Part shown: in pieces, positions 1 to 64,000 of the stretch | Layout: every line of letters starts with the position of its first letter | Position numbering within the stretch: position 1 is the stretch's first letter | Assembly: GCF_032854445.1 (NCBI RefSeq) | Contig: NC_088297.1 | Span: 24,749,127-24,813,126, forward strand | From: Liolophura sinensis | Lineage: Eukaryota > Mollusca > Polyplacophora > Chitonida > Chitonidae | Direction: 5' to 3' | DNA: 64,000 nucleotides | Notes under the pieces: generated by a model | Told to the model about the DNA's origin: nothing | What the model saw: the letters and a program-made list of their open reading frames with translations, nothing else | Database searches by the model: none | Made by a program: the position numbers and the translations under genes

Positions 1-49
1 CAACAAAATCCCTTCATAACCTTTCATCTGAAGTCGTTGACAAAATCGG

Positions 50-425
50 AGACAAACAAACAAACAGGCATGCAGACAGATAGGCATGCAGGCAGACAGA
101 CATGCAGGCAGAGCGGCATACGGAGAGACAGACAGGCATACAGGCATACAGGCATACAGACATACAGGCATACAAGCTTAGAGACAGACAGACAGACAAG
201 CACACTTACAGAGAGACAGGCATACAGACAGACAAGTATACAGACAGACATGCAGACAGAGAGGCATACAGAGAGACAGACAGGTATAGAGGCATATAGG
301 CATACAGACATACAAGCTTACAGACAGACAGACAAGCACACGGACAGACAGACAGGCATACAGACAAGCATACAGGCATGCAGAGAGACAAGCATACGGA
401 CATACACGCAGACTCACAGCAGATA
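50..425. repeat. GACA/CATACAGACA microsatellite-like array
   Basis: Irregular tetranucleotide repeat built of GACA, GGCATACA and CAGACAGA blocks. Open frames cross it on both strands because of the biased composition, so they are not genes. The array ends near 425 in ordinary sequence. Confidence 0.9.
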
Positions 426-1130
426 GACAGAAATAAAGCAGTCAAATAAACCCATCACTCCGCAATCTCCCAGGCAAACGCAAATATGCAGTTCGCCCGT
501 GATGCTAACGGAAAGCTAATTGCTAACTTTTGTTACTTTTGACTCCAGATCAAAATGCGGTTGGTACATGCAACAGTCGTGGCACAACTGAGAAGTCTGT
601 ATGTTTGTTTGCCTCATCCAAAGAATTTCCTTACTTCAGCCGGTTTGAATTCCAAGTGAGTATTGTATTATTTAGCTATACAATACTGTTCTACATAATA
701 ATGTAAAATCCGGATACACGCTATAGCGAGAGCTGGATTCGAACATGAGCTTTGTGATCATGTAACACGGACTCCATCGGAAAACCATCGGTTCTGGATT
801 GTGTTATACAGAATTCCTGCTTCTGAAATTAGTGAACCAGGCAAAACATGTGAGAAACTTTCTCCTCCCTCTTAAATAGAATACCAGACTTAAACGGAAA
901 TGACGTCATCGATGAACATAATTGAAACTCGCATCCTCAGTTCGGACTCTCCCTCCTAAGTTAATTACACGTGTGAACTAAAGCAGGCTATGTAATGTTC
1001 GAACTGACCGTTGGGATAAGATATATTTACGCCCAAGAAGAAAACTGAGAAGCTTTTCGGTGCTTTTATATATTATGCCACATAACTCCATATTAAGAAA
1101 TCACAACCAAATGTTTCACGTGTCCTTTAA
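426..1130. other. intergenic, no gene seen
   Basis: No coding frame or known repeat is recognised here. A perfect CRE palindrome, TGACGTCA, lies at 901-908, but with no gene beside it the site is not interpretable. Confidence 0.5.
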
Positions 1131-1408
1131 CATTTATTTATTTATTTATTTGACGTGTTTTACGCCGTACTCAAGAATATTTCACTTATACGACGGCGGC
1201 CAGCATTGTAGTGGGCGGAAACCGGGCAGAGCCCGGAGAAAACCCACAACCATTCGCAGGTTACTGGCTGACCTTCCCACGTAAGGCAAGAGAGGCAGCC
1301 AGCATGAGTTGGATTCGAAGTCACAGCGACCGCATTGGTAAGGGGCTCCTAGGTCATTACGCTGCCCTAGCGCGCTAACCAACTGAGCCACGGACCCCTC
1401 CCCCGTAC
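1131..1408 (-). mobile_element. tRNA-headed SINE, family 1, near full length
   Basis: On the plus strand the element reads tail first: a TTTATTTATT tail, then GTGTTTTACGCCGTACTCAA, the ACGACGGCGGCCAGCAT body, and finally the reverse complement of a tRNA-like head ending GCGCGCTAACCAACTGAGCC. The head carries Pol III A-box-like (TGGCTCAGTTGG) and B-box-like sequence. The flanks CCTTTAACAT (left) and CCTTTAATAT (right) are a 10-base target-site duplication with one mismatch, which supports retroposition. Confidence 0.9.
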
Positions 1409-1538
1409 CCTTTAATATCATTTGACTGTACACATATTATTATTGGGTATTTAATAAACATAATTTCCATGCTGACACACACAGTCTGACGCCGTTATAA
1501 ATAAGCAATTGCTAATTATAAAATGTCATTTAATTAGA

Positions 1539-1811
1539 TTTGTTTATTTATTTGATTGGTGTTTTACGCCGTACTAAAGAATATTTCGCTTATACGGTGG
1601 TGGGAGGAAACTTGGCACAACCCGGTGGAAACCCACGACCATCCGCAGGTTGCTGTCAGATCTTCCAACGTAAGGCTGGAGAGGGAGGCAAGCATGAGCT
1701 GGACTCGAACTGACAGCGACCGCCTTTTTAAGAGGCTCCTGGGTCAAACACGCTGCGCTAGCGCGCTAACCAACTCAGCCACGGAGCCCACCCCCACCCC
1801 CCCCCCCCCCC
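1539..1811 (-). mobile_element. tRNA-headed SINE, family 1, with 12-bp TSD
   Basis: Same family and orientation as the copy at 1131-1408. The perfect 12-base duplication CATTTAATTAGA at 1527-1538 and 1812-1823 fixes both ends. A C-rich run of about 25 bases lies between the tRNA-like head and the right duplication. It is either a variant 5' end or later slippage. Confidence 0.93.
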
Positions 1812-1823
1812 CATTTAATTAGA

Positions 1824-2345
1824 CGAAATACGCTTACCCTCAAGTTAATAACTTTAACATTAATTTTTTTTGTCCCCTGGAGCTCTTCACCGAAATGTTC
1901 AGATGGGTAAGTTTATAGTTTTATTGCAGTCGGGGTTAAATATGAAAAAAAAAAACAGCCAACAGAAAAACAAAATAACATGGTAAAGTTTCAGGAAGTT
2001 AATTTGCCACCGGTTAAAACTATATTTGATCTAAACTTAATTATTAATAACTAAAATATGAGATGTCAGAAATATGCCTCATCGGGTTATGTCGTGAATT
2101 GCCGAAATTTACCTCCACGGAACCCATGAAAATATATCTTTTAAATTCTACTTAAATTGCCAAGGAAGGCACCCTGCGGTGTACAGTAGGCTTACTACAG
2201 TGATCAAGAAACTATCGCAGTGTTAAGATGGACTTAATCCTTAATTCAAAACAGTTTACTGATCTAGTACTGTGACTTATTCCAGGGACTTTTTACTTTA
2301 ATATTTTTATATTAATATGCCTTAGAACACTGAAAATTAGGATAA
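1824..2345. other. intergenic, AT-rich, no gene seen
   Basis: AT-rich sequence without a recognisable coding frame or repeat. Confidence 0.5.
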
Positions 2346-3600
2346 GGGAGCGGGTCAGTGTACCGGTGCGGGGCAATGGCCCACGCCAATGCGGTCGCGG
2401 GGTTCAGTGTACCGGCCCGGCTCTATGGCCAACACCAATGTGCGGGGTTCAATGTACCGGCGCGGCGCAATGGCCCACACTAATGTGGTCGCGGGGCTCA
2501 GAGTACCAGCGCGGGACAATGGCCCACACCAATGGCGGTCGCGGGGGTCAGTGTACCAGCGCGGGGCAATGGCCCACACCAATGCGGTCGCAGGGGTCAG
2601 TGTACGAGCGCGTGGCTATGGCCCACATCAATGCGGTCGCACGGGTCAATGTACCAGCGCGGCGCAATGGCCAACACCAATGTGCGGGGTTCAATGTACC
2701 GCCGCGGCGCACTGGCCCACACCAATGCGGTCGCGGAGTTCAGTGTACTAGCGCGGCGCAAAATGGTCCACACCAATGCGGTCGCGGGGTTCAGTGTACC
2801 AGTTCGGCGTAATGGCTTACACCAATGCGGTCGCAGGGGTCAGGGTACTAGCGCGGCGCAATGGCCCACAGCAATACAGTTGCGGGGTTCAGTGTACCAG
2901 CGCGGCGCTATGGCCAACACCAATGCGGTCGCAGGGTTCAGTGTACCAGCGCGGCGCAATGGACCACACCAATGTGCGGGGTTCAATATACCGGCGCGGC
3001 TCTATGGCCAACACCAATGTGCGGGGTTCAATGTACCGGCGCGGCGCAATGGCCCACACTAATGTGGTCGCGGGGCTCAGTGTACCAGCGCGGGGCAATG
3101 GCCCGCACCAATGCGGTCGCAGGGGTCAGTGTACGAGCGCGTGGCTATGGCCCACATCAATGCGGTCGCACGGGTCAATGTACCAGCGCGGCGCAATGGC
3201 CAACATCAATGTGCGGGGTTCAATGTACCGCCGCGGAGCACTGGCCCACACCAATGCGGTCGCGGAGTTCAGTGTACTAGCGCGGCGCAAAATGGCCCAC
3301 ACCAATGCGGTCGCGGGGTTCAGTGTACCAGTTCGGCGTAATGGCTTACACCAATGCGGTCGCAGGGGTCAGGGTACTAGCGCGGCGCAATGGCCCACAG
3401 CAATACAGTTGCGGGGTTCAGTGTACCAGCGCGGCGCTATGGCCAACACCAATGCGGTCGCAGGGTTCAGTGTACCAGCGCGGCGCAATGGACCACACCA
3501 ATGTGCGGGGTTCAATATACCGGCGCGGCACAATAGCCCACACCAATGCGGTCGCAGGGTTCAGTGTACCAGCGCGGCGCAATGGCCCACAACAATGCAG
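2346..3600 (+). repeat. 49-bp minisatellite derived from the SINE tRNA-like head
   Basis: About 25 copies of a unit of roughly 49 bases, with some 45-base variants. Each unit contains CACCAATGCGGTCGC, identical to the region just before the B box of family 1 SINEs, and AGCGCGGCGCAATGGCCCA, close to the SINE's AGCGCAGCGTAATGACCCA. The array runs without a break into the SINE 3' body at 3601, in the correct register. A block of about 530 bases is repeated: for example, the AGTTCGGCGTAATGGCTTAC variant occurs at 2801 and 3330. Long open frames across the array are by-products of repetition. Confidence 0.9.
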
Positions 3601-3747
3601 TCGCTGTGAGTTCTTCTCCGGCCACACGGAGGGTCGTGGATTTCCTTCGGCTTTGCTCGGTTTCCTCCCACCATAATGCTGGCTGCCGGCTTTTAAGTGA
3701 AATATTCTTGAATACGGCCTAAAACACCAATCAAATTAAAAAACAAA
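3601..3747 (+). mobile_element. SINE family 1, 3' body joined to the 49-bp array
   Basis: Starts inside the SINE at TCGCTGTGAGTTC and continues through CTCCGGCC, GGTTTCCTCCCACCATAATG and GAAATATTCTTGAATACGG to AAAACACCAATCAAAT. It lacks a conventional single-copy head, because that region is expanded into the array upstream. Confidence 0.9.
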
Positions 3748-4897
3748 TAGTCAGGTACAGGCCTACCTAGCGAGATGTGTTGTTTTTCTTCACACTCTGT
3801 CTGGAATTCTCAACTGTAAACCTGACCGCTGTAACGTTTTCTCAAATATGACGACAATGCTCAACGACATTTGCGCGAATGAAGTACATGAATGATAACA
3901 CACGCATATAAAGGCCTGAGGTTTTCAATTTTTGTTAGTTTTTGTTACAGATTAATGTCGCTTTCAGCACAGTTTGGGGTCATATCCTGACAGTGTTGTG
4001 GTGTATTTTAATCTGGTGCCCCTCCCAGCCACTGTGTACTCATACACAAATAACGAACCAGTCATTAGAATGGTTTGACCAGGATTTTGGGTCTCCGCGC
4101 ATGTGAAGATTTGGGTAAAATGGGGCGTTTATAATGCTTTTTATTATTTTGTACTGAAATACAAAATCGTTTCTTTGTTTCCCTCCGATTGTGACTTCCG
4201 GTATTTGGGTCACACGTCACTGTGTGTTATTTCTCCTGACTTTTCAGAGCACGTAGCGCAGTGCTCAGAGAATGTGGGAGCGGACGAGTCATTATCTGTA
4301 TCGACACGCCCTCTACACGTCTCGCTCTGATGACCCCAAGTCTCGCGCGAAAAAGCTGTGACTCTCTGTCATCTATGACAGGTATTCGACTGCTTTGCAG
4401 CCCGCCATAATAATAATAAATAACAGATAAAATCTACACTCCAGGAGTGATGATATGCCTCGGGTGAATATTTACAAAAAAATATACATTCTCCCTTCTC
4501 CCAAACAAATCTCTCTTCCCACTCCCCAAAAATGAAAAACGAAACGGATAGGTTCCCGAACCATATCAAAACTTAACCTGAGAGAGGGGCGAACTGCACA
4601 GGTTAACGCCCTCCTAACCACGGATGCTCTCGTCGACGCCCACCCCCTGGATTCACATGGATTCTGCACAAAGTGCACACAAAAGTAACCTTAGTCTAGA
4701 TCTGAATTGTAGAGGATAAATAAATAAAAGGAAACACAGAGAGGTCAATGACCTATATATTGGTGAGTTCTTTTTTCGCATCTCAGTGATATTGTTCCCC
4801 TTCCAAATAAACATAAAAAGTAGCCTGTGCTAAGAATTTTAATTAAATTTTCTCTTGTTGACCTCCAAAGTGTTAAATATAGACCTACACATCACAA
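3748..4897. other. intergenic, no gene seen
   Basis: No convincing coding frame, RNA or repeat is seen. Short open frames here show no recognisable domain and no splice context. Confidence 0.5.
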
Positions 4898-5160
4898 GGG
4901 CTAGTGGTTAGCAATTGCGTGCTAATCTATTACACTAGCCAGGAGCCTCTCATCAATACAGTCGGTGCAAGTTCAAGTCCGGTTCATGCTGGCTTCTTCT
5001 CCAGTCGTACTTCGTACAGTCTTCAGCAACCTGCGCATGGTCGGGAGTTTCCCCTCGGACTATGCCCGGTTTCCCCTCACCATAACACAGGTTGCCGTCG
5101 TATACGTGAAATATCCTTGACTACGGCATAAAATACCAATCAAATAAATAAATGAATAAG
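4898..5160 (+). mobile_element. SINE family 1, diverged
   Basis: Plus-strand copy with tRNA-like head (GGCTAGTGGTTAGCAATTGC), B-box-like GCAAGTTCAAGTCC, body GGTTTCCCCTCACCATAACA and tail AATACCAATCAAATAAATAA. The head is diverged from the other copies. Confidence 0.85.
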
Positions 5161-5176
5161 AAAACAATGCAGGTGG

Positions 5177-5528
5177 ATCGGGCACCGATTCAAAAAAAAA
5201 CATTTCTGGTTTAAGTCAAAATTTGAAAAACTTCCAGTGACGTAAACTAAGAATTTATTTATTTATTTATTTGATTGGTGTTTTGCGCCGTACTCAAGAA
5301 TATTTCACTTATACGACGGCGGCAAGCAAAATGGTGGGAGGAAACCGGGCAAGGCACGGGAAAAACCTAGCACCATCCGCAGGTTGCTGCAGACCTTCTC
5401 ACGTATGGCCGGGGAGGGAGCCAGGGAGGGAGGGACTTGAACTGACAGCGAGGTCCCAAAACTAAGAATCATACAGAGTTTTTAAATTTAGACTTAAGAC
5501 AGAAAGAGCTTTGCGGAATCGGCCCCTG
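5177..5528. mobile_element. palindromic MITE interrupted by a SINE
   Basis: The left arm (about 5177-5240, from TCGGGCACCGATTCA to TTTGAAAAACTT) and the right arm (about 5468-5528, ending GGAATCGGCCCCTG) are imperfect reverse complements. The inner part TTTAAGTCAAAATTTGAAAA also pairs. The end motif GGGGCCGATT is shared with the short palindrome at 29920-29981. A SINE has landed in the loop. Family assignment is by sight only. Confidence 0.6.
5255..5458 (-). mobile_element. SINE family 1, 5'-truncated, nested in a MITE
   Basis: Tail-first copy with TTTATTTATT, GTGTTTTGCGCCGTACTCAA and the GACGGCGGC body. It stops after the B-box region (ACTTGAACTGACAGCGA), so the tRNA head is missing. The 11-base duplication AAACTAAGAAT at 5244-5254 and 5459-5469 marks the insertion. 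Confidence 0.92.
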
Positions 5529-5594
5529 TACAAATTAAATACCAGAATGATTAGATAGGGAGATATATTACAATCCGATTACGCGATATATATT

Positions 5595-5735
5595 TCGCAA
5601 TCAGAAACAGGAAGTTTTTGTTGTTGATGGTTTTTTTCTTTGTTTTTTTTTTGTTGTTTTTTTTTTGTTGTTGTTGTTGTTGTTTTTTTGTTGTTGTTGT
5701 TTTTGAGTAATTAAGTTATTATTATTATTTGTGCA
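5595..5735. repeat. T/GTT low-complexity tract
   Basis: Runs of T and of GTT, followed by ATT repeats. No coding content. Confidence 0.85.
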
Positions 5736-5935
5736 AGTTAGGAAGGACATTAGATTACTTCAGGTGTAACCTCCGGAAAGGGACATGTAGGTAAGGAATT
5801 TAGATGACTTCAGGTGTGACGGCCGGAAAGGGACATATAAGCATGGAATAAAGATCACTTCAGGGGTGACGGCCGGAAAGGGACATGTAGGGAAGGAATT
5901 TACATCACCTCAGGTGTGACATCCTGGTGTTTTTG
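5736..5935. repeat. 50-bp tandem repeat, about four copies
   Basis: CAGGTGTAAC/CAGGTGTGAC recurs at 5761, 5811, 5861 and 5911, a strict 50-base period. The units share GGAAAGGGACATGTAG. Parent sequence not recognised. Confidence 0.9.
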
Positions 5936-6057
5936 TGTCTGTACCAGAAGGACGGTATGGCGTACACCTGCTAAGCCGGAGCTGTGGAGGTTCTTAACAC
6001 AAACAGAAAAATGATCTTTTTTATTTTCGTCTATAAACCAGTCATTAAAGGTGCTCG

Positions 6058-6190
6058 AGGCATCCTGGGAACATAAAGTGGTCGCTGACGCTCACGTCGC
6101 CATTTGGGCAACCTTGGGTTCGCTGGGAACATAAAGTGACCGCTGACGCTCACGTCGCCATTTGGGCAACCTTGGGTTCGCTGAACACCA
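6058..6190. repeat. 58-bp direct repeat, two copies
   Basis: CGCTGACGCTCACGTCGCCA recurs at 6083 and 6141 within a unit containing GGGCAACCTTGGGTTCGCTG. The open frame on the opposite strand is a repeat artefact. Confidence 0.85.
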
Positions 6191-6484
6191 CTGACCCCAC
6201 GAGGCGACTTTGGACTTTTAATGACTTTAATCATTAAATTCGGCAGGGTCCTTTCTTTTATTTTAACTGAAATTTGTTGTACAAAAACTTACCCTGAATT
6301 TACGTTGCCAAGCAATGTTTTGACCTTCTTACATCAGAAAAATTATTTATTATTACACGAATTTCAAAGTCATTTGAAAGTTTGACTTAAGTTTAAGATT
6401 GCTTCGTTATTCCGGGGCCAAGTCTTCCATCAAAAATGGTGTACATATCTGTACTTCATACTTGGGAATGTTCGTTAGGTCAAT

Positions 6485-6593
6485 GGTTTTTGAAGGGCAT
6501 TCCCGTTTCCTCAAGCTCACCATAAAACTAACATCGTATAGGTGAAAACGTCTTGAGTATGGCATAAAACGACAATGAAATAAATAAATAAAT
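6485..6593 (+). mobile_element. SINE family 1, 3' fragment
   Basis: Retains the diverged body (CCGTTTCCTCAAGCTCACCA), TCGTATAGGTGAAA, CTTGAGTATGGCATAAAACG and an AAATAAATAAATAAAT tail. The head is absent. Confidence 0.75.
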
Positions 6594-8558
6594 CAACTTT
6601 TCGCGATGGTTGTGTGCCTTCCTATAGCTGCAGAATGGCGGAAAATGAGTCCGCAGGTTTTGCTATGCTACAAAATATGACTTCACATGTACGCCTGGAA
6701 TCTAGACGTTAGATGTGTCGTCGTCTTTGTTATCGTTTTCATTTGTAAATGAGTCCATGAACTGGTTGGCTTTACATGCACCTTAGGCCTCAACTGGATT
6801 TGTTTTAGCCCAGGTATTATTTCTACCGGTCAAAAAAAGAGACATGTAGCGTGATGACCTACTTCCGTTCCACGAGATAACTACATCGCCAATATCCAAA
6901 ATGGCGGACGTTGAAACCGAGAAGATTTTTATTCGGGATTTTTTTAACGGTTTTCTAGATCAAGCATTACTTTATTATCTGCGTTCAGTTCCAGAGGTTT
7001 CCTAACCGGTTTGACGCACGTTCTGTCTGATATCACCGCGAAAACTGAATATAGACTTGACTCAACACCCACTCCGTCTTATAAAAAAGCAAGGTAATTA
7101 AGTAAGATAGAGGTGACTGTACAGACGTTTTTCTGCCATGATCTGAAATGTGTGTTTACCGATGATAGGGAACATGCAAACATCAGCAAAGCCACGTTCA
7201 GCATTTCTAGCATATGAAACAGCGAATTTCTACAGCATTTCTTACCCCCATGACATGCATGATATTGCTTAACTTCATACGGCGGCAACGCATGCAAGTC
7301 ACAAAATGATATGCAGCCCACGAAGATAAAGTACACCGTCCCAAACAACAAAAACAACAACAGCAATAAGGCTCTAACCATTGAGCTCTTCGCTAAAAAA
7401 ATAACCTTAATACGAGGCGTTTTGCAAGTTGTCAACATTTTTCTTTCGATCGGAATAATTGTTTGTCTCATGAATCTCATAAAACACACGTTACAATAAA
7501 TAAGGGAAGAGAAGAACTATTTTGTTGCTGAGTGAGTGAGTGAGTGAGTGAGTGCTTGGGTGGTTGTTGAGGAGCTACTTTATCACGACCTGAACATTCA
7601 CAAATCAGGCACAACACAAACCAAGCATAACGTCTAGGTAAACCTACTTGTTATAGCCACACCAAACACTTAACTGCTGCTCTAAGGCTTTCCCCCTTCC
7701 CCTGGGGCTAGGCATTTTGTATAAGTATCACAACTTTTACGTCGTACTTGCCTACAGGCTTTTGCGATATACAAAAACGCTTCAGAGACCAGGGCATTAA
7801 ATATTAGACTTGATGTTTGTATATCTTGTTTAAATTTAACCTACAGCTAAGTTCCTCCACTGCCATTAAAAAGCTGAAAAACCTTCTATGCCACTCAGAG
7901 TACACCTTTTGATCCATATGGTCTTTCAAATTAATAATTCTTGAATGTGGCTTTGAAACGAATACAAACAAATTGTTTGTGTCTGGCACACGGCTTATGC
8001 CCTATACATTGTTGGATTTGACATCCATTGTTCCCTCCTCACATCAAAGCCCATAACTAGTGCTCAGGTTACATGCATTCCCAGGGTAAATGCAGGTGGA
8101 ATTATGTTAAGACTTGACGTTTAAATTATCCACTCTTTGTTTACCCAGGGGCTCAGGTGTGCTGACATACAGTATAAAACAAAGAAGAAAGAAAAACAAA
8201 AAGAGAGAATAGATTTGCGACGTTTTGTTTAAGTACGGAGGTTAGGAATAGTTAAGTATTACGTCGTAACGTAACGGTAATTATACGTCCGCGTAACGTT
8301 ATACATTCTTTGTTAAACGGACTCCACAACGTATCACGTACACGGTTTATTTACTTGTGTCTTTCAGGTGTAAAGCCAGTCTCGGTCTGCCCTAATGACT
8401 GGATAACACTTTAAAGAAAACTTTAAAAGTAATTTCTGCAATGGAATCTAGACTGCAGGATTGTGTTATCCTTTACTCTCACGGGATATGGGGAAATATA
8501 CATATTATTTTTTATACAACGGTGAAAAATCTTATTTTCCTATAGGTGCAAACTCACG
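6594..8558. other. mostly unassigned sequence
   Basis: No recognised gene. Contains a (GTGA)n microsatellite at 7528-7554, which in these genomes often marks the end of the family 2 SINE, and one unassigned open frame at 7079-7489. Confidence 0.5.
7079..7489 (-). other. open frame with two hydrophobic segments, unrecognised
   Basis: A 136-codon minus-strand frame whose inferred product has a hydrophobic stretch of about 20 residues rich in Leu and Phe (ALLLLLFLLFGTVYFIFVG) and a weaker one near NVALLMFACS, with several Cys between them. A possible splice donor (CG|GTAAAC) follows the second segment. No domain is recognised, the frame opens with GTG rather than ATG, and composition alone could keep it open. 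It may be an exon of a membrane protein or nothing at all. Confidence 0.15.
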
Positions 8559-8810
8559 GTTTTTTATTTATTTAGCGTTTTGTGACGTACTTAAGAATTT
8601 TTCACTTCTACGACTGTGGCCAGCACTATGGCGAGAGGAAACCGGGCAGAGCCCGGGAGAAGCCAATAACCATCCGCAGGTTGCTGCAAACATTCCCACG
8701 TACGGCCACAGAGGAAGCCAACATGAACTCGACTTGAACTCACAGCGATCGCGTTGGTGAGAAGCTCCTGGGTCATGTATTGCACCGCGCTAACACGCTC
8801 AGCACCACAA
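8559..8810 (-). mobile_element. SINE family 1, minus orientation
   Basis: Tail-first copy: TTTTTTATTTATTTAGCG, GTGACGTACTTAAGAAT, GGAAACCGGGCAGAGCCCGG, CATCCGCAGGTTGCTGC, then the diverged head ending GCGCTAACACGCTCAGC. Confidence 0.88.
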
Positions 8811-10424
8811 TACAATATACATATATTTGGCACTTTCGCATGAGCGATGCTTGTCTGTTTCATGGGTTTACAGGTGTAAAAGTGCAAATTTCAGAAAAAC
8901 GCAAAATTTTATTTATTTGTTTGATTGTTGCTTAACCCCAAACCCGCCAAGACTTTTTCACTTTTTCACTTATACGATAGTGATCAATTTTATTAAAAGT
9001 ACTTGTAATAAACCACTGGCGAGTTACTGGTGAACTCTCTCACCTGTGACTCCTGGGGCTGGAAATCAAGCGATCTCCCGTGGAGTTCACATAAGCCCAC
9101 AAAATACACACCTGTCGACTACTTGCTGCCTTAATGACACCGCGGAACACTGAAAAACTACAGATCACTTTGCCCTAAAATTCGAAAACTTAACATTCTT
9201 GTGATTTGATGATTGCCCCTTAACCACTCGACCAGGGCCCGCTTTGCTATTCGTACGCAAAAAGGTGAACTGGCATTGACCTATATCAGCAGCTCCCCAT
9301 GATTATTCATACATGAGCTTCCTATCCACCAGCTGTGCTCTGTACATACATACATATATTAGTTTAAAGGGCGACTCCTCTGTGCTTTGTAACACTCAAC
9401 ACCACTTTGGCAAATACTGACCTAGGTCTGCCTTTTTTTTAATTGTTTTCTTTTTTTAACGATAAGACAAAAAAGTAGGTCACCGGTGTATACATTGCTA
9501 TAAAGAGTATTAATGTATTCGGTTAACTTTATTAGTTTTACTTGACCTTCATTTTTAAATGGTCAGAGTTACATGTTGTTGTTGTGTTGTTGTTGTTTTT
9601 TTTTGTTTTGTTTTTTTGTGTTTCGTTTTTTTGCTCGCCCACATCTATTTAACCTCTAGATGTTGGCGAGCAATTACAAAAAAAATTACAAATGATCGGA
9701 AAAATTAGCAGAAATAATATTTGTTTCATTAAACGCCCGAGGCACAAATGCAAAAAAGCGGAATAAGGGGGTTGTGGATTATCCCCTGAACGTATAAACA
9801 CAGTTGGTTTGCATACACAAAACCATGATATACCGTTATTCCTGTAATAAGCGGTGATATGCATAATGAAAGAATAGCTTACTCTGTGGTGTCAATACAC
9901 CAGATTTGCTGGTGTAAGCTATACCTACCAGGGCGTAGCTTTAAGGCCAATGGCAATACTGAAACTGATCGTATCATCAGATTCGTGTCGTGTTCCAGGG
10001 GATGATGCTGATTAGCTCCATGCTTGTGATGTTTAAATAATTTTCCAACCCTCATATGTAGATATTTGTTCGGGCTGTTACCATATGTACATACCATACT
10101 TACTTCCACCACCCCCCCACCCCCCACCCCACCATCCCCGCTCCACCCACACACCAAGCACTAACTGCGGGTCTAATATTGATCTGATCGGATACGTCAT
10201 AGTTGTAATACGATTTCCTCCACCCATAGAACTAACATAAAAGTGAGAAATTCCTGAGTATAGTGATGTTACACAAATAACAAATATTACACATGTTACA
10301 TGGAGTGTAACAGTTCAATTAATTCAGTCTACGACATCTTTACAAGTGATATTGTAAAAGCCTGAATTATGTAAGATTTATCATAGAATACTAGTAAGAT
10401 GAGTACTGCCAGTATGACTCCTAT
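8811..10424. other. unassigned sequence with low-complexity tracts
   Basis: Holds a possible SINE-tail remnant at about 8905-8985, a G/T-rich tract at 9573-9633 and a C-rich stretch at 10112-10145. A degenerate SINE end (CCTCCACCCATAGAACTAAC) may lie at 10209-10280. No coding frame is supported. Confidence 0.45.
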
Positions 10425-10810
10425 ACATGTACGTAGTTACATTGGTACTTACATGCATATAAAGTTACGATGGTAGTTACATGTACCTAACGTTAGGATG
10501 GTAGTTACATTACATAACGTTACTATGCTAGTTACATTACATAACGTTACCATGGTAGTTACAGACATGTAACGTTATGATGGTAGTTACATGCACATAA
10601 CGTTGCGATGGTAGTTACATTACATAGCGTTACTATGTTAGTTACATTACATAACGTTATGATGGTAGTTACAGGCACGTAACGTTATGATGGTAGTTAT
10701 ATGCACATAACGTTGCGATGGTAGTTACATTAAATAACGTTGCGATGGTAGTTACATTACACAACGTTACTATGGTAGATACATGTACGGAGCGCTACTA
10801 TGGTAGTTAC
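10425..10810. repeat. ~28-bp tandem repeat with TAACGTTA cores
   Basis: About 13 copies of GATGGTAGTTACAT followed by ACATAACGTTAC. The spacing between GATGGTAGTTAC motifs is 28 to 34 bases. Each unit carries the palindrome AACGTT. Confidence 0.88.
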
Positions 10811-10829
10811 ATTAGGCTACGCAACGTTT

Positions 10830-10890
10830 CTCGCCACGATATGACTGGATGTGGTGTTAAGTCATAATCAATCATTCATTCATTCATTCA
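10830..10890 (+). mobile_element. SINE 3' tail ending in ATTC repeats
   Basis: CGATATGACTGGATGTGGTG, TTAAGTCATAATC, then (ATTC)n. It resembles the CATATGACTG...GACGTTAA tails of family 2 but is reduced to a tail. Confidence 0.55.
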
Positions 10891-10939
10891 CAAGACGTTT
10901 CGATGGTAGTTACGTCACGATAGTCAACCCCGTTACACT

Positions 10940-11240
10940 AGGGTGTTTAGGAAGCCGGTGAGGTACTGTGATACATAATACAAACGATTACAACAGCGAC
11001 GAGAGTGTGATGTCTGGCACACAAACCTGTGAAATTCGGCCTCTTGTCAGTTTACCTAATTTAGGATTTTGTTCTAACAATTCATGTAATTGCTTAAGAA
11101 GTAATAACACAATGATCCTTAACATAATGGCTTAGCCAGAATTAGGAAACCAAAAAATGGGAATGCAGTGATCTTAATTACAATTTATTAGATGTCAGTG
11201 GTCTAGAATTGCTCAGTGCTGTATTGTAATCAAGAGTCTA
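10940..11240 (+). mobile_element. interspersed repeat family A, copy with a single internal unit
   Basis: Left part CATAATACAAACGATTACA, one core unit CAGCGACGAGAGTGTGATG, then right part GGCCTCTTGTCAG, TTCTAACAATTCATGTAATTG and GTGATCTTAATTACAATTTA. The same three parts occur in the same order at 12150-13770 and 61300-63690, where the core unit is expanded into long arrays. No open frame and no terminal repeat is recognised. Confidence 0.7.
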
Positions 11241-11810
11241 CCTGTATACATTCCAGGTAAAGCTATTGAAATCCCTAAAGCATGTATATGAGGTATAAAC
11301 TACATGGAGCCCCTGCCGTAATAAAGAAATCAGCCCGTCGGTGCCCTATTATTTCCATGTCTCCTGTAATTGACTTTCAGTATTTAATAGAATTCTTAAT
11401 TGAGTATCTCGTTAATCAGTAGTCAATCAACGAATCAATATTAATGGAATAATGGCGTTTTCATAATTGCTCTAGACGCTTGTCCTTCTAGGTTAATTCA
11501 TCGATTTATTGATTTGTGATTTTTTATGTGTAACCTGGACGAGTCACGTTTGGATTCTGCTAGATTATCAGTTGATAACTCCTTGGTACTCTTCATGTTT
11601 TACTTTTCACTTTTACTGTCCATTACATATACTGGGTTTAAAACTGCCGCAGTTCAGTTGGATCCTGTATTGACACTGATACCTCACACATAATAATCCA
11701 AATCATACATCATATAAATTTGGTTATCAATGTAAGTAACAGAAGTGTACACCAAGGAAATCGTATCCGATTGGTATAAACAGATAAAAAACGAAGATGT
11801 CGAGGATTTA
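11241..11810. other. intergenic, no gene seen
   Basis: AT-rich. Nothing recognised. Confidence 0.5.
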
Positions 11811-11935
11811 TGTCCGATCACTTAAGAATACTTCACTTACACAACATCGGCCGGCATTATGGTGGAAGGAAACCGGGCAAAGGTTGAGGGAAACCCAGGA
11901 CAATCCGCCGGTCAGACCTTCTCCGGACATTTTAG
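11811..11935 (-). mobile_element. SINE family 1 fragment
   Basis: Internal piece CACTTAAGAATACTTCACTT, GCATTATGGTGGAAGGAAAC, CGGGCAAAGG and GACAATCCGCCGGT. Both the tail and the head are missing. Confidence 0.8.
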
Positions 11936-12149
11936 TCTCGGTGGACATATTAGTAATGCTCTTGTATCAGTCTGAAGCAGTGTTAGCGGTTTTAGCGAAG
12001 CTCTAGGCCACTTAAACTATAAAAATCTGCTGTTTACATCAGACCTAACACAGGTGCAAAACCAAAACACAAAACATTATGACGTTAAAATAGTGAAAAT
12101 ATATATATTTCCCTTTTAGATAAACGTAAAATACTAGTTCAGCTGATGG

Positions 12150-13770
12150 TGTATAACATAATAAAATACGGCTACAGAATAGAGAGTAAACCAGAGCAGC
12201 GACGACAGTGTGGTAGGTGGCAAATGGTCACACATAACCGGTGAAACATGACTACAGCAAAGAGGATAAAACCAGAGCAGCGACGACAGTGTGATAGCTG
12301 GCAAATGGTCACACCTAACCGGTGAAACATGACTACAGCAAAGAGGATAAAACCAGAGCAGCGACGACAGTGTGATAGCTGGCAAATGGTCACACCTAAC
12401 CGGTGAAACATGGCTACAGCAAAGAGGATAAAACCAGAGCAGCGACGACAGTGTGATAGCTGGCAAATGGTCACACCTAACCGGTGAAACATGACTACAG
12501 CAAAGAGGATAAAACCAGAGCAGCGACGACAGTGTGATAGCTGGCAAATGGTCACACCTAACCGGTGAAACATGGCTACAACAAAGAGGATAAAACCAGA
12601 GCAGCGACGGGAGTGTGATAGCTGGCAAATGGTCACACCTAACCGGTGAAACATGGCTACAACAAAGAGAATAAAACCAGAGCAGCGACGACAGTGTGAT
12701 AGCTGGCAAATGGTCACACCTAACCGGTGAAACATGGCTACAACAAAGAGGATAAAACCAGAGCAGCGACGGGAGTGTGATAGCTGGCAAATGGTCACAC
12801 CTAACCGGTGAAACATGGCTACAACAAAGAGGATAAAACCAGAGCAGCGACGACAGTGTGATAGCTGGCAAATGGTCACACCTAACCGGTGAAACATGGC
12901 TACAGCAAAGAGGATAAAACCAGAGCAGCGACGACAGTGTGATAGCTGGCAAATGGTCACACCTAACCGGTGAAACATGGCCACAGCAAAGAGGATAAAA
13001 CCAGAGCAGCGACGGGAGTGTGATAGCTGGCAAATGGTCACACCTAACCGGTGAAACATGGCTACAGCAAAGAGGATAAAACCAGAGCAGCGACGACAGT
13101 GTGATAGCTGGCAAATGGTCACACCTAACCGGTGAAACATGGCTACAACAAAGAGGATAAAACCAGAGCAGCGACGGGAGTGTGATAGCTGGCAAATGGT
13201 CACACCTAACCGGTGAAACATGGCTACAACAAAGAGGATAAAACCAGAGCAGCGACGACAGTGTGATAGCTGGCAAATGGTCACACCTAACCGGTGAAAC
13301 ATGGCTACAGCAAAGAGGATAAAACCAGAGCAGCGACGACAGTGTGATAGCTGGCAAATGGTCACACCTAACCGGTGAAACATGGCCACAGCAAAGAGGA
13401 TAAAACCAGAGCAGCGACGACAGTGTGATAGCTGGCAAATGGTCACACCTAACCGGTGAAACATGGTTACAACAAAGAGGATAAAACCAGAGCAGCGACG
13501 GGAGTGTGATAGCTGGCAAATGGTCACACCTAACCGGTGAAACATGGCTACAACAAAGAGGATAAAACCAGAGCAGCGACGGGAGTGTGATAGCTGGCAA
13601 ATGGTCATACCTAACCGGTGAAACATGGCCTCTTGTAAATTTAGGTCACTAAGGGTTTCATTCTAACTATTCATGTAAATGCTTAAAAGTCGAAAATTAC
13701 ACGCAGAATTAGGTAACAAATGCAATTTACAGGACGTAACTGGTGCTGTATTATCATCACATTTAACACA
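12150..13770 (+). mobile_element. interspersed repeat family A, copy with 81-bp array
   Basis: The left flank (CATAATAAAATACGGCTACA) and the right flank (GGCCTCTTGTAAATTTAGG, TTCTAACTATTCATGTAAAT, GCAATTTACAGGACGTAAC) match the single-unit copy at 10940-11240. Between them the core unit is amplified about 18-fold. Confidence 0.75.
12199..13627. repeat. 81-bp minisatellite inside family A
   Basis: Nearly uniform 81-base units (about 17.6 copies) carrying GAGCAGCGACGACAGTGTGA and GGTCACACCTAACCGGTGAA. Variation is confined to a few positions (ACGACAG/ACGGGAG, CTACAGC/CTACAAC), which shows recent homogenisation. Because 81 is divisible by three, two minus-strand frames stay open for more than 480 codons (for example 12134-13600). 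These are artefacts. Confidence 0.95.
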
Positions 13771-14985
13771 GAATAATATTAAAGCTTTTTAAAAACATGT
13801 GAAATCTGATGAGGCGCTAATCTCTTACGGCAGCTTGATTAGCTTACGCCTGCAGGTAAACCCGAAACGGGTCTTGACACATTATGGAGGCATTTTAGCT
13901 CCACTGTTCGCAGGTTCCCGGGAATGACACCAGCTTTTAGCTTGCAGCCCATGTGAACGTCTCAAACACTGTTATAGCTGATTTTTTCAACCATTCATTA
14001 ATTTTCGACAAGACAAACCCTTGACCCTAAACCCCGTCCACACAACTATCTTATCACACATATATCGCAGCGAGTTAGTCACGTGGAACGTTGTCCGACC
14101 CAGTTAGGCTATATTACCACGTGATAATAAAGGAGTCCAGTTTGGGCTTGACTCATTTTGCTCGGCGCATCTGTGTCTGAGTTTTACCAGTGAGGCATAC
14201 AGACTAGGGTTCAGGGGTGATTGCTCTGCCGATGTAACTAGGTCGTCCTTTCTGCCGTGTTTATGGATACAGACGACAATATTTACAACTCATTATATCG
14301 TAACTTATCACAGTGTTTTCTCAGCGTAACTTCATTTCTCTCAGTAAACAACCTGTCATAAGCTGTTGTATAACTCCATGCGATGTAAACCTTAGAGGTT
14401 TCCGAATGCACGTGTTCAATACTAATCCACTGTTTAAGTGTTTAGACAAGTGTTTACATAATGTGATCTTATTTGAAGTCATGGTGCTGCTTTATCTGGA
14501 AAGGGTGGCTGTACTTAAGACTTTATGCAGTCTAGAATCACATTTTTGACACGATTTCCAACATACATCTCTGTATACCATAGCAAATCATTAAGGTCAC
14601 ATGCTTTTGTCGTGAAGACCTACGTGATTTACAAAACACGGTCCACACTGACGATAATTTATAATGGCACACAATTTTATCTAGGGAAAGGTGATAATAC
14701 GTGAAACCCATAAGCAAGCATAAGAAATCTTCAAGTGCGCGTTACAAATTCACCAATTTCGCTGTGGCTAAATGTTTTGCTGTTGCTCAGAGGTTTAAGT
14801 TCTGTTTATATATTGCTCTGTTTTTACACAATTGTATCTCCCGAAGATAGTCTTAAAAGATACAATGTACAACGCATGTGGTGAGTGTCGCAAAGCACTT
14901 GTGTGAAGAATGGCAGGGCATTTTCCTCTCAGAAATCTTCACGTGCGTATTAGAAATTCACCGTTTACGTTCTGTTTAGCGGGCG
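13771..14985. other. intergenic, no gene seen
   Basis: No recognised coding frame or element. Short open frames lack domains and splice context. Confidence 0.5.
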
Positions 14986-16510
14986 TTGTTCTGTCCACCG
15001 TACACTTTTCGGTTCAGGGTTTTTCTGTTGTTAACCGTATACGTTCTGTTGCCCACAGTTTACATATAAGTGTAGGTCTTGTTTATAGTTTACGATCTGT
15101 TTAACTGTTGGTCTGTTGTCTACAGCTTACATTCTTTTTAAAAGGGGGCCTCCGTGGTTCAGTTGGTTAGCGGGCTAGCGCAGCGTTGAAGCCTCTGCCC
15201 AGTGTGGTCAATATGAGTTCAAGTCAAGCTAAGTGGGAAGGTCTCTTAGCGAATGGTCGTGGCTCTGCCCGGTTTCCTCCCACCATAATGCTGGCCGCCG
15301 TCGTAGAAGTGAAATATTCTTGAGTACGGAGCAAAACTCTAATCAAATAATAAATAAAATAAAATCTGTTTAAGTGTTTGTCTCTTGCCTACAATTTATC
15401 TTCTGTTTAAGTGTAGGTCTGTTGTCTACAGTTTATGATCTGCATAAGTGTTGGTCTCTTGTCTACAGTTTACGTTCTGTATAAGTGTTGGTCTTTTGTC
15501 CACAGTTTATGTTCTGTATAAGTGTTGGTCTCTTGTCTACAGTTTATGTTCTGTATAAGTGTTGATCTCTCGTCTACAGTTTATGTTCTGTATAAGCGTT
15601 GGTCTCTCGTCTACAGTTTGTGTTCTGTATAAGTGTTGGTCTTTTGTATACAGTTTATGTTCTGTATAAATGTTGGTCTCTCGTCTACAGTTTATATTCT
15701 GTATAAGTGTTGGTCTCTCGTCTACAGTTTACGCTCTGTATAAGTGTTGGTCTTTTGTCCACAGTTTATGTTCTGTATAAGTGTTGGTCTCTTGTCTACA
15801 GTTTATGTTCTGTATAAGTATTGGTCTCTTGTCTACAGTTTATGTTCTGTATAAATGTTGGTCTCTCGTCTACAGTTTATGTTCTGTAATAAGTGTTGGT
15901 CTCTCGTCTACAGTTTACGTTCTGTATAAGTGTTGGTCTCTCGTCTACAGTTTACGTTCTGTATAAGTGTTGGTCTTTTGTCTACAGTTTATGTTCTGTA
16001 TAAGTGTTGGTCTCTTGTCTACAGTTTATGTTCTGTATAAGTATTGGTCTCTTGTCTACAGTTTATGTTCTGTAAAAGTGTTGGTCTCTCGTCTACAGTT
16101 TACGTTCTGTATAAGTGTTGGTCTTTTGTCTACAGTTTATGTTCTGTATAAGTGTGGGTCTCTTTACAGTTTTACTCACTGATAACGTTCTGTATAAGTG
16201 TTGGTCTCTTGTCTACAGTTTATGTTCTGTATAAGTGTTGGTCTACAGTTTTATTCACTGATAACGTTCTGTATAAGTGTTGGTCTACAGTTTTACTCAC
16301 TGATAACGTTCTGTATAAGTGTTGGTCTACAGTTTTAATCACTGATAACGTTCTGTATAAGTGTTGGTCTACAGTTTTACTCACTGATAACGTTCTGTAT
16401 AAGTGTTGGTCTACAGTTTTACTCACTGATAACGTTCTGTATAAGTGTTGGTCTACAGTTTTACTCACTGATGACGTTCTGTATAAGTACAGGTCTTCAG
16501 TCAACAGTTA
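14986..16510. repeat. 37-bp then 42-bp minisatellite
   Basis: From about 15365 the unit is 37 bases (GTTCTGTATAAGTGTTGGTC then TCTTGTCTACAGTTTAT). From about 16175 it switches to a 42-base unit in which TCTCTTGTC is lost and ACTCACTGATAAC is gained. Diverged early units start near 14986 and are split by a SINE at 15144-15364. The 42-base part gives a 14-residue periodic open frame on each strand, which is not a gene. Confidence 0.92.
15144..15364 (+). mobile_element. SINE family 1 inserted in the 37-bp array
   Basis: Full plus-strand copy starting GGCCTCCGTGGTTCAGTTGG and ending CTCTAATCAAATAATAAATA. It lies between TCTTTTTAA on the left and TCTGTTTAA on the right, a probable duplication with one mismatch. 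The array therefore existed before the insertion. Confidence 0.9.
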
Positions 16511-17002
16511 ACAATGTGATAATTGCCAGTCGATGGGACTTTCGTGTTTTACTCCTTTTGGAGAAGCACAGAAGTTCGGTTAATAAACACATTGAACATA
16601 CAACATGCCAAGCGTATATTTAACCCCAGATTGTAGCTAGAGTGTCACATTAGGAGTTTGCTGGCCTCTGTGAAGACTAATTCAACGCTTTTACTACAAC
16701 AACACGAGGGCGTAAGAAAGCCGCTGGTCATTGACCGATCATATAGAAGCATCTCGCTACACGAACCTACCGCGCGGTTCATTTTGGAAAACCTTTGTGG
16801 TAAATGACAAGCTTGAAGAGCGATGCGTGATCGAAGATTGGACCTGGTTTGTAGGTTTTCTATGGCAGCACCGGCATTAGTAGGGATGCTGGTTTGCGCG
16901 AAGCACGTCATGTGTATATAGGACTAGTTCTGTCTGTGGCTTCAAGAGAAAATGGGCACTTGATATGAATGTAGCCTTAAGTACTGCCCAAGCTTAAACA
17001 TG
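16511..17002. other. intergenic, no gene seen
   Basis: No element or gene is recognised. A minus-strand open frame here has no identifiable domain. Confidence 0.5.
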
Positions 17003-17345
17003 GGACCGGCCAAAGTAGCACAGTTGGTAGAGCGACCGATTCGGGAGCGGTAGATCCAGGGTCGGTCCTGTGTCGAGCCACACCTGAGAAGAAGAAGTCA
17101 TAACTTCCTCGCTTGGCGTTAAGCATGAAGGGGATAATGCAGCATGAAAGGGATAGTGCGACAATTGGTTGACCGGGGCAGGCGGCTTACTTGCCTCCGT
17201 TAAGGCGTCTCGGTGAAGCACCACTATATAAAAGAGGGATGGAAATCCGTTCTGCAACAAGGAGGCACATAACATGCACTCTAAGGATTCCTTCGTCGTC
17301 ATATGACTGAAAATTTGTTAAGAACGACGTGAAACCCCAAGCAGA
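17003..17345 (+). mobile_element. SINE family 2, full length
   Basis: tRNA-like head GCACAGTTGGTAGAGCGACC (A-box-like) followed by GGGTCGGTCCTGTGTCGAG (B-box-like), a long body, and the tail CGTCGTCATATGACTGAAAA plus GAACGACGTGAAACCCC. Confidence 0.85.
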
Positions 17346-18892
17346 GGCTAAATCGTGTACACGAAATTCAGAAACACTCCACAAGTCTCTCCTTTTATAC
17401 ATGCAGTTTATATATATTCTACGCGTACAGAATTACACTTCGTTACCCATATTCTGTTGGTACAAGGTATGAGTAGTTTTCATTTACGTGTATGCACGGA
17501 ATTTTACGTCGGTACTTACGATTCTATCGTATAAGAACACAGATATTGTCAGTGTACACGAATAATGGTCTAGAAACGTCCATTGTTCTACGTGTACACG
17601 ACCGCATTACAGCAGTACAGAAAACGAGTAAAGATACACAAAACGTGTAAAGATACACAAAACGTTAACGTTATACACACATACACATATAAACATGTAC
17701 GCGATCTCAGGATTCAATAAACATGGCCATCTTACACAGCATAAACACACACTCTCTGTCTTACCTGAAAGCCTTCTTGTATCGGCCAGGTAAAAAACCT
17801 CTCAGGTGCGTCTGAGTTGTTTGTGCTGTTTGCCTGTGCCCTGGGTAATCAAGTCTATATGCAGCACCCTGTGATCTGCTCAGGTCCGTGTCACAAAATT
17901 ACAATGTATAATGCCTTGTGTATGGAATCGGCCTAAGAGAAATAAGCGATGGAAATTACCCGTTGATTGCAGTACGATGTTCTAGCGCGGACAGAAACCC
18001 GGTTCCTCTGTACAGGCGTGGCAAACACGATCGATTCGCTGACGGTACTGCAGCGCTCTGCTTCACAGGTATGAATCAGAGGTTGCCTATATACCTGGGA
18101 GTACACATCAAAAGAATGTTGTCACACTCGGCAGCCTCAGCAGATTGCCACTGTACGTGTAGGCTATACACCTGAACAGCGCTGATTAAATGTCACAATT
18201 ACCTGTAATCAAGTAAGCGTTTATTTCTGTGCTATTTTTTTTTTCGCTCTAAAAACTATACATGCAAAGTTTCATGCCCATCGTTTGCATTCGCACGGGT
18301 AAGAAACAAACATATGCCATCTGCCGCAGACCGGATCTTTACTATCTATTTAGACAAGGAACCTACTTATAAATTACTACAGATGAAAAAGATGAAAGAG
18401 TATCTTTGTGCTTCTCTAGTACTTCTGTGAATGTTTTACACCCTCCTTTGACTACACTTAGATGTAGCTCCGCTTATGTTTGCGCACACAGCACATTTGA
18501 TTACTTTTCACTTTTTCGTAACCAAATAATGTATTCATTCACTTATGTTCATTTGTGACGGGCGAATTGTTTCCAATTCCTAAAAGACCTTGATAGCTTT
18601 AAAATGAACTGACAAAATATTGAATAGAAGCTCTCGTAACGGTTGTATATAGAAATCCTAAACAAACCATGTTCAGTGGAGATGGGCATTCAGTAATAGC
18701 AGGCTTTACTCAGTTTTAGTTCTTCAAGGACTTGGATTAGCCCTCGCGAGTAAATGAGTAATTTACATATTTTGATATCTGTTTTATTATCCTGTATTGT
18801 ACATACATACAAATGTAATTAAGATAGCATAAAAACACGGCAATGTACAATGCATATATAGCTTTTAACTAATTAATAGGCTCTTGATCGTA

Positions 18893-18995
18893 TTTGCTTG
18901 GTGTTTTACGCCGTACTCAAAAATGTTTAACTTATCACCGGAAACGAACGGCCATTCGTAGGTTGTTGGCAAACCAGGACGACACAAGACGCCAT
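18893..18995 (-). mobile_element. SINE family 1 fragment
   Basis: GTGTTTTACGCCGTACTCAA followed by a deleted body, with CGGAAACGAACGGCCATTCG and GTAGGTTGTTGGCAAACC still visible. Confidence 0.65.
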
Positions 18996-19956
18996 CAAAA
19001 ATAAATTGGATTTGTCACGCAGTCGACGTCATTGCATTGGGTAGCGCGAATTTCTCCAATGAGAGGAAAAGAAACTTTCATAAGATATAATAATTAAGGA
19101 TATACCATTTCTTATCGCTAGCCGTTGGCTTTATTATTACTTTTACAAGAAGCTATATAAACACCCATCTGTTAATTTCCGAATCGCATTCAAACCCTGC
19201 TATCACCTATTTGTGTATTTAGTATTTGGGCTGGTAAGTTGCTTAACTACTTAAAATTCATGGTCTATACATATCATTTCACAAAACTTTCCTTTCCAAT
19301 TTTTCATAACCTTGCTCGTAAAGCATGACGCATCATGTTATAATGCAACATCATTCATGAGGTAAGTGATCACCTGTATGAAAAAATGGATGGGAGACAT
19401 ATCAACAGGAAATCTGTTTTCCTCTCGTCCCCGAAAACACAACGGACGATGACATACACGGCGAATGACGTCGTATCATCAAACACGAGATTCTGGTGCG
19501 AGATGTTGCCATGGGGACGGTTGCCATGACCCCTTTTTCACGTTATTTGCGTCTTTCTTCGCTTCTACCTTACCCCAGTTTCTCCCACGCTAGACGGCTG
19601 ATAATTATTGATAAAGTGTCATCAAGCGTTTGGGTCTGTCTAACATTCGAAGTACTAGACCGTAGAGCTTAACGGGCGTAGAGCAATGTTTAAACTTTAC
19701 ACAGCTCTGACAGGGAACACTCTATACTTGAATAATCTCAATTCATTGTCTCCGTCGATAAAATCAGTGTAAGTTATTTCACGTCTTTAATCTGGCCATT
19801 TGACTCATGATGCCTAATCTATAGGCCTATAAAGGAATATAACACGACGGCTATTTTCGCTCATAAAATGGCGGATTCAAAAGTTGCATTTCATGATCGA
19901 AATAAATGCATTACAAGAAACCCATTTCAAGCAATATTTTAACACATAATGTTCTA

Positions 19957-20022
19957 ATGGGCCGCCGTCGTATAAGTAAGATATTCTTGAGCACGGTGTA
20001 AAACACCGATCTGAATAAATCG
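19957..20022 (+). mobile_element. SINE family 1 3' end fragment
   Basis: GGGCCGCCGTCGTATAAGTA, TATTCTTGAGCACGGTGTAA and AACACCGATCTGAATAAAT. Only the last 65 bases of the element. Confidence 0.75.
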
Positions 20023-20193
20023 ATGACTGTTCTACTGGTATTCTGTGAAAATCCATTCTGGACAAAGTCATTTGAAATTTAAAACTGACAACTCGGTATT
20101 TACTCGCTTGACGTCCTGCCCAGGCGGATAATGTGATCTAGATGTGACTGGGTGGGGTACGCGTCATCTTTAGTGAGGTGGTGTTTTAGTGAG

Positions 20194-20373
20194 TGAGCGA
20201 GTAAGTGCTTTGGGTTTAATATCGTACTTAATTTTTCAATCATATGACGACGAAGGAATAATTAGAGTGAACTCTTCCGTTCATGCTGAACGCCTAGGGA
20301 GGAAGTTACAACTTCTTCTTTTTAGGTCTCGACTCGCCCGAAGCGGACACTCCACCAACTGTGCTATCGGAAC
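20194..20373 (-). mobile_element. SINE family 2, with 13-bp TSD
   Basis: Starts with a (GAGT)n tail and ATATCGTACTTAATTTTTC, ATCATATGACGACGAAGG. It ends with the reverse complement of a tRNA-like head (ACTCCACCAACTGTGCTATC). The perfect duplication GTGTTTTAGTGAG at 20181-20193 and 20374-20386 fixes both ends. The central body is shorter than in the 17003-17345 copy. Confidence 0.92.
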
Positions 20374-20669
20374 GTGTTTTAGTGAGGTAGAATCATATAT
20401 TCACGCATATCGGCCATGGGTCCGACAAAAGTATTCGGATGAAATAACCCAACAAATCTATCATTTAATACATAATAGTTTGTAGCAATGACATAATCAT
20501 TTCTGCCATCAATTAGAGAAACACAGTATTATGAAAATTTAATAGATCAGTTTTTAGAGAATATACGATAGGCGTTCTTCTCGTGCTGACGTATAACTCG
20601 TACATCAGAAGCTCGATTTTAACACGTCTTGGTTTTATGAATGACAGGTATGATACCATGTCAAAGAAC

Positions 20670-21375
20670 ATTCAGAAACCCGAATATGTCGAGAACATTC
20701 AGAAACCCGAATATGTCAATGGTGGAGGACATTCAAATTTGGCAACGGTGGAAGAAACCCGAATATGTTATGGGTGGAGGGAACCCGAATATGTCAACGG
20801 TGGAAGGAACCCGAATATGGTATGGATGGAGGGAACCCGAATAAGTTATGAGTGGAGTAAACCCGAATATGTTATGGGTGGAGGGAACCCGAATAAGTTA
20901 AGAGTGGAGTAAACCCGAATATGTTATGGGTGGAGGGAACCCGAATATGGTATGGATGGAGGGAACCCGAATAAGTTATGAGTGGAGTAAACCCGAATGT
21001 GTTATGGGTGGAGGGAACCCGAATAAGTTAACAGTGGAGTAAACCCGAATATGTTATGGGTGGAGGGAACCCGAATATGTCAACGGTGGAGGGAACCCGA
21101 ATATGGTATGGATGGAGGGAACTCGAATAAGTTATGAGTGGAGTAAACCCGAATATGTTATGGGTGGAGGGAACCCGAATATATCAACGGTGGAGTAAAC
21201 CCGAATATGTTATGGGTGGAGGGAACCCGAATATGTCAACGGTGGAGGGAACCCGAATATGTTATGGGTGGAGAAAACCTGAATATGTTATGGGTGGAGA
21301 AAACCTGAATATGTTATGGGTGGAGGAAACAAGAATGTGTTATGGGTGGAGGAAACCCGGAGTGACTGGAGTAAA
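20670..21375. repeat. 26-bp minisatellite (GGTGGAGGGAACCCGAATATG)
   Basis: About 27 copies of a 26-base unit GTGGAGGGAA-CCCGAATATG-TTATGG, with TCAACG and GTATGGA variants that alternate in blocks. Since three units make 78 bases, any frame through it yields a 26-residue periodic peptide. It is not coding. The parent sequence is not recognised. Confidence 0.93.
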
Positions 21376-22129
21376 CCATCGGCCTTTGGCAAGTTAAAAT
21401 GGCGGATTCATACTGGTTGAAGACAAGTGACCTCTAGCCAACTTCAGATAAGACTACACTAAAGATAAGCATTGATGGCTAATTGCCACCAAGGCCCTGA
21501 GAACAAAAGAAACAGTGAAATCTTAGGAATTCTTAGTCCGCGCACACTTACTGTTATTTGAGGAGTATTTGGATACGCGATATTCATGGCTGTTCAACCT
21601 ACGGTCAGAAACCAGCAATGTTGTCTCACGGGTGGGAAACAGGTAGCGGCCTGAATAACCACTCCACTAACCTCTAGCTGGTCAAATCCACATCATAACG
21701 TGCCGTCCTTTCCAATTCCCACACCAAATTTTGTAATGATAATCGTATAAACTATCATTTCACGAGTAAAATTCCTCCCGGCCATGTGGGACCGTCGAGT
21801 TTTCAGGACATCCGCCATGTATTTAAAATGGGTGAATGCAATTTTGGGAACGTGCACAAAAACGGGTTTTGCAGTTTTTGCGCCATCACCTGTGTCCCAC
21901 CATTGAGACATTGCTGGTCCCTGACTATAGATCGAGCAATGAATGTGGCACATCCAAATATTCTTCAACCAACAGTCAGTGTACTCGGACTTAGCACTTA
22001 GGATGGTGCTGAGCCCAGGAACCGTGTTTAATTTGTCCTACACAGTTTGCTGGTGTGTCCTAGTGCACATCTTACAGCAGTATGTCGCTCTGATTATCAG
22101 GCCGTTGACCAAAAACAGCCAGTTGTTGT
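21376..22129. other. intergenic, no gene seen
   Basis: Open frames overlap on both strands without recognisable domains. Confidence 0.5.
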
Positions 22130-22240
22130 GAGTTTAAGTTGAGGGCTCTCCCGTAGCGCGCCAGGGGCCATCAAACCGCCGTCACAAGTGAAAAATACTT
22201 GAGCACGACGTTAAACACAAATCAAAGAATCAATCAATTA
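22130..22240 (+). mobile_element. SINE-like 3' end, third type
   Basis: CCGCCGTCACAAGTGAAAAA, TACTTGAGCACGACGTTAAA, CACAAATCAAAG and an AATCAATCAATT tail. It resembles family 1 in layout but has GACGTTAAACA in place of GGCGTAAAACA. Confidence 0.65.
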
Positions 22241-22475
22241 AAGAAGTATCTACGAAATTTCTTACACAACCCCTCGTAGTCACATATACTTACTGGTTGC
22301 AGCGACTCATGGTTTACCCGTACGCAAGGCTGTTGATAAAACTTTAAAATAAAAACAGAAAGTACGCAACCAAGGGAGAGAACTCTAAAGTATCAAAATA
22401 AATTTGCCTTTTATCTCCCTTGATCGGATTGGCGCTTAATGTGGATTTCTCATATACATGGGCTTTGTACACCAT

Positions 22476-22512
22476 GTTATGGTCTGAAAAGAAGTTTTTT
22501 TCAGACCATAAC
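22476..22512. other. perfect 15-bp-stem hairpin
   Basis: GTTATGGTCTGAAAA (22476-22490) and TTTTCAGACCATAAC (22498-22512) are exact reverse complements around a 7-base loop. It lies 640 bases downstream of the end of the Crypton remnant. No function is assigned. Confidence 0.85.
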
Positions 22513-23148
22513 GTGCATCAGCACTGACGCATTTTCTTGACGCCGTTTCTAGAAGAAGCGGCATCTGTGGGTATGTAATGTCTCCACACAGGCTTGACAA
22601 CCCGGCCGCCATGAGGTAGGCCCTACACGCCAACAACTTTATTTCCAGTTTACAAACTATACTGAATATGCACGAGGTCGCATAACACATCACACGGTAA
22701 AAGAAATAATTATATTTATAGGTTATTGGATTGTATGGTCCTGTATGGACGAGTCCTGGGAGCCCAGCTCGTCCCTTTCCGGTGCCCACTTGTCAAAAAC
22801 GTAAGTAAATAAACTCGAACGCTAAACAAATTGGGTAAAACCGTGCTAATTATTTCATATCGCGTAACAATAGCGGACAGCCGGTTGCGGATGAATATGG
22901 AATACTGAATGGAGCACTTTCATCGGCTGACGGAAAACTGGGCCAGACGCACGTGGCCGAAGCGGTATTTTACATACAGAAGTGTAAAGAAAAGGAATGT
23001 AGACGTTTCAGTGAAAATTAAAAGTGCAGTTATTGAAAACTGCGCCACCGAACAGACTAGTGTAATCTTTACAGGATGAGGACGAAAGAGAAGTAGAGTT
23101 TGCTGACTTGGCCAGCGCGGGAGTCGTGAAAACTTCCTTTGTGTGCAC

Positions 23149-23690
23149 TTAAACTGACCGGCCAGCGCGGGAGATGATTGACTGAAGGCGCGACATTTGC
23201 TTCTGCTCTACGTGATCTAATTTAGAATCATACTCCTGGATGCTAGCAAGGGATTTGTGTCCCGTGACTTGCATAATTTTATGTGGAGCGACGCCAGATT
23301 TTACAAGGGTTTGAACGGTTGTTTTTCGGACCGAGTGATTAGTTTTCCGGCCTTTCAGTCCAGCAGCCTCGGCTGCCCTCTTCATTAGCTGTCCCAAACG
23401 ATGCTCTCCCATTGGAGTGGAGTAATACCACACAGCTGCATCAGGTTTGAGATTTGTTTGCCACAACCATCTCTGCACATTTTTAACATCGCGATTTGTG
23501 CTCACAACTGTGTTTTTCTTCTGTTGCGAATCAATAAAGGCATTTACATCATTTACTACTTCATCTCTACTGGTACTTGGTGTTGCTTCTAAATGTTGCC
23601 CAGCTCTGGGTCATCAAATGGATCAAGTAGCATGCAAATTTCAGCGTCGGTGAGATCAAAAGGGTCAGAATCTGATTGATCGGCAGCCAT
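23149..23690 (-). pseudogene. Crypton-type tyrosine recombinase, internally deleted copy
   Basis: A frame of at least 118 codons (23505-23149) ends in a DUF3504/Crypton-type tyrosine recombinase C-terminus. It has the PMGEHRLGQLMKRAAEAAG segment, the HSVRKT box (H-x-x-R catalytic pair), VTGHKS, and EYDS, which may hold the nucleophilic Tyr. This is the domain known from KIAA1958, QRICH1 and ZMYM2-4. Upstream, an ATG at 23690 opens an acidic N-terminus (MAADQSDSDPFDLTDAEIC) that reaches a stop at 23591-23589. One frame shift links it to the second frame at about AGQHLEATPSTSRDE. The recombinase-core half, including the first catalytic Arg, is missing: NVQRWLWQTN, typical of the region before the core, passes straight into LKPDAAVW, typical of the C-terminal part. 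I read it as a deletion derivative. An intron cannot be excluded for the N-terminal junction. Confidence 0.8.
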
Positions 23691-23752
23691 GCTTGTTGTG
23701 TCGTGCGCTTGTTGACAAACAAAAAGTAGTCCGCACGCGTGACGTCACAGTT

Positions 23753-23789
23753 ACAATTGTCCAATATATTAAAAATATTGGACAGTTGT
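23753..23789. other. hairpin upstream of the Crypton start codon
   Basis: ACAATTGTCCAATAT (23753-23767) pairs with ATATTGGACAGTTGT (23775-23789) with one mismatch across a 7-base loop. It starts 63 bases before the ATG of the Crypton remnant in that gene's orientation. A GTGACGTCAC palindrome lies just beside it at about 23740. Confidence 0.8.
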
Positions 23790-23979
23790 GTTTACTACAT
23801 AATATAGTAGGCGCTGGACACTTAGGTGTATAATAATATTATATGCAGCACTCAGAAACGATGAATTTAAGGACACTGTAAATACATTCCAGGAGATACG
23901 GCAGCTTGAAAAAAAGAGTGGTCGATAGTCACAGTTCAGCACTCAGTACCGAGAGTGCCCACCGTTAGCGTCACGAAGA

Positions 23980-24031
23980 GCGTGAACTGTGGTTAGCGAT
24001 CACTCCCTAACGCTAACCACAGTTTTCACGC
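23980..24031. other. 19-bp-stem hairpin
   Basis: GCGTGAACTGTGGTTAGCG (23980-23998) pairs with CGCTAACCACAG-TT-TTCACGC (24011-24031) with only a two-base bulge around a 12-base loop. Third strong hairpin in 1.6 kb. Confidence 0.85.
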
Positions 24032-24599
24032 TGCTATAGCTCCTGGATTATTGCCCTAAAATGTGAAAATCTGGTGGAAATTGAAGCCACAATCCATAAT
24101 GATTACCTACCCTAATTGTTGAGTAAACGCATTATTTAATACTGAGAGAAAACAATATAACATTGCTCCGTGCGTTAATATTTTTGTTGAGTATATATAA
24201 ACACGTCAATGCGGAATCCTAGGTGAAAAATCAACTTTACTTGAAGCCCTGTAACTCCAAATCTAACACGTGGGAAATTTAGTGTTTACGTCTTCCATGT
24301 CGTCTGCCACGAAGGTTTACCTTAAACCACATCACGCAGCTGTGGACGAGACAATCGGAAGGTGAGGGCTCTGGAAAACTAACATTGTGTTGCGCTTGCA
24401 CGTTAACCATTCGGCCAGGGGGAACAACCTTGCCCCCTATCCACACCCCCAAACCTGGGTGATCTTGTGAATATATGTAGGCAAAGACGGACTTAGTTTT
24501 ACGATGGGGACTGTGTTTTTTAAGGGTGTATTATTGATTTTTTCTTTCCCAACGCATTGGCCATTTTAACACCTGAACTTGAAATTAACACATTCGCAC
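24032..24599. other. intergenic, no gene seen
   Basis: Nothing recognised up to the point where LINE endonuclease homology begins. Confidence 0.5.
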
Positions 24600-24615
24600 C
24601 TAAAAATGACAAAGT

Positions 24616-24906
24616 GTGATCATAGAAAACTTTAATATCGACCTATTCAAAACCGGCACCCACCGCCCATCTAAACAGTTTCTAGAAACTATCAAATCCT
24701 ATTATTATTTCCCCCAAATTGCAAAACCGACCAGAATCAAATCTAATAGTGCCACCTTAATTGGCAATATTTTTACCAACTTTCCCGAAACCAACATCTT
24801 GTCAGGAATTCTCCCAGATGTAACCGATCATTTTCCCGTTTTCCAAATTGACCGTCAAAATATCCCCACCTCACTGAGGGGGTGCTATATTATGTATCGC
24901 ATGTAA
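24616..24906 (+). pseudogene. LINE endonuclease domain, C-terminal part
   Basis: The frame reads through NFNIDLFKTGTHRPSKQF (GDFN-type motif with the first two residues altered), FPQIAKPTRI, NSATLIGNIFTN (D to G at the usual 'IDNIF' site) and DVTDHFPVF, which holds the conserved Asp-His pair normally written SDH. This order is that of exonuclease-endonuclease-phosphatase domains in non-LTR retrotransposons. The N-terminal half is absent. The altered residues and the array that follows show it is inactive. Confidence 0.85.
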
Positions 24907-26575
24907 CCGATCATTTTCACGTTTTCCATATTGACCACCAAAATATCCTTATCCCACGGGGAGGGGGGGGGGGGGCGAGATTATGTATCTCATGTAAACG
25001 ATCATTTACCTGTTTTCCGTATTGACCACCAAAATATCCTTATCCCACGGGGAGGGGGGGGGGGGCGAGATTATGTATCTCATGTAAACGATCATTTACC
25101 CGTTTTCCGTATTGACCACCAAAATATCCTTATCCCACGGGGAGGGGGGGCGAGATTATGTATCTCATGTAAACGGTCATTTACCCGTTTTCCGTATTGA
25201 CCACCAAAATATCCTTATCCCACGGGGAGGGGGGGGCGAGATTATGTATCTCATGTAAACGGTCATTTACCCGTTTTCCGTATTGACCACCAAAATATCC
25301 TTATCCCACGGGGAGGGGGGGCGAGATTATGTATCTCATGTTAACGATCATTTACCCGTTTTCCGTATTGACCACCAAAATATCCTTATCCCACGGGGAG
25401 GGGGGGGCGAGATTATGTATCTCATGTAAACGATCATTTAACCGTTTTCCGTATTGACCACCAAAATATCCTTATCCCACGGGGAGGGGGGGCGAGATTA
25501 TGTATCTCATGTAAACGGTCATTTACCCGTTTTCCGTATTGACCACCAAAATATCCTTATCCCACGGGGAGGGGGGGGGCGAGATTATGTATCTCATGTT
25601 AACGATCATTTACCCGTTTTCCGTATTGACCACCAAAATATCCTTATCCCACGGGGAGGGGGGGGGGGGCGAGATTATGTATCTCATGTAAACGATCATT
25701 TACCCGTTTTCCGTATTGACCACCAAATTATCCCCACCACTTGGAGGGAAAGCGAGATTATGTATCCCATGTAACCGATCATTTTTCCGTTTCCGAACTG
25801 ACCACCAAAACATCCCAACCCAACGGAGGGGGCTGCGATATTATGTACCACATGTTACCGATCCCTTTTCCATTTTCCGTATTGACCACCAAAATATCCC
25901 CACCCCACGGAGGGGTGGGATATTATGTACCACATATTACCGATCCCTTTTCCATTTTCCGTTTTTCCGTATTGACCCACGGAGGGGTGGGATATTATGT
26001 ACCACATATTACCGATCCCTTTTCCATTTTCTGTATTGACCACCAAAATATCCCCACCCAATGGAGGGGTGCAATATTATCTATCACATGTTACCGATCA
26101 CTTTTCCATTTTCCGTATTGACCACCAAAATATCCCCACCCCACGGAGGGGTGCGATATTACCTATCACATGTTACCGATCACTTTTCCATTTTCCGTAT
26201 TGACCACCAAAATATCCCCACCCCACGGAGGGGTGCGATATTATCTATCACATGTTACCAATCACTTTTCCATTTTCCGTATTGACCACCAAAATATCCC
26301 ACCCCACGGAGGGGTGCGATATTATGTATCGCATGTAACCGATCATTTTTCCGTCTGCCATACTGACCACCAAAATAACCCCACCCCACGGAGGGGGTGC
26401 GATAGTATGTATCGCATGTAACCGATCATTTTTCCGTCTGCCATACTGACCACCAAAATAATCCCACCCCACGGAGGTGGTGCGATATTATGTATCGCAC
26501 GTGACCGATCATTTCCGCTTTTCCGTATTGACCACTAAAATATCCCTATCCCACGGAGGTGGTGCGATATTATGT
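24817..26575 (+). repeat. ~85-90-bp minisatellite seeded in the LINE endonuclease
   Basis: About 20 units. The first unit is the LINE's own DVTDHFPVFQIDRQN codons followed by a YIMYR-encoding segment. Later units keep GATCATTTNCCNGTTTTCCG and ATTGACCACCAAAATATCC. Two sub-arrays differ: in 24900-25700 the units hold a G-run of 6-13 bases after CCCACGGGGA, and in 25740-26575 they have CCACGGAGGGGGTGCGATA. Unit length varies with the G-run. On leaving the array at 26576 the sequence resumes as LINE (AGGAGGGTAACTCACGAATC). Confidence 0.92.
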
Positions 26576-27470
26576 ATAGGAGGGTAACTCACGAATCAAT
26601 ATTACAGGTTGTTAAAGATCTGAGAAACTCTGGACTCATTTCTCAGAAATAGTGGATGTAAATAACGCTCTAGACTCTTTAGGCCTCGATTTCACAAATA
26701 CATGTCATGAATGTCAACCCCTTATCAAAATAGCAATCAAAAAAAGCTACAATTACCAAGTCCTCAGTTTCCAGTCTCACCTCTATACAAATAAAAGGCT
26801 ATATATAGATTACATATATCAAATGAAATCATCAATACAAACTGTTCAGCCTAAAAAGTAAAGAAACAAATAGAATAATACCCTGCTTATAGGAAAAATA
26901 AAATACTTCGAAGAACAACTGATTAAAGCCAATAATAATATATAAGGTACTTGGAAAATAGTTAATAAACTCATGAACAAAACCAAATCAAGTTTATTTA
27001 TTTATTTATTTGATTGGTGTTTTATGCCGTACTCAAGAATATTTTACTTATACGACGGCGGCCAGCATTATGGTAGGAGGAAACCGGGCACAGCCCAGGG
27101 GAAACCCACGACCATCCGCAGGTTGCTTTCGACCTTCCCACTTACGACCGGAGAGGGAGCCAGCATGAGCTGGACTTGAAATCACAGCGACCGCATTGGT
27201 GAGAGGCTCCTGGGTCATTACGCTGCGCTAGTGCGCTTCCGACTGCGCCACGGAGGCCCCCCAAATCAAGTAAGTGATCTAATACTTTACCAATCGTATA
27301 ACGTCAGAATCCCAAACAACAGCTGATGGCTTAAATGATCACTTCTCAAATACAGCTCTAACACTGGATCATAGTTTACCTCAGCCCAGTAAAAGCTTTT
27401 AGGGCTATCTCCCAGAACCATTCAGGTCAGGTTTTGTTTTTGAGCCATGCACGCAAACAGAAATGGTAAA
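26576..27470 (+). pseudogene. LINE linker between endonuclease and reverse transcriptase
   Basis: Broken frames read RRVTHESILQVVKDLRNSG, IKYFEEQLIKANNN, GTWKIVNKLMNKTKSS, then after the SINE LPQPSKSF, GYLPEPF and a NKVPNLKN-like end. These recall the segment of Jockey/CR1-like LINEs that lies just before the reverse transcriptase. Several stops and frame changes are present. Confidence 0.7.
26994..27261 (-). mobile_element. SINE family 1 nested in the LINE
   Basis: Complete tail-first copy (TTATTTATTTATTTGATTGG ... CGCCACGGAGGCC). The 10-base duplication CAAATCAAGT at 26984-26993 and 27262-27271 proves insertion into already present LINE sequence. Confidence 0.95.
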
Positions 27471-27529
27471 TAAGGTTCCTAATCTGAAAAATGTGTAACC
27501 TTTTACATATCGGACAAATTGTTGGAAGG

Positions 27530-27680
27530 AGTCAGCAATTATAATTTTTTTGGCGTATATCTTAATGACAAATTAAATTGAACTAGACAAATTAAAGAAA
27601 TTTCAAAAACAATTTCGAGAAACATCAGCTTTTAACAAATTAAAGAAAGTCTCCATATGAGAATCATGCATATCTTGTAT
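27530..27680 (+). pseudogene. LINE reverse transcriptase, thumb-side fragment
   Basis: Frames read NYKFFGVYLNDKLN, RQIKEISKTISRNIS and MRIMHILYYSLIY, the usual order at the end of Jockey/CR1-like reverse transcriptases (Y-K-F-L-G-V-x-L-D, then I-S-K-x-I-x-x, then L-Y-x-S-L-I-x-P-Y). The YADD-bearing palm is missing. Confidence 0.8.
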
Positions 27681-29412
27681 TATTCCTTGATATATACTTA
27701 CTGGTCAATATGAAAACCCTGTATATCTTGTACTATTCCTTGATATATCCTTACTGGTGAATATAAACACCCTGCACGTCTTGTATTATTCCTTGATATA
27801 TCCTTACTGGTAAATGTTAAAACCCTGCATATCTTGTATTATTCCTTAATATATCCTTACTGGTAAATGCTAAAACCCTGCAAATCTTGTAATATTCCTT
27901 GATATATCTTTACTGGTGAATGTTAAAACCCTGCATCTTTTGTATTATTCTTTGATATGTCCTTACTGGTGAATGTTAAAACCCTGCATCTCCTATATTA
28001 TTCCTTCATAGGTCCTTCCTGGTGAATGTTCAAACCCTGCATATCTTGAATTATTCCTTGATATATCCTTACTGGTGAATGTTAAAATACTTCATATCTT
28101 GTATTATTCCTTGATATATCCTCACTGGTAAATGTTAAAACCCTGCATACCTTGTATTATTCTTTGATACATCCTTACTGGTAAATGTTAAAACCCTGCA
28201 TTTCTTGTATTATTCTTTGATATGTCTTTACTGGTGAATGTTAAAACCTTGCATATCTTGTATTATTCCTTGATATATCCTTACTGGTAAATGCTAAAAC
28301 CCTTCATATCTTGTATTATTCCTTGATATATCCTTACTGGTGAATGTTAAAACCTTGCAATTATTGTATTATTTCTTGATATGTCCTTACTGGTGAATAT
28401 GAAAACCTTGCATTTCTTGTATTATTCTTTGATATATCCTCACTGGTGAATGTTAAAACCCTGCATATCTTGTATTATTCCTTGGTATATCCTTACTGGT
28501 GAGTGTTAGAACACTGCTTTTCTTGTATTATTCCTTAATATGTCCTTACTGGTGAATATGAAACCCCTGTGTATCTTGTATTATTCCTTGATATATCCTT
28601 ACTGGTGAATGTTAAAACCCTGCATATATTTTATTAATCCTTAATATATATTCTTACTAATGAATTTTAAAACCCTGCATATTTTGTATTATTCCCTGAT
28701 ATATCCTTACTGGTGAATGTTAAAACCCTGCAAATCTTGTATTATTCCTTGATATATCCTTACTGGTAAATGTTAAAACCCTTTACATCTTGCATTATTC
28801 CTTGATGTATCCATACTGGTGAATGTTAAAACCCTGCATCTCTTGTATTATTCCTTAATATCTCCTTACTGCTAAATAAGAAAACCATGCATATCTTGTA
28901 TAATTCCTTGATATATCATTACCGATGAATATGAAAACCCTGCATATTTTGTATTATTCCTTGATATATCCTTACTGGTGAATGTCAAAACACTGCATTT
29001 CTTGTATTTTTTCTTCATATATCCTTACTGGTGAATGTTAAAACACTGCATTTCTTGTATTATTCCTTAATTTTTCCTTGCTGCTGATTATAAGAACCCT
29101 TCATCTACTGTATTATTTTTTAATATATTTTTACTAATGAGTATGAAAACCCTGCATATTTTGTATTATTCCTTGATATATTCTTACTGGTGAATATGAA
29201 AACCTTGCATTTCTTGTATTATTCCTTGATATATTCTTACCGGTGAATATGAAAACCTTGCATTTCTTGCATTATTCCCTGATATAACCTTACTGGTGAA
29301 TATGAAAACCCTGCATATCTTGTATTACCCCTTGATATATCTTTACTGGTGAATGTTAAAACCCTGCATATCTTGTATTATTCCTTGATATATTCCTACT
29401 GATGAATGTTAA
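27657..29412 (+). repeat. 53-bp minisatellite seeded in the LINE reverse transcriptase
   Basis: About 33 units of 53 bases: CTGCATATCTTGTATTATTC then CTTGATATATCCTTACTGGT then GAATGTTAAAACC. In one frame each unit still reads LHILYYSLIYPYW, the LINE segment found at its start. Units differ at many positions, so the array is older than the 81-bp one. A 53-base period is not divisible by three, so no frame stays open. Confidence 0.93.
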
Positions 29413-29560
29413 AACCATGCAAATGTTTCAGTCAATAAATGATTTTCTTTTACTCCTACTTGTGCATGAATACTTTTATGACCCATATCTACTACCTGTA
29501 AATTTCCCCTCGATATTTGACAGGATTCAAAACATTTTGGCCATCTAACAGAACAAGTCT
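29413..29560 (+). pseudogene. possible LINE C-terminal fragment
   Basis: After the array one frame reads HEYFYDPYLLPVNFPSIF, similar in layout to the F-x-Y-K-x-x-N-L-L-P-x-x-F segment near the end of CR1-like LINE proteins. It is short and tentative. Confidence 0.35.
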
Positions 29561-29919
29561 TTTTTTTTCTTGTGTGCCAATGATCCCCAACCCTCCCCCC
29601 CCCCACCCCCCCCCCCCCACCCCACCAATGGAATTAATTTCCTCAAAGCCTTAAAGTATGCCCCTATTTATCTGCTTACAAAAGGAACCTTAATCTGTAC
29701 TTACTTAAAATGGGGGCTTAGTCTACAAATATTTTGTTTTTGTACTCTATAGGCAGTTGTATTTGTAAGCATAACATTATTACTTATTTTCACCTTTATC
29801 TCAATCCCATTAAAACCAAGTTTATTAAAGTTTGAACAGGGATAGAAATTTAATAAAAAGATGAGAGAGTTGATAAAACTTACTGATGCCATCACAACTA
29901 TAATTTTTTGACAATATGC
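29561..29919. other. C-rich tract and unassigned sequence
   Basis: A C-rich run lies at about 29590-29625. The rest is AT-rich with nothing recognised. Confidence 0.5.
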
Positions 29920-29981
29920 CAGGGGCCGATTTCATAAACCTCACTTAAGTGAACCGTTAAACTTAATGAAACCGGCCCCTG
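29920..29981. mobile_element. 62-bp palindromic MITE-like element
   Basis: CAGGGGCCGATTTCAT (29920-29935) pairs with ATGAAACCGGCCCCTG (29966-29981) with one mismatch. The end motif is shared with the interrupted MITE at 5177-5528. Confidence 0.6.
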
Positions 29982-30045
29982 AGTGCTAAGAATATACAAA
30001 CAGTCTTTAAACGCGTCAGGTAAAGCAAAAAGTTTTTCGTGTTCT

Positions 30046-30285
30046 AGGCCCAGTTGTTTGAAAGTGTATCAGACAATACTGGTATTTAGCTATATTCTAT
30101 AATTTAAATTTTAACTAAGCTCAGCAGCCGACGCAGCTCTGCAAAGTCAAAGTAACACAACAGCAGCTTTAGTTCATATTTAATATACTGTTATACAATT
30201 TTTTTCAGCTAAGTACAAAATTGAAGGCTTGGCTTATAGGTAAATCTGGTATTAAATATTAAACCAGTTTGAACAACCGGGCCCT
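30046..30285. mobile_element. MITE-like element with GGCCC...TTGTT inverted ends
   Basis: The left end AGGCCCAGTTGTTTGAAA and the right end TTTGAACAACCGGGCCCT are inverted repeats with two mismatches and one gap, 240 bases apart. The internal sequence is AT-rich and non-coding. Confidence 0.55.
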
Positions 30286-30833
30286 GGAACCGAAGAAAAT
30301 AACATTTCTTTGTAGCAGCGGCTAAATAAGATGTGTTAGTAAGAATGTCCTCTACACGTCATCATTTTTCCTATAATGTCGGCCCACAGATTTGAATAAG
30401 TATACTTACCTGGCGGATTTAAATATTTTCCTTTGATATACAAAAACTTCGCACATTAAGTTAGGATCTCAAAGGAATAACTTACAGCAGAAGTCTGTTC
30501 AACAGTTATTCGTGAATCACATGAAAACTAATACCAAAAAGTTGAAAAGATGAATACAGTATTTTAGTACCAGAGAAGTTTTACAGGGAATATGTAGATG
30601 GTACTGGAAAACACAACGCTGGGCCATGCCTCGTACGTGCACATGGTCACAAAGGTCACGTATGAACCAGGATTTCTTTATAGTAGGCTAGTCTCACAAT
30701 GAGATTTCCGTTTGTATTGCGTCACATGAGGTTCAGCGAACAGTCTGGCAGTATAAAGACAATAACGGAGGTTCAAAACGATGACGTCAATAATGGTGGT
30801 ATTCACACCTTTAATTTCACGTAAACTGCAACT
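30286..30833. other. 3' flank of the sulfotransferase-like gene
   Basis: No element recognised. It probably contains the 3' untranslated region of the minus-strand gene, but no clear AATAAA signal was found on that strand. A CRE palindrome lies at 30782-30789. Confidence 0.4.
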
Positions 30834-33553
30834 TTAACCGGTGAAAGTTTTCTTGTTTGCGTCGGAAAGCATTTGGGCATGTTTCCATCGTGATTTTCTC
30901 ACAAATGGTATCTCCGAAATAAGCATGAGGCTGCAGTCATTTCTATTTATTGCGAAAACATCGTTGAATTTTGTTTCTTGGAATAACAAAGAGCTGTTGG
31001 CATGAGTGTCCGTGCCATTGTTTTTTACACTAAGACAATATGATTCTGTTTTCCCCAACATACCCTTAAAGACACTAACTTCCTCCCAAAATTCCCTGTT
31101 CTCTTGTGTTAGTCTTAGCTTGAATCGACTCAGGAAGTGGTCGTACAACATGGTGTCCGCCATTGAAAAGTTTTTATGATACGACAATTCCTCTTTGCTG
31201 AAAACAATATGGGGTCTCTTATTTTTCATGGCGTTCCTTTTGATGTAGAGCACGTCTTTGAGCTTCCAACACATCAAGCGTTTGAGGAAAATCAGAGATT
31301 CGGCGAAATATTCCAATATCATCACCAGGTCAAATTCCGAGTCCAGTTTTTTTAGATATTTAGTGATAAAAGTTCGATTACGGAACATGCGACCAGGTAA
31401 CCCGAAATCAAAAGCCATGCGATTATTGGTGAAGGATCCAGGTGAATTGTCGTACTTTTCCCGGTGACGTAAATATTCTCTTAACTTATCATTTCCTGGA
31501 ATCTTGGTATAACGCTTCAAACGCCAAACCACTCTGTAATACTCGAACGCCGATATCGTCAGCGAAAGCGGCTCTCTAACGATGCCGATGTACTTTGCGT
31601 CCGCTGGTAAAAGTTTAGCGAACTTCTTCCGGTCATAGTGATGCACGTGGTTGAACAGCATGTCGTACGAGTTGCGTCCCTTTGGAAGGAACAGCAAATT
31701 CTTAAAGTTACTGTGTATTATGTGGCTAGGAGAAGGCAGGGCTACCAACAGGTTATTGTCCCATGCAAATCTTTGTAGGATGTTCATGATGGTAGTGGAC
31801 CCGGCTTTGTGCACCTTGAGAAACGCTAGGCTGGTGTGCGCAAGCGTGCATTTTGTATGAGATGCACGAGATGGTGGAGCTTGGAGGTGTTGTTGTTGCT
31901 TCTGGCCCTTAAACACATTCTGCCACGTTATATGTGCCCGTTGTAAGGGAAGAAAATCTTGAGAGTAGAGTAGAACACATGCAACAGTGGCAGTTGCAAG
32001 ACCAATAAATGTGGTTCTACTGAAGACAAGAAAAACAAAACAAAATAATTAAAGTCAGGCTGAATACAAACATAATAGTTCTGAAAATATATTCGTAAAG
32101 AAAAATTCTGACATTTTTAAGGAACAAAGCTTTTTTACTGTTGGCGCGTTAATGGTCATCTGGTTTCCCCATGTAGACTGTGCGATTTCTCCCAGATCTA
32201 CGGATGGTCGTGGTTTCCTCCCACCATAATGCTAGCCACCGTCGTATAACTAAAATGTTCCTCTATGGCGTAAAACACCAATCAAATAAATAAATAAAAG
32301 TTGCCACTATGGCAGGAATACTGTCTTAGCACGAAGGTCATATGACAGGTTAACCAGATCGATAGACTTAGATAGATCTTTAGCACGTGACCCCTTCTGT
32401 GACCTAATGGCCTCAAAGCCTGGAGGCCCTGGATCAAATCCGGGTCCGGTCATACCAAAAACGTGTAGTTGTTTATATTTAGATTGGCGTTATGCACTGA
32501 TAGGTTCGATCAAGGAACAGGGACTGGTTGGGGCGGTTCAGTATAATGTGACTGGCTGGGGTGTCATGTTTGGTGTCTTCGGCATGATGAAAGCACTTTG
32601 GCGGAATGAACTCGCCTTGCCAAAAGAACACATTGCATATGTTCAAACACAAAATCACTTCTCGTCGTCATATGAATGAAAAATTGTTAAGCACGACGTA
32701 AACCCCCCAGCATTCACACATACAGAAAATTTACCGTTCCCTGTACGCTTGCTTTACACCACTGCCACTACTAGACAAGCTTGACTTTAGGTGCCTGTGA
32801 GAAGAACGCATGTCAAAATGTTAGCGGGATAACCTTTAACAAAACCCCCAGAATATATATTAAAAGGCTTAAAGTACTGCACTGAAAATTATCTCACGCC
32901 GTTTGGGATTAGGATATCAAAATGCGGGCTACAAACTGTTATTGTGGAAAATGTCGCTCAGCTCTCGGCAAATGGCGTCCGACTATAGCGTGCCTTAGGA
33001 TAAAAACCATATTGTGCATACGATTCGTGTCAGCACAGCATAGTGGCAAAAGGAACATGCACACGATTTCACGTAAAATCCAGCATTACACACACCCTGT
33101 AAGTTTAAACGTTACAAGCTAATTTGTACACATTTTTTCTTTCTTTCTACTTTATTTTTCCTTATACACCTCCTCGTTTAGCGCATTTTGTCGTCGATCT
33201 ACCTTTATCATTCGCCCCCAATCTCACTGTGTTAGTGACAACAAAAAAGAGGTTGACGATGCTCACTTGACCGTTTGCGCACTCTAACTTTCGTTAAAGA
33301 TCGCTTGTCTTTCCCCATTATGATGTGTATATCTGTATGCCAGAGGTAGAGAAGTTCGTCAATCACTTGCCAAACGTCCGTGGTTTCCGCCAGGCATTCT
33401 CGTTCTTTTTATAAAATGACCTTCAACTGAAACATACTTCAGCCTTGTTTTAAACAACAATGAAATAAATAATTAAATATTATTTGTAATTCGCCGAGCT
33501 AAATTAAAACAAAAATCTTGCTCGTCTTACCTTGATATAGTTATCTTTTCCAT
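30834..33553 (-). CDS. galactose-3-O-sulfotransferase-like protein, two exons
   Basis: Predicted Golgi type II sulfotransferase that would move sulfate from PAPS to the 3-OH of galactose on glycolipid or glycan acceptors (GAL3ST family). Exon 2 (32019-30834) is open throughout and ends in TAA. Its 5' edge is a good acceptor (TTTTTCTTGTCTTCAG). Exon 1 (33553-33531) has an ATG with A at -3 and G at +4 and ends ATCAAG|GTAAGA. Joining them keeps phase and gives 402 residues, close to the family's length of about 420. Residues 10-26 (TTFIGLATATVACVLLY) form a signal anchor after a nine-residue cytosolic tail. Residues 75-84 (LKVHKAGSTT) are the 5'-phosphosulfate loop, 128-138 hold FNHVHHYD, and 154-161 (IVREPLSL) the 3'-phosphate site. 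N-glycosylation sequons occur (NRT, NFS, NGT, NSS). The intron holds three SINE pieces. Exon 1 is short and is inferred from splice logic. The acceptor sugar and the exact paralogue are not known. Confidence 0.85.
32190..32298 (+). mobile_element. SINE family 1, 5'-truncated, in the intron
   Basis: CTCCCAGATCTACGGATGGT, GTTTCCTCCCACCATAATGC and AAAACACCAATCAAATAAAT. It is antisense to the sulfotransferase-like gene. Confidence 0.85.
32394..32712 (+). mobile_element. SINE family 2, in the intron
   Basis: GGATCAAATCCGGGTCCGGT (B-box-like), TGGGGTGTCATGTTTGGTGT, CATGATGAAAGCACTTTGG and the tail TCGTCGTCATATGAATGAAA. It aligns by eye with the inverted copy at 34180-34468. Confidence 0.85.
33345..33478 (+). 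mobile_element. degenerate SINE family 1 fragment, in the intron
   Basis: Weak match: CCGTGGTTTCCGCCAGGCAT, ACTGAAACATACTTCAGCC, AACAACAATGAAATAAATAA. It lies just 3' of the exon 1 donor on the gene strand. Confidence 0.45.
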
Positions 33554-34179
33554 CCTCTTTGTTCTCCGAATAACTGCCTTCTCCTCTGTACACAGCAGAC
33601 TCGTTTAGAGAAATCCAATGTCGTCGTATACACTGTAAAAAGTGAACTTTGAATCACCACATGAAAAGCCACGCGCCAACGTGTAAAAGTCGGTATAATT
33701 AGGTAAAGAGTATACAGTCTGCGCACTGGCTGTGTAGCCGTACATGTCGCTTCTCTATGTATGCTCCTGGTCATTGTTAGGTGCGATGGATTTTTAAGAC
33801 GTTGGCTCAATATTGTTACAAAGTATTGATTGCAAAGAACAAATAATAAAATGCTGACATTCAAATATGGACGTTTGTATGTATATCGATCGATGTGTGT
33901 GTGGCGACAGATATGAAGACAATACAGTCAATTTGTCAGTCAGACATTGTCTCGAAACAGGATGATTTGTTTGGATGAATTCGTTACACCAGTGGCCATC
34001 CATTCATCTCTTGAGTTTTTTTTTTTAATTCCTTGTTGAATCTGCAGGCTTCTTTGGTGGGTAATTCCAGTGAAGTTGAAATACATGTAGTGCTTCGATC
34101 AATGAAGTGTCACAGGGGAGGGACTGCTGACCAAGTGCCCGTACTGAGTGCCCGTATTAAGTGCACATATGCATACTGG
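33554..34179. other. 5' flank of the sulfotransferase-like gene
   Basis: Presumed 5' untranslated region and promoter of the minus-strand gene. No clear TATA box or other exon is seen. A poly-T of about 15 bases lies near 34017-34026. Confidence 0.35.
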
Positions 34180-34468
34180 GCGTTTTACGTCGTACTTAAC
34201 AATTATATAGTCATATGGCAACGAGGAGTCATTAGGTGTGTATATATATACTGTGTCTTCTTGTGACAAGGCGCGTCCATGCCACCAAAGTGATGCCACC
34301 AGTATCATGCCGGAGACACCATACATGACACCCCTCTCAGTCACATTGTACTTGTTTACTTCCTTTCGCCTCTCAGTGCGGAGCACTAGGTAAGGCACCA
34401 ACAAGTATCATTTTTAAAGTCTGGTATGACCGGATCCGGATCTAATCATTAGGCCACCGCCGAGGTCC
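34180..34468 (-). mobile_element. SINE family 2, inverted
   Basis: Starts with GGGCGTTTTACGTCGTACTT and AGTCATATGGCAACGAGGAG. Then come TGCCGGAGACACCATACATG and ACACCCCTCTCAGTCACATT, ending with the reversed B-box GGTATGACCGGATCCGGATC. Confidence 0.88.
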
Positions 34469-35021
34469 GTATTGTGTGTATACCGCCCACCTCAGGTCAC
34501 GTGATCACTCAACATGTGACCGAAGAGATTTCATTGGAAGACCTGGGGCACGAACCTGTAACTGGGTGCGACTACCTGGAGTGTTTAATTTAGTCAGGGT
34601 CCTACTGAAGCGAACCGAATGATGGAGAAGCTGTGCAGCGCAGGCTTTTGCAAGATGCTACGATGGCAGGGCTGGCGAAGAATTATGAACAGACGAACAA
34701 ATTTCAAGACAACATGTTCGAGAATTTTGCTACCATCTTTCAACAGCCGCAATCTACAGTTTTCTAGAAAAAAACCCACAAAAGACATTGTCACTAAACA
34801 ATTTCTCGTTACAACGTTACATTTTTTTTCCATTCCAAGTGAATCGGTATATTTTTTTTAATCCCGTGAGGCGGCTCTAATGTGAAACAGGATCTCGAGC
34901 CATTGTTACGTCAAAAATGGATTGTAGCGAACGTCTACACGGTTACAATGTATCAGTTTCTGTTGTAATATCGTATTGTCTGTAATGTAACTCCATAGTG
35001 AGGAGCTGGGAAAGGAACATT

Positions 35022-35043
35022 TGACGTCAATGAAATGACGTCA
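35022..35043. promoter_or_regulatory. two perfect CRE palindromes 14 bp apart
   Basis: TGACGTCA occurs at 35022-35029 and again at 35036-35043. They lie about 1.5 kb upstream of the start codon of the sulfotransferase-like gene. CREB/ATF binding is known for this motif. A role here is only a guess. Confidence 0.35.
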
Positions 35044-35329
35044 AGGTCCTGCTGCCGGGTGTAGGACAGGTTCCCATTGTGACGTTAGGATATTACAGAA
35101 AGATTGAACATTTGTAACCTATGTGCGGGAAATCCGGTTAACCTGCTTGCAACAATATTGATTATGAATGGCCAAATGCATGTTCTTGCTTGACAGTTCG
35201 GAAAGGTCCAGTGTCCAGCTTTCAGCTTGGACGCCAAGTAAATACAAGTATCTGTTCAATATGGCCGCCAAACGACCTGTTCTCTTCTACAGTTTAAACA
35301 TTCCATAGAATTCATGAATTTCTTCGGGG

Positions 35330-35505
35330 GGGATCCCCCGTGGCCGAGGTGGTTACCACGCCAGCGCGACGGAGTGACCCGGGAGCCTCTCACCAATGCA
35401 GTCGATCTGAGTTCAAGTAAAAGCTCATGCTGGCCTCCTCCCCAGCCGTATGTGGGTAGGTCTCCCAGCAGCCTACGGATAGTCGTAGGTTTCTCCCAGG
35501 ATTAT
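35330..35505 (+). mobile_element. SINE family 1, head and mid body, 3'-truncated
   Basis: CCCCGTGGCCGAGGTGGTTA head, GGAGCCTCTCACCAATGCAG, CAGCAGCCTACGGATAGTCG. It lacks the usual tail after TTTCTCCCAGGATTAT. Confidence 0.85.
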
Positions 35506-35802
35506 AATATTGATCACGACAATTCTTTATCGCCGCCGTCTCATCCACATTGACCGTAACACCTGTTCAAATATAGTTCAACAAAACCCTAATTGCTATT
35601 TTCATAGCTTGTGATATGGGAGTGTACAAGACAATAACGACTTTTTATTTTCTTCTGTATTAACAGAAACACAGGTATAAAAGGGGGAGTTCATCGTCAC
35701 CAGTTACCCAGTTTTCGAACATATCGATCATTTTCTGTCCCTGTTTTGTGTGTTTTTCATTTTTTTAAAGAAGAATGTCCATTTCTTTAGATTAATTGAA
35801 TT

Positions 35803-35925
35803 ATTTGCTTATTTCATTAGTGTTTAACGCCATTCTTCTGAATTTTTCATTTATGGCACCGGCAGTCGTATTTATGGGTGGGGGAGACAGGATTGCCGTT
35901 TTCCATTACTTCATGCTTGACAACT
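35803..35925 (-). mobile_element. degenerate SINE tail
   Basis: ATTTGCTTATTTCATTAGTG, TTTAACGCCATTCTTCTGAA, TTTTTCATTTATGGCACCGG. Only the tail region is recognisable. Confidence 0.5.
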
Positions 35926-36029
35926 TTCTTGACTTATAGCTTCGACAGAAAAAGCCAGAGATGGATCGAACACACGAGTTTAGAGGATCACTTGGGTGGT
36001 GACCAACGCTAAGGAGGTTATATTTATGC

Positions 36030-36125
36030 CGTCGTCCGTCCGTCCGTCCGTCCATCCCTCCGTCCCTCCGTCCCTCCGTCCCTCCGTCCCTCCGTCCCTC
36101 CGTCCGCCCGTCCGTCCGTCCGTCT
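36030..36125. repeat. (CCGT)/(CCCT) tetranucleotide microsatellite
   Basis: Perfect to near-perfect CGTC and CCTC repeats over about 95 bases. Confidence 0.92.
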
Positions 36126-37371
36126 CTCGATCTGTAAGTTTACAGGAATAGTTATGTAGGCATTTGAATGAAATTTTATGCGCAGATTGGTCTCGTGCTG
36201 ATGATGGATCCAGTAAATTAAGGTGTTGATGGGGATCGATTTTCAACCGCTAGCGGACACACCAAAAATGTATTGTCCCTTGGTCAGCAGAGCTGGAACC
36301 CAAATAATCCTTACGCTGTTTAAGTGTTTTCTAATGTTAAAATAGGCTCATCTCGTACATTTATAATTATTTTATTTTTATTTCACTAATTTAAGGTACC
36401 GAAAGCGGTGTGCTGAGACATGTTTGATGTGAAACAAATTGATTGTCTTTAGGTTGATCTGTTTCTGAATATATAGGATTGAAGTCTTTTGGGCGTCTAA
36501 AAATGGCGTTATATGTTACATTAATCTCCTGCAAAATACCAAAAGGCTGGTGGTTTTCTCTCAAAACCATCAGGGTTGCACCGAATTACCTCCCTTGAGG
36601 TCACTCTCACGTTTAAAAGGTGCGTTTTTAGGGATAAGCAACGGATAGACAATGGATAAGTTCAAGAGGTAAAGCGACTTGCTAGTTAAAGAACTAACAT
36701 TAAGACAGATTTTAAGTTTGTAAACTTATTTGGAAAGCTCAGGTTAAAATGAGTTTTCTGTAACCTACGGAATTAACACTAACAAATTGCTACAGATGAC
36801 ATGCCACATACAAATCGTCAAATGCCCATGCATTTACTCTTTATTGTACACCATTGCATACCAATACATTGCTGGTACTTTGCCGGGTAAATGTAATGTA
36901 GTCCTGTGAAAGTTAGTAGTAAATACAAATTCGTTGTATTGTGGCTTTTACTTCATATCCTAAGAAACATTTCACATGCATGTACAAAATCTTCAAATAT
37001 GTTATCTTTCAATATGGTAGTTATGTCACAGGTCATTTTAAAGTACAGTTATATTCAAACCCTTCATTGTTGTATACAATATCCTTCATATACACTGACC
37101 TCCAGTGTACATGATTTTAGGTGGTAAACAAATTTCACTTGATAATATTTCGTGTACTATAGTCACGTGGCTGTACTCCTGTGTTTACATAGTTTTACCT
37201 ACTAGATGTACGAATCCAGTGTTTTCACATAGTAAATCATTACAAACTGTAAGTGATATATATTTAAATGCAACTTATTTAATAATGCCTTACGTATGTG
37301 TTCTTTATAACCATGCCTCAACATTCGGTAAGATTCAATAGTCTAAAATTCTTTCTTTAAATCTGATCTGG
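36126..37371. other. intergenic, no gene seen
   Basis: AT-rich. Several short open frames without domains. Confidence 0.5.
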
Positions 37372-37492
37372 CAGTGGGTTTCCCCGGGTTTACCCCTGTT
37401 TCCTCCCACCATGATGCTAACCGCCGTCATATCAGTGAAATATTCTTGAGTAAGGAGTAAAACACCATTCAAATAAGTAAATAAATTAAATC
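37372..37492 (+). mobile_element. SINE family 1 3' fragment
   Basis: GTGGGTTTCCCCGGGTTTAC, TTTCCTCCCACCATGATGC, GTGAAATATTCTTGAGTAAG and an AATAAGTAAATAAATT tail. Confidence 0.88.
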
Positions 37493-38838
37493 TTACCTGG
37501 CCCGAGCATGCTTCTGGAATAGTCGGAAGTTGAAGGATCCCACTTATTCCAAATCCACATATCCGGTGTTCGACATAAGATGCTCGAAGTTCATCGCTTT
37601 AAGCCTCAAACTGTACAATACAGATCCGTGCTTTCCCTCCAAGTGCACCGTCCTCGTGTGTGTTCGGCACTTCGTCCATCCGGTTCATTCTGCGAAATCA
37701 TATAAATGGAGTGTCTATAAGACGCCCTATTTATTCGGTAAGCGCGGACCTTGTCGATAGTATCGTTTGGTAGACTCGCGCAGAGACACCCGGATGTTCG
37801 AATTTGCATTTATTTCTAGGTTAAACGAAGTAAAAGTAATGAATTTTGAGGGTTTTGCGCTACTAATGTTAACGTGTCTAAATCGTTGTATACATAATAT
37901 ACATCAAATTCCAGAGCGTTTCAGGGTGTATAACTTGATATCCGTTTTAATCGTTTTGACTGTATAAGTAACCAGATATCTTACCTGGAATTTTAAAAAG
38001 AAACACACTAGTATCAGACATTGCTTTTATGTTGCCTTGGTTGGAGTATTGTATATGGGCTTAATAAAAAGAAAGCCTGGATTTCTACATCATTGTATTC
38101 CAACACCAGTTTCGAACTTTCGTTCTTCTCAGAGATATGAAGTACTAATAGTGTAAATGAATGATTTTGAAAAGTAAGGTAGGCATTTATTTGACATCAA
38201 CAACATAAACACAAAATCAGATCGGTCTAGTACAACAATCTCACAATGCAGAGATTAAATAATCCTTATAATGTAGCACATACAAGGACAGTTGTTTAGT
38301 TTGATAAACAGGTCTAAAAAACCCCGGTATAAATTTGTATCTGCTAAACACGAATTAAGGAAAGTGATTTCCATTTAATAAAAAGGCTTGTGTAGTTCAA
38401 TAAATACAATTTCTTTAACATCTATCACGATTTGGACCCGAGCTCTTGGTTTAATTGTTAGATATCGTGACGTGTGCCTTACACGGATTATCAGAAGAAA
38501 AGTTACAGGGGCTATCGACAATAAATGACTTGGATTATAATAGTTCAGTCTACCACTATTATTCAATTTGGGTAAAGTATGAATGACAATGGGAAAATCT
38601 GTTGTTAGGAATGTACATAGTTACCAGAGGTATGATAGGTTTTGTGTTTTACTAAAACTTTTCTTAATTCACTGGTGGGTCGGGAAGTGGCTTTCTTTAA
38701 CTCCTGATCAATGGCCTGCTGGGCACCCCTTAGTGATTAAGGTTTTTTTGACGTACAAAAATGCGCACCACATTCCCACAGCAAGAACGCAATGCTCTAC
38801 CAATTCACTCACCGACTATATAGTTTTTTAGTCCCCTG
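37493..38838. other. intergenic, no gene seen
   Basis: No recognised element or coding frame. Confidence 0.5.
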
Positions 38839-38839
38839 A

Positions 38840-39075
38840 TTTATTTACTTTATTTATTTGATCGGTGTTTTACGCCGTACTCAAACCGTACTCGCATTAT
38901 GGTGGGAGAAAACCGGCCAAAGGCCGGGAGAAACCCAGGACCATCCGAAGATGGCTAGCAGATCTTCCCACGTACGATCCGACAGGAAGCCAGCATGTGT
39001 TGGAGCGACCGCATTGGCAAGAGGCTTGTGGGTCACGCTCCGCTAGCGCGCTAACCAACTGAGCCACGGAGGCCT
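38840..39075 (-). mobile_element. SINE family 1 with internal deletions
   Basis: TTATTTATTTGATCGGTGTT, TTACGCCGTACTCAAACCGT, ATTATGGTGGGAGAAAACCG, then the full head CTAGCGCGCTAACCAACTGA. Parts of the tail-side body and of the B-box region are missing. Confidence 0.92.
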
Positions 39076-39837
39076 CTTAATTGCCTGAAACCTGGTACAT
39101 GGTAATACGATAATAAGCTGTAGATCAAGTATAATTTTCGGACCTCTATGTCTAAATTAGACAAAATTACGGCTGTCTGTAATTTTTCTCCAGACTGATT
39201 TTAACACAATTCATTATTTGAATTGAAACTTGGTACATGCCTTACTCGTAACAATTACAAACCAATTTCCAGTTTGGACCCTTTAGTCCAATTTCTACAA
39301 AATTACGCACGCTTTTGTCCAGTTGTGGACTTCAACAGTTTCCCAGACTCTTTTTCAAAACAGTTCATCGTGTTGAATTGGAACTTACTACAGGCCTTTA
39401 CTGTGCCGTGTCTTCCATTTTCAACAAAATTATTACCGTCTTCATCTTGTTTTTGAATTTTGATAGTTACACTGATTATTTTCAAACTGATTAACTGTAA
39501 AAAGTCGGGACTATAAACACAGATTCACCATCAGACTTTTTATTGATACGGTTCGACTGTTGAGGAAGTAAGAATGTACAATGTGTATTTGCCCTTTCAG
39601 TTGAAGAACGAGTTTTAACTCTGTATGTCTAACTTTAAGACTTCAAGATTGTCTCGATCATCTGTGTATAACTAGCTCAGCTGCCATACGTTTATCACCA
39701 CGTGCTCTCATGTACAATAGACGCACTCCAAAAGTGCACAGTTTATTTCGTTAAAAGTTGCTGTGGTGATTAAATGCTTCATAAAGTTAATATTTAGGCA
39801 AAGGTTATTTAGCACGTGCGTTTTCCCACCAGCCTTT
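39076..39837. other. intergenic, no gene seen
   Basis: Loosely repeated phrases (AGACTGATTTTAACACAATT, ACTTGGTACATG, CCAATTTC) recur between 39110 and 39420 and suggest an old, decayed duplication. No gene. Confidence 0.4.
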
Positions 39838-40055
39838 GCTTATTTATTTATATGACTGTTGTTTTACGCCGTACTCAAGAATACTTCACTTACATGTCGG
39901 CGACCACCATAAGTTGGTGGGGTAGTGGTGGTGGGGGTTGGGGGGGATTGGAAAACCTACGACCATCCAAAGGCTGCTAAAAGACCTTCCCACGTAGGGC
40001 ATTGGTGAGAGCCTCCTAGGTCATTGCGCAGGGCGAGCTCTCTAACCACCTCTGA
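39838..40055 (-). mobile_element. SINE family 1, diverged
   Basis: TTATTTATTTATATGACTGT, TTTTACGCCGTACTCAAGAA, CCATCCAAAGGCTGCTAAAA, CTAACCACCTCTG. A G-rich stretch replaces the central body. Confidence 0.85.
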
Positions 40056-41212
40056 AAATGTTTGTAGTCATCGACGTTCCATACCATATACAAAGTGTTG
40101 CAATTACATATACAAGCCTGACCGACACCGAAATGAAATGTGTGTAAAACTGTTAGATTTATTTTTTTTTCTTCTGTGAGAAGTTTATATACTTGTAAAT
40201 ATAACAGATTCGTGCGGTTTTATTATGCGTATATCGGAAATGAATGTGTGCAAAACAGGATGTGATACATCACCAAGTAAGCTTAAATACATTTAAATAT
40301 GCCTCAAATCTAAGCTTTTATTCAAGCATTATGTGAAATATTTGCAAAATGGTCAGCCAGATGCAACTGTTTTAGCCAGCAGATTTAAAGTTCCGAAATA
40401 TAACAATTATATCTAGTTTCACTATACAGATATGACAAATATTATCAAAACCTTCCTTTTCATGACCAGAACTTCGCGCACTAGGTTAAATGCTATGAAA
40501 TAAAAGACATGTATTCAATTTAATCCAAAAGGTTTAGTAAATATTTGCAAAGGAATACAGTTTTATTACATTTGCTTTGCTACATTTTCAAAACAAAAAC
40601 ACGTACATCTAAAACATTTGGTCTTAATAACAGTTGCAAATGCATGAGTATCATGGACTAATATAAACAACCACTTTCATTCACTGCAAATATTTCGAGA
40701 TTTTGTGGAAATATTTAGGGTGATATTGGTTTCTTGGTAATTATTGATATTCAGTGTCAAGTGGCTATCATTGCATGGTAAACATTTGCACATGAAATGG
40801 TTACATTTACATATCTGCGTAGCACATATAAAATACAATGTAATATATTTGCTTTGACATACTACTATTGTTAAAACTTTGTGAAGTTGCAGCCTTCACA
40901 ATATTGGATGAATTAGTGTGAAATAATATGAATATAACTAAAATTCATTGTAAATGTTTGCTAAATCTGTATGAAACACTGTCCTTTAACACAACTGAAC
41001 ATAGCATATAATATATTCAGTATTCGTTTACCTGTACTCCCCATGTTTAAGTTTGACAAACAAAGCACATTGTGGCAAATAAATCTTCAAGATATGCAAT
41101 ATTTGCACCACAATTAGTAAATTTTATTAAATTTACGTTTTCTTGTAGTATAGGAAATCACCCGCCGGTCAGCAGCAACGCTGTTTTCCTAAAAAAATTA
41201 TCAACAATAAAC
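40056..41212. other. AT-rich sequence with recurring TAAATATTTGCAAA
   Basis: Related phrases (AAATATTTGCAAA, AAACATTTGCACATG, AAATGTTTGCTAAAT) appear at about 40340, 40540, 40785 and 40950. This may be a very old, decayed tandem repeat. No gene. Confidence 0.35.
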
Positions 41213-43720
41213 ATGGCGTCGACGACAGGTAGAAAACGTTTGGTGAGTCACAATTTATCGAAATTATCGAATACCGGGCTAGTGTAGTTCCCCAAAAATG
41301 CTTAGAAAGCCAACGAGAATGCATCAAACATGTTAAAAGAGTACTTACGGAAAAAAAGGATAGGACCAGGAGTTTTCCAACTTTTCTTCTGAACAACTAT
41401 GTGAAGTGCTGTGTCACCTCTATGTGGATGCCAGGAAGGGTGATGGACAGCGATATGATACCAGGAAAGGTGACGGGCAGTGGTATGATGTCAGGAAGGG
41501 TGATGGACAGCGGTATGATGTTAGGAAGAGTGATGGACAGCGGTATGATGTCAGAAAGGGTGATGGGCAGCGGTATGATGTTAGGAAGGGTTATGGACAG
41601 CGGTATGATGTCAGGAAGGGTGATGGGCAGAGGTATGATGTTAGGAAGAGTGATGGGCAGCGGTATGATGTTAGGAAGAGTGATGGGCAGCGGTATGATG
41701 TCAGGAAGGGTGATGGGCAGCGGTATGATGCCAGGAAGGGTTATGGACAGCGGTATGATGTCAGGAAGGGTTATGGACAGCGGTATGATGTGAGGAAGGG
41801 TGATGGGCAGCGGTATGATGTCAGGAAGGGTGATGGGCAGCGGTATGATGTCAGGAAGGGTGATGCCAGAGAAAGGGTGATGGGCAGCGGTATGATGCCA
41901 GGAAGGGTTATGGACAGCGGTATGATGTCAGGAAGGGTGATGGACAGCGGTATGATGTTAGGAAGAGTGATGGACAGCGGTATGATGTCACGAAGGGTGA
42001 TGGACAGTGGTATGATGTCAGGAGGGTGATGGGCAGCGGTATGATGTCAGGAAGGGTTATGGACAGCGGTATGATGTCAGGAAGGGTGATGGACAGCGGT
42101 ATGATGTCAGGAGGGTGATGGGCAGCGGTATGATGTCAGGAAGGGTGATGGACAGCGGTATGATGTTAGGAAGAGTGATGGGCAGCGGTATGATGCCAGA
42201 GAAAGAGTGATGGGCAGCGGTATGATGTGAGGAAGGGTTATGGACAGCGGTATGATGTCAGGAAGGGTGATAGGCAGCGGTATGATGCCAGAGAAAGGGT
42301 GATGGGCAGCGGTATGATGTCAGGAAGGGTGATGGACAGCGGTATGATGTTAGGAAGAGTGATGGGCAGCGGTATGATGTTAGGAAGAATGATGGGCAGC
42401 GGTATGATGTTAGGAAGAGTGATGGGCAGCGGTATGATGTCAGGAAGGGTGATGCCAGAGAAAGGGTGATGGGCAGCAGTATGATGTCAGGAGGGTGATG
42501 GGCAGCGGTATGATGTCAGGAAGGGTGATGGACAGCGGTATGATGTCAGGAAGGGTGATGGACAGCGGTATGATGTCAGGAGGGTGATGGACAGCGGTAT
42601 GATGTCAGGAAGGGTGATGGACAGCGGTATGATGTCAGGAAGGGTGATGGACAGCGGTATGATGTTAGGAAGAGTGATGGGCAGCGGTATGATGCCAGAG
42701 AAAGAGTGATGGGCAGCGGTATGATGTGAGGAAGGGTTATGGACAGCGGTATGATGTCAGGAAGGGTGATGGGCAGAGGTATGATGTTAGGAAGAGTGAT
42801 GGGCAGCGCTATGATGCCAGAGAAAGGGTGATGGGCAGCGGTATGATGTCAGGAAGGGTGATGGACAGCGGTATGATGTTAGGAAGAGTGATGGGCAGCG
42901 GTATGATGTCAGGAAGAATGATGGGCAGAGGTATGATGCCAGGAAGGGTGATGGGCAGCGGTATGATGTCAGGAAGGATGATGGGCAGCGGTATAAAGTG
43001 TCCACAATCGAACATTTTTGTCATTCCTTAAACATGTATTGAAACTTGCCACCACACTTAAAACTGTCTGATATAGTAAAGGACAGGGAGTTCCACGAAG
43101 CCAATAAGTGTTTTAAAATCGTGAAGTCCATGGGAATGGGCGCCAAAGCTAACCACCTTCGCGTCACAGATGATGACAGATATAAACTGTATTCATCTTT
43201 GCACATGTGTCCAAACACACTGAGTGGATTGGCAAAATAAAAGTCAATTTGATATCCGGCTGTATTTTTGCTGTCGAGGCTGTGAAAATACGCATACCAT
43301 GACGAAAAACACTTTCACTGTTGACAACGTTGTCATTATGGAAATTTCTCCGCATTTATGCCAGAAATTCCAGACTCTGAATTTGGCCCTGTGAAATCCT
43401 TTGTGAAATACACGCAGAAGGTGCATCCAAGCTGTGAGCGCCTTTGGCAGTATCTCCAAGCTAGTGTCCTTCACAATAAGGAAGTGTGGTTTGAAAACCG
43501 GTCAAAGGGAATAAATCCCATGGGCAAATTCATGAGTGTCCTAAGTACAAAATGTGGTCTATCCCAGTTGTACACCAACCACAGCATTCGATCAACCGGG
43601 ATCACACACTCTCTGGTCAGGCCTATTTTTCCTCAGCACAGATTATGGCAATAAATGGTCATAAATCTGTACAGTCCTGTCCGTGTATCAACAGGTATTC
43701 CCAGGCGAGAAGTTGGAAAT
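41213..43720 (+). pseudogene. Crypton-type tyrosine recombinase gene split by a minisatellite
   Basis: Fragments of one DUF3504/Crypton recombinase lie in order. They are an ATG-led MASTTGRKR (41213), PKNA and NENASNMLKEYL, then FSNFSSEQLCEVLCHLYVDA up to 41430. After the array come GQRYKVSTIEHFCHSLNMY and SDIVKDREFHEANKCF to 43240. Then FDIRLYFCCRGCEN follows, where the usual first catalytic Arg region RRGxE is altered. Last come VWFENRSKGINPMGKFM, CGLSQLYTNHSIRSTGIT (H-x-x-R box) and MAINGHKS with INRYSQ, the probable catalytic Tyr. At least three frame shifts and several stops make it dead. The first stop is at 41285. The domain is that of KIAA1958, QRICH1 and ZMYM2-4. It belongs to a different lineage from the copy at 23149-23690. 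Splicing of the fragments in a live ancestor is possible. Confidence 0.85.
41427..42994 (+). repeat. 30-bp minisatellite amplified from Crypton codons
   Basis: About 52 units of 30 bases encoding D-[VTA]-R-K-G-D-G-Q-R-Y. The recombinase reads VDARKGDGQRY on entering the array and GQRYKVST on leaving it, so one copy of the ten codons is the expected host sequence and the rest is expansion. Variants with GAGAAAGGGTG inserts, 28-base units and GTTAGG/GTCAGG alternation occur in blocks. The frame stays open from 41406 to 42029 because the unit is ten codons long. Confidence 0.95.
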
Positions 43721-44624
43721 GGGTGGAGCTGTTTTATAGAACTGTGTTGGTTTGTCGTCTGACTCTTACATCGTCGTTGCTTAACAACGTACACCGGAAC
43801 ATGTTCAGAACTCCATTGTAAATGAACAGGTCAGACCTGTTTTTCCCGCAGGTAGGTCATCTAAATGCTAACCACAGCCGGCATATGCTTCTGGCCTGAT
43901 AGGGCAGCTATTCTGTGACTTTGAATGCCTTTCTAGTCAGCCGCCCTGTCACACAGTACACAATGATTCCCGACTAGTACAGTCAACTACCTAAAACCGA
44001 GGCCCAATTTTTCACAACTGTTCTACTGGAATTGTTAATATCGTGTTCAAGCAATGAACTGAAACTTGTAAACTGTGTCCCGTGCCTAAAAAAGTGCCTA
44101 AAAACAGACTTAGAACAGGAAACCGCTCAAACTTTGCTTAGTACATTGTTTTGCAGTAAAGAATCAGTGTAAAAAAATTAAACTCCCGAGTAGCTATGAT
44201 TGAAGTTTTGACTTAAGTATTAAGACATTTGATAGTTATGGACCTTAGGGGTCCGTATCACAAAGTGCACGTAACCTCAAATTTTCGAAATGAACAGATA
44301 CATTTTTACACGTTGTCAGGTTTCCGAGCAGGGCGGGAGCTCTTGTCATCGCGCTAGCCGTGTAGTCAGCCTCAGCCTGAAGTTCCAGTATTATTTCAAG
44401 AAATATTATCCGTTTCTTCGGGCTTCGTGAAAATATTGATCATCTCGAAGAAATATCAGGCCGTATACCGACGCAACACGCTAATATAACTTCTAGACTT
44501 AATCAGAATTCTGTAATTTTTCTACCTTCTCAGTTAGTCCCATGTCGGGTAAGCTTGTTTCGTCGTCAGAAGCCCTGATCATATCATAAATGGGAAAGGG
44601 AAAGGGAAACGTCTGGTGCCAGTA
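43721..44624. other. intergenic, no gene seen
   Basis: No recognised element. AGGGGTCCGTATCACAAAGT at about 44247 resembles MITE end sequence but no partner arm was found. Confidence 0.45.
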
Positions 44625-45960
44625 TACCGTGAATGATTGAATGGGTGAGGCGAAACGTCTGATGTCAGTATAGTGTGAATGGGTGTGACGCAACGCCTGG
44701 TGCCAGTATACCGTGAATGGTGGAGCGAAACATCTGGTGCCAGTATACCGTGAATGGTAGAGCGAAACGTCTGGTTCCAGTATACCGTGAATGGGTGGAG
44801 CGAAACGTCTGGTGCCAGTATACCGTGAATGGGTGAGGCGAAACGTCTGGTTCCAGTATACCGTGAATGGTGTGACGCAACGCCTGGTGCCAGTATACCG
44901 TGAATGGTGGAGCGAAACGCCTGGTGCCAGTATACCGTGAATGGGTGAGGCGAAACGTCTGGTGCCAGTATACCGTGAATGGTTGAATGGGTGAGGCGAA
45001 ACGTCTGATGTCAGTATAGTGTGAATGGGTGTGACGCAACGTCTGGTGCCAGTATACCGTGAATGGTGGAGCGAAACGCCTGGTGCCAGTATACCGTGAA
45101 TGGGTGTGACGCAACGCCTGGTGCCAGTATACCGTGAATGGTGGAGCGAAACGTCTGGTGCCAGTATACCGTGAATGGGTGAGGCGAAACGTCTGGTGCC
45201 AGTATACCGTGAATGGTTGAATGGGTGAGGCGAAACGTCTGATGTCAGTATAGTGTGAATGGGTGTGACGCAACGTCAGGTGCCAGTATACCGTGAGTGG
45301 TGGAGCGAAACGTTTGGTGCCAGTATACCGTGAATGGTGTGGAGCAACGTCAGGTGCCAGTATACCGTGAATGGTGGAGCGAAACGCCTGGTGCCAGTAT
45401 ACCGTGAATGGGTGAGGCGAAAGTCTGGTGCCAGTATACAGTGAATGGTTGAATGGGTGAGGCGAAACGTCTGATGTCAGTATAGTGTGAATGGGTGTGA
45501 CGCAACGTCTGGTGCCAGTATACCGTGAGTGGTGGAGCGAAACGTCTGGTGCCAGTATACCGTGAATGGGTGAGGCGAAACGTCTGGTGCCAGTATACCG
45601 TGAATGGTTGAATGGGTGTGACGCAACGTCTGGTGCCAGTATGCCGTGAGAGGTGGAGCGAAACGTCTGGTGCCAGTATACCGTGAATGGTGTGGCGCAA
45701 CGTCTGGTGCCAGTATACCGTGAATGGTGGAGCGAAACGTCTGGTGCCAGTATACCGTGAATGGTGTGGCGCAACGTCAGGTGCCAGTATACTGTGAATG
45801 GGTGGAGCGAAACGTCTGGTGTCAGTATACCATGAAGGGTAAGGCACAACGTCTGGTGTCAGTATATCGTGAATGGGTGGAGTGAAAGTCTGGTGTCAGT
45901 ATACCGTGAATGGGTGAGGCTAAAGGTCGAGCATCAGCAGGCCTATACCGTGAATGTGTG
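44625..45960. repeat. 37-bp minisatellite with higher-order blocks
   Basis: About 35 units of GTCTGGTGCCAGTATACCGT-GAATGGTGGAGCGAAAC with 36-39-base variants. A distinctive variant (GATGTCAGTATAGTGTGAAT) marks higher-order blocks at 44661, 45007, 45241 and 45473, that is, spacings of 346, 234 and 232. Minus-strand open frames of up to 394 codons are artefacts. Confidence 0.92.
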
Positions 45961-46019
45961 AGACGAAACCTCCAACAAACAGCGTTGAGCTACTCCGGGC
46001 ACTCCGCCTGCGTAAGTAT

Positions 46020-46840
46020 CGAGGTACACATCTTTCTGATTATATAGATCTGTTCTGTGTTAGAGCGCTGTGTTTTTCTGACGTGTTGCAGGAAACATCC
46101 CCACAATATCCAAGGGTTCCTGATCAGGGTCCCATGGAGAACGCATCGGTGTGTTCAGTGTTTTGTGAAATGTTTCTGTTACAGTTGATGTGAAATCACT
46201 GACACATCCGCACGAGCGTGGACACAGACTGTGAGCCATCTCTGTGTACTGTCCAACAACAATGACGCCATGTCCATAATAAGTTGCACGCACAGAGCCG
46301 AAATATGCATCAGTTAACGCTTTTCCCTGTAAACATTAAACGGTCTTGCCTGTCTTCTGTTTTGACAGGCAAACTGAAAAAGTAATGTCCCTTTTCACGG
46401 CAATAGTCACAAGCTGCATGACGTACTGGACACTTTTTACTCTCATGGTATTGGTGTCCACAAAAATAGTAACCATCACGTGGCTTATCTTTTTAAGATT
46501 GTTGTGTTGTCTGATAGCGCGCAGATTTCTTCTGTTTTGATGACAATGCCTTAGTTTGCTGTTTCTTAGGGCGAAACTGTTGGGAATCAAAACTGTCAGC
46601 TATAACGGCTAATCCTTGGGCTGGCGCATTACTGACCTGAAGTCCTTTGCAAATGTCAACTGCTTTCTGCAGAGTAAAATCACTTCCCCTGATCTGATCA
46701 CTAGCGACACTCACAATAATTCGGTCAGTTACGTCACTAATTCGCAGCTTTTAGATGTATCCCTTAGGTGTGTACAGAAACTATCGAACGGTTCTCCAGT
46801 CCGCGGAGGTCTGGTGTTAGGCACATTTCTATCATAAGAA
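46020..46840 (-). pseudogene. Ty3/gypsy-type gag-protease remnant
   Basis: On the minus strand, from 46840 downwards, broken frames read RPPRTGEPFDSFCTHLRD, TDRIIVSVASDQIRGSDF, TLQKAVDICKGLQVSNA, then a double zinc-knuckle region (YFCGHQYHESKKCP and CDYCREKGHYF). Lower down comes EPLDIVGMFPAT, like the end of a retropepsin domain. The order gag, CCHC, protease is that of Ty3/gypsy elements. The DTG active site was not found. Stops and at least two frame changes show decay, and no LTRs are recognised nearby. Confidence 0.7.
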
Positions 46841-49826
46841 ACATGTTTTACAAATTTTCTCCGTCAACCCATATGAAAATGTTGTATATTCCCTAAGGTT
46901 CTGATCGTTTTACGCGAAGCAGTACGTTGGCTTTGAGACGCCCTGGTTTATTATCAACGCCAGTGGTAGATTTAAAAAGCTTGCGTGAAACCATAGGTGG
47001 CAGAACCGTCCAAACGCTATTTATACCTAATGTATATAACAAGCTACATAACTTCAACACCTAGGACAGAAGACTCAATTTAATATAGCTGAACATATAA
47101 CACGGTAAAATAGTCGCACGTAACACCGGTTATGTGACTTTTTACTCGAATCAGAAATCCGGCCAGGTGTCTTTCGATAGAGCTTCAAATCGATAGAGTT
47201 AAATGGTCAGCCATCAAGAGAATAGTACGTTCCAAAACTACGGAGAGTTTTTATATCTCTCTTATATTAGAGGACAGCTGTTGTTTTAGCTGCTTTTAAA
47301 GGCATCTAAAATAACCAAAATTTAGTTTTTTTTATAAAATATAGCTCTTATGCGATCTATAGTTTTGTACAATTTCCTTATATCCCTGAAACTCCCCCTT
47401 GCATGATTCCGTCCTAATTTTGTACTTTATACATATTTTCTTAGTTGTTTTGAGAACTGGCCATGCAGTTATTGACCCGGAACGTTCATTTTGGTTGACG
47501 GATGGTGTACGAATGTCGTTTTGACGCCCTGGGGCCGCTTGCACAAAAGGATCGAAGGCCTAAGTTGATTGTAAATCACTAAGATCTGAATAGTATAGCC
47601 CTGGATTACAACTGACACCATCTTGCACGAAAGGATTATAAGCCACGATAGTTGTAACTTAGAATCAGAAATTACCATCAGGTAGACCTGGCAGTAAATA
47701 CTTACAATCGCCCCAAAATTAACATTAAGTACAAATACTTGCCCTAGGTAGACTGTTAGTTAGTACTTAAGGACTCGATTTGCCAAGATGTGCAATGTAC
47801 TTGTCATAATAAATATGTTACGAGTATTTCTTTCACATCTTGTTGATAACTGCTGAATCAGTATGGTGTAGAAAATGAAGGCAAGGACAGTTATTGACTG
47901 GTACATTGTCTGTTTACACAGGCCACCTTTGCTGGACTGAAGTTAGCGACCATTAACAGCGACCATTTAGCCTTTATGTACGAAAAATTTGACCACGGAC
48001 GAAAAAATTGCAATCGCCTTACAATTCATTTGTGCATTTCTTTTAATTTTTACAACCAATTGTAAAAACTCAGTTGTAGGGTATACAATCGATTCTAGCT
48101 ACAATATGTTTGTACAAGCGGGCCCAGATCTGTTGGTTAACATATGAGAAAACCTACCAGTATCTTTACCCAGGTAGGTGGGTTACACCTTGCATTCCCT
48201 GTATCCGTAAAACTGGCCAACATCGTGAAAGTAGAATAATTCTTCGGCAGCCTGCCGCGTTAAACAGCCATCAAATAAATAAGTCTCGTAATCGAGCTTC
48301 CCCAAGACACACTGTTCTCTAGGCCTTGGAGGTGATAAGTGGTAGAAAACGCTCGTGAGGCGGGTTAGGAGGCCTTATAGACCAGTGGAGATCAGACACA
48401 CTTCTATCGAGCAAGGGTAGCCCTCGGTTTCCGGTTATTCCAGTACCTGAACCCACGTTACCTCGCCTGTTCAAACAGCATAACTTCCCGTTGTTTCATT
48501 GGCTGAGATATTCTCAACGCAGTCATGCTGAGTTTAAAAGTTTAAACCGCTGCGGAGAGCGCCATCGCTTGAGAATTCTCCTGTCAGAAGCATTACTGTG
48601 CTATAATACATATACTCGGAGAGTGCGCTTAGTTTACACAGAGACGGGAATCCTTTTTGGGTTTGACACATGTAAAGGACATGTACATGTAGGCCTGGGT
48701 GAATCATGGCGAGTAACACAACCATGACGGGTAACAACTGTGACAGCCCCCCGAAATGTAAATGAGACTTTTCTTTCTTCAGGTAGGGGATAATTTCGAA
48801 AAAGAAAGATTCTCCGTATCTCGTTGGCCAGTACACAATATACAGCAGTTATCTGAATACACCTTCGAATAATTCGCTTGACAGGCTTGTTTTAAGAACA
48901 AATGTTAGATCAGGAGGGGATGAGTGTCATAACCATGATTCTAATACGTGTGACTTTACCGGCGCTGTACAGCCATGTTTGTGGGCAATTCCCGAAAGAT
49001 TTGATCCCCAAAAATCTGACCTGTTCGCTAAAACGCTGTCATGATTAAAAGAGATATGCCTGGTTAGTCTCTCACTTTCTTTTTCTTATGTTACGCAAAG
49101 GCTTTGCGCATAAAGTTATGTTCTTAAGGCTATCATTTTTGCATAGTAACAGAATTCACCTCCGGCGTTTTCTTTTTAATTCCTTTCTTTTAAAGAACAT
49201 TCAACTTGCATCGCAGAAACCATGCAGCCTTCTGGCCGTTTGCCCATTTTTTATCCACTTCCTTATGGCGTTTTGTTTCGCCTACCTTTACCATCTCGAT
49301 TTGTTGACAAATGGGAAAGGGAAACGTACTCGTTACAATGTCCAAAAGATGTGAAGACCTTGAGGACAACTAATATACAGTAATGGCACATTCTGGCTTT
49401 CATGTCGTCCCCTTGTCTTTTAAACAAGCGGTGGTCTGGTTGTATTGATTTATGGGGCCTTCTTGGCTTATTTGTTAAAACTGTTATTCTCGCCCCAGCC
49501 GATCGGACGATCGATTGAGGCAATAAAGTGATACTGAAACTACACTGAATGGCTGACACGTGTTTCCTGGGTTAAGCCTTCCAGCTTTAGTCACGTTTGC
49601 AAAAATCTGCCCTACCTAATTGCCTATCTCTCATTCAACCAGTTAGTAACGATTCTGTATCATTTTCAGTGAGGAGGTTTGTTATGGTACCAGTGCAGTG
49701 GTTGATCTCAGGTAGTCGTGTTTCCTTAACCCTCAAACCTCATTGTCGGCGTATAAGAGAAAAATTCGTGAAACTTTTACAAGGTCAAACACCGGTCGAA
49801 AGAAATAATACTTATTTTTGCTAAAT
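46841..49826. other. intergenic, no gene seen
   Basis: Nearly 3 kb without a recognised gene. At 47533-47690 a direct repeat (CTTGCACAAAAGGATCGAAG and CTTGCACGAAAGGATTATAA) follows GGGGCCG and may be a MITE. TGCCGCGTTAAACAGCCATC near 48250 may be a worn SINE end. Confidence 0.45.
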
Positions 49827-49882
49827 TTATTTATTTTATTTATTGATGTTTTACGTTGTTCCCAAGAATATAAAAGCTAAAT
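49827..49882 (-). mobile_element. SINE family 1 tail fragment
   Basis: TTTATTTATTTTATTTATTG followed by ATGTTTTACGTTGTTCCCAA and GAATAT. Body lost. Confidence 0.6.
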
Positions 49883-50052
49883 AAGCAAATTCAATAAATC
49901 AATAAATAAATGAATGCTCTTTTAACAACAACATTTTTCATACAATTTGCATAATTATTCAAGGAATTGCTCTTGCAATAAATAAGCCGGAAATAAAGTC
50001 ATTATTATTATTATTATTTTTATTGTCTTTCTGTTTCTAAGTTCCGGATCTC

Positions 50053-50384
50053 CTGCTCATTTCTCTGTAAGCATTGCTTTCTGTCTCTCCCTTGACTTAT
50101 TTTCGAGTGGTATTTCCCACATTAGCACAAGCTTACAGTCTTCGGCATTCACCACAAAAATCTCGCTGAATTTTGTTTCCGGGAAAAGCAAGGTACCATT
50201 CGCGATGACCCAACCGCCTTTTGCTTCTAGATCAAGACAAAGAGACTGTACTTTCAGACGCTCAAACTTGAACACATCAACTGCCTCCCAAAATACTGTG
50301 TCTGCTCGTTCCAGTTTTAGCTTAAATTGCTAGAGAAAGTTATCCTAAAACATGGTGTCCGCCATTGAAAAGTTTTTATGATGC
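50053..50384 (-). pseudogene. GAL3ST-like paralogue, C-terminal fragment
   Basis: Minus-strand sequence matches the last quarter of the sulfotransferase-like gene at 30834. The plus-strand phrase CATGGTGTCCGCCATTGAAA is identical in both. The inferred protein keeps NGTLLFPETKFSEIFVVNA, compared with NSSLLFQETKFNDVFAINR in the intact gene. Two in-frame TAG codons (DTMF*DNFL*QFK) and loss of everything upstream, including both cofactor sites, make it non-functional. It is probably the relic of a tandem or dispersed duplication. Confidence 0.85.
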
Positions 50385-50599
50385 TGTAGTGCCGGGCGGC
50401 ACTTCGTCACAACCAATATCCTTCCGCGCCCTTATATCTAGTTCTGCCATCACTGAAGACCAGAGGCTGTACAAGAAGCTATTAGTTACGTCAGACCGAA
50501 ATTTATACCAGTATGGCAAAATGAATGGGATAACTCTGTTACATGAAGATTCTTTTATTCTCACAACCCTCAAATCTCCGTAAGCTACAATCTCTCTCT

Positions 50600-50906
50600 C
50601 AACTGTCGCTGTGACGAAATACTCGTATTTAGACTCTTGTCTGGTCACATTAAAGCAAACAGCTATTTGCATAAATGCAATCTCCATGACACGGGTCATT
50701 GTGAGGAATGTTTTGTAGAAGATACTGTTGCGCATGTTCTTTTTCGTTGTAGACCTCATATTGAAGCCAGGCGCGTATTTTAGGCAGAATTAACTCGTGT
50801 GGGTTGTAGGAACCTGTCAGAAGACACGGTTTTAAAACCGGGGAGAAATCACAACAAAGTTTTTCAGGCTGTTGCCAATTTTCTCACTCGCTGCTACAGA
50901 TTCTAA
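50600..50906 (+). pseudogene. LINE C-terminal zinc-finger fragment
   Basis: A frame reads FRLLSGHIKANSYLHKCN, then HDTGHCEECFVEDTVAHVLF-RC, the Cys/His cluster after the reverse transcriptase (or RNase H) in several LINE clades, then AELTRVGCRN and KVFQAVANFLTR up to TAA at 50904. One in-frame TAG separates the two parts. The element is otherwise missing. It begins about 215 bases beyond the end of the sulfotransferase fragment and belongs to a different LINE family from the one at 24.6-29.6 kb. Confidence 0.75.
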
Positions 50907-51340
50907 CACCTAAAATGTGTACTTAACGGTGTACCCAAGCATGTCTTGAAATGTTATCTATCGTTGTTTGAACATGCGTAATTTGTCAAGGGTCAAACCC
51001 TAGCATTTTCTGTGGACTCAATGTGTTAACATTCCCCCTCTTTACTGTCCACGCGTGTATCCTTATACCATCGGTGTTCTTTACGACAGCTGTGTAAAGG
51101 CTTAGTTCTCTTGGGAAAATAATTTATTCAGCGTTCCGTTATTGGCGTGCATCATTCAACCTTGATGAGGAAACGCCATTACAAATTAATCCCTCCCCCC
51201 CCCCCCCCCACCACCAGAGGAGATCGAGCAAGACAGCAGAGCGAACAAGCAAGCTCTAGAGCCAGGAGCATCGGAGCGAGGAATTCCGCCCGATGAACCT
51301 CTGGTAAGGCCTGCAGTCGTTCGGTCATCTTGCACAACAC

Positions 51341-51354
51341 TGGTGTCAGAAGTG
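51341..51354 (+). other. primer-binding site, tRNA-Leu type
   Basis: TGGTGTCAGAAGTG is complementary to the end of a tRNA-Leu (CACTTCTGACA plus CCA). After a five-base mismatch, TTCGAAC fits the tRNA T-arm. The site sits one base after the proposed LTR end, as expected. Confidence 0.7.
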
Positions 51355-52485
51355 TAGCATTTCGAACTCTATAACTTGGTGTGTTTTTCTTTTTGCTTTT
51401 CGATAGGGGAGAGCGGTGGTAGTGCTATGTCCAACAACGTAACGTTTGTCTAAATTCTCTTTGGCCGCCCTGGGCGAGCTGAGCGGTTACTCCCAGCATT
51501 GGCTACTGCTTTATCTTCCCTTTCGGACCCCCCCGCGACTGTCTCTGCTCTGAAAGCGCGTGCGTTCAGTTCTGCGTTTAGCTCATGTCGTAATCTGCTG
51601 TATCATGTACATAGTTTCTTTGCGCTGGTTTGAAGTGAATATTATTGTTGCGTAGTTCTAGTTGGTGAGTAGTTTGTTATTGTTGTTAGTTTGGCGTAAC
51701 TCATAAAAAGAAAAAAATTAAGGGTAAATTTGTGTACGTGCTACCTCGTGGTGATTTTCGTCTGCCTGAATGGACCTAGCTTGCATTCAGTTAGCCTGGT
51801 TTAATGTAAATATTTCTGAAGATATTTTCCAAAATTGTTATGGTTACTTATTACATGTGTCCCGCTCCCTTACATTAGACTTTCTTCTGTGTCCGTGCTT
51901 GGGGCTGTGAAATTCTGACTGCATTTTTGTGTGTAATGCTAAGGGTGGTGCAGTACTACTGATTGAAGTGGCAATGGCCTTTGGTCCTAGCTCTATATAC
52001 ATAGGGAGAAATTCAGACTATTTCTTTTTTTGTGCTGTTTTTTGCGTACAACATATAATCCTTGTATGCTTAATAATTTGTGTATTATAGCACTGTTTGT
52101 ATTGGTTTATGCTTATGCAGCTGTAGATGCGTTGTGTTGTAGTTTGGTTTGGTTTGGTTATGGTATTTGAGAGGGCTATGTGCTTCAGGGCAATAGTGTT
52201 GTACATACGGTAGGTTGTTTCGGTGACTTTCGGGCTGAGCTATTCATTGTATGGGTGATAGCTCATGTGGTGTTGCAATAGTGTTACGGCGGTCGTCTCT
52301 GTTATGCCCGTCAATGTATGCACGTTGTCCGGTATTGTCGGCCCCTTGTCCTCTCTAGTCATAACCACCCTAGCTTAGCTGGTAATTATAGTTCAGGGAT
52401 GTATGCTGAGTCATATGTATATTAAGCCAATGGAACTACGTGGCTTGGTTAGTTACTTGATAGTGATAGTTGTTTTCTTGTTAGC

Positions 52486-53183
52486 ATGGCTACTTCAGGG
52501 GATAATTCGGATTACGTTGATGCGCGGCCGCCATTGTGAATTGATGAGTTTGTGGATCGTCTTGTGGATAAGGTAGCGGATCGTTTTGAGCAGAGTTTTA
52601 ACAGACTTAGTCAGGAAGTCAGACAGGGGGTTGGACGATCTGTTGATTAGGAAACAGACCGTGGTGTCGACGATCGGGCTTGGCTGGCGTCTATGGCAAG
52701 CTCGTTCCCTAGTGCAGGTGTAGGTTTAAGAGATAGCAGCTGTTCCCAGGATGGGACTGAGGTTAAAGGGAGTAAGATACATAAGCCTACGTTACGACCC
52801 CAGAGTTTTAGTAGTCGGGGCTGTGAGTGGGGACCCCGGCTCGGTGGCTCTGGTAGTGGTAGGGAAACGTTTAATTACTCGCCAAATTAGACTGCCGGAG
52901 ACCGTGCCTAGGTACAGGAGTCGCTCCAGGGCGAGTACGTTTAGACGTTCAGACAGTTGTCGTAAGCATCTTTTAGTGGTGAGGCTAGTGAGTGGGCTAC
53001 CTTTATTTTTCAGTTTGAGACTGCGGCTAATCGATACAAGTCGTCCGATCGAGATAGGTTAAGGTGCTTCAAAGAAAGTTTGCAAGGTAAGGCCGTTAAG
53101 TTTTATCAGACCAGCTCTCGGCATGATGTTCGCCGGTTGTTCAGAGATTTCAAACGGCTGTACAGTAAACGTGATCCCCCCTA
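52486..53183 (+). pseudogene. gypsy-like gag, broken
   Basis: ATG at 52486 starts MATSGDNSDYVDARPP. The same frame later gives IDEFVDRLVDKVADRF (a helical segment), WLASMASSFPSAGVG and finally FSGEASEWATFIFQFETAAN and DRDRLRCFKESLQGKAVKFY, the capsid-like core of Ty3/gypsy Gag. In-frame stops occur near 52537, 52648 and 52888, and a local frame change lies between about 52790 and 52970. The frame ends at TAG near 53183, where homology also ends. Confidence 0.75.
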
Positions 53184-54184
53184 GATAGTTCTGAGGCGGT
53201 TGTTTACGGCTCAAACCTGACGATCCCCCCTATCCCTCAACCCTCTATTTATGCCGTCAGCACGGACGTCAACAAAATTAGAGCGCCAGCGCCAAGTCCG
53301 AGACGATTTTTCCCCCAGCGTTTGTGTTTCTTATTTGCTCGTCGTCTGGTGGTCATTTTTGTGAACTGCTCAACGCAACTTTACAAAGCGACATTTCGCT
53401 CACCCGTCGCCCAATGCTTCGTCCTGCTGTGCAGACGCCAACGAAATCTGATCCGCAAAATTCAAACCACCCATTGGTCCGTTTTAGCCTGCAAAAGCTC
53501 AACACCCAACTCTACAAGCCGGACACTTGGACTTTCACCAGCGCAAACCTCTACTACCTTCGTGCGGGAACATACGTGCCAACCATTGCTCCGTTTTGGC
53601 GGATAACTTGCTTCGCTCAATAACATCGCCGCAATCCTACACGTTTGCAATTTAGTTTACTACTTTTGTGGATCGTACATGTAAACAAAAATTGAAAGCG
53701 AATTACAAGTCTGGTAAACCAAATACAATCTTCATTTCTATCGACCATGTATTATAAAGTATTCGTAATTCGCAAAGTTACAAGGTAGGCTGCATAATTA
53801 CAACACAGTGCCATCTTTGACACTTGAATTTCGCTGAATGTCTCCAGTGTCTACACTTCAAGGGGCGGTAACCCAAAGTCGATCATCGGCCATGTTTCTA
53901 AATATAATGACTGGAGTGACTGGTCCACGGATAAAACTGAACATTCGACTGTCCAGTCAAAGCTAGACACATGCCAATAGACCTCTGGAAGTCTTAACAT
54001 TATGTAGATGACGTTTAAAATAGCAGCACAAATGTATCTTTTAAGCAGAAATTACCTCCGTTTGCCAGATTCTCACAAAATTCCTGTTCACTAAGAGAAC
54101 AGCTTCATGTGCACGGGGATATTAATGTCTCGCTTCTGTGTCGTTGGTTCGATTTTCCACCAAGTTCCATGGATATCGATTAGC
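53184..54184. other. intergenic, no gene seen
   Basis: Includes overlapping open frames at 53320-53620 with GC-richer composition but no recognisable domain. Confidence 0.45.
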
Positions 54185-56010
54185 CTCTTTGACATGATAT
54201 AGCAAACAAACACACTGGCTAACGAATATTTTGACTTGATATGGCAAGCAAGCAAACTGGGTAACACACTTTTTGACATGATATGGCAAACAAACACAGC
54301 GATTAACGTACATTTTGACGTAATACAGCAAACAAACACAATGGCTAACGAATATTTTCACATGATATGACAAACAAACAAACCGGCTAACGCACATTTT
54401 CACATGACATGGCAAACAAACAAACCGGCTAACGCACATTTTCACATGATATGACAAGCAAACAAACCGGCTAACGCACATTTTGACATGATATGGCAAA
54501 CAAACAAACCGGCTAACGCACATTTTGACATGATATGGCAAACAAACACACCAGCTAACCAACATTTTGACATGATATGGCAAACACACACAATGGCAAA
54601 CGTACATTTTGACATGATATGGCAAACACACACACTGGCTAACGTACATTTTGACATGATATGGCAAACACACACACTGGCTAACGTACATTTTGACATG
54701 ATGTGACAAACACACACACTGGCTAACGTACATTTTGACATGATATGGCAAACAAATCACTGGCTAACGTACATTTTGACATGATATGGCAAACACACAC
54801 ACTGGCTAACGTACATTTTGACATGATATGGCAAACACACACACTGGCTAACGTACATTTTGACATGATATGGCAAACAAACACACTGGCTAACGTACAT
54901 TTTGACATGATATGGCAAACACACACACTGGCTAACGTACATTTTGACATGATATGGCAAACACACACACTGGCTAACGTACATTTTGACATAATATGTT
55001 AAACACACACATGGCTAACGTACATTTTGACATGATATGGCAAACACACACAATGGCTAACGTACATTTTGATATCATATGGCAAACAAACAAACCGGCT
55101 AGGGTACATTTTCACATGATATGGCAAACAAATACACAGGCTAATGTACATTTTCACATAATATGGCAAACAAACACACTGGCTAACGAATATTTTAACA
55201 CGACATGGCAACCAAGCAAACTGGGTAACACACTTTTTGACATGATATGGAAAACAAACAAAGCGATTAACGTACATTTTGACCTCATATGGCAAACAAA
55301 CACACAGGCTAACGAATATTTTGACTTGATATGGCAACCAAGCAAACTGGGTAACACACTTTTTGACATGATGTGGCAAACAAACACACAAGCTAACGTG
55401 CATTTTCACATGATATAGCAAACAAACAAACCGGCTAACGCACATTTTCACATGATATGGCAAACAAACAAAAAGGCTAACGTACATTTTGACATGATAT
55501 GGCAAACGAAGAAACCGGCGAATGTGCAGTTTTATGTGATATGGCAAACAAACAAACGGGTTGACGTACATTTTCACATAATATGGCAAACAAACACACT
55601 GGCTAACGTACATTATGACATGATATTGCAAACAACACACTGGCTAACGCACATTTTCACATGATATGGCAAACAAACAAACCGGCGAATGTGCAGTTTT
55701 ACGTGATATGGCATACAAACAAACCGGCTAACGTACTTTTTGACATGATATGGCAAACAAACACACTGGCTAACGTACATTTTGACATGATATGGCAAAC
55801 ACACAAGCCGGCTAACCTACATTTTAACATGATGTGTCAAACAAACAAACTGTTTAACGTACATTTTGACATATAATGTGGCAAACAAATACACTGGCTA
55901 ACGTACATTTTGACATCATATGACAAACAAACATACCGGCTAACGTACATTTTGACATGATATGGCAAACAAATACACTGACTAAAGTACATTTTGACAG
56001 GGATGCGAAA
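54185..56010. repeat. 42-bp minisatellite
   Basis: About 43 units of CAAACAAACACACTGGCTAA-CGTACATTTTGACATGATAT-GG. Mixed variants include a block with GGCAACCAAGCAAACTGGGT that returns at about 54240, 55200 and 55335. As 42 is divisible by three, both strands hold long open frames with a 14-residue period (for example 54122-54760 minus, 54996-55418 plus). Parent sequence not found. Confidence 0.93.
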
Positions 56011-56237
56011 CGTATCTCACATAAGTGAATGTTAATAGCTCATCAAAAATTTGTTGACGTATGCTGTAAAATAACAAACAGTATATTTTTGCAGTAAAAT
56101 ATGAATGAATTGTGAGCTATAATACTGTTTCCTGTATGTATACCGCTTTCTTTTGAATTTAGATCTACAGTCAGTTATGCAGTCACGGGATCAAAGAAAG
56201 TGTTGCGTATAAAACAACCTCAGCGTGATTTGTTTTT

Positions 56238-56238
<1 letters not shown>

Positions 56239-56276
<38 letters not shown>
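56239..56276. repeat. T(38) homopolymer
   Basis: Uninterrupted run of 38 T. It may be an old retroposon tail, or partly an assembly artefact. Confidence 0.9.
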
Positions 56277-56279
<3 letters not shown>

Positions 56280-58664
56280 TGTCACAACGTATTAGCCTCA
56301 TCTCTGCACGAGTTACAGTTCAAAATTGGTGATAAACTTCCTAAAATTTATCAAGCTGGTCACATTAAAATTTTTTTCAAACAGTAGAGTCATTTTAACA
56401 CCACAGCTAAAAAGGTACGAGTTTAATATTTACTGAAAGGCAATAATTTGATCTATCTTTGGGGGATACCGAAAATTTGATTTGGCTAGCGAATAAGGTC
56501 AAAAATCTCAGGTACAACCTCTTATTACTAAAGTGAACTATTATTGCCTCACCTTGGCAGCCTTAATTAGGACATTCTGTCTGGTTGGACAGAAACAAAC
56601 GAAGGCTGGGGTCATATTTCTTACAGCGCAGGGACCGCTTTCTACATTCGTTTTACATTACTGCCACCACTAGCAAATTTTGAACAGAAATCTTGAACAA
56701 CGCCGAGGTCACTGGGGTCAGGTGATGACGTAGGAAGTGATGCCAGAAACCAATAGAATTTTCTCTCAACATTTGGGTGTAATAATACCGTATACACACC
56801 AATTCTCTTCATCTAAAGCATGCACAAGGTGATTCTAACCAGCACCCAAATCACTTTTGTATATGAATGATGATTAAATAGTTCCGCGCGAGGACACCAG
56901 TGGTGAAGCTAAGCACATGCTCTAAAGGTCAGACTTGTCTGATAGTGGCAGCGGTGTAAATTGAGCGTAGAAAGCGGTACTTACGCTGTAAGGTGTATGA
57001 GCTAGGGATTACTTGACAGAGGCTAGTTCTCTAAATTTCACGTATAAATATGCTCCTGTAAGTTTGACATATTTTGTATCGCCTAATGAGCACAACAACA
57101 TCATTTGTAAAGTCGATATTTATGGCCTCAGCACCTTTGAAAAGAAAGATCTGTCCGGCGAAGCGGCTTTCTTTCTTCACTTCCTGTAAGGGGGTAAGTG
57201 AAGTTCAAACTCTTTTGTCGCTGAAGATAAAAACGTCACTGTATCATGTGACTGGCAACTGTCGATATTAAATATACCGGTAAGCTGTCTCACCGTGTTC
57301 CAGAGACACAAGTGACACCTCTTTCCATCAGGAACATCTTCAGGTCACCATTAAACATTCAGCTTGTCAGTTTTCTTCGTCGTCTGCTGTAATTACCTTA
57401 AAGCGAAGCCTTTCTTCAGGCGCTTAGGTTATACTAATATTTTGACAGATTACAGGCTACAAAAGGACTATTTTTTATCTCCAGTGACAAAAGAGTTCGA
57501 ACGCGTAACTCTCATACTGGCCAAGACATTCCCCAACTATAGGTATAACAATGGAGGTGTTAGTCACTTGACTCCAGCAGAACACATACACAGAGATATA
57601 GTTTATAAGTCGTTACCCGTGACTCTTCGTATTTTTGTAACAAAACCTTTCCACAAAAACTTAGAAGGAGATTGCGTTCTTTAATTTATTCCATTGATTT
57701 TCGCAAAAATAAAGCCGCCGCTTCTGACCACTTATCATAACAACCATAAGCACAGATTGAGGCCCCTGTGATTTTCTTTAAACAGTCACAGATGGTAAAC
57801 CAAGCAATACGTGCAATATCTATCTTCTTCACCATATGAAATAAACGTGGGTAGTTTCGATCTTTATATTGCCTCCTTAAAACCAGAAACTTGATTCAGC
57901 TGGCTAAAGTTCGTATTTTCACCACAGTCAATCGACCTCTGATCGATGAGGTCACAGGCCCTAATTCAGCTTTAGCTGACTTCGTTGAGATTTTATCTTG
58001 GGATGTTTGTCAGGAGACTGGCGTAGAGCAGTGGTTTACTTCAGACATTCAGGTTTCCTCCACCCATAGGTTTGAGACAGTCTAGTAACAACTTGTATTT
58101 ATCTGCAGAGTAAAACAACGCCCTTTTTGACTTTAAATTTACAGCTATTTACGTAGGTACGTTAAAGTACAGCATCACCTGACATGAGACGTCATTTTTC
58201 CTTGGTACGCTAAATTTATACCATGCATCATTAAATTGCTGCTTAAGCTGGCCTCATTTTTCTTTATGGCGCTACATTCCATGTCACGTCTCTATACCAG
58301 CGCTGTCTGCAGTCAACAAAGTAACCATGAGTTTTCTTAGTTAAGTTTTACATATACGCGAGGCTAACTTTCTAGTTGATAAATATTGCAGGGACAAAAT
58401 CGTTATCTGCGCTTTGAGTAGGGGAATTAACCCTCAGGGCTGAAATTTTTACTCCGGGTTTATGTCCCCATATATCATTCTCAGCACCGGGATAAGTTAT
58501 AATGTACAGTGGAGTTGTTCAATCCTTAATGGATACAGAGTTAAGAAACACAGTGCTATCTCCATTCATGGAGATGAGAATTGTGACAACATCGTTGAAA
58601 AAAAGCTCTCACCCTCTAGTAAAATCTGTTATTTATCTGATGTGTTCTTTGATGCCTCTCTCAT
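56277..58664. other. unassigned sequence
   Basis: No recognised element. A 106-codon frame at 57364-57684 and a short ATG-led frame at 57086-57193 followed by a strong donor (GGG|GTAAGT) were examined but could not be tied together or to a family. Confidence 0.45.
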
Positions 58665-58985
58665 GTACGTGGAATGGACGGTTATGCTTTTCCAAGTAAG
58701 TAAGGAACTTCACCGAGAGCGTGAAATGGACGGTTATGCTTTGAAGCGCAGTGACACACTTGTCCAAAGACGTGAAATGGACGGATACTATTTGAAGCGC
58801 AGTAAAACACTTGATTAAGAACGTGAAATGGATGGTTACGATTTCAAGTGCAGTAACACACTTGACCAGGACGGTGAAATGAACGGTTACGCTTTGAAGC
58901 ACAGTAGGCTAGCACATTTGACCAAGAACACAGATTGAACGGTTACGCTTTAAAGACTCTTGGACGAGAACATGAAATGGATGAC
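58665..58985. repeat. 51-bp tandem repeat, about six copies
   Basis: GTGAAATGGACGGTTATGCT recurs at 58721, 58772 and 58823 (51-base period) with TTGAAGCGCAGTAACACACT. A 17-residue periodic frame results. Confidence 0.9.
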
Positions 58986-59910
58986 TACCGAAACAAGTTT
59001 GGTTGTGTCCTATGTATCGATGCGTAAGGAATGGCTGAACGCTGGTCAGATGAACTTAGGATTTATTCCAATATGGCCATGACACTATTCTCAATTTCAC
59101 AACACAAACACAATTCTGACAAAATATCATATCGCTTATAGGACAGGTAATGTTGCTCACATGTAGCCCATATAATCCCCCACTTGAATGGTTTTGCGTA
59201 ATTCTGTGACTTTATGTTGAAAGATCTTGATCTATGTACTAACAAGACCTTCTACCGATGGCAATTTCGACGGCGTTAACAAGCTACACTTGGTGAATGA
59301 GACAAAAAAGGATATATTCTCATACAACATTTTTCAAAATTATTTCCATTTAAGTTTAACTGAATTACCCTGTACACGACAGAACTAAGTTACAAAACTA
59401 GGCCAAATTATGCATTTGGTTGTTGTCACCTACACAATAGCTTTCAGTTTTATTGCTTGATCAAGCCGGAGTTTCCCAGTTAAGCCACTTTTTTTACTGA
59501 CGAAGTTTTTCACTTGTGGCGTACCGACTTGGTCGCCATGTAGGTGGCAGACAAGTTGTCTTCAACGAACATCACACCATGCACGCACATACCGTCAACA
59601 GCACGTTGTTACCATGGCAACATGAACAGTGAGGCTACTATATATCTGACTAAATTAAAACTGAGGAGTGCCCTTGACTTCGGTCTAAAATAGGAATAAC
59701 AAAGTTTGCAAATCCTAGAACTATCATTTCCTTTTTCGAATGTATCTCGAGGTTATAATTTTCAACATTAATTTTAGTGAGCTTTTTCGTGGCATACTCT
59801 TTTCTGTGCTTATGTATGTAAGACGTGCAGTCTTGATTTCTAATTCCGTTCAACCAGGGGTAAAGGGATGTATAAGTACCCATCTTTATTATATCAGCGT
59901 GGTTCTTCAA
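58986..59910. other. intergenic, no gene seen
   Basis: Nothing recognised. Confidence 0.5.
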
Positions 59911-60088
59911 AAGGCTACAGAATCGATTCTGATTGGCTGATGTTACAGACATGCAAGTCCTGGCTATACCTGGCGTAAGGTGAATTTTAGGTATGGCAGA
60001 TTTATTCAAGTGTGACCAAGGCTGCTGGGTTTAACCCACGGAATACTATCTCCACTGTCAGCCAATCAGCATCGATTCTGTATCCCTT
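59911..60088. mobile_element. inverted-repeat (MITE-like) element
   Basis: The left arm ACAGAATCGATTCTGATTGG-CTGA (from 59911) and the right arm TCAGCCAATCAGCATCGATT-CTGT (to 60088) are reverse complements over about 28 bases with few differences, separated by about 115 bases of non-coding DNA. Confidence 0.7.
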
Positions 60089-61299
60089 TAATGAACAGTT
60101 GCAGTCAAAGGGTAAAGGCATACCTATATCTGCATTTAATCTAGATAATATCAACCGACAGCGAGTTGGAAATTTGATTAGGATGTTGTTCCTAGAAAAT
60201 TTCTGTATAATAATATATGTTTGGCTATATATTTGTGGTGATAGTTTGTAAATGAACAGAAGTCTGTAGTCTCAGTTAACTTTCCCACCTTTGTCAACGT
60301 TGGATATATATTTATACAAGGGCATAAGAAACCATTTATTTTGTAAATGACAAATATGAAGTTGGTATATATGAGAGGCTGAAATAAAACCTTAGTTATC
60401 AATGAATCTAAATTAAGATATAATGGTTTGCTTTTTTGCTGTGTATTGCGTGAGACAGATGCCGGTGAAATGGATGCACACGCTGTTTGATGAACGAGGT
60501 TTTAACAGATTTCACCAAAATTGTATTATTTTGTTGCACCGCACAGTTTTCATCCCCATACACATGAAGTACACACCAACTTCATATGTATAGCGAATGT
60601 GGGCTCGGGCGATTCTAATTTGAACACAATAGGGGAGACAACCTTTCGACTAATTAGAATGTTTTCTTTAAATATCCGAACTGTACTTTTCAATGGAATT
60701 TGACATGATCTTGTTCAATGATCTCAAGGCCCTCTTCGAGAACTGTGTGTGATTTGTTTAGGTTTTCATTGAAACAGACGATAGTTACATGTAACCTTAA
60801 CCTTTCCAACCTTGTTTTGGACGATTCCAACGTCTCATCAAAGGTAGCTAGTCTTGGCAATATGCCAACATGCATAAAAGAACATGTCAGGTGCATGGTG
60901 TCTGTACGCCGCTTTCTGGGTTACAAAACTCAACAACTGTGCAAATGTAAGTGTTAGAGAGCTAAATTAACAAAAACTACAGATCTGTGCGACCATTTGT
61001 ACTTGTGGATATACCGGATAAGTCTGTAAACTAAGGTATGTTGTGCGTGTACCAATTTAAGTTGACTTGTGCTTGTTAGAGTGCTTTAAGTGGTTTATGC
61101 GACCTGCGTGACGTTGAAAGAGACCAAAACAATATTCTTGTATGATGTCCCCGAAATCTTCTTCCGCGTATATACATACTTCTCCATAAATAAAAAAATC
61201 AATAAAAGAACGGGAGTTTCGTACTAGCTCAAAGGGTTAAACTTCTAGTTAATGTACAAGGTTTGATCTTTAATTTCTTATGGGAGTAGCCAGTGGATA
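60089..61299. other. intergenic, no gene seen
   Basis: AT-rich. Nothing recognised. Confidence 0.5.
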
Positions 61300-61318
61300 A
61301 TTCCATAAGCTTCTTCTG

Positions 61319-63400
61319 TGTGATGCGGCATAACTCACTGACAGCTCAGAGAGTAAAGTCACAGCCGTGACAACAGTGTGATACAGCATAACTGAACGAC
61401 ACCTCGGAGAGTAAAGTCACAGCAGTGACAACAGTCTGATACAGCATAACTGACCGACACCTCGGAGAGTAAAGTCACAGCAGTGACGACAGTCTGATAC
61501 AGCATAACTGACCGACACCGCGGAGGGTAAAGTCAGAGCAGTGACGACAGTCTGATACAGTATAACTGACCGACACCTCGGAGAGTAAAGTCACAGCAGT
61601 GACAACAGTCTGATACAGCATAACTGACCGACACCTCGGAGAGTAAAGTCACAGCAGTGACGACAGTGCGATACAGCATAACTGACCGACACCTCGGACA
61701 GTAAAGTCAGAGCTGTGACAACAGTGTGATACAGCATAACTGACTGACACCTCGGAGAGTAAAGTCAGAGCAGTGACGACAGTCTGATACAGTATAACTG
61801 ACTGACACCTCGGAGAGTAAAGTCACAGCAGTGACAACAGTGTGATACAGCATAACTGACCGACACCTCGGAGAGTAAAGTCACAGCAGTGACAACAGTG
61901 GCAGTGACAACAGTGTGATACAGCATGACTGACCGACACCTCGGAGAGTAAAGTCAGAGCTGTGACAACAGTGTGATACAGCATAACTGACTGACACCTC
62001 GGAGATTAAAGTCAGAGCAGTGACGACAGTCTGATACAGTATAACTGACAGACACCTCGGAGAGTAAAGTCAGAGCAGTGACAACAGTGTGATACAGCAT
62101 AAATGACCGACACCGCGGAGAGTAAAGTCACAGCAGTGACAACAGTGTGATACAGCATAACTGACCGACACCTCGGAGAGTAAAGTCACAGCAGTGACAA
62201 CAGTGGCAGTGACAACAGTGTGATACAGCATAACTGACCGACACCTCGGAGAGTAAAGTCAGAGCAGTGACGACAGTGTGATGCAGCATAACTGACTGAC
62301 ACCTCGGAGATTAAAGTCAGAGCAGTGACGACAGACTGATACAGCATAACTGACCGACACCGCGGAGGGTAAAGTCAGAGCAGTGACGACAGTCTGATAC
62401 AGTATAACTGACTGACACCTCGGAGAGTAAAGTCACAGCAGTGACAACAGTCTGATACAGCATAACTGACTGACACCTCGGAGAGTAAAGTCACAGCAGT
62501 GACGACAGTGCGATACAGTATAACTGACTGACACCTCGGACAGTAAAGTCAGAGCTGTGACAACAGTGTGATACAGCATAACTGACTGACACCTCGGAGA
62601 GTAAAGTCAGAGCAGTGACAACAGTGTGATACAGCATAAATGACCGACACCTCGGAGAGTAAAGTCACAGCAGTGACAACAGTGTGATACAGCATAACTG
62701 ACCGACACCGCGGAGAGTAAAGTCACAGCAGTGACAACAGTGGCAGTGACAACAGTGTGATACAGCATAACTGACCGACACCTCGGAGAGTAAAGTCAGA
62801 GCAGTGACGACAGTGTGATGCAGCATAACTGACTGACACCTCGGAGAGTAAAGTCAGAGCAGTGACGACAGACTGATACAGTATAACTGACCGACACCTC
62901 GGAGAGTAAGGTCAGAGCTGTGACAACAGTGTGATACAGCATAACTGACTGACACCTCGGAGATTAAAGTCAGAGCAGTGACGACAGACTGATACAGTAT
63001 AACTGACCGACACATCGGAGAGTAAAGTTACAGCAGTGACGACAGTGTGATACAGCATAACTGACCGACACATCGGAGATTAAAGTCAGAGCAGTGACGA
63101 CAGACTGATACAGTATAACTGACCGACACATCGGAGAGTAAAGTTACAGCAGTGACGACAGTGTGATACAGCATAACTGACCGACACCTCGGAGATTAAA
63201 GTCAGAGCAGTGACGACAGTGTGATACAGCATAACTGACCGACACCTCGGAGAGTAAGGTCAGAGCAGTGACGACAGTGTGATACAGCATAACTGACTGA
63301 CACCTCGGAGAGTAAGGTCAGAGCAGTGACGACAGTGTGATACAGCATAACTGACCGACACTTCAGAGATTAGTCAGAGCAGTGACGAAAGTGTGATAAA
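61319..63400. repeat. 58-bp minisatellite inside family A
   Basis: About 36 units of GTGATACAGCATAACTGACC-GACACCTCGGAGAGTAAAGT-CACAGCAGTGACGACAGT. An internal 15-base duplication (GCAGTGACAACAGTG) recurs at about 61898, 62203 and 62740, at spacings of 5 and 9 units plus 15 bases. This shows that whole blocks were copied. Confidence 0.94.
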
Positions 63401-63417
63401 TGACAACGAAATACTGC

Positions 63418-63562
63418 CTTGTCAACTTTCCGCAACCTACGGATGGTCGTGGGTTTCCCCCGGGTTTGGCTCGGTTTCCTTCCACCATATTGCTGGCCGC
63501 AATCATACAAGTAAAATATTCTTGAGCACGGCATAAAACACCAATCAAATAAAATATACCAA
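63418..63562 (+). mobile_element. SINE family 1, 5'-truncated, nested in family A
   Basis: CCGCAACCTACGGATGGTCG, GGTTTCCTTCCACCATATTG, AATATTCTTGAGCACGGCAT, AACACCAATCAAATAAAATA. It interrupts the right part of the family A copy. No clear duplication seen. Confidence 0.9.
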
Positions 63563-63690
63563 TGTACAGCATGCAGTTTGGGTTTTATTCTAACCGCTCA
63601 TACACAAATGCGTAAATAGTAGCAAATTAGACGCCCCCTAAGATGAATCAAGTAAATAAGAATATTGTGGTGATTTTAGCTGCAGTTCAT

Positions 63691-64000
63691 TAGACGTGGC
63701 GTGCATCACCTCTCTAGTCAGGTCTCTAGCTGCCTCTGTCTCTTACAAGCTGTCACATCATTGTGTCTATCAACAGAGAAGATCTAACCGCTTGGTGGGA
63801 GATTTATTGGAAGGTTCGATAAAGAAGGTGGGGTTTGTGGGGGGGTGGGGGTGGGGTGGTGACTGTCAGATCGCCATTGTAACGTCCAGGTGGAGAGGTT
63901 TGTGACTCACAGCTTACAGGGAATAGCATGAAGGGGATTTCTAAAAAACGGTAGGCAAATTTCCCCAAACCGCCTTTGTTAAGCTTTTTTATATTTTTTC
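63691..64000. other. window end, no gene seen
   Basis: Contains a G-rich tract (about 63828-63860, GTGGGGTTTGTGGGGGGGTG and following). No coding frame supported. Confidence 0.45.

What the first reader, a model, noticed from the sequence alone, without database searches (positions are those of the whole stretch)
41213..43720. A minisatellite born inside a Crypton recombinase gene, ten codons per unit
Seen: the recombinase reads VDARKGDGQRY, then about 52 repeats of D-x-RKGDGQRY, then GQRYKVSTIEHF and the rest of the domain. Removing all but one unit restores a continuous family-like segment. Established: Crypton/DUF3504 proteins carry a comparable FYVEARK...Y..ST segment once. Inference: replication slippage or unequal exchange started from a single 30-base coding stretch and went on after the gene died, or while it still tolerated in-frame growth.
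Basis: partly seen in the sequence, partly recalled or inferred. Interest (0 to 1): 0.85.

Follow-up and report, generated by a model that had tools for sequence, protein, structure and literature searches.

The report
Minisatellite grown from Crypton recombinase codons
In a large genome (probably an animal's) that is rich in tandem repeats, thirty bases from inside a dead jumping-gene recombinase have been copied about fifty times in a row; it is a clear example of a process already known.

Summary
At 41427-42994 (1,568 nt) 51 full units of about 30 nt plus two 15-nt half units interrupt a broken Crypton-type tyrosine-recombinase gene. Both flanks align, in overlapping register, to one uninterrupted relative in the same genome with one unit (L026). 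Of 56 related records examined, 40 span this point and none of the 40 has a second unit; not all matches were fetched. All 41 genome matches to the unit pattern lie in this array. So a single-copy coding stretch was amplified at one locus. Units of 29, 32 and 47 nt break the frame and each recurs, and exact blocks of 100-149 nt recur about 500 nt apart: growth continued after frame loss. A weak excess of synonymous variants (9 of 17, P about 0.01-0.02) leaves room for an earlier in-frame phase. Arrays cover 7-32% of four arbitrary 10-kb stretches of this genome. TE-derived minisatellites are a known kind (PMC3389668). No copies with intermediate unit numbers were found for this array, but a different 78-nt array in the tail of related Cryptons shows such a ladder.

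The parts
41364..41426 (+). Left recombinase flank: DQEFSNFSSEQLCEVLCHLYV, part of the N-terminal (QRICH1-like, core-binding) domain, ending directly before DARK
   Evidence: 51.7% identity over 29 aa (flank plus first unit) to L026, E 8e-8; weak Pfam matches only, DUF7648 E 0.1 and PF25561 QRICH1 E 0.13
41427..41861 (+). Left block of the array: 14 units of 30 nt and a half unit, in the recombinase frame
   Evidence: unit parsing; ORF 41364-42029
41862..42994 (+). Rest of the array: 30-nt units mixed with 29- and 32-nt units and a second half unit that shift the frame; repeated blocks at offsets 499 and 529 nt
   Evidence: unit parsing; exact blocks of 149 nt at offset 499 and 100 nt at offset 529
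42995..43240 (+). Right recombinase flank: KVSTIEHFCHSLNMY, an in-frame TGA at 43040-43042, then NLPPHLKLSDIVKDREF... to SGLAK
   Evidence: 46% identity over 91 aa (last unit plus flank) to L026, E 4e-23; 84% DNA identity of 43122-43255 to C1:52333632
43224..43391 (+). Next recombinase piece in another frame: NKSQFDIRLYFCCRGCENTHTMTKNTFTVD (candidate first-arginine region)
   Evidence: 63% identity over 30 aa to L026
43325..43651 (+). Catalytic piece with TNHSIRSTG (HxxR), in a further frame
   Evidence: 70% identity over 77 aa to L010, 44% over 75 aa to L026
43615..43735 (+). C-terminal piece NGHKSVQS...INRYSQ (candidate catalytic Tyr), again in another frame
   Evidence: 61% identity over 18 aa to L010, E 0.002; DNA homology of 43342-43973 to the locus of C13:15880911

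Best explanation
A single ten-codon stretch (DARKGDGQRY, by analogy the end of the first helix and the following loop of the core-binding domain) of a Crypton-type tyrosine-recombinase gene was tandemly duplicated at this one insertion. It then grew in place to about 51 units. The single-copy origin and continued growth after frame loss are shown by sequence. The copying process (slippage for the first steps, then unequal exchange or gene conversion of blocks of several units) is inferred from the block structure. Part of the growth, at least, took place in a dead copy, in a host genome where such arrays are common.
For: Both flanks align in overlapping register to uninterrupted relative L026 with one unit. 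None of 40 spanning records, of 56 examined, has a second unit; largest insertion 3 aa. 41 of 41 pattern matches lie in this array, 0 in the reversed control. Frame-breaking unit types recur (29 nt x4, 32 nt x4, 47 nt x2), and exact blocks of 149 and 100 nt that contain 32-nt units recur. Arrays cover 7-32% of four arbitrary 10-kb stretches.
Against: No copy with 2-10 units was found, so no step is seen directly. The two relatives found by DNA (L010/L063, L011/L064; 75-84%) do not reach the unit, so the single-unit ancestor is read from protein relatives about 50% alike. No direct repeat of 5 nt or more outside the units sits in register within 20 nt of the two edges; the one 5-nt word shared outside both edges, GTGTC, is 19 nt out of register. 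Divergence at the edges is mixed: unit 2 is the most diverged (mean identity 0.78), but unit 1 (0.88) and the last three (0.87-0.91) are within the range of the rest. The helix/loop placement is recalled analogy, not modelled.
Confidence: 0.9

Rival explanations
1. Two-phase growth: the first units were added while the recombinase was still translated and under selection, the rest after death.
For: Unit length is a multiple of three and the first 14 units are all in frame. 9 of 17 distinct unit variants are synonymous against 4.8-5.5 expected, P 0.009 and 0.017 by two ways of matching. By hand count, variants private to units 1-14 are 4 synonymous to 1 not, those private to units 17-53 are 1 to 3.
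Against: That left-right contrast is not significant (Fisher P 0.21). Seventeen variants only, with a codon-position spread of 6/3/8. Eight of the 17 are shared by both blocks (hand count), so cannot be placed. Replacement variants are frequent; Asp to Tyr (7 of 41 units) alters a residue that most of the relatives keep. A multiple of three arises by chance one time in three.
Confidence: 0.25
2. A pre-existing minisatellite was inserted into, or converted onto, the Crypton and only resembles its codons by chance.
For: The genome is full of unrelated arrays.
Against: The first unit reads DARKGDGQRY in the right frame and register at the left edge, 7 of 10 residues equal to L026; no other match to the unit was found in the assembly.
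Confidence: 0.03
3. The two flanks are parts of two different Crypton insertions joined by the array.
For: Flanks are in different frames.
Against: Both align to one contiguous relative with overlapping register; the frame difference equals the net shift of the array's odd-length units.
Confidence: 0.03
4. Copy number is an assembly artefact.
For: No reads were available.
Against: Ordered variants and distinct repeated blocks are hard to produce by collapse or mis-joining (inference); a single locus was found.
Confidence: 0.04

Closest known systems
TE-derived single-locus minisatellites, human survey (Ahmed and Liang 2012, PMC3389668; abstract, the first part of section 3, and sections 3.3 and 3.4 read)
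   Same: A segment inside a transposable element becomes a tandem array at one locus and grows in place; the survey attributes 7,276 of 31,472 human minisatellites to TEs.
   Different: Its normalised leaders are HERV, SVA and Alu, and the majority of its arrays without a known starting mechanism have only two units; here the source is a protein-coding stretch of a Crypton-type element and there are about 51 units.
Conversion of TEs to tandem repeats (review, Paco et al. 2019, PMC6947457; abstract and section 3.1 read)
   Same: Slippage or unequal crossing-over starts the array, later exchange enlarges it.
   Different: The 5-10 bp flanking repeats of the Haber-Louis model that it describes were not found in register here.
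Crypton transposons / DUF3504 (Kojima and Jurka 2011, PMC3212892; abstract and passages read)
   Same: Recombinase-like pieces in order, with HxxR and a later Tyr; relative L026 matches PF25561 (QRICH1) above and PF12012 (DUF3504) below the cut-off.
   Different: Broken copy with an internal array; the word 'tandem' occurs in that paper only in a reference title and 'minisatellite' not at all.

Membership tests
TE-derived minisatellite | Tandem array of units over about 10 nt | tested here: met
   30-nt unit, 51 full units and two halves
TE-derived minisatellite | Unit homologous to one segment of a TE that relatives carry once | tested here: met
   None of 40 spanning records has a second unit, 7 of the 40 have lost 1-6 residues there; 16 of the 56 records examined do not span the point and say nothing
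TE-derived minisatellite | Short direct repeats flanking the first unit (Haber-Louis start; one proposed way of starting, not a requirement for the kind) | tested here: not met
   No shared word of 5 nt or more in register outside the units within 20 nt of the edges
Crypton | Tyrosine recombinase with R-H-R-Y tetrad | tested here: inconclusive
   CRG, NHSIR, NGHKS and NRY can be read in broken frames. The window pieces give no DUF3504 match at E up to 1, and neither the window nor L026's place is among the 59 DUF3504 matches. L026 matches PF25561 at 31.7 bits (cut-off 30.8) and PF12012 at 19.4 bits (cut-off 29.7); of the other four relatives none passes a cut-off.
Crypton | No terminal inverted repeats; 4- or 6-bp direct repeats at the ends | not tested
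   Element ends were not determined
Crypton | Place in the recombinase tree with animal CryptonA | not tested
   No named reference sequences were at hand

The most novel reading that the evidence does not exclude
Crypton recombinases of this genome tolerated and even propagated in-frame minisatellites: this one began in the helix-loop of the core-binding domain while the gene was still translated, and a sister lineage carries a 26-codon repeat in its C-terminal tail that varies from one partial unit to nearly six among insertions, so coding minisatellites may be a recurrent feature of these elements.
Probability: 0.15. Interest if true: 0.5.

Novelty: new member of a known kind. Interest (0 to 1): 0.3.

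Why it matters
Here the single-copy ancestor of a minisatellite can be read from protein relatives in the same genome, and the recurring frame-breaking units put part of the growth after the loss of the frame. With the 78-nt ladder in related Cryptons, the genome offers a natural series for studying how arrays start and grow. The kind of event itself is known.

Tried and rejected
Intermediate copies of the 30-nt array: sought with the unit pattern, right and left flank DNA, and relatives fetched through families PF12012 and PF25561 and L026's protein; none found among the records examined, but 51 of 59, 22 of 42 and 25 of 55 matches of those three searches were not fetched, and the searches score only the best candidates. 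A DNA-level sister with one unit: the two DNA relatives do not reach the unit. Flanking short direct repeats: none in register. G-quadruplex drive: 30 overlapping two-tetrad motifs on the + strand, none with runs of three G; no control was made, not pursued. Solved structures: no match to L026 at E up to 1. Other weak Pfam matches of the broken pieces (DUF7648 E 0.1, DUF2112 E 0.15, ZSWIM1-3_helical E 0.01, Acetyltransf_13 E 0.1, Zn_ribbon_9 E 0.05, all below their cut-offs) were taken as chance. Literature: 14 papers hold 'minisatellite', 'Crypton' and 'tandem repeat' together; from titles and abstract starts none appears to describe an array in a Crypton gene. (listings) likewise; one search found none. 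This does not show that none is in print. No tree of units or of Cryptons was built and no structure was predicted.

Full report
What is there. The window lies at C3:24749127-24813126 of an unnamed 609-Mb assembly of 632 contigs; that it is an animal is my inference. At 41427-42994 a tandem array interrupts a broken recombinase gene. Parsed against the 30-nt consensus it holds 41 units of 30 nt, four of 29, four of 32 and two 47-nt composites of a 15-nt half unit and a 32-nt unit, together 1,568 nt. The 41 30-nt units are on average 91% alike.

Origin from one unit. The left flank with the first unit (41364-41459) and the last unit with the right flank (42968-43240) both match locus L026 (C10:7743071), 52% over 29 residues and 46% over 91, in overlapping register; L026 reads straight through with one unit, FYVDARKPDGEQYKAASLEAIRHGLNRYL. 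A search with L026's protein gave 55 matches in the genome, with 150 of 239 candidates scored; 30 were fetched, besides 8 of 59 from PF12012 and 20 of 42 from PF25561. I compared 62 locus records: three are the window itself and three repeat another record, leaving 56. Of these, 40 have an alignment that spans the unit and four residues on either side, and none of the 40 holds a second unit; the largest insertion is 3 residues (L040) and 7 have lost 1-6 residues. The other 16 do not span the point. The 40 include distant recombinase relatives as well as the nearer subfamily. The unit pattern (up to 3 mismatches) has 41 matches in the genome, all in this array, and 0 in the reversed control; stretches withheld or in gaps cannot be judged. 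The left flank matched only itself at the DNA level. The right flank has two DNA relatives, 81% and 84% in the first search, and neither reaches the unit, so a close DNA sister with one unit is missing.

What the element is. The window pieces reach no Pfam cut-off: the left piece matches DUF7648 at E 0.1 and PF25561 (QRICH1) at E 0.13, no piece matches DUF3504, and the window is not among the 59 DUF3504 matches. Relative L026 passes the PF25561 cut-off (31.7 against 30.8 bits) and matches PF12012 below the cut-off (19.4 against 29.7). In the broken frames one can read CRG, TNHSIR, NGHKS and NRY, candidate places of the R-H-R-Y tetrad named for Cryptons by Kojima and Jurka (PMC3212892, abstract and passages). 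Element ends and a tree were not done. 'Crypton-type recombinase' is the best reading; formal membership is inconclusive. Outside the array the right side has an in-frame stop at 43040-43042 and three changes of frame.

How it grew. Only the first 14 units and a half are in the recombinase frame. The frame-breaking pieces recur: 29 nt four times, 32 nt four times, 47 nt twice, with identical or nearly identical sequence. Exact blocks of 149 nt (offset 499) and 100 nt (offset 529) include 32-nt units. So blocks of several units were copied after the frame was broken; whether by unequal crossing-over, conversion or slippage is inference. An earlier in-frame phase is possible: 9 of 17 distinct unit variants are synonymous against 4.8 expected when transitions and transversions are matched (P 0.009) or 5.5 when base changes are matched (P 0.017). 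Against it: few variants, a codon-position spread of 6/3/8, frequent replacement variants, and no significant difference between left block and rest (4:1 against 1:3 by hand count, Fisher P 0.21). The start is unexplained: no direct repeat of 5 nt or more outside the units lies in register within 20 nt of the edges. In the human survey too, 6,817 of 7,276 TE-derived arrays lack the marks of the two established starting mechanisms (PMC3389668, section 3.4).

Context. Arrays of period 10 or more (TRF score 100 or more) cover 25% of the window, 18% and 43% of two stretches near it, and 17%, 7%, 32% and 20% of four arbitrary 10-kb stretches elsewhere, 19% together. One 10-kb part of the window, 30001-40000, has none. 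The fetched loci around recombinase matches have less: 5.6% with the window's own records, about 3.4% by my subtraction of those three; some of these records overlap. So the array is one of very many in this genome, with no sign that Crypton copies in particular attract them.

A ladder elsewhere. Such a series exists, but for another array. Two related copies, L050 and L059, 82% identical over 1,461 nt, carry a 78-nt (26-codon) repeat downstream of the catalytic region. On the recombinase strand it is open as SSSVMSPPVILPAPVTTSSSSTKPRL, in the frame of the catalytic piece but with stop codons between the two; a frame on the other strand is open as well. L050 has about 3.8-4 units and L059 about 5.6. 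L039, L054 and L057 have a 110-nt state in which only 32 nt are repeated (about 1.4 units), with similar two-piece states in L040, L044, L056 and L060; L036, L038, L051 and L053 show one partial match. The unit pattern has 21 matches at 13 loci. Whether the number rose once or several times, and whether the repeat is translated, was not tested.

Comparison and verdict. Minisatellites born inside transposable elements are known: 7,276 of 31,472 human minisatellites were traced to TEs, and 5,747 of their 5,932 clusters lie at one locus (PMC3389668); the slippage/exchange route is reviewed in PMC6947457. I saw no report of one in a Crypton gene in the listings; one search listed none. The finding is real and its reading is right. 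It is a new member of a known kind, with a readable single-copy ancestor, in a genome where such arrays are common.

Noticed in passing
L050:704-1015 and L059:481-919 (C4:14.54 Mb and C4:2.07 Mb), with L036, L038, L039, L040, L044, L051, L053, L054, L056, L057, L060: A 78-nt (26-codon) repeat in the C-terminal tail region of a Crypton lineage, from one partial unit through about 1.4 to 3.8 and 5.6 units among insertions; its pattern has 21 matches at 13 loci.
   Followed up: partly
window 1-64000; L067-L072: The genome is rich in minisatellites: 25% of the window and 7-43% of six other 10-kb stretches lie in arrays of period 10 nt or more.
   Followed up: partly
window 23149-23610, - strand: A second tyrosine-recombinase fragment (PF00589, E 4e-9), by eye close to L002 and L004 and not to the array's Crypton.
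   Followed up: no
contig C3 between 2.17 and 19.67 Mb, densest at 7.6-7.83 Mb (L023, L024, L028, L029, L031, L032 and matches that were not fetched): 24 of the 42 QRICH1-domain (PF25561) matches lie on contig C3, in open frames of 125-376 residues; a host gene family or a local burst of Crypton relatives.
   Followed up: no
window 30834-32048, - strand: A galactose-3-O-sulfotransferase reading frame (PF06990, E 4e-46), in the one 10-kb part of window 1-60000 without arrays.
   Followed up: no
window 12170-13629: An 81-nt array of 18 copies, 96% alike, with two overlapping - strand frames open for about 500 residues; more uniform than the other long arrays of the window, so perhaps young.
   Followed up: no
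L063:3385-3415: About three perfect copies of a 10-nt unit in the 3' part of a DNA relative of the window's Crypton.
   Followed up: no
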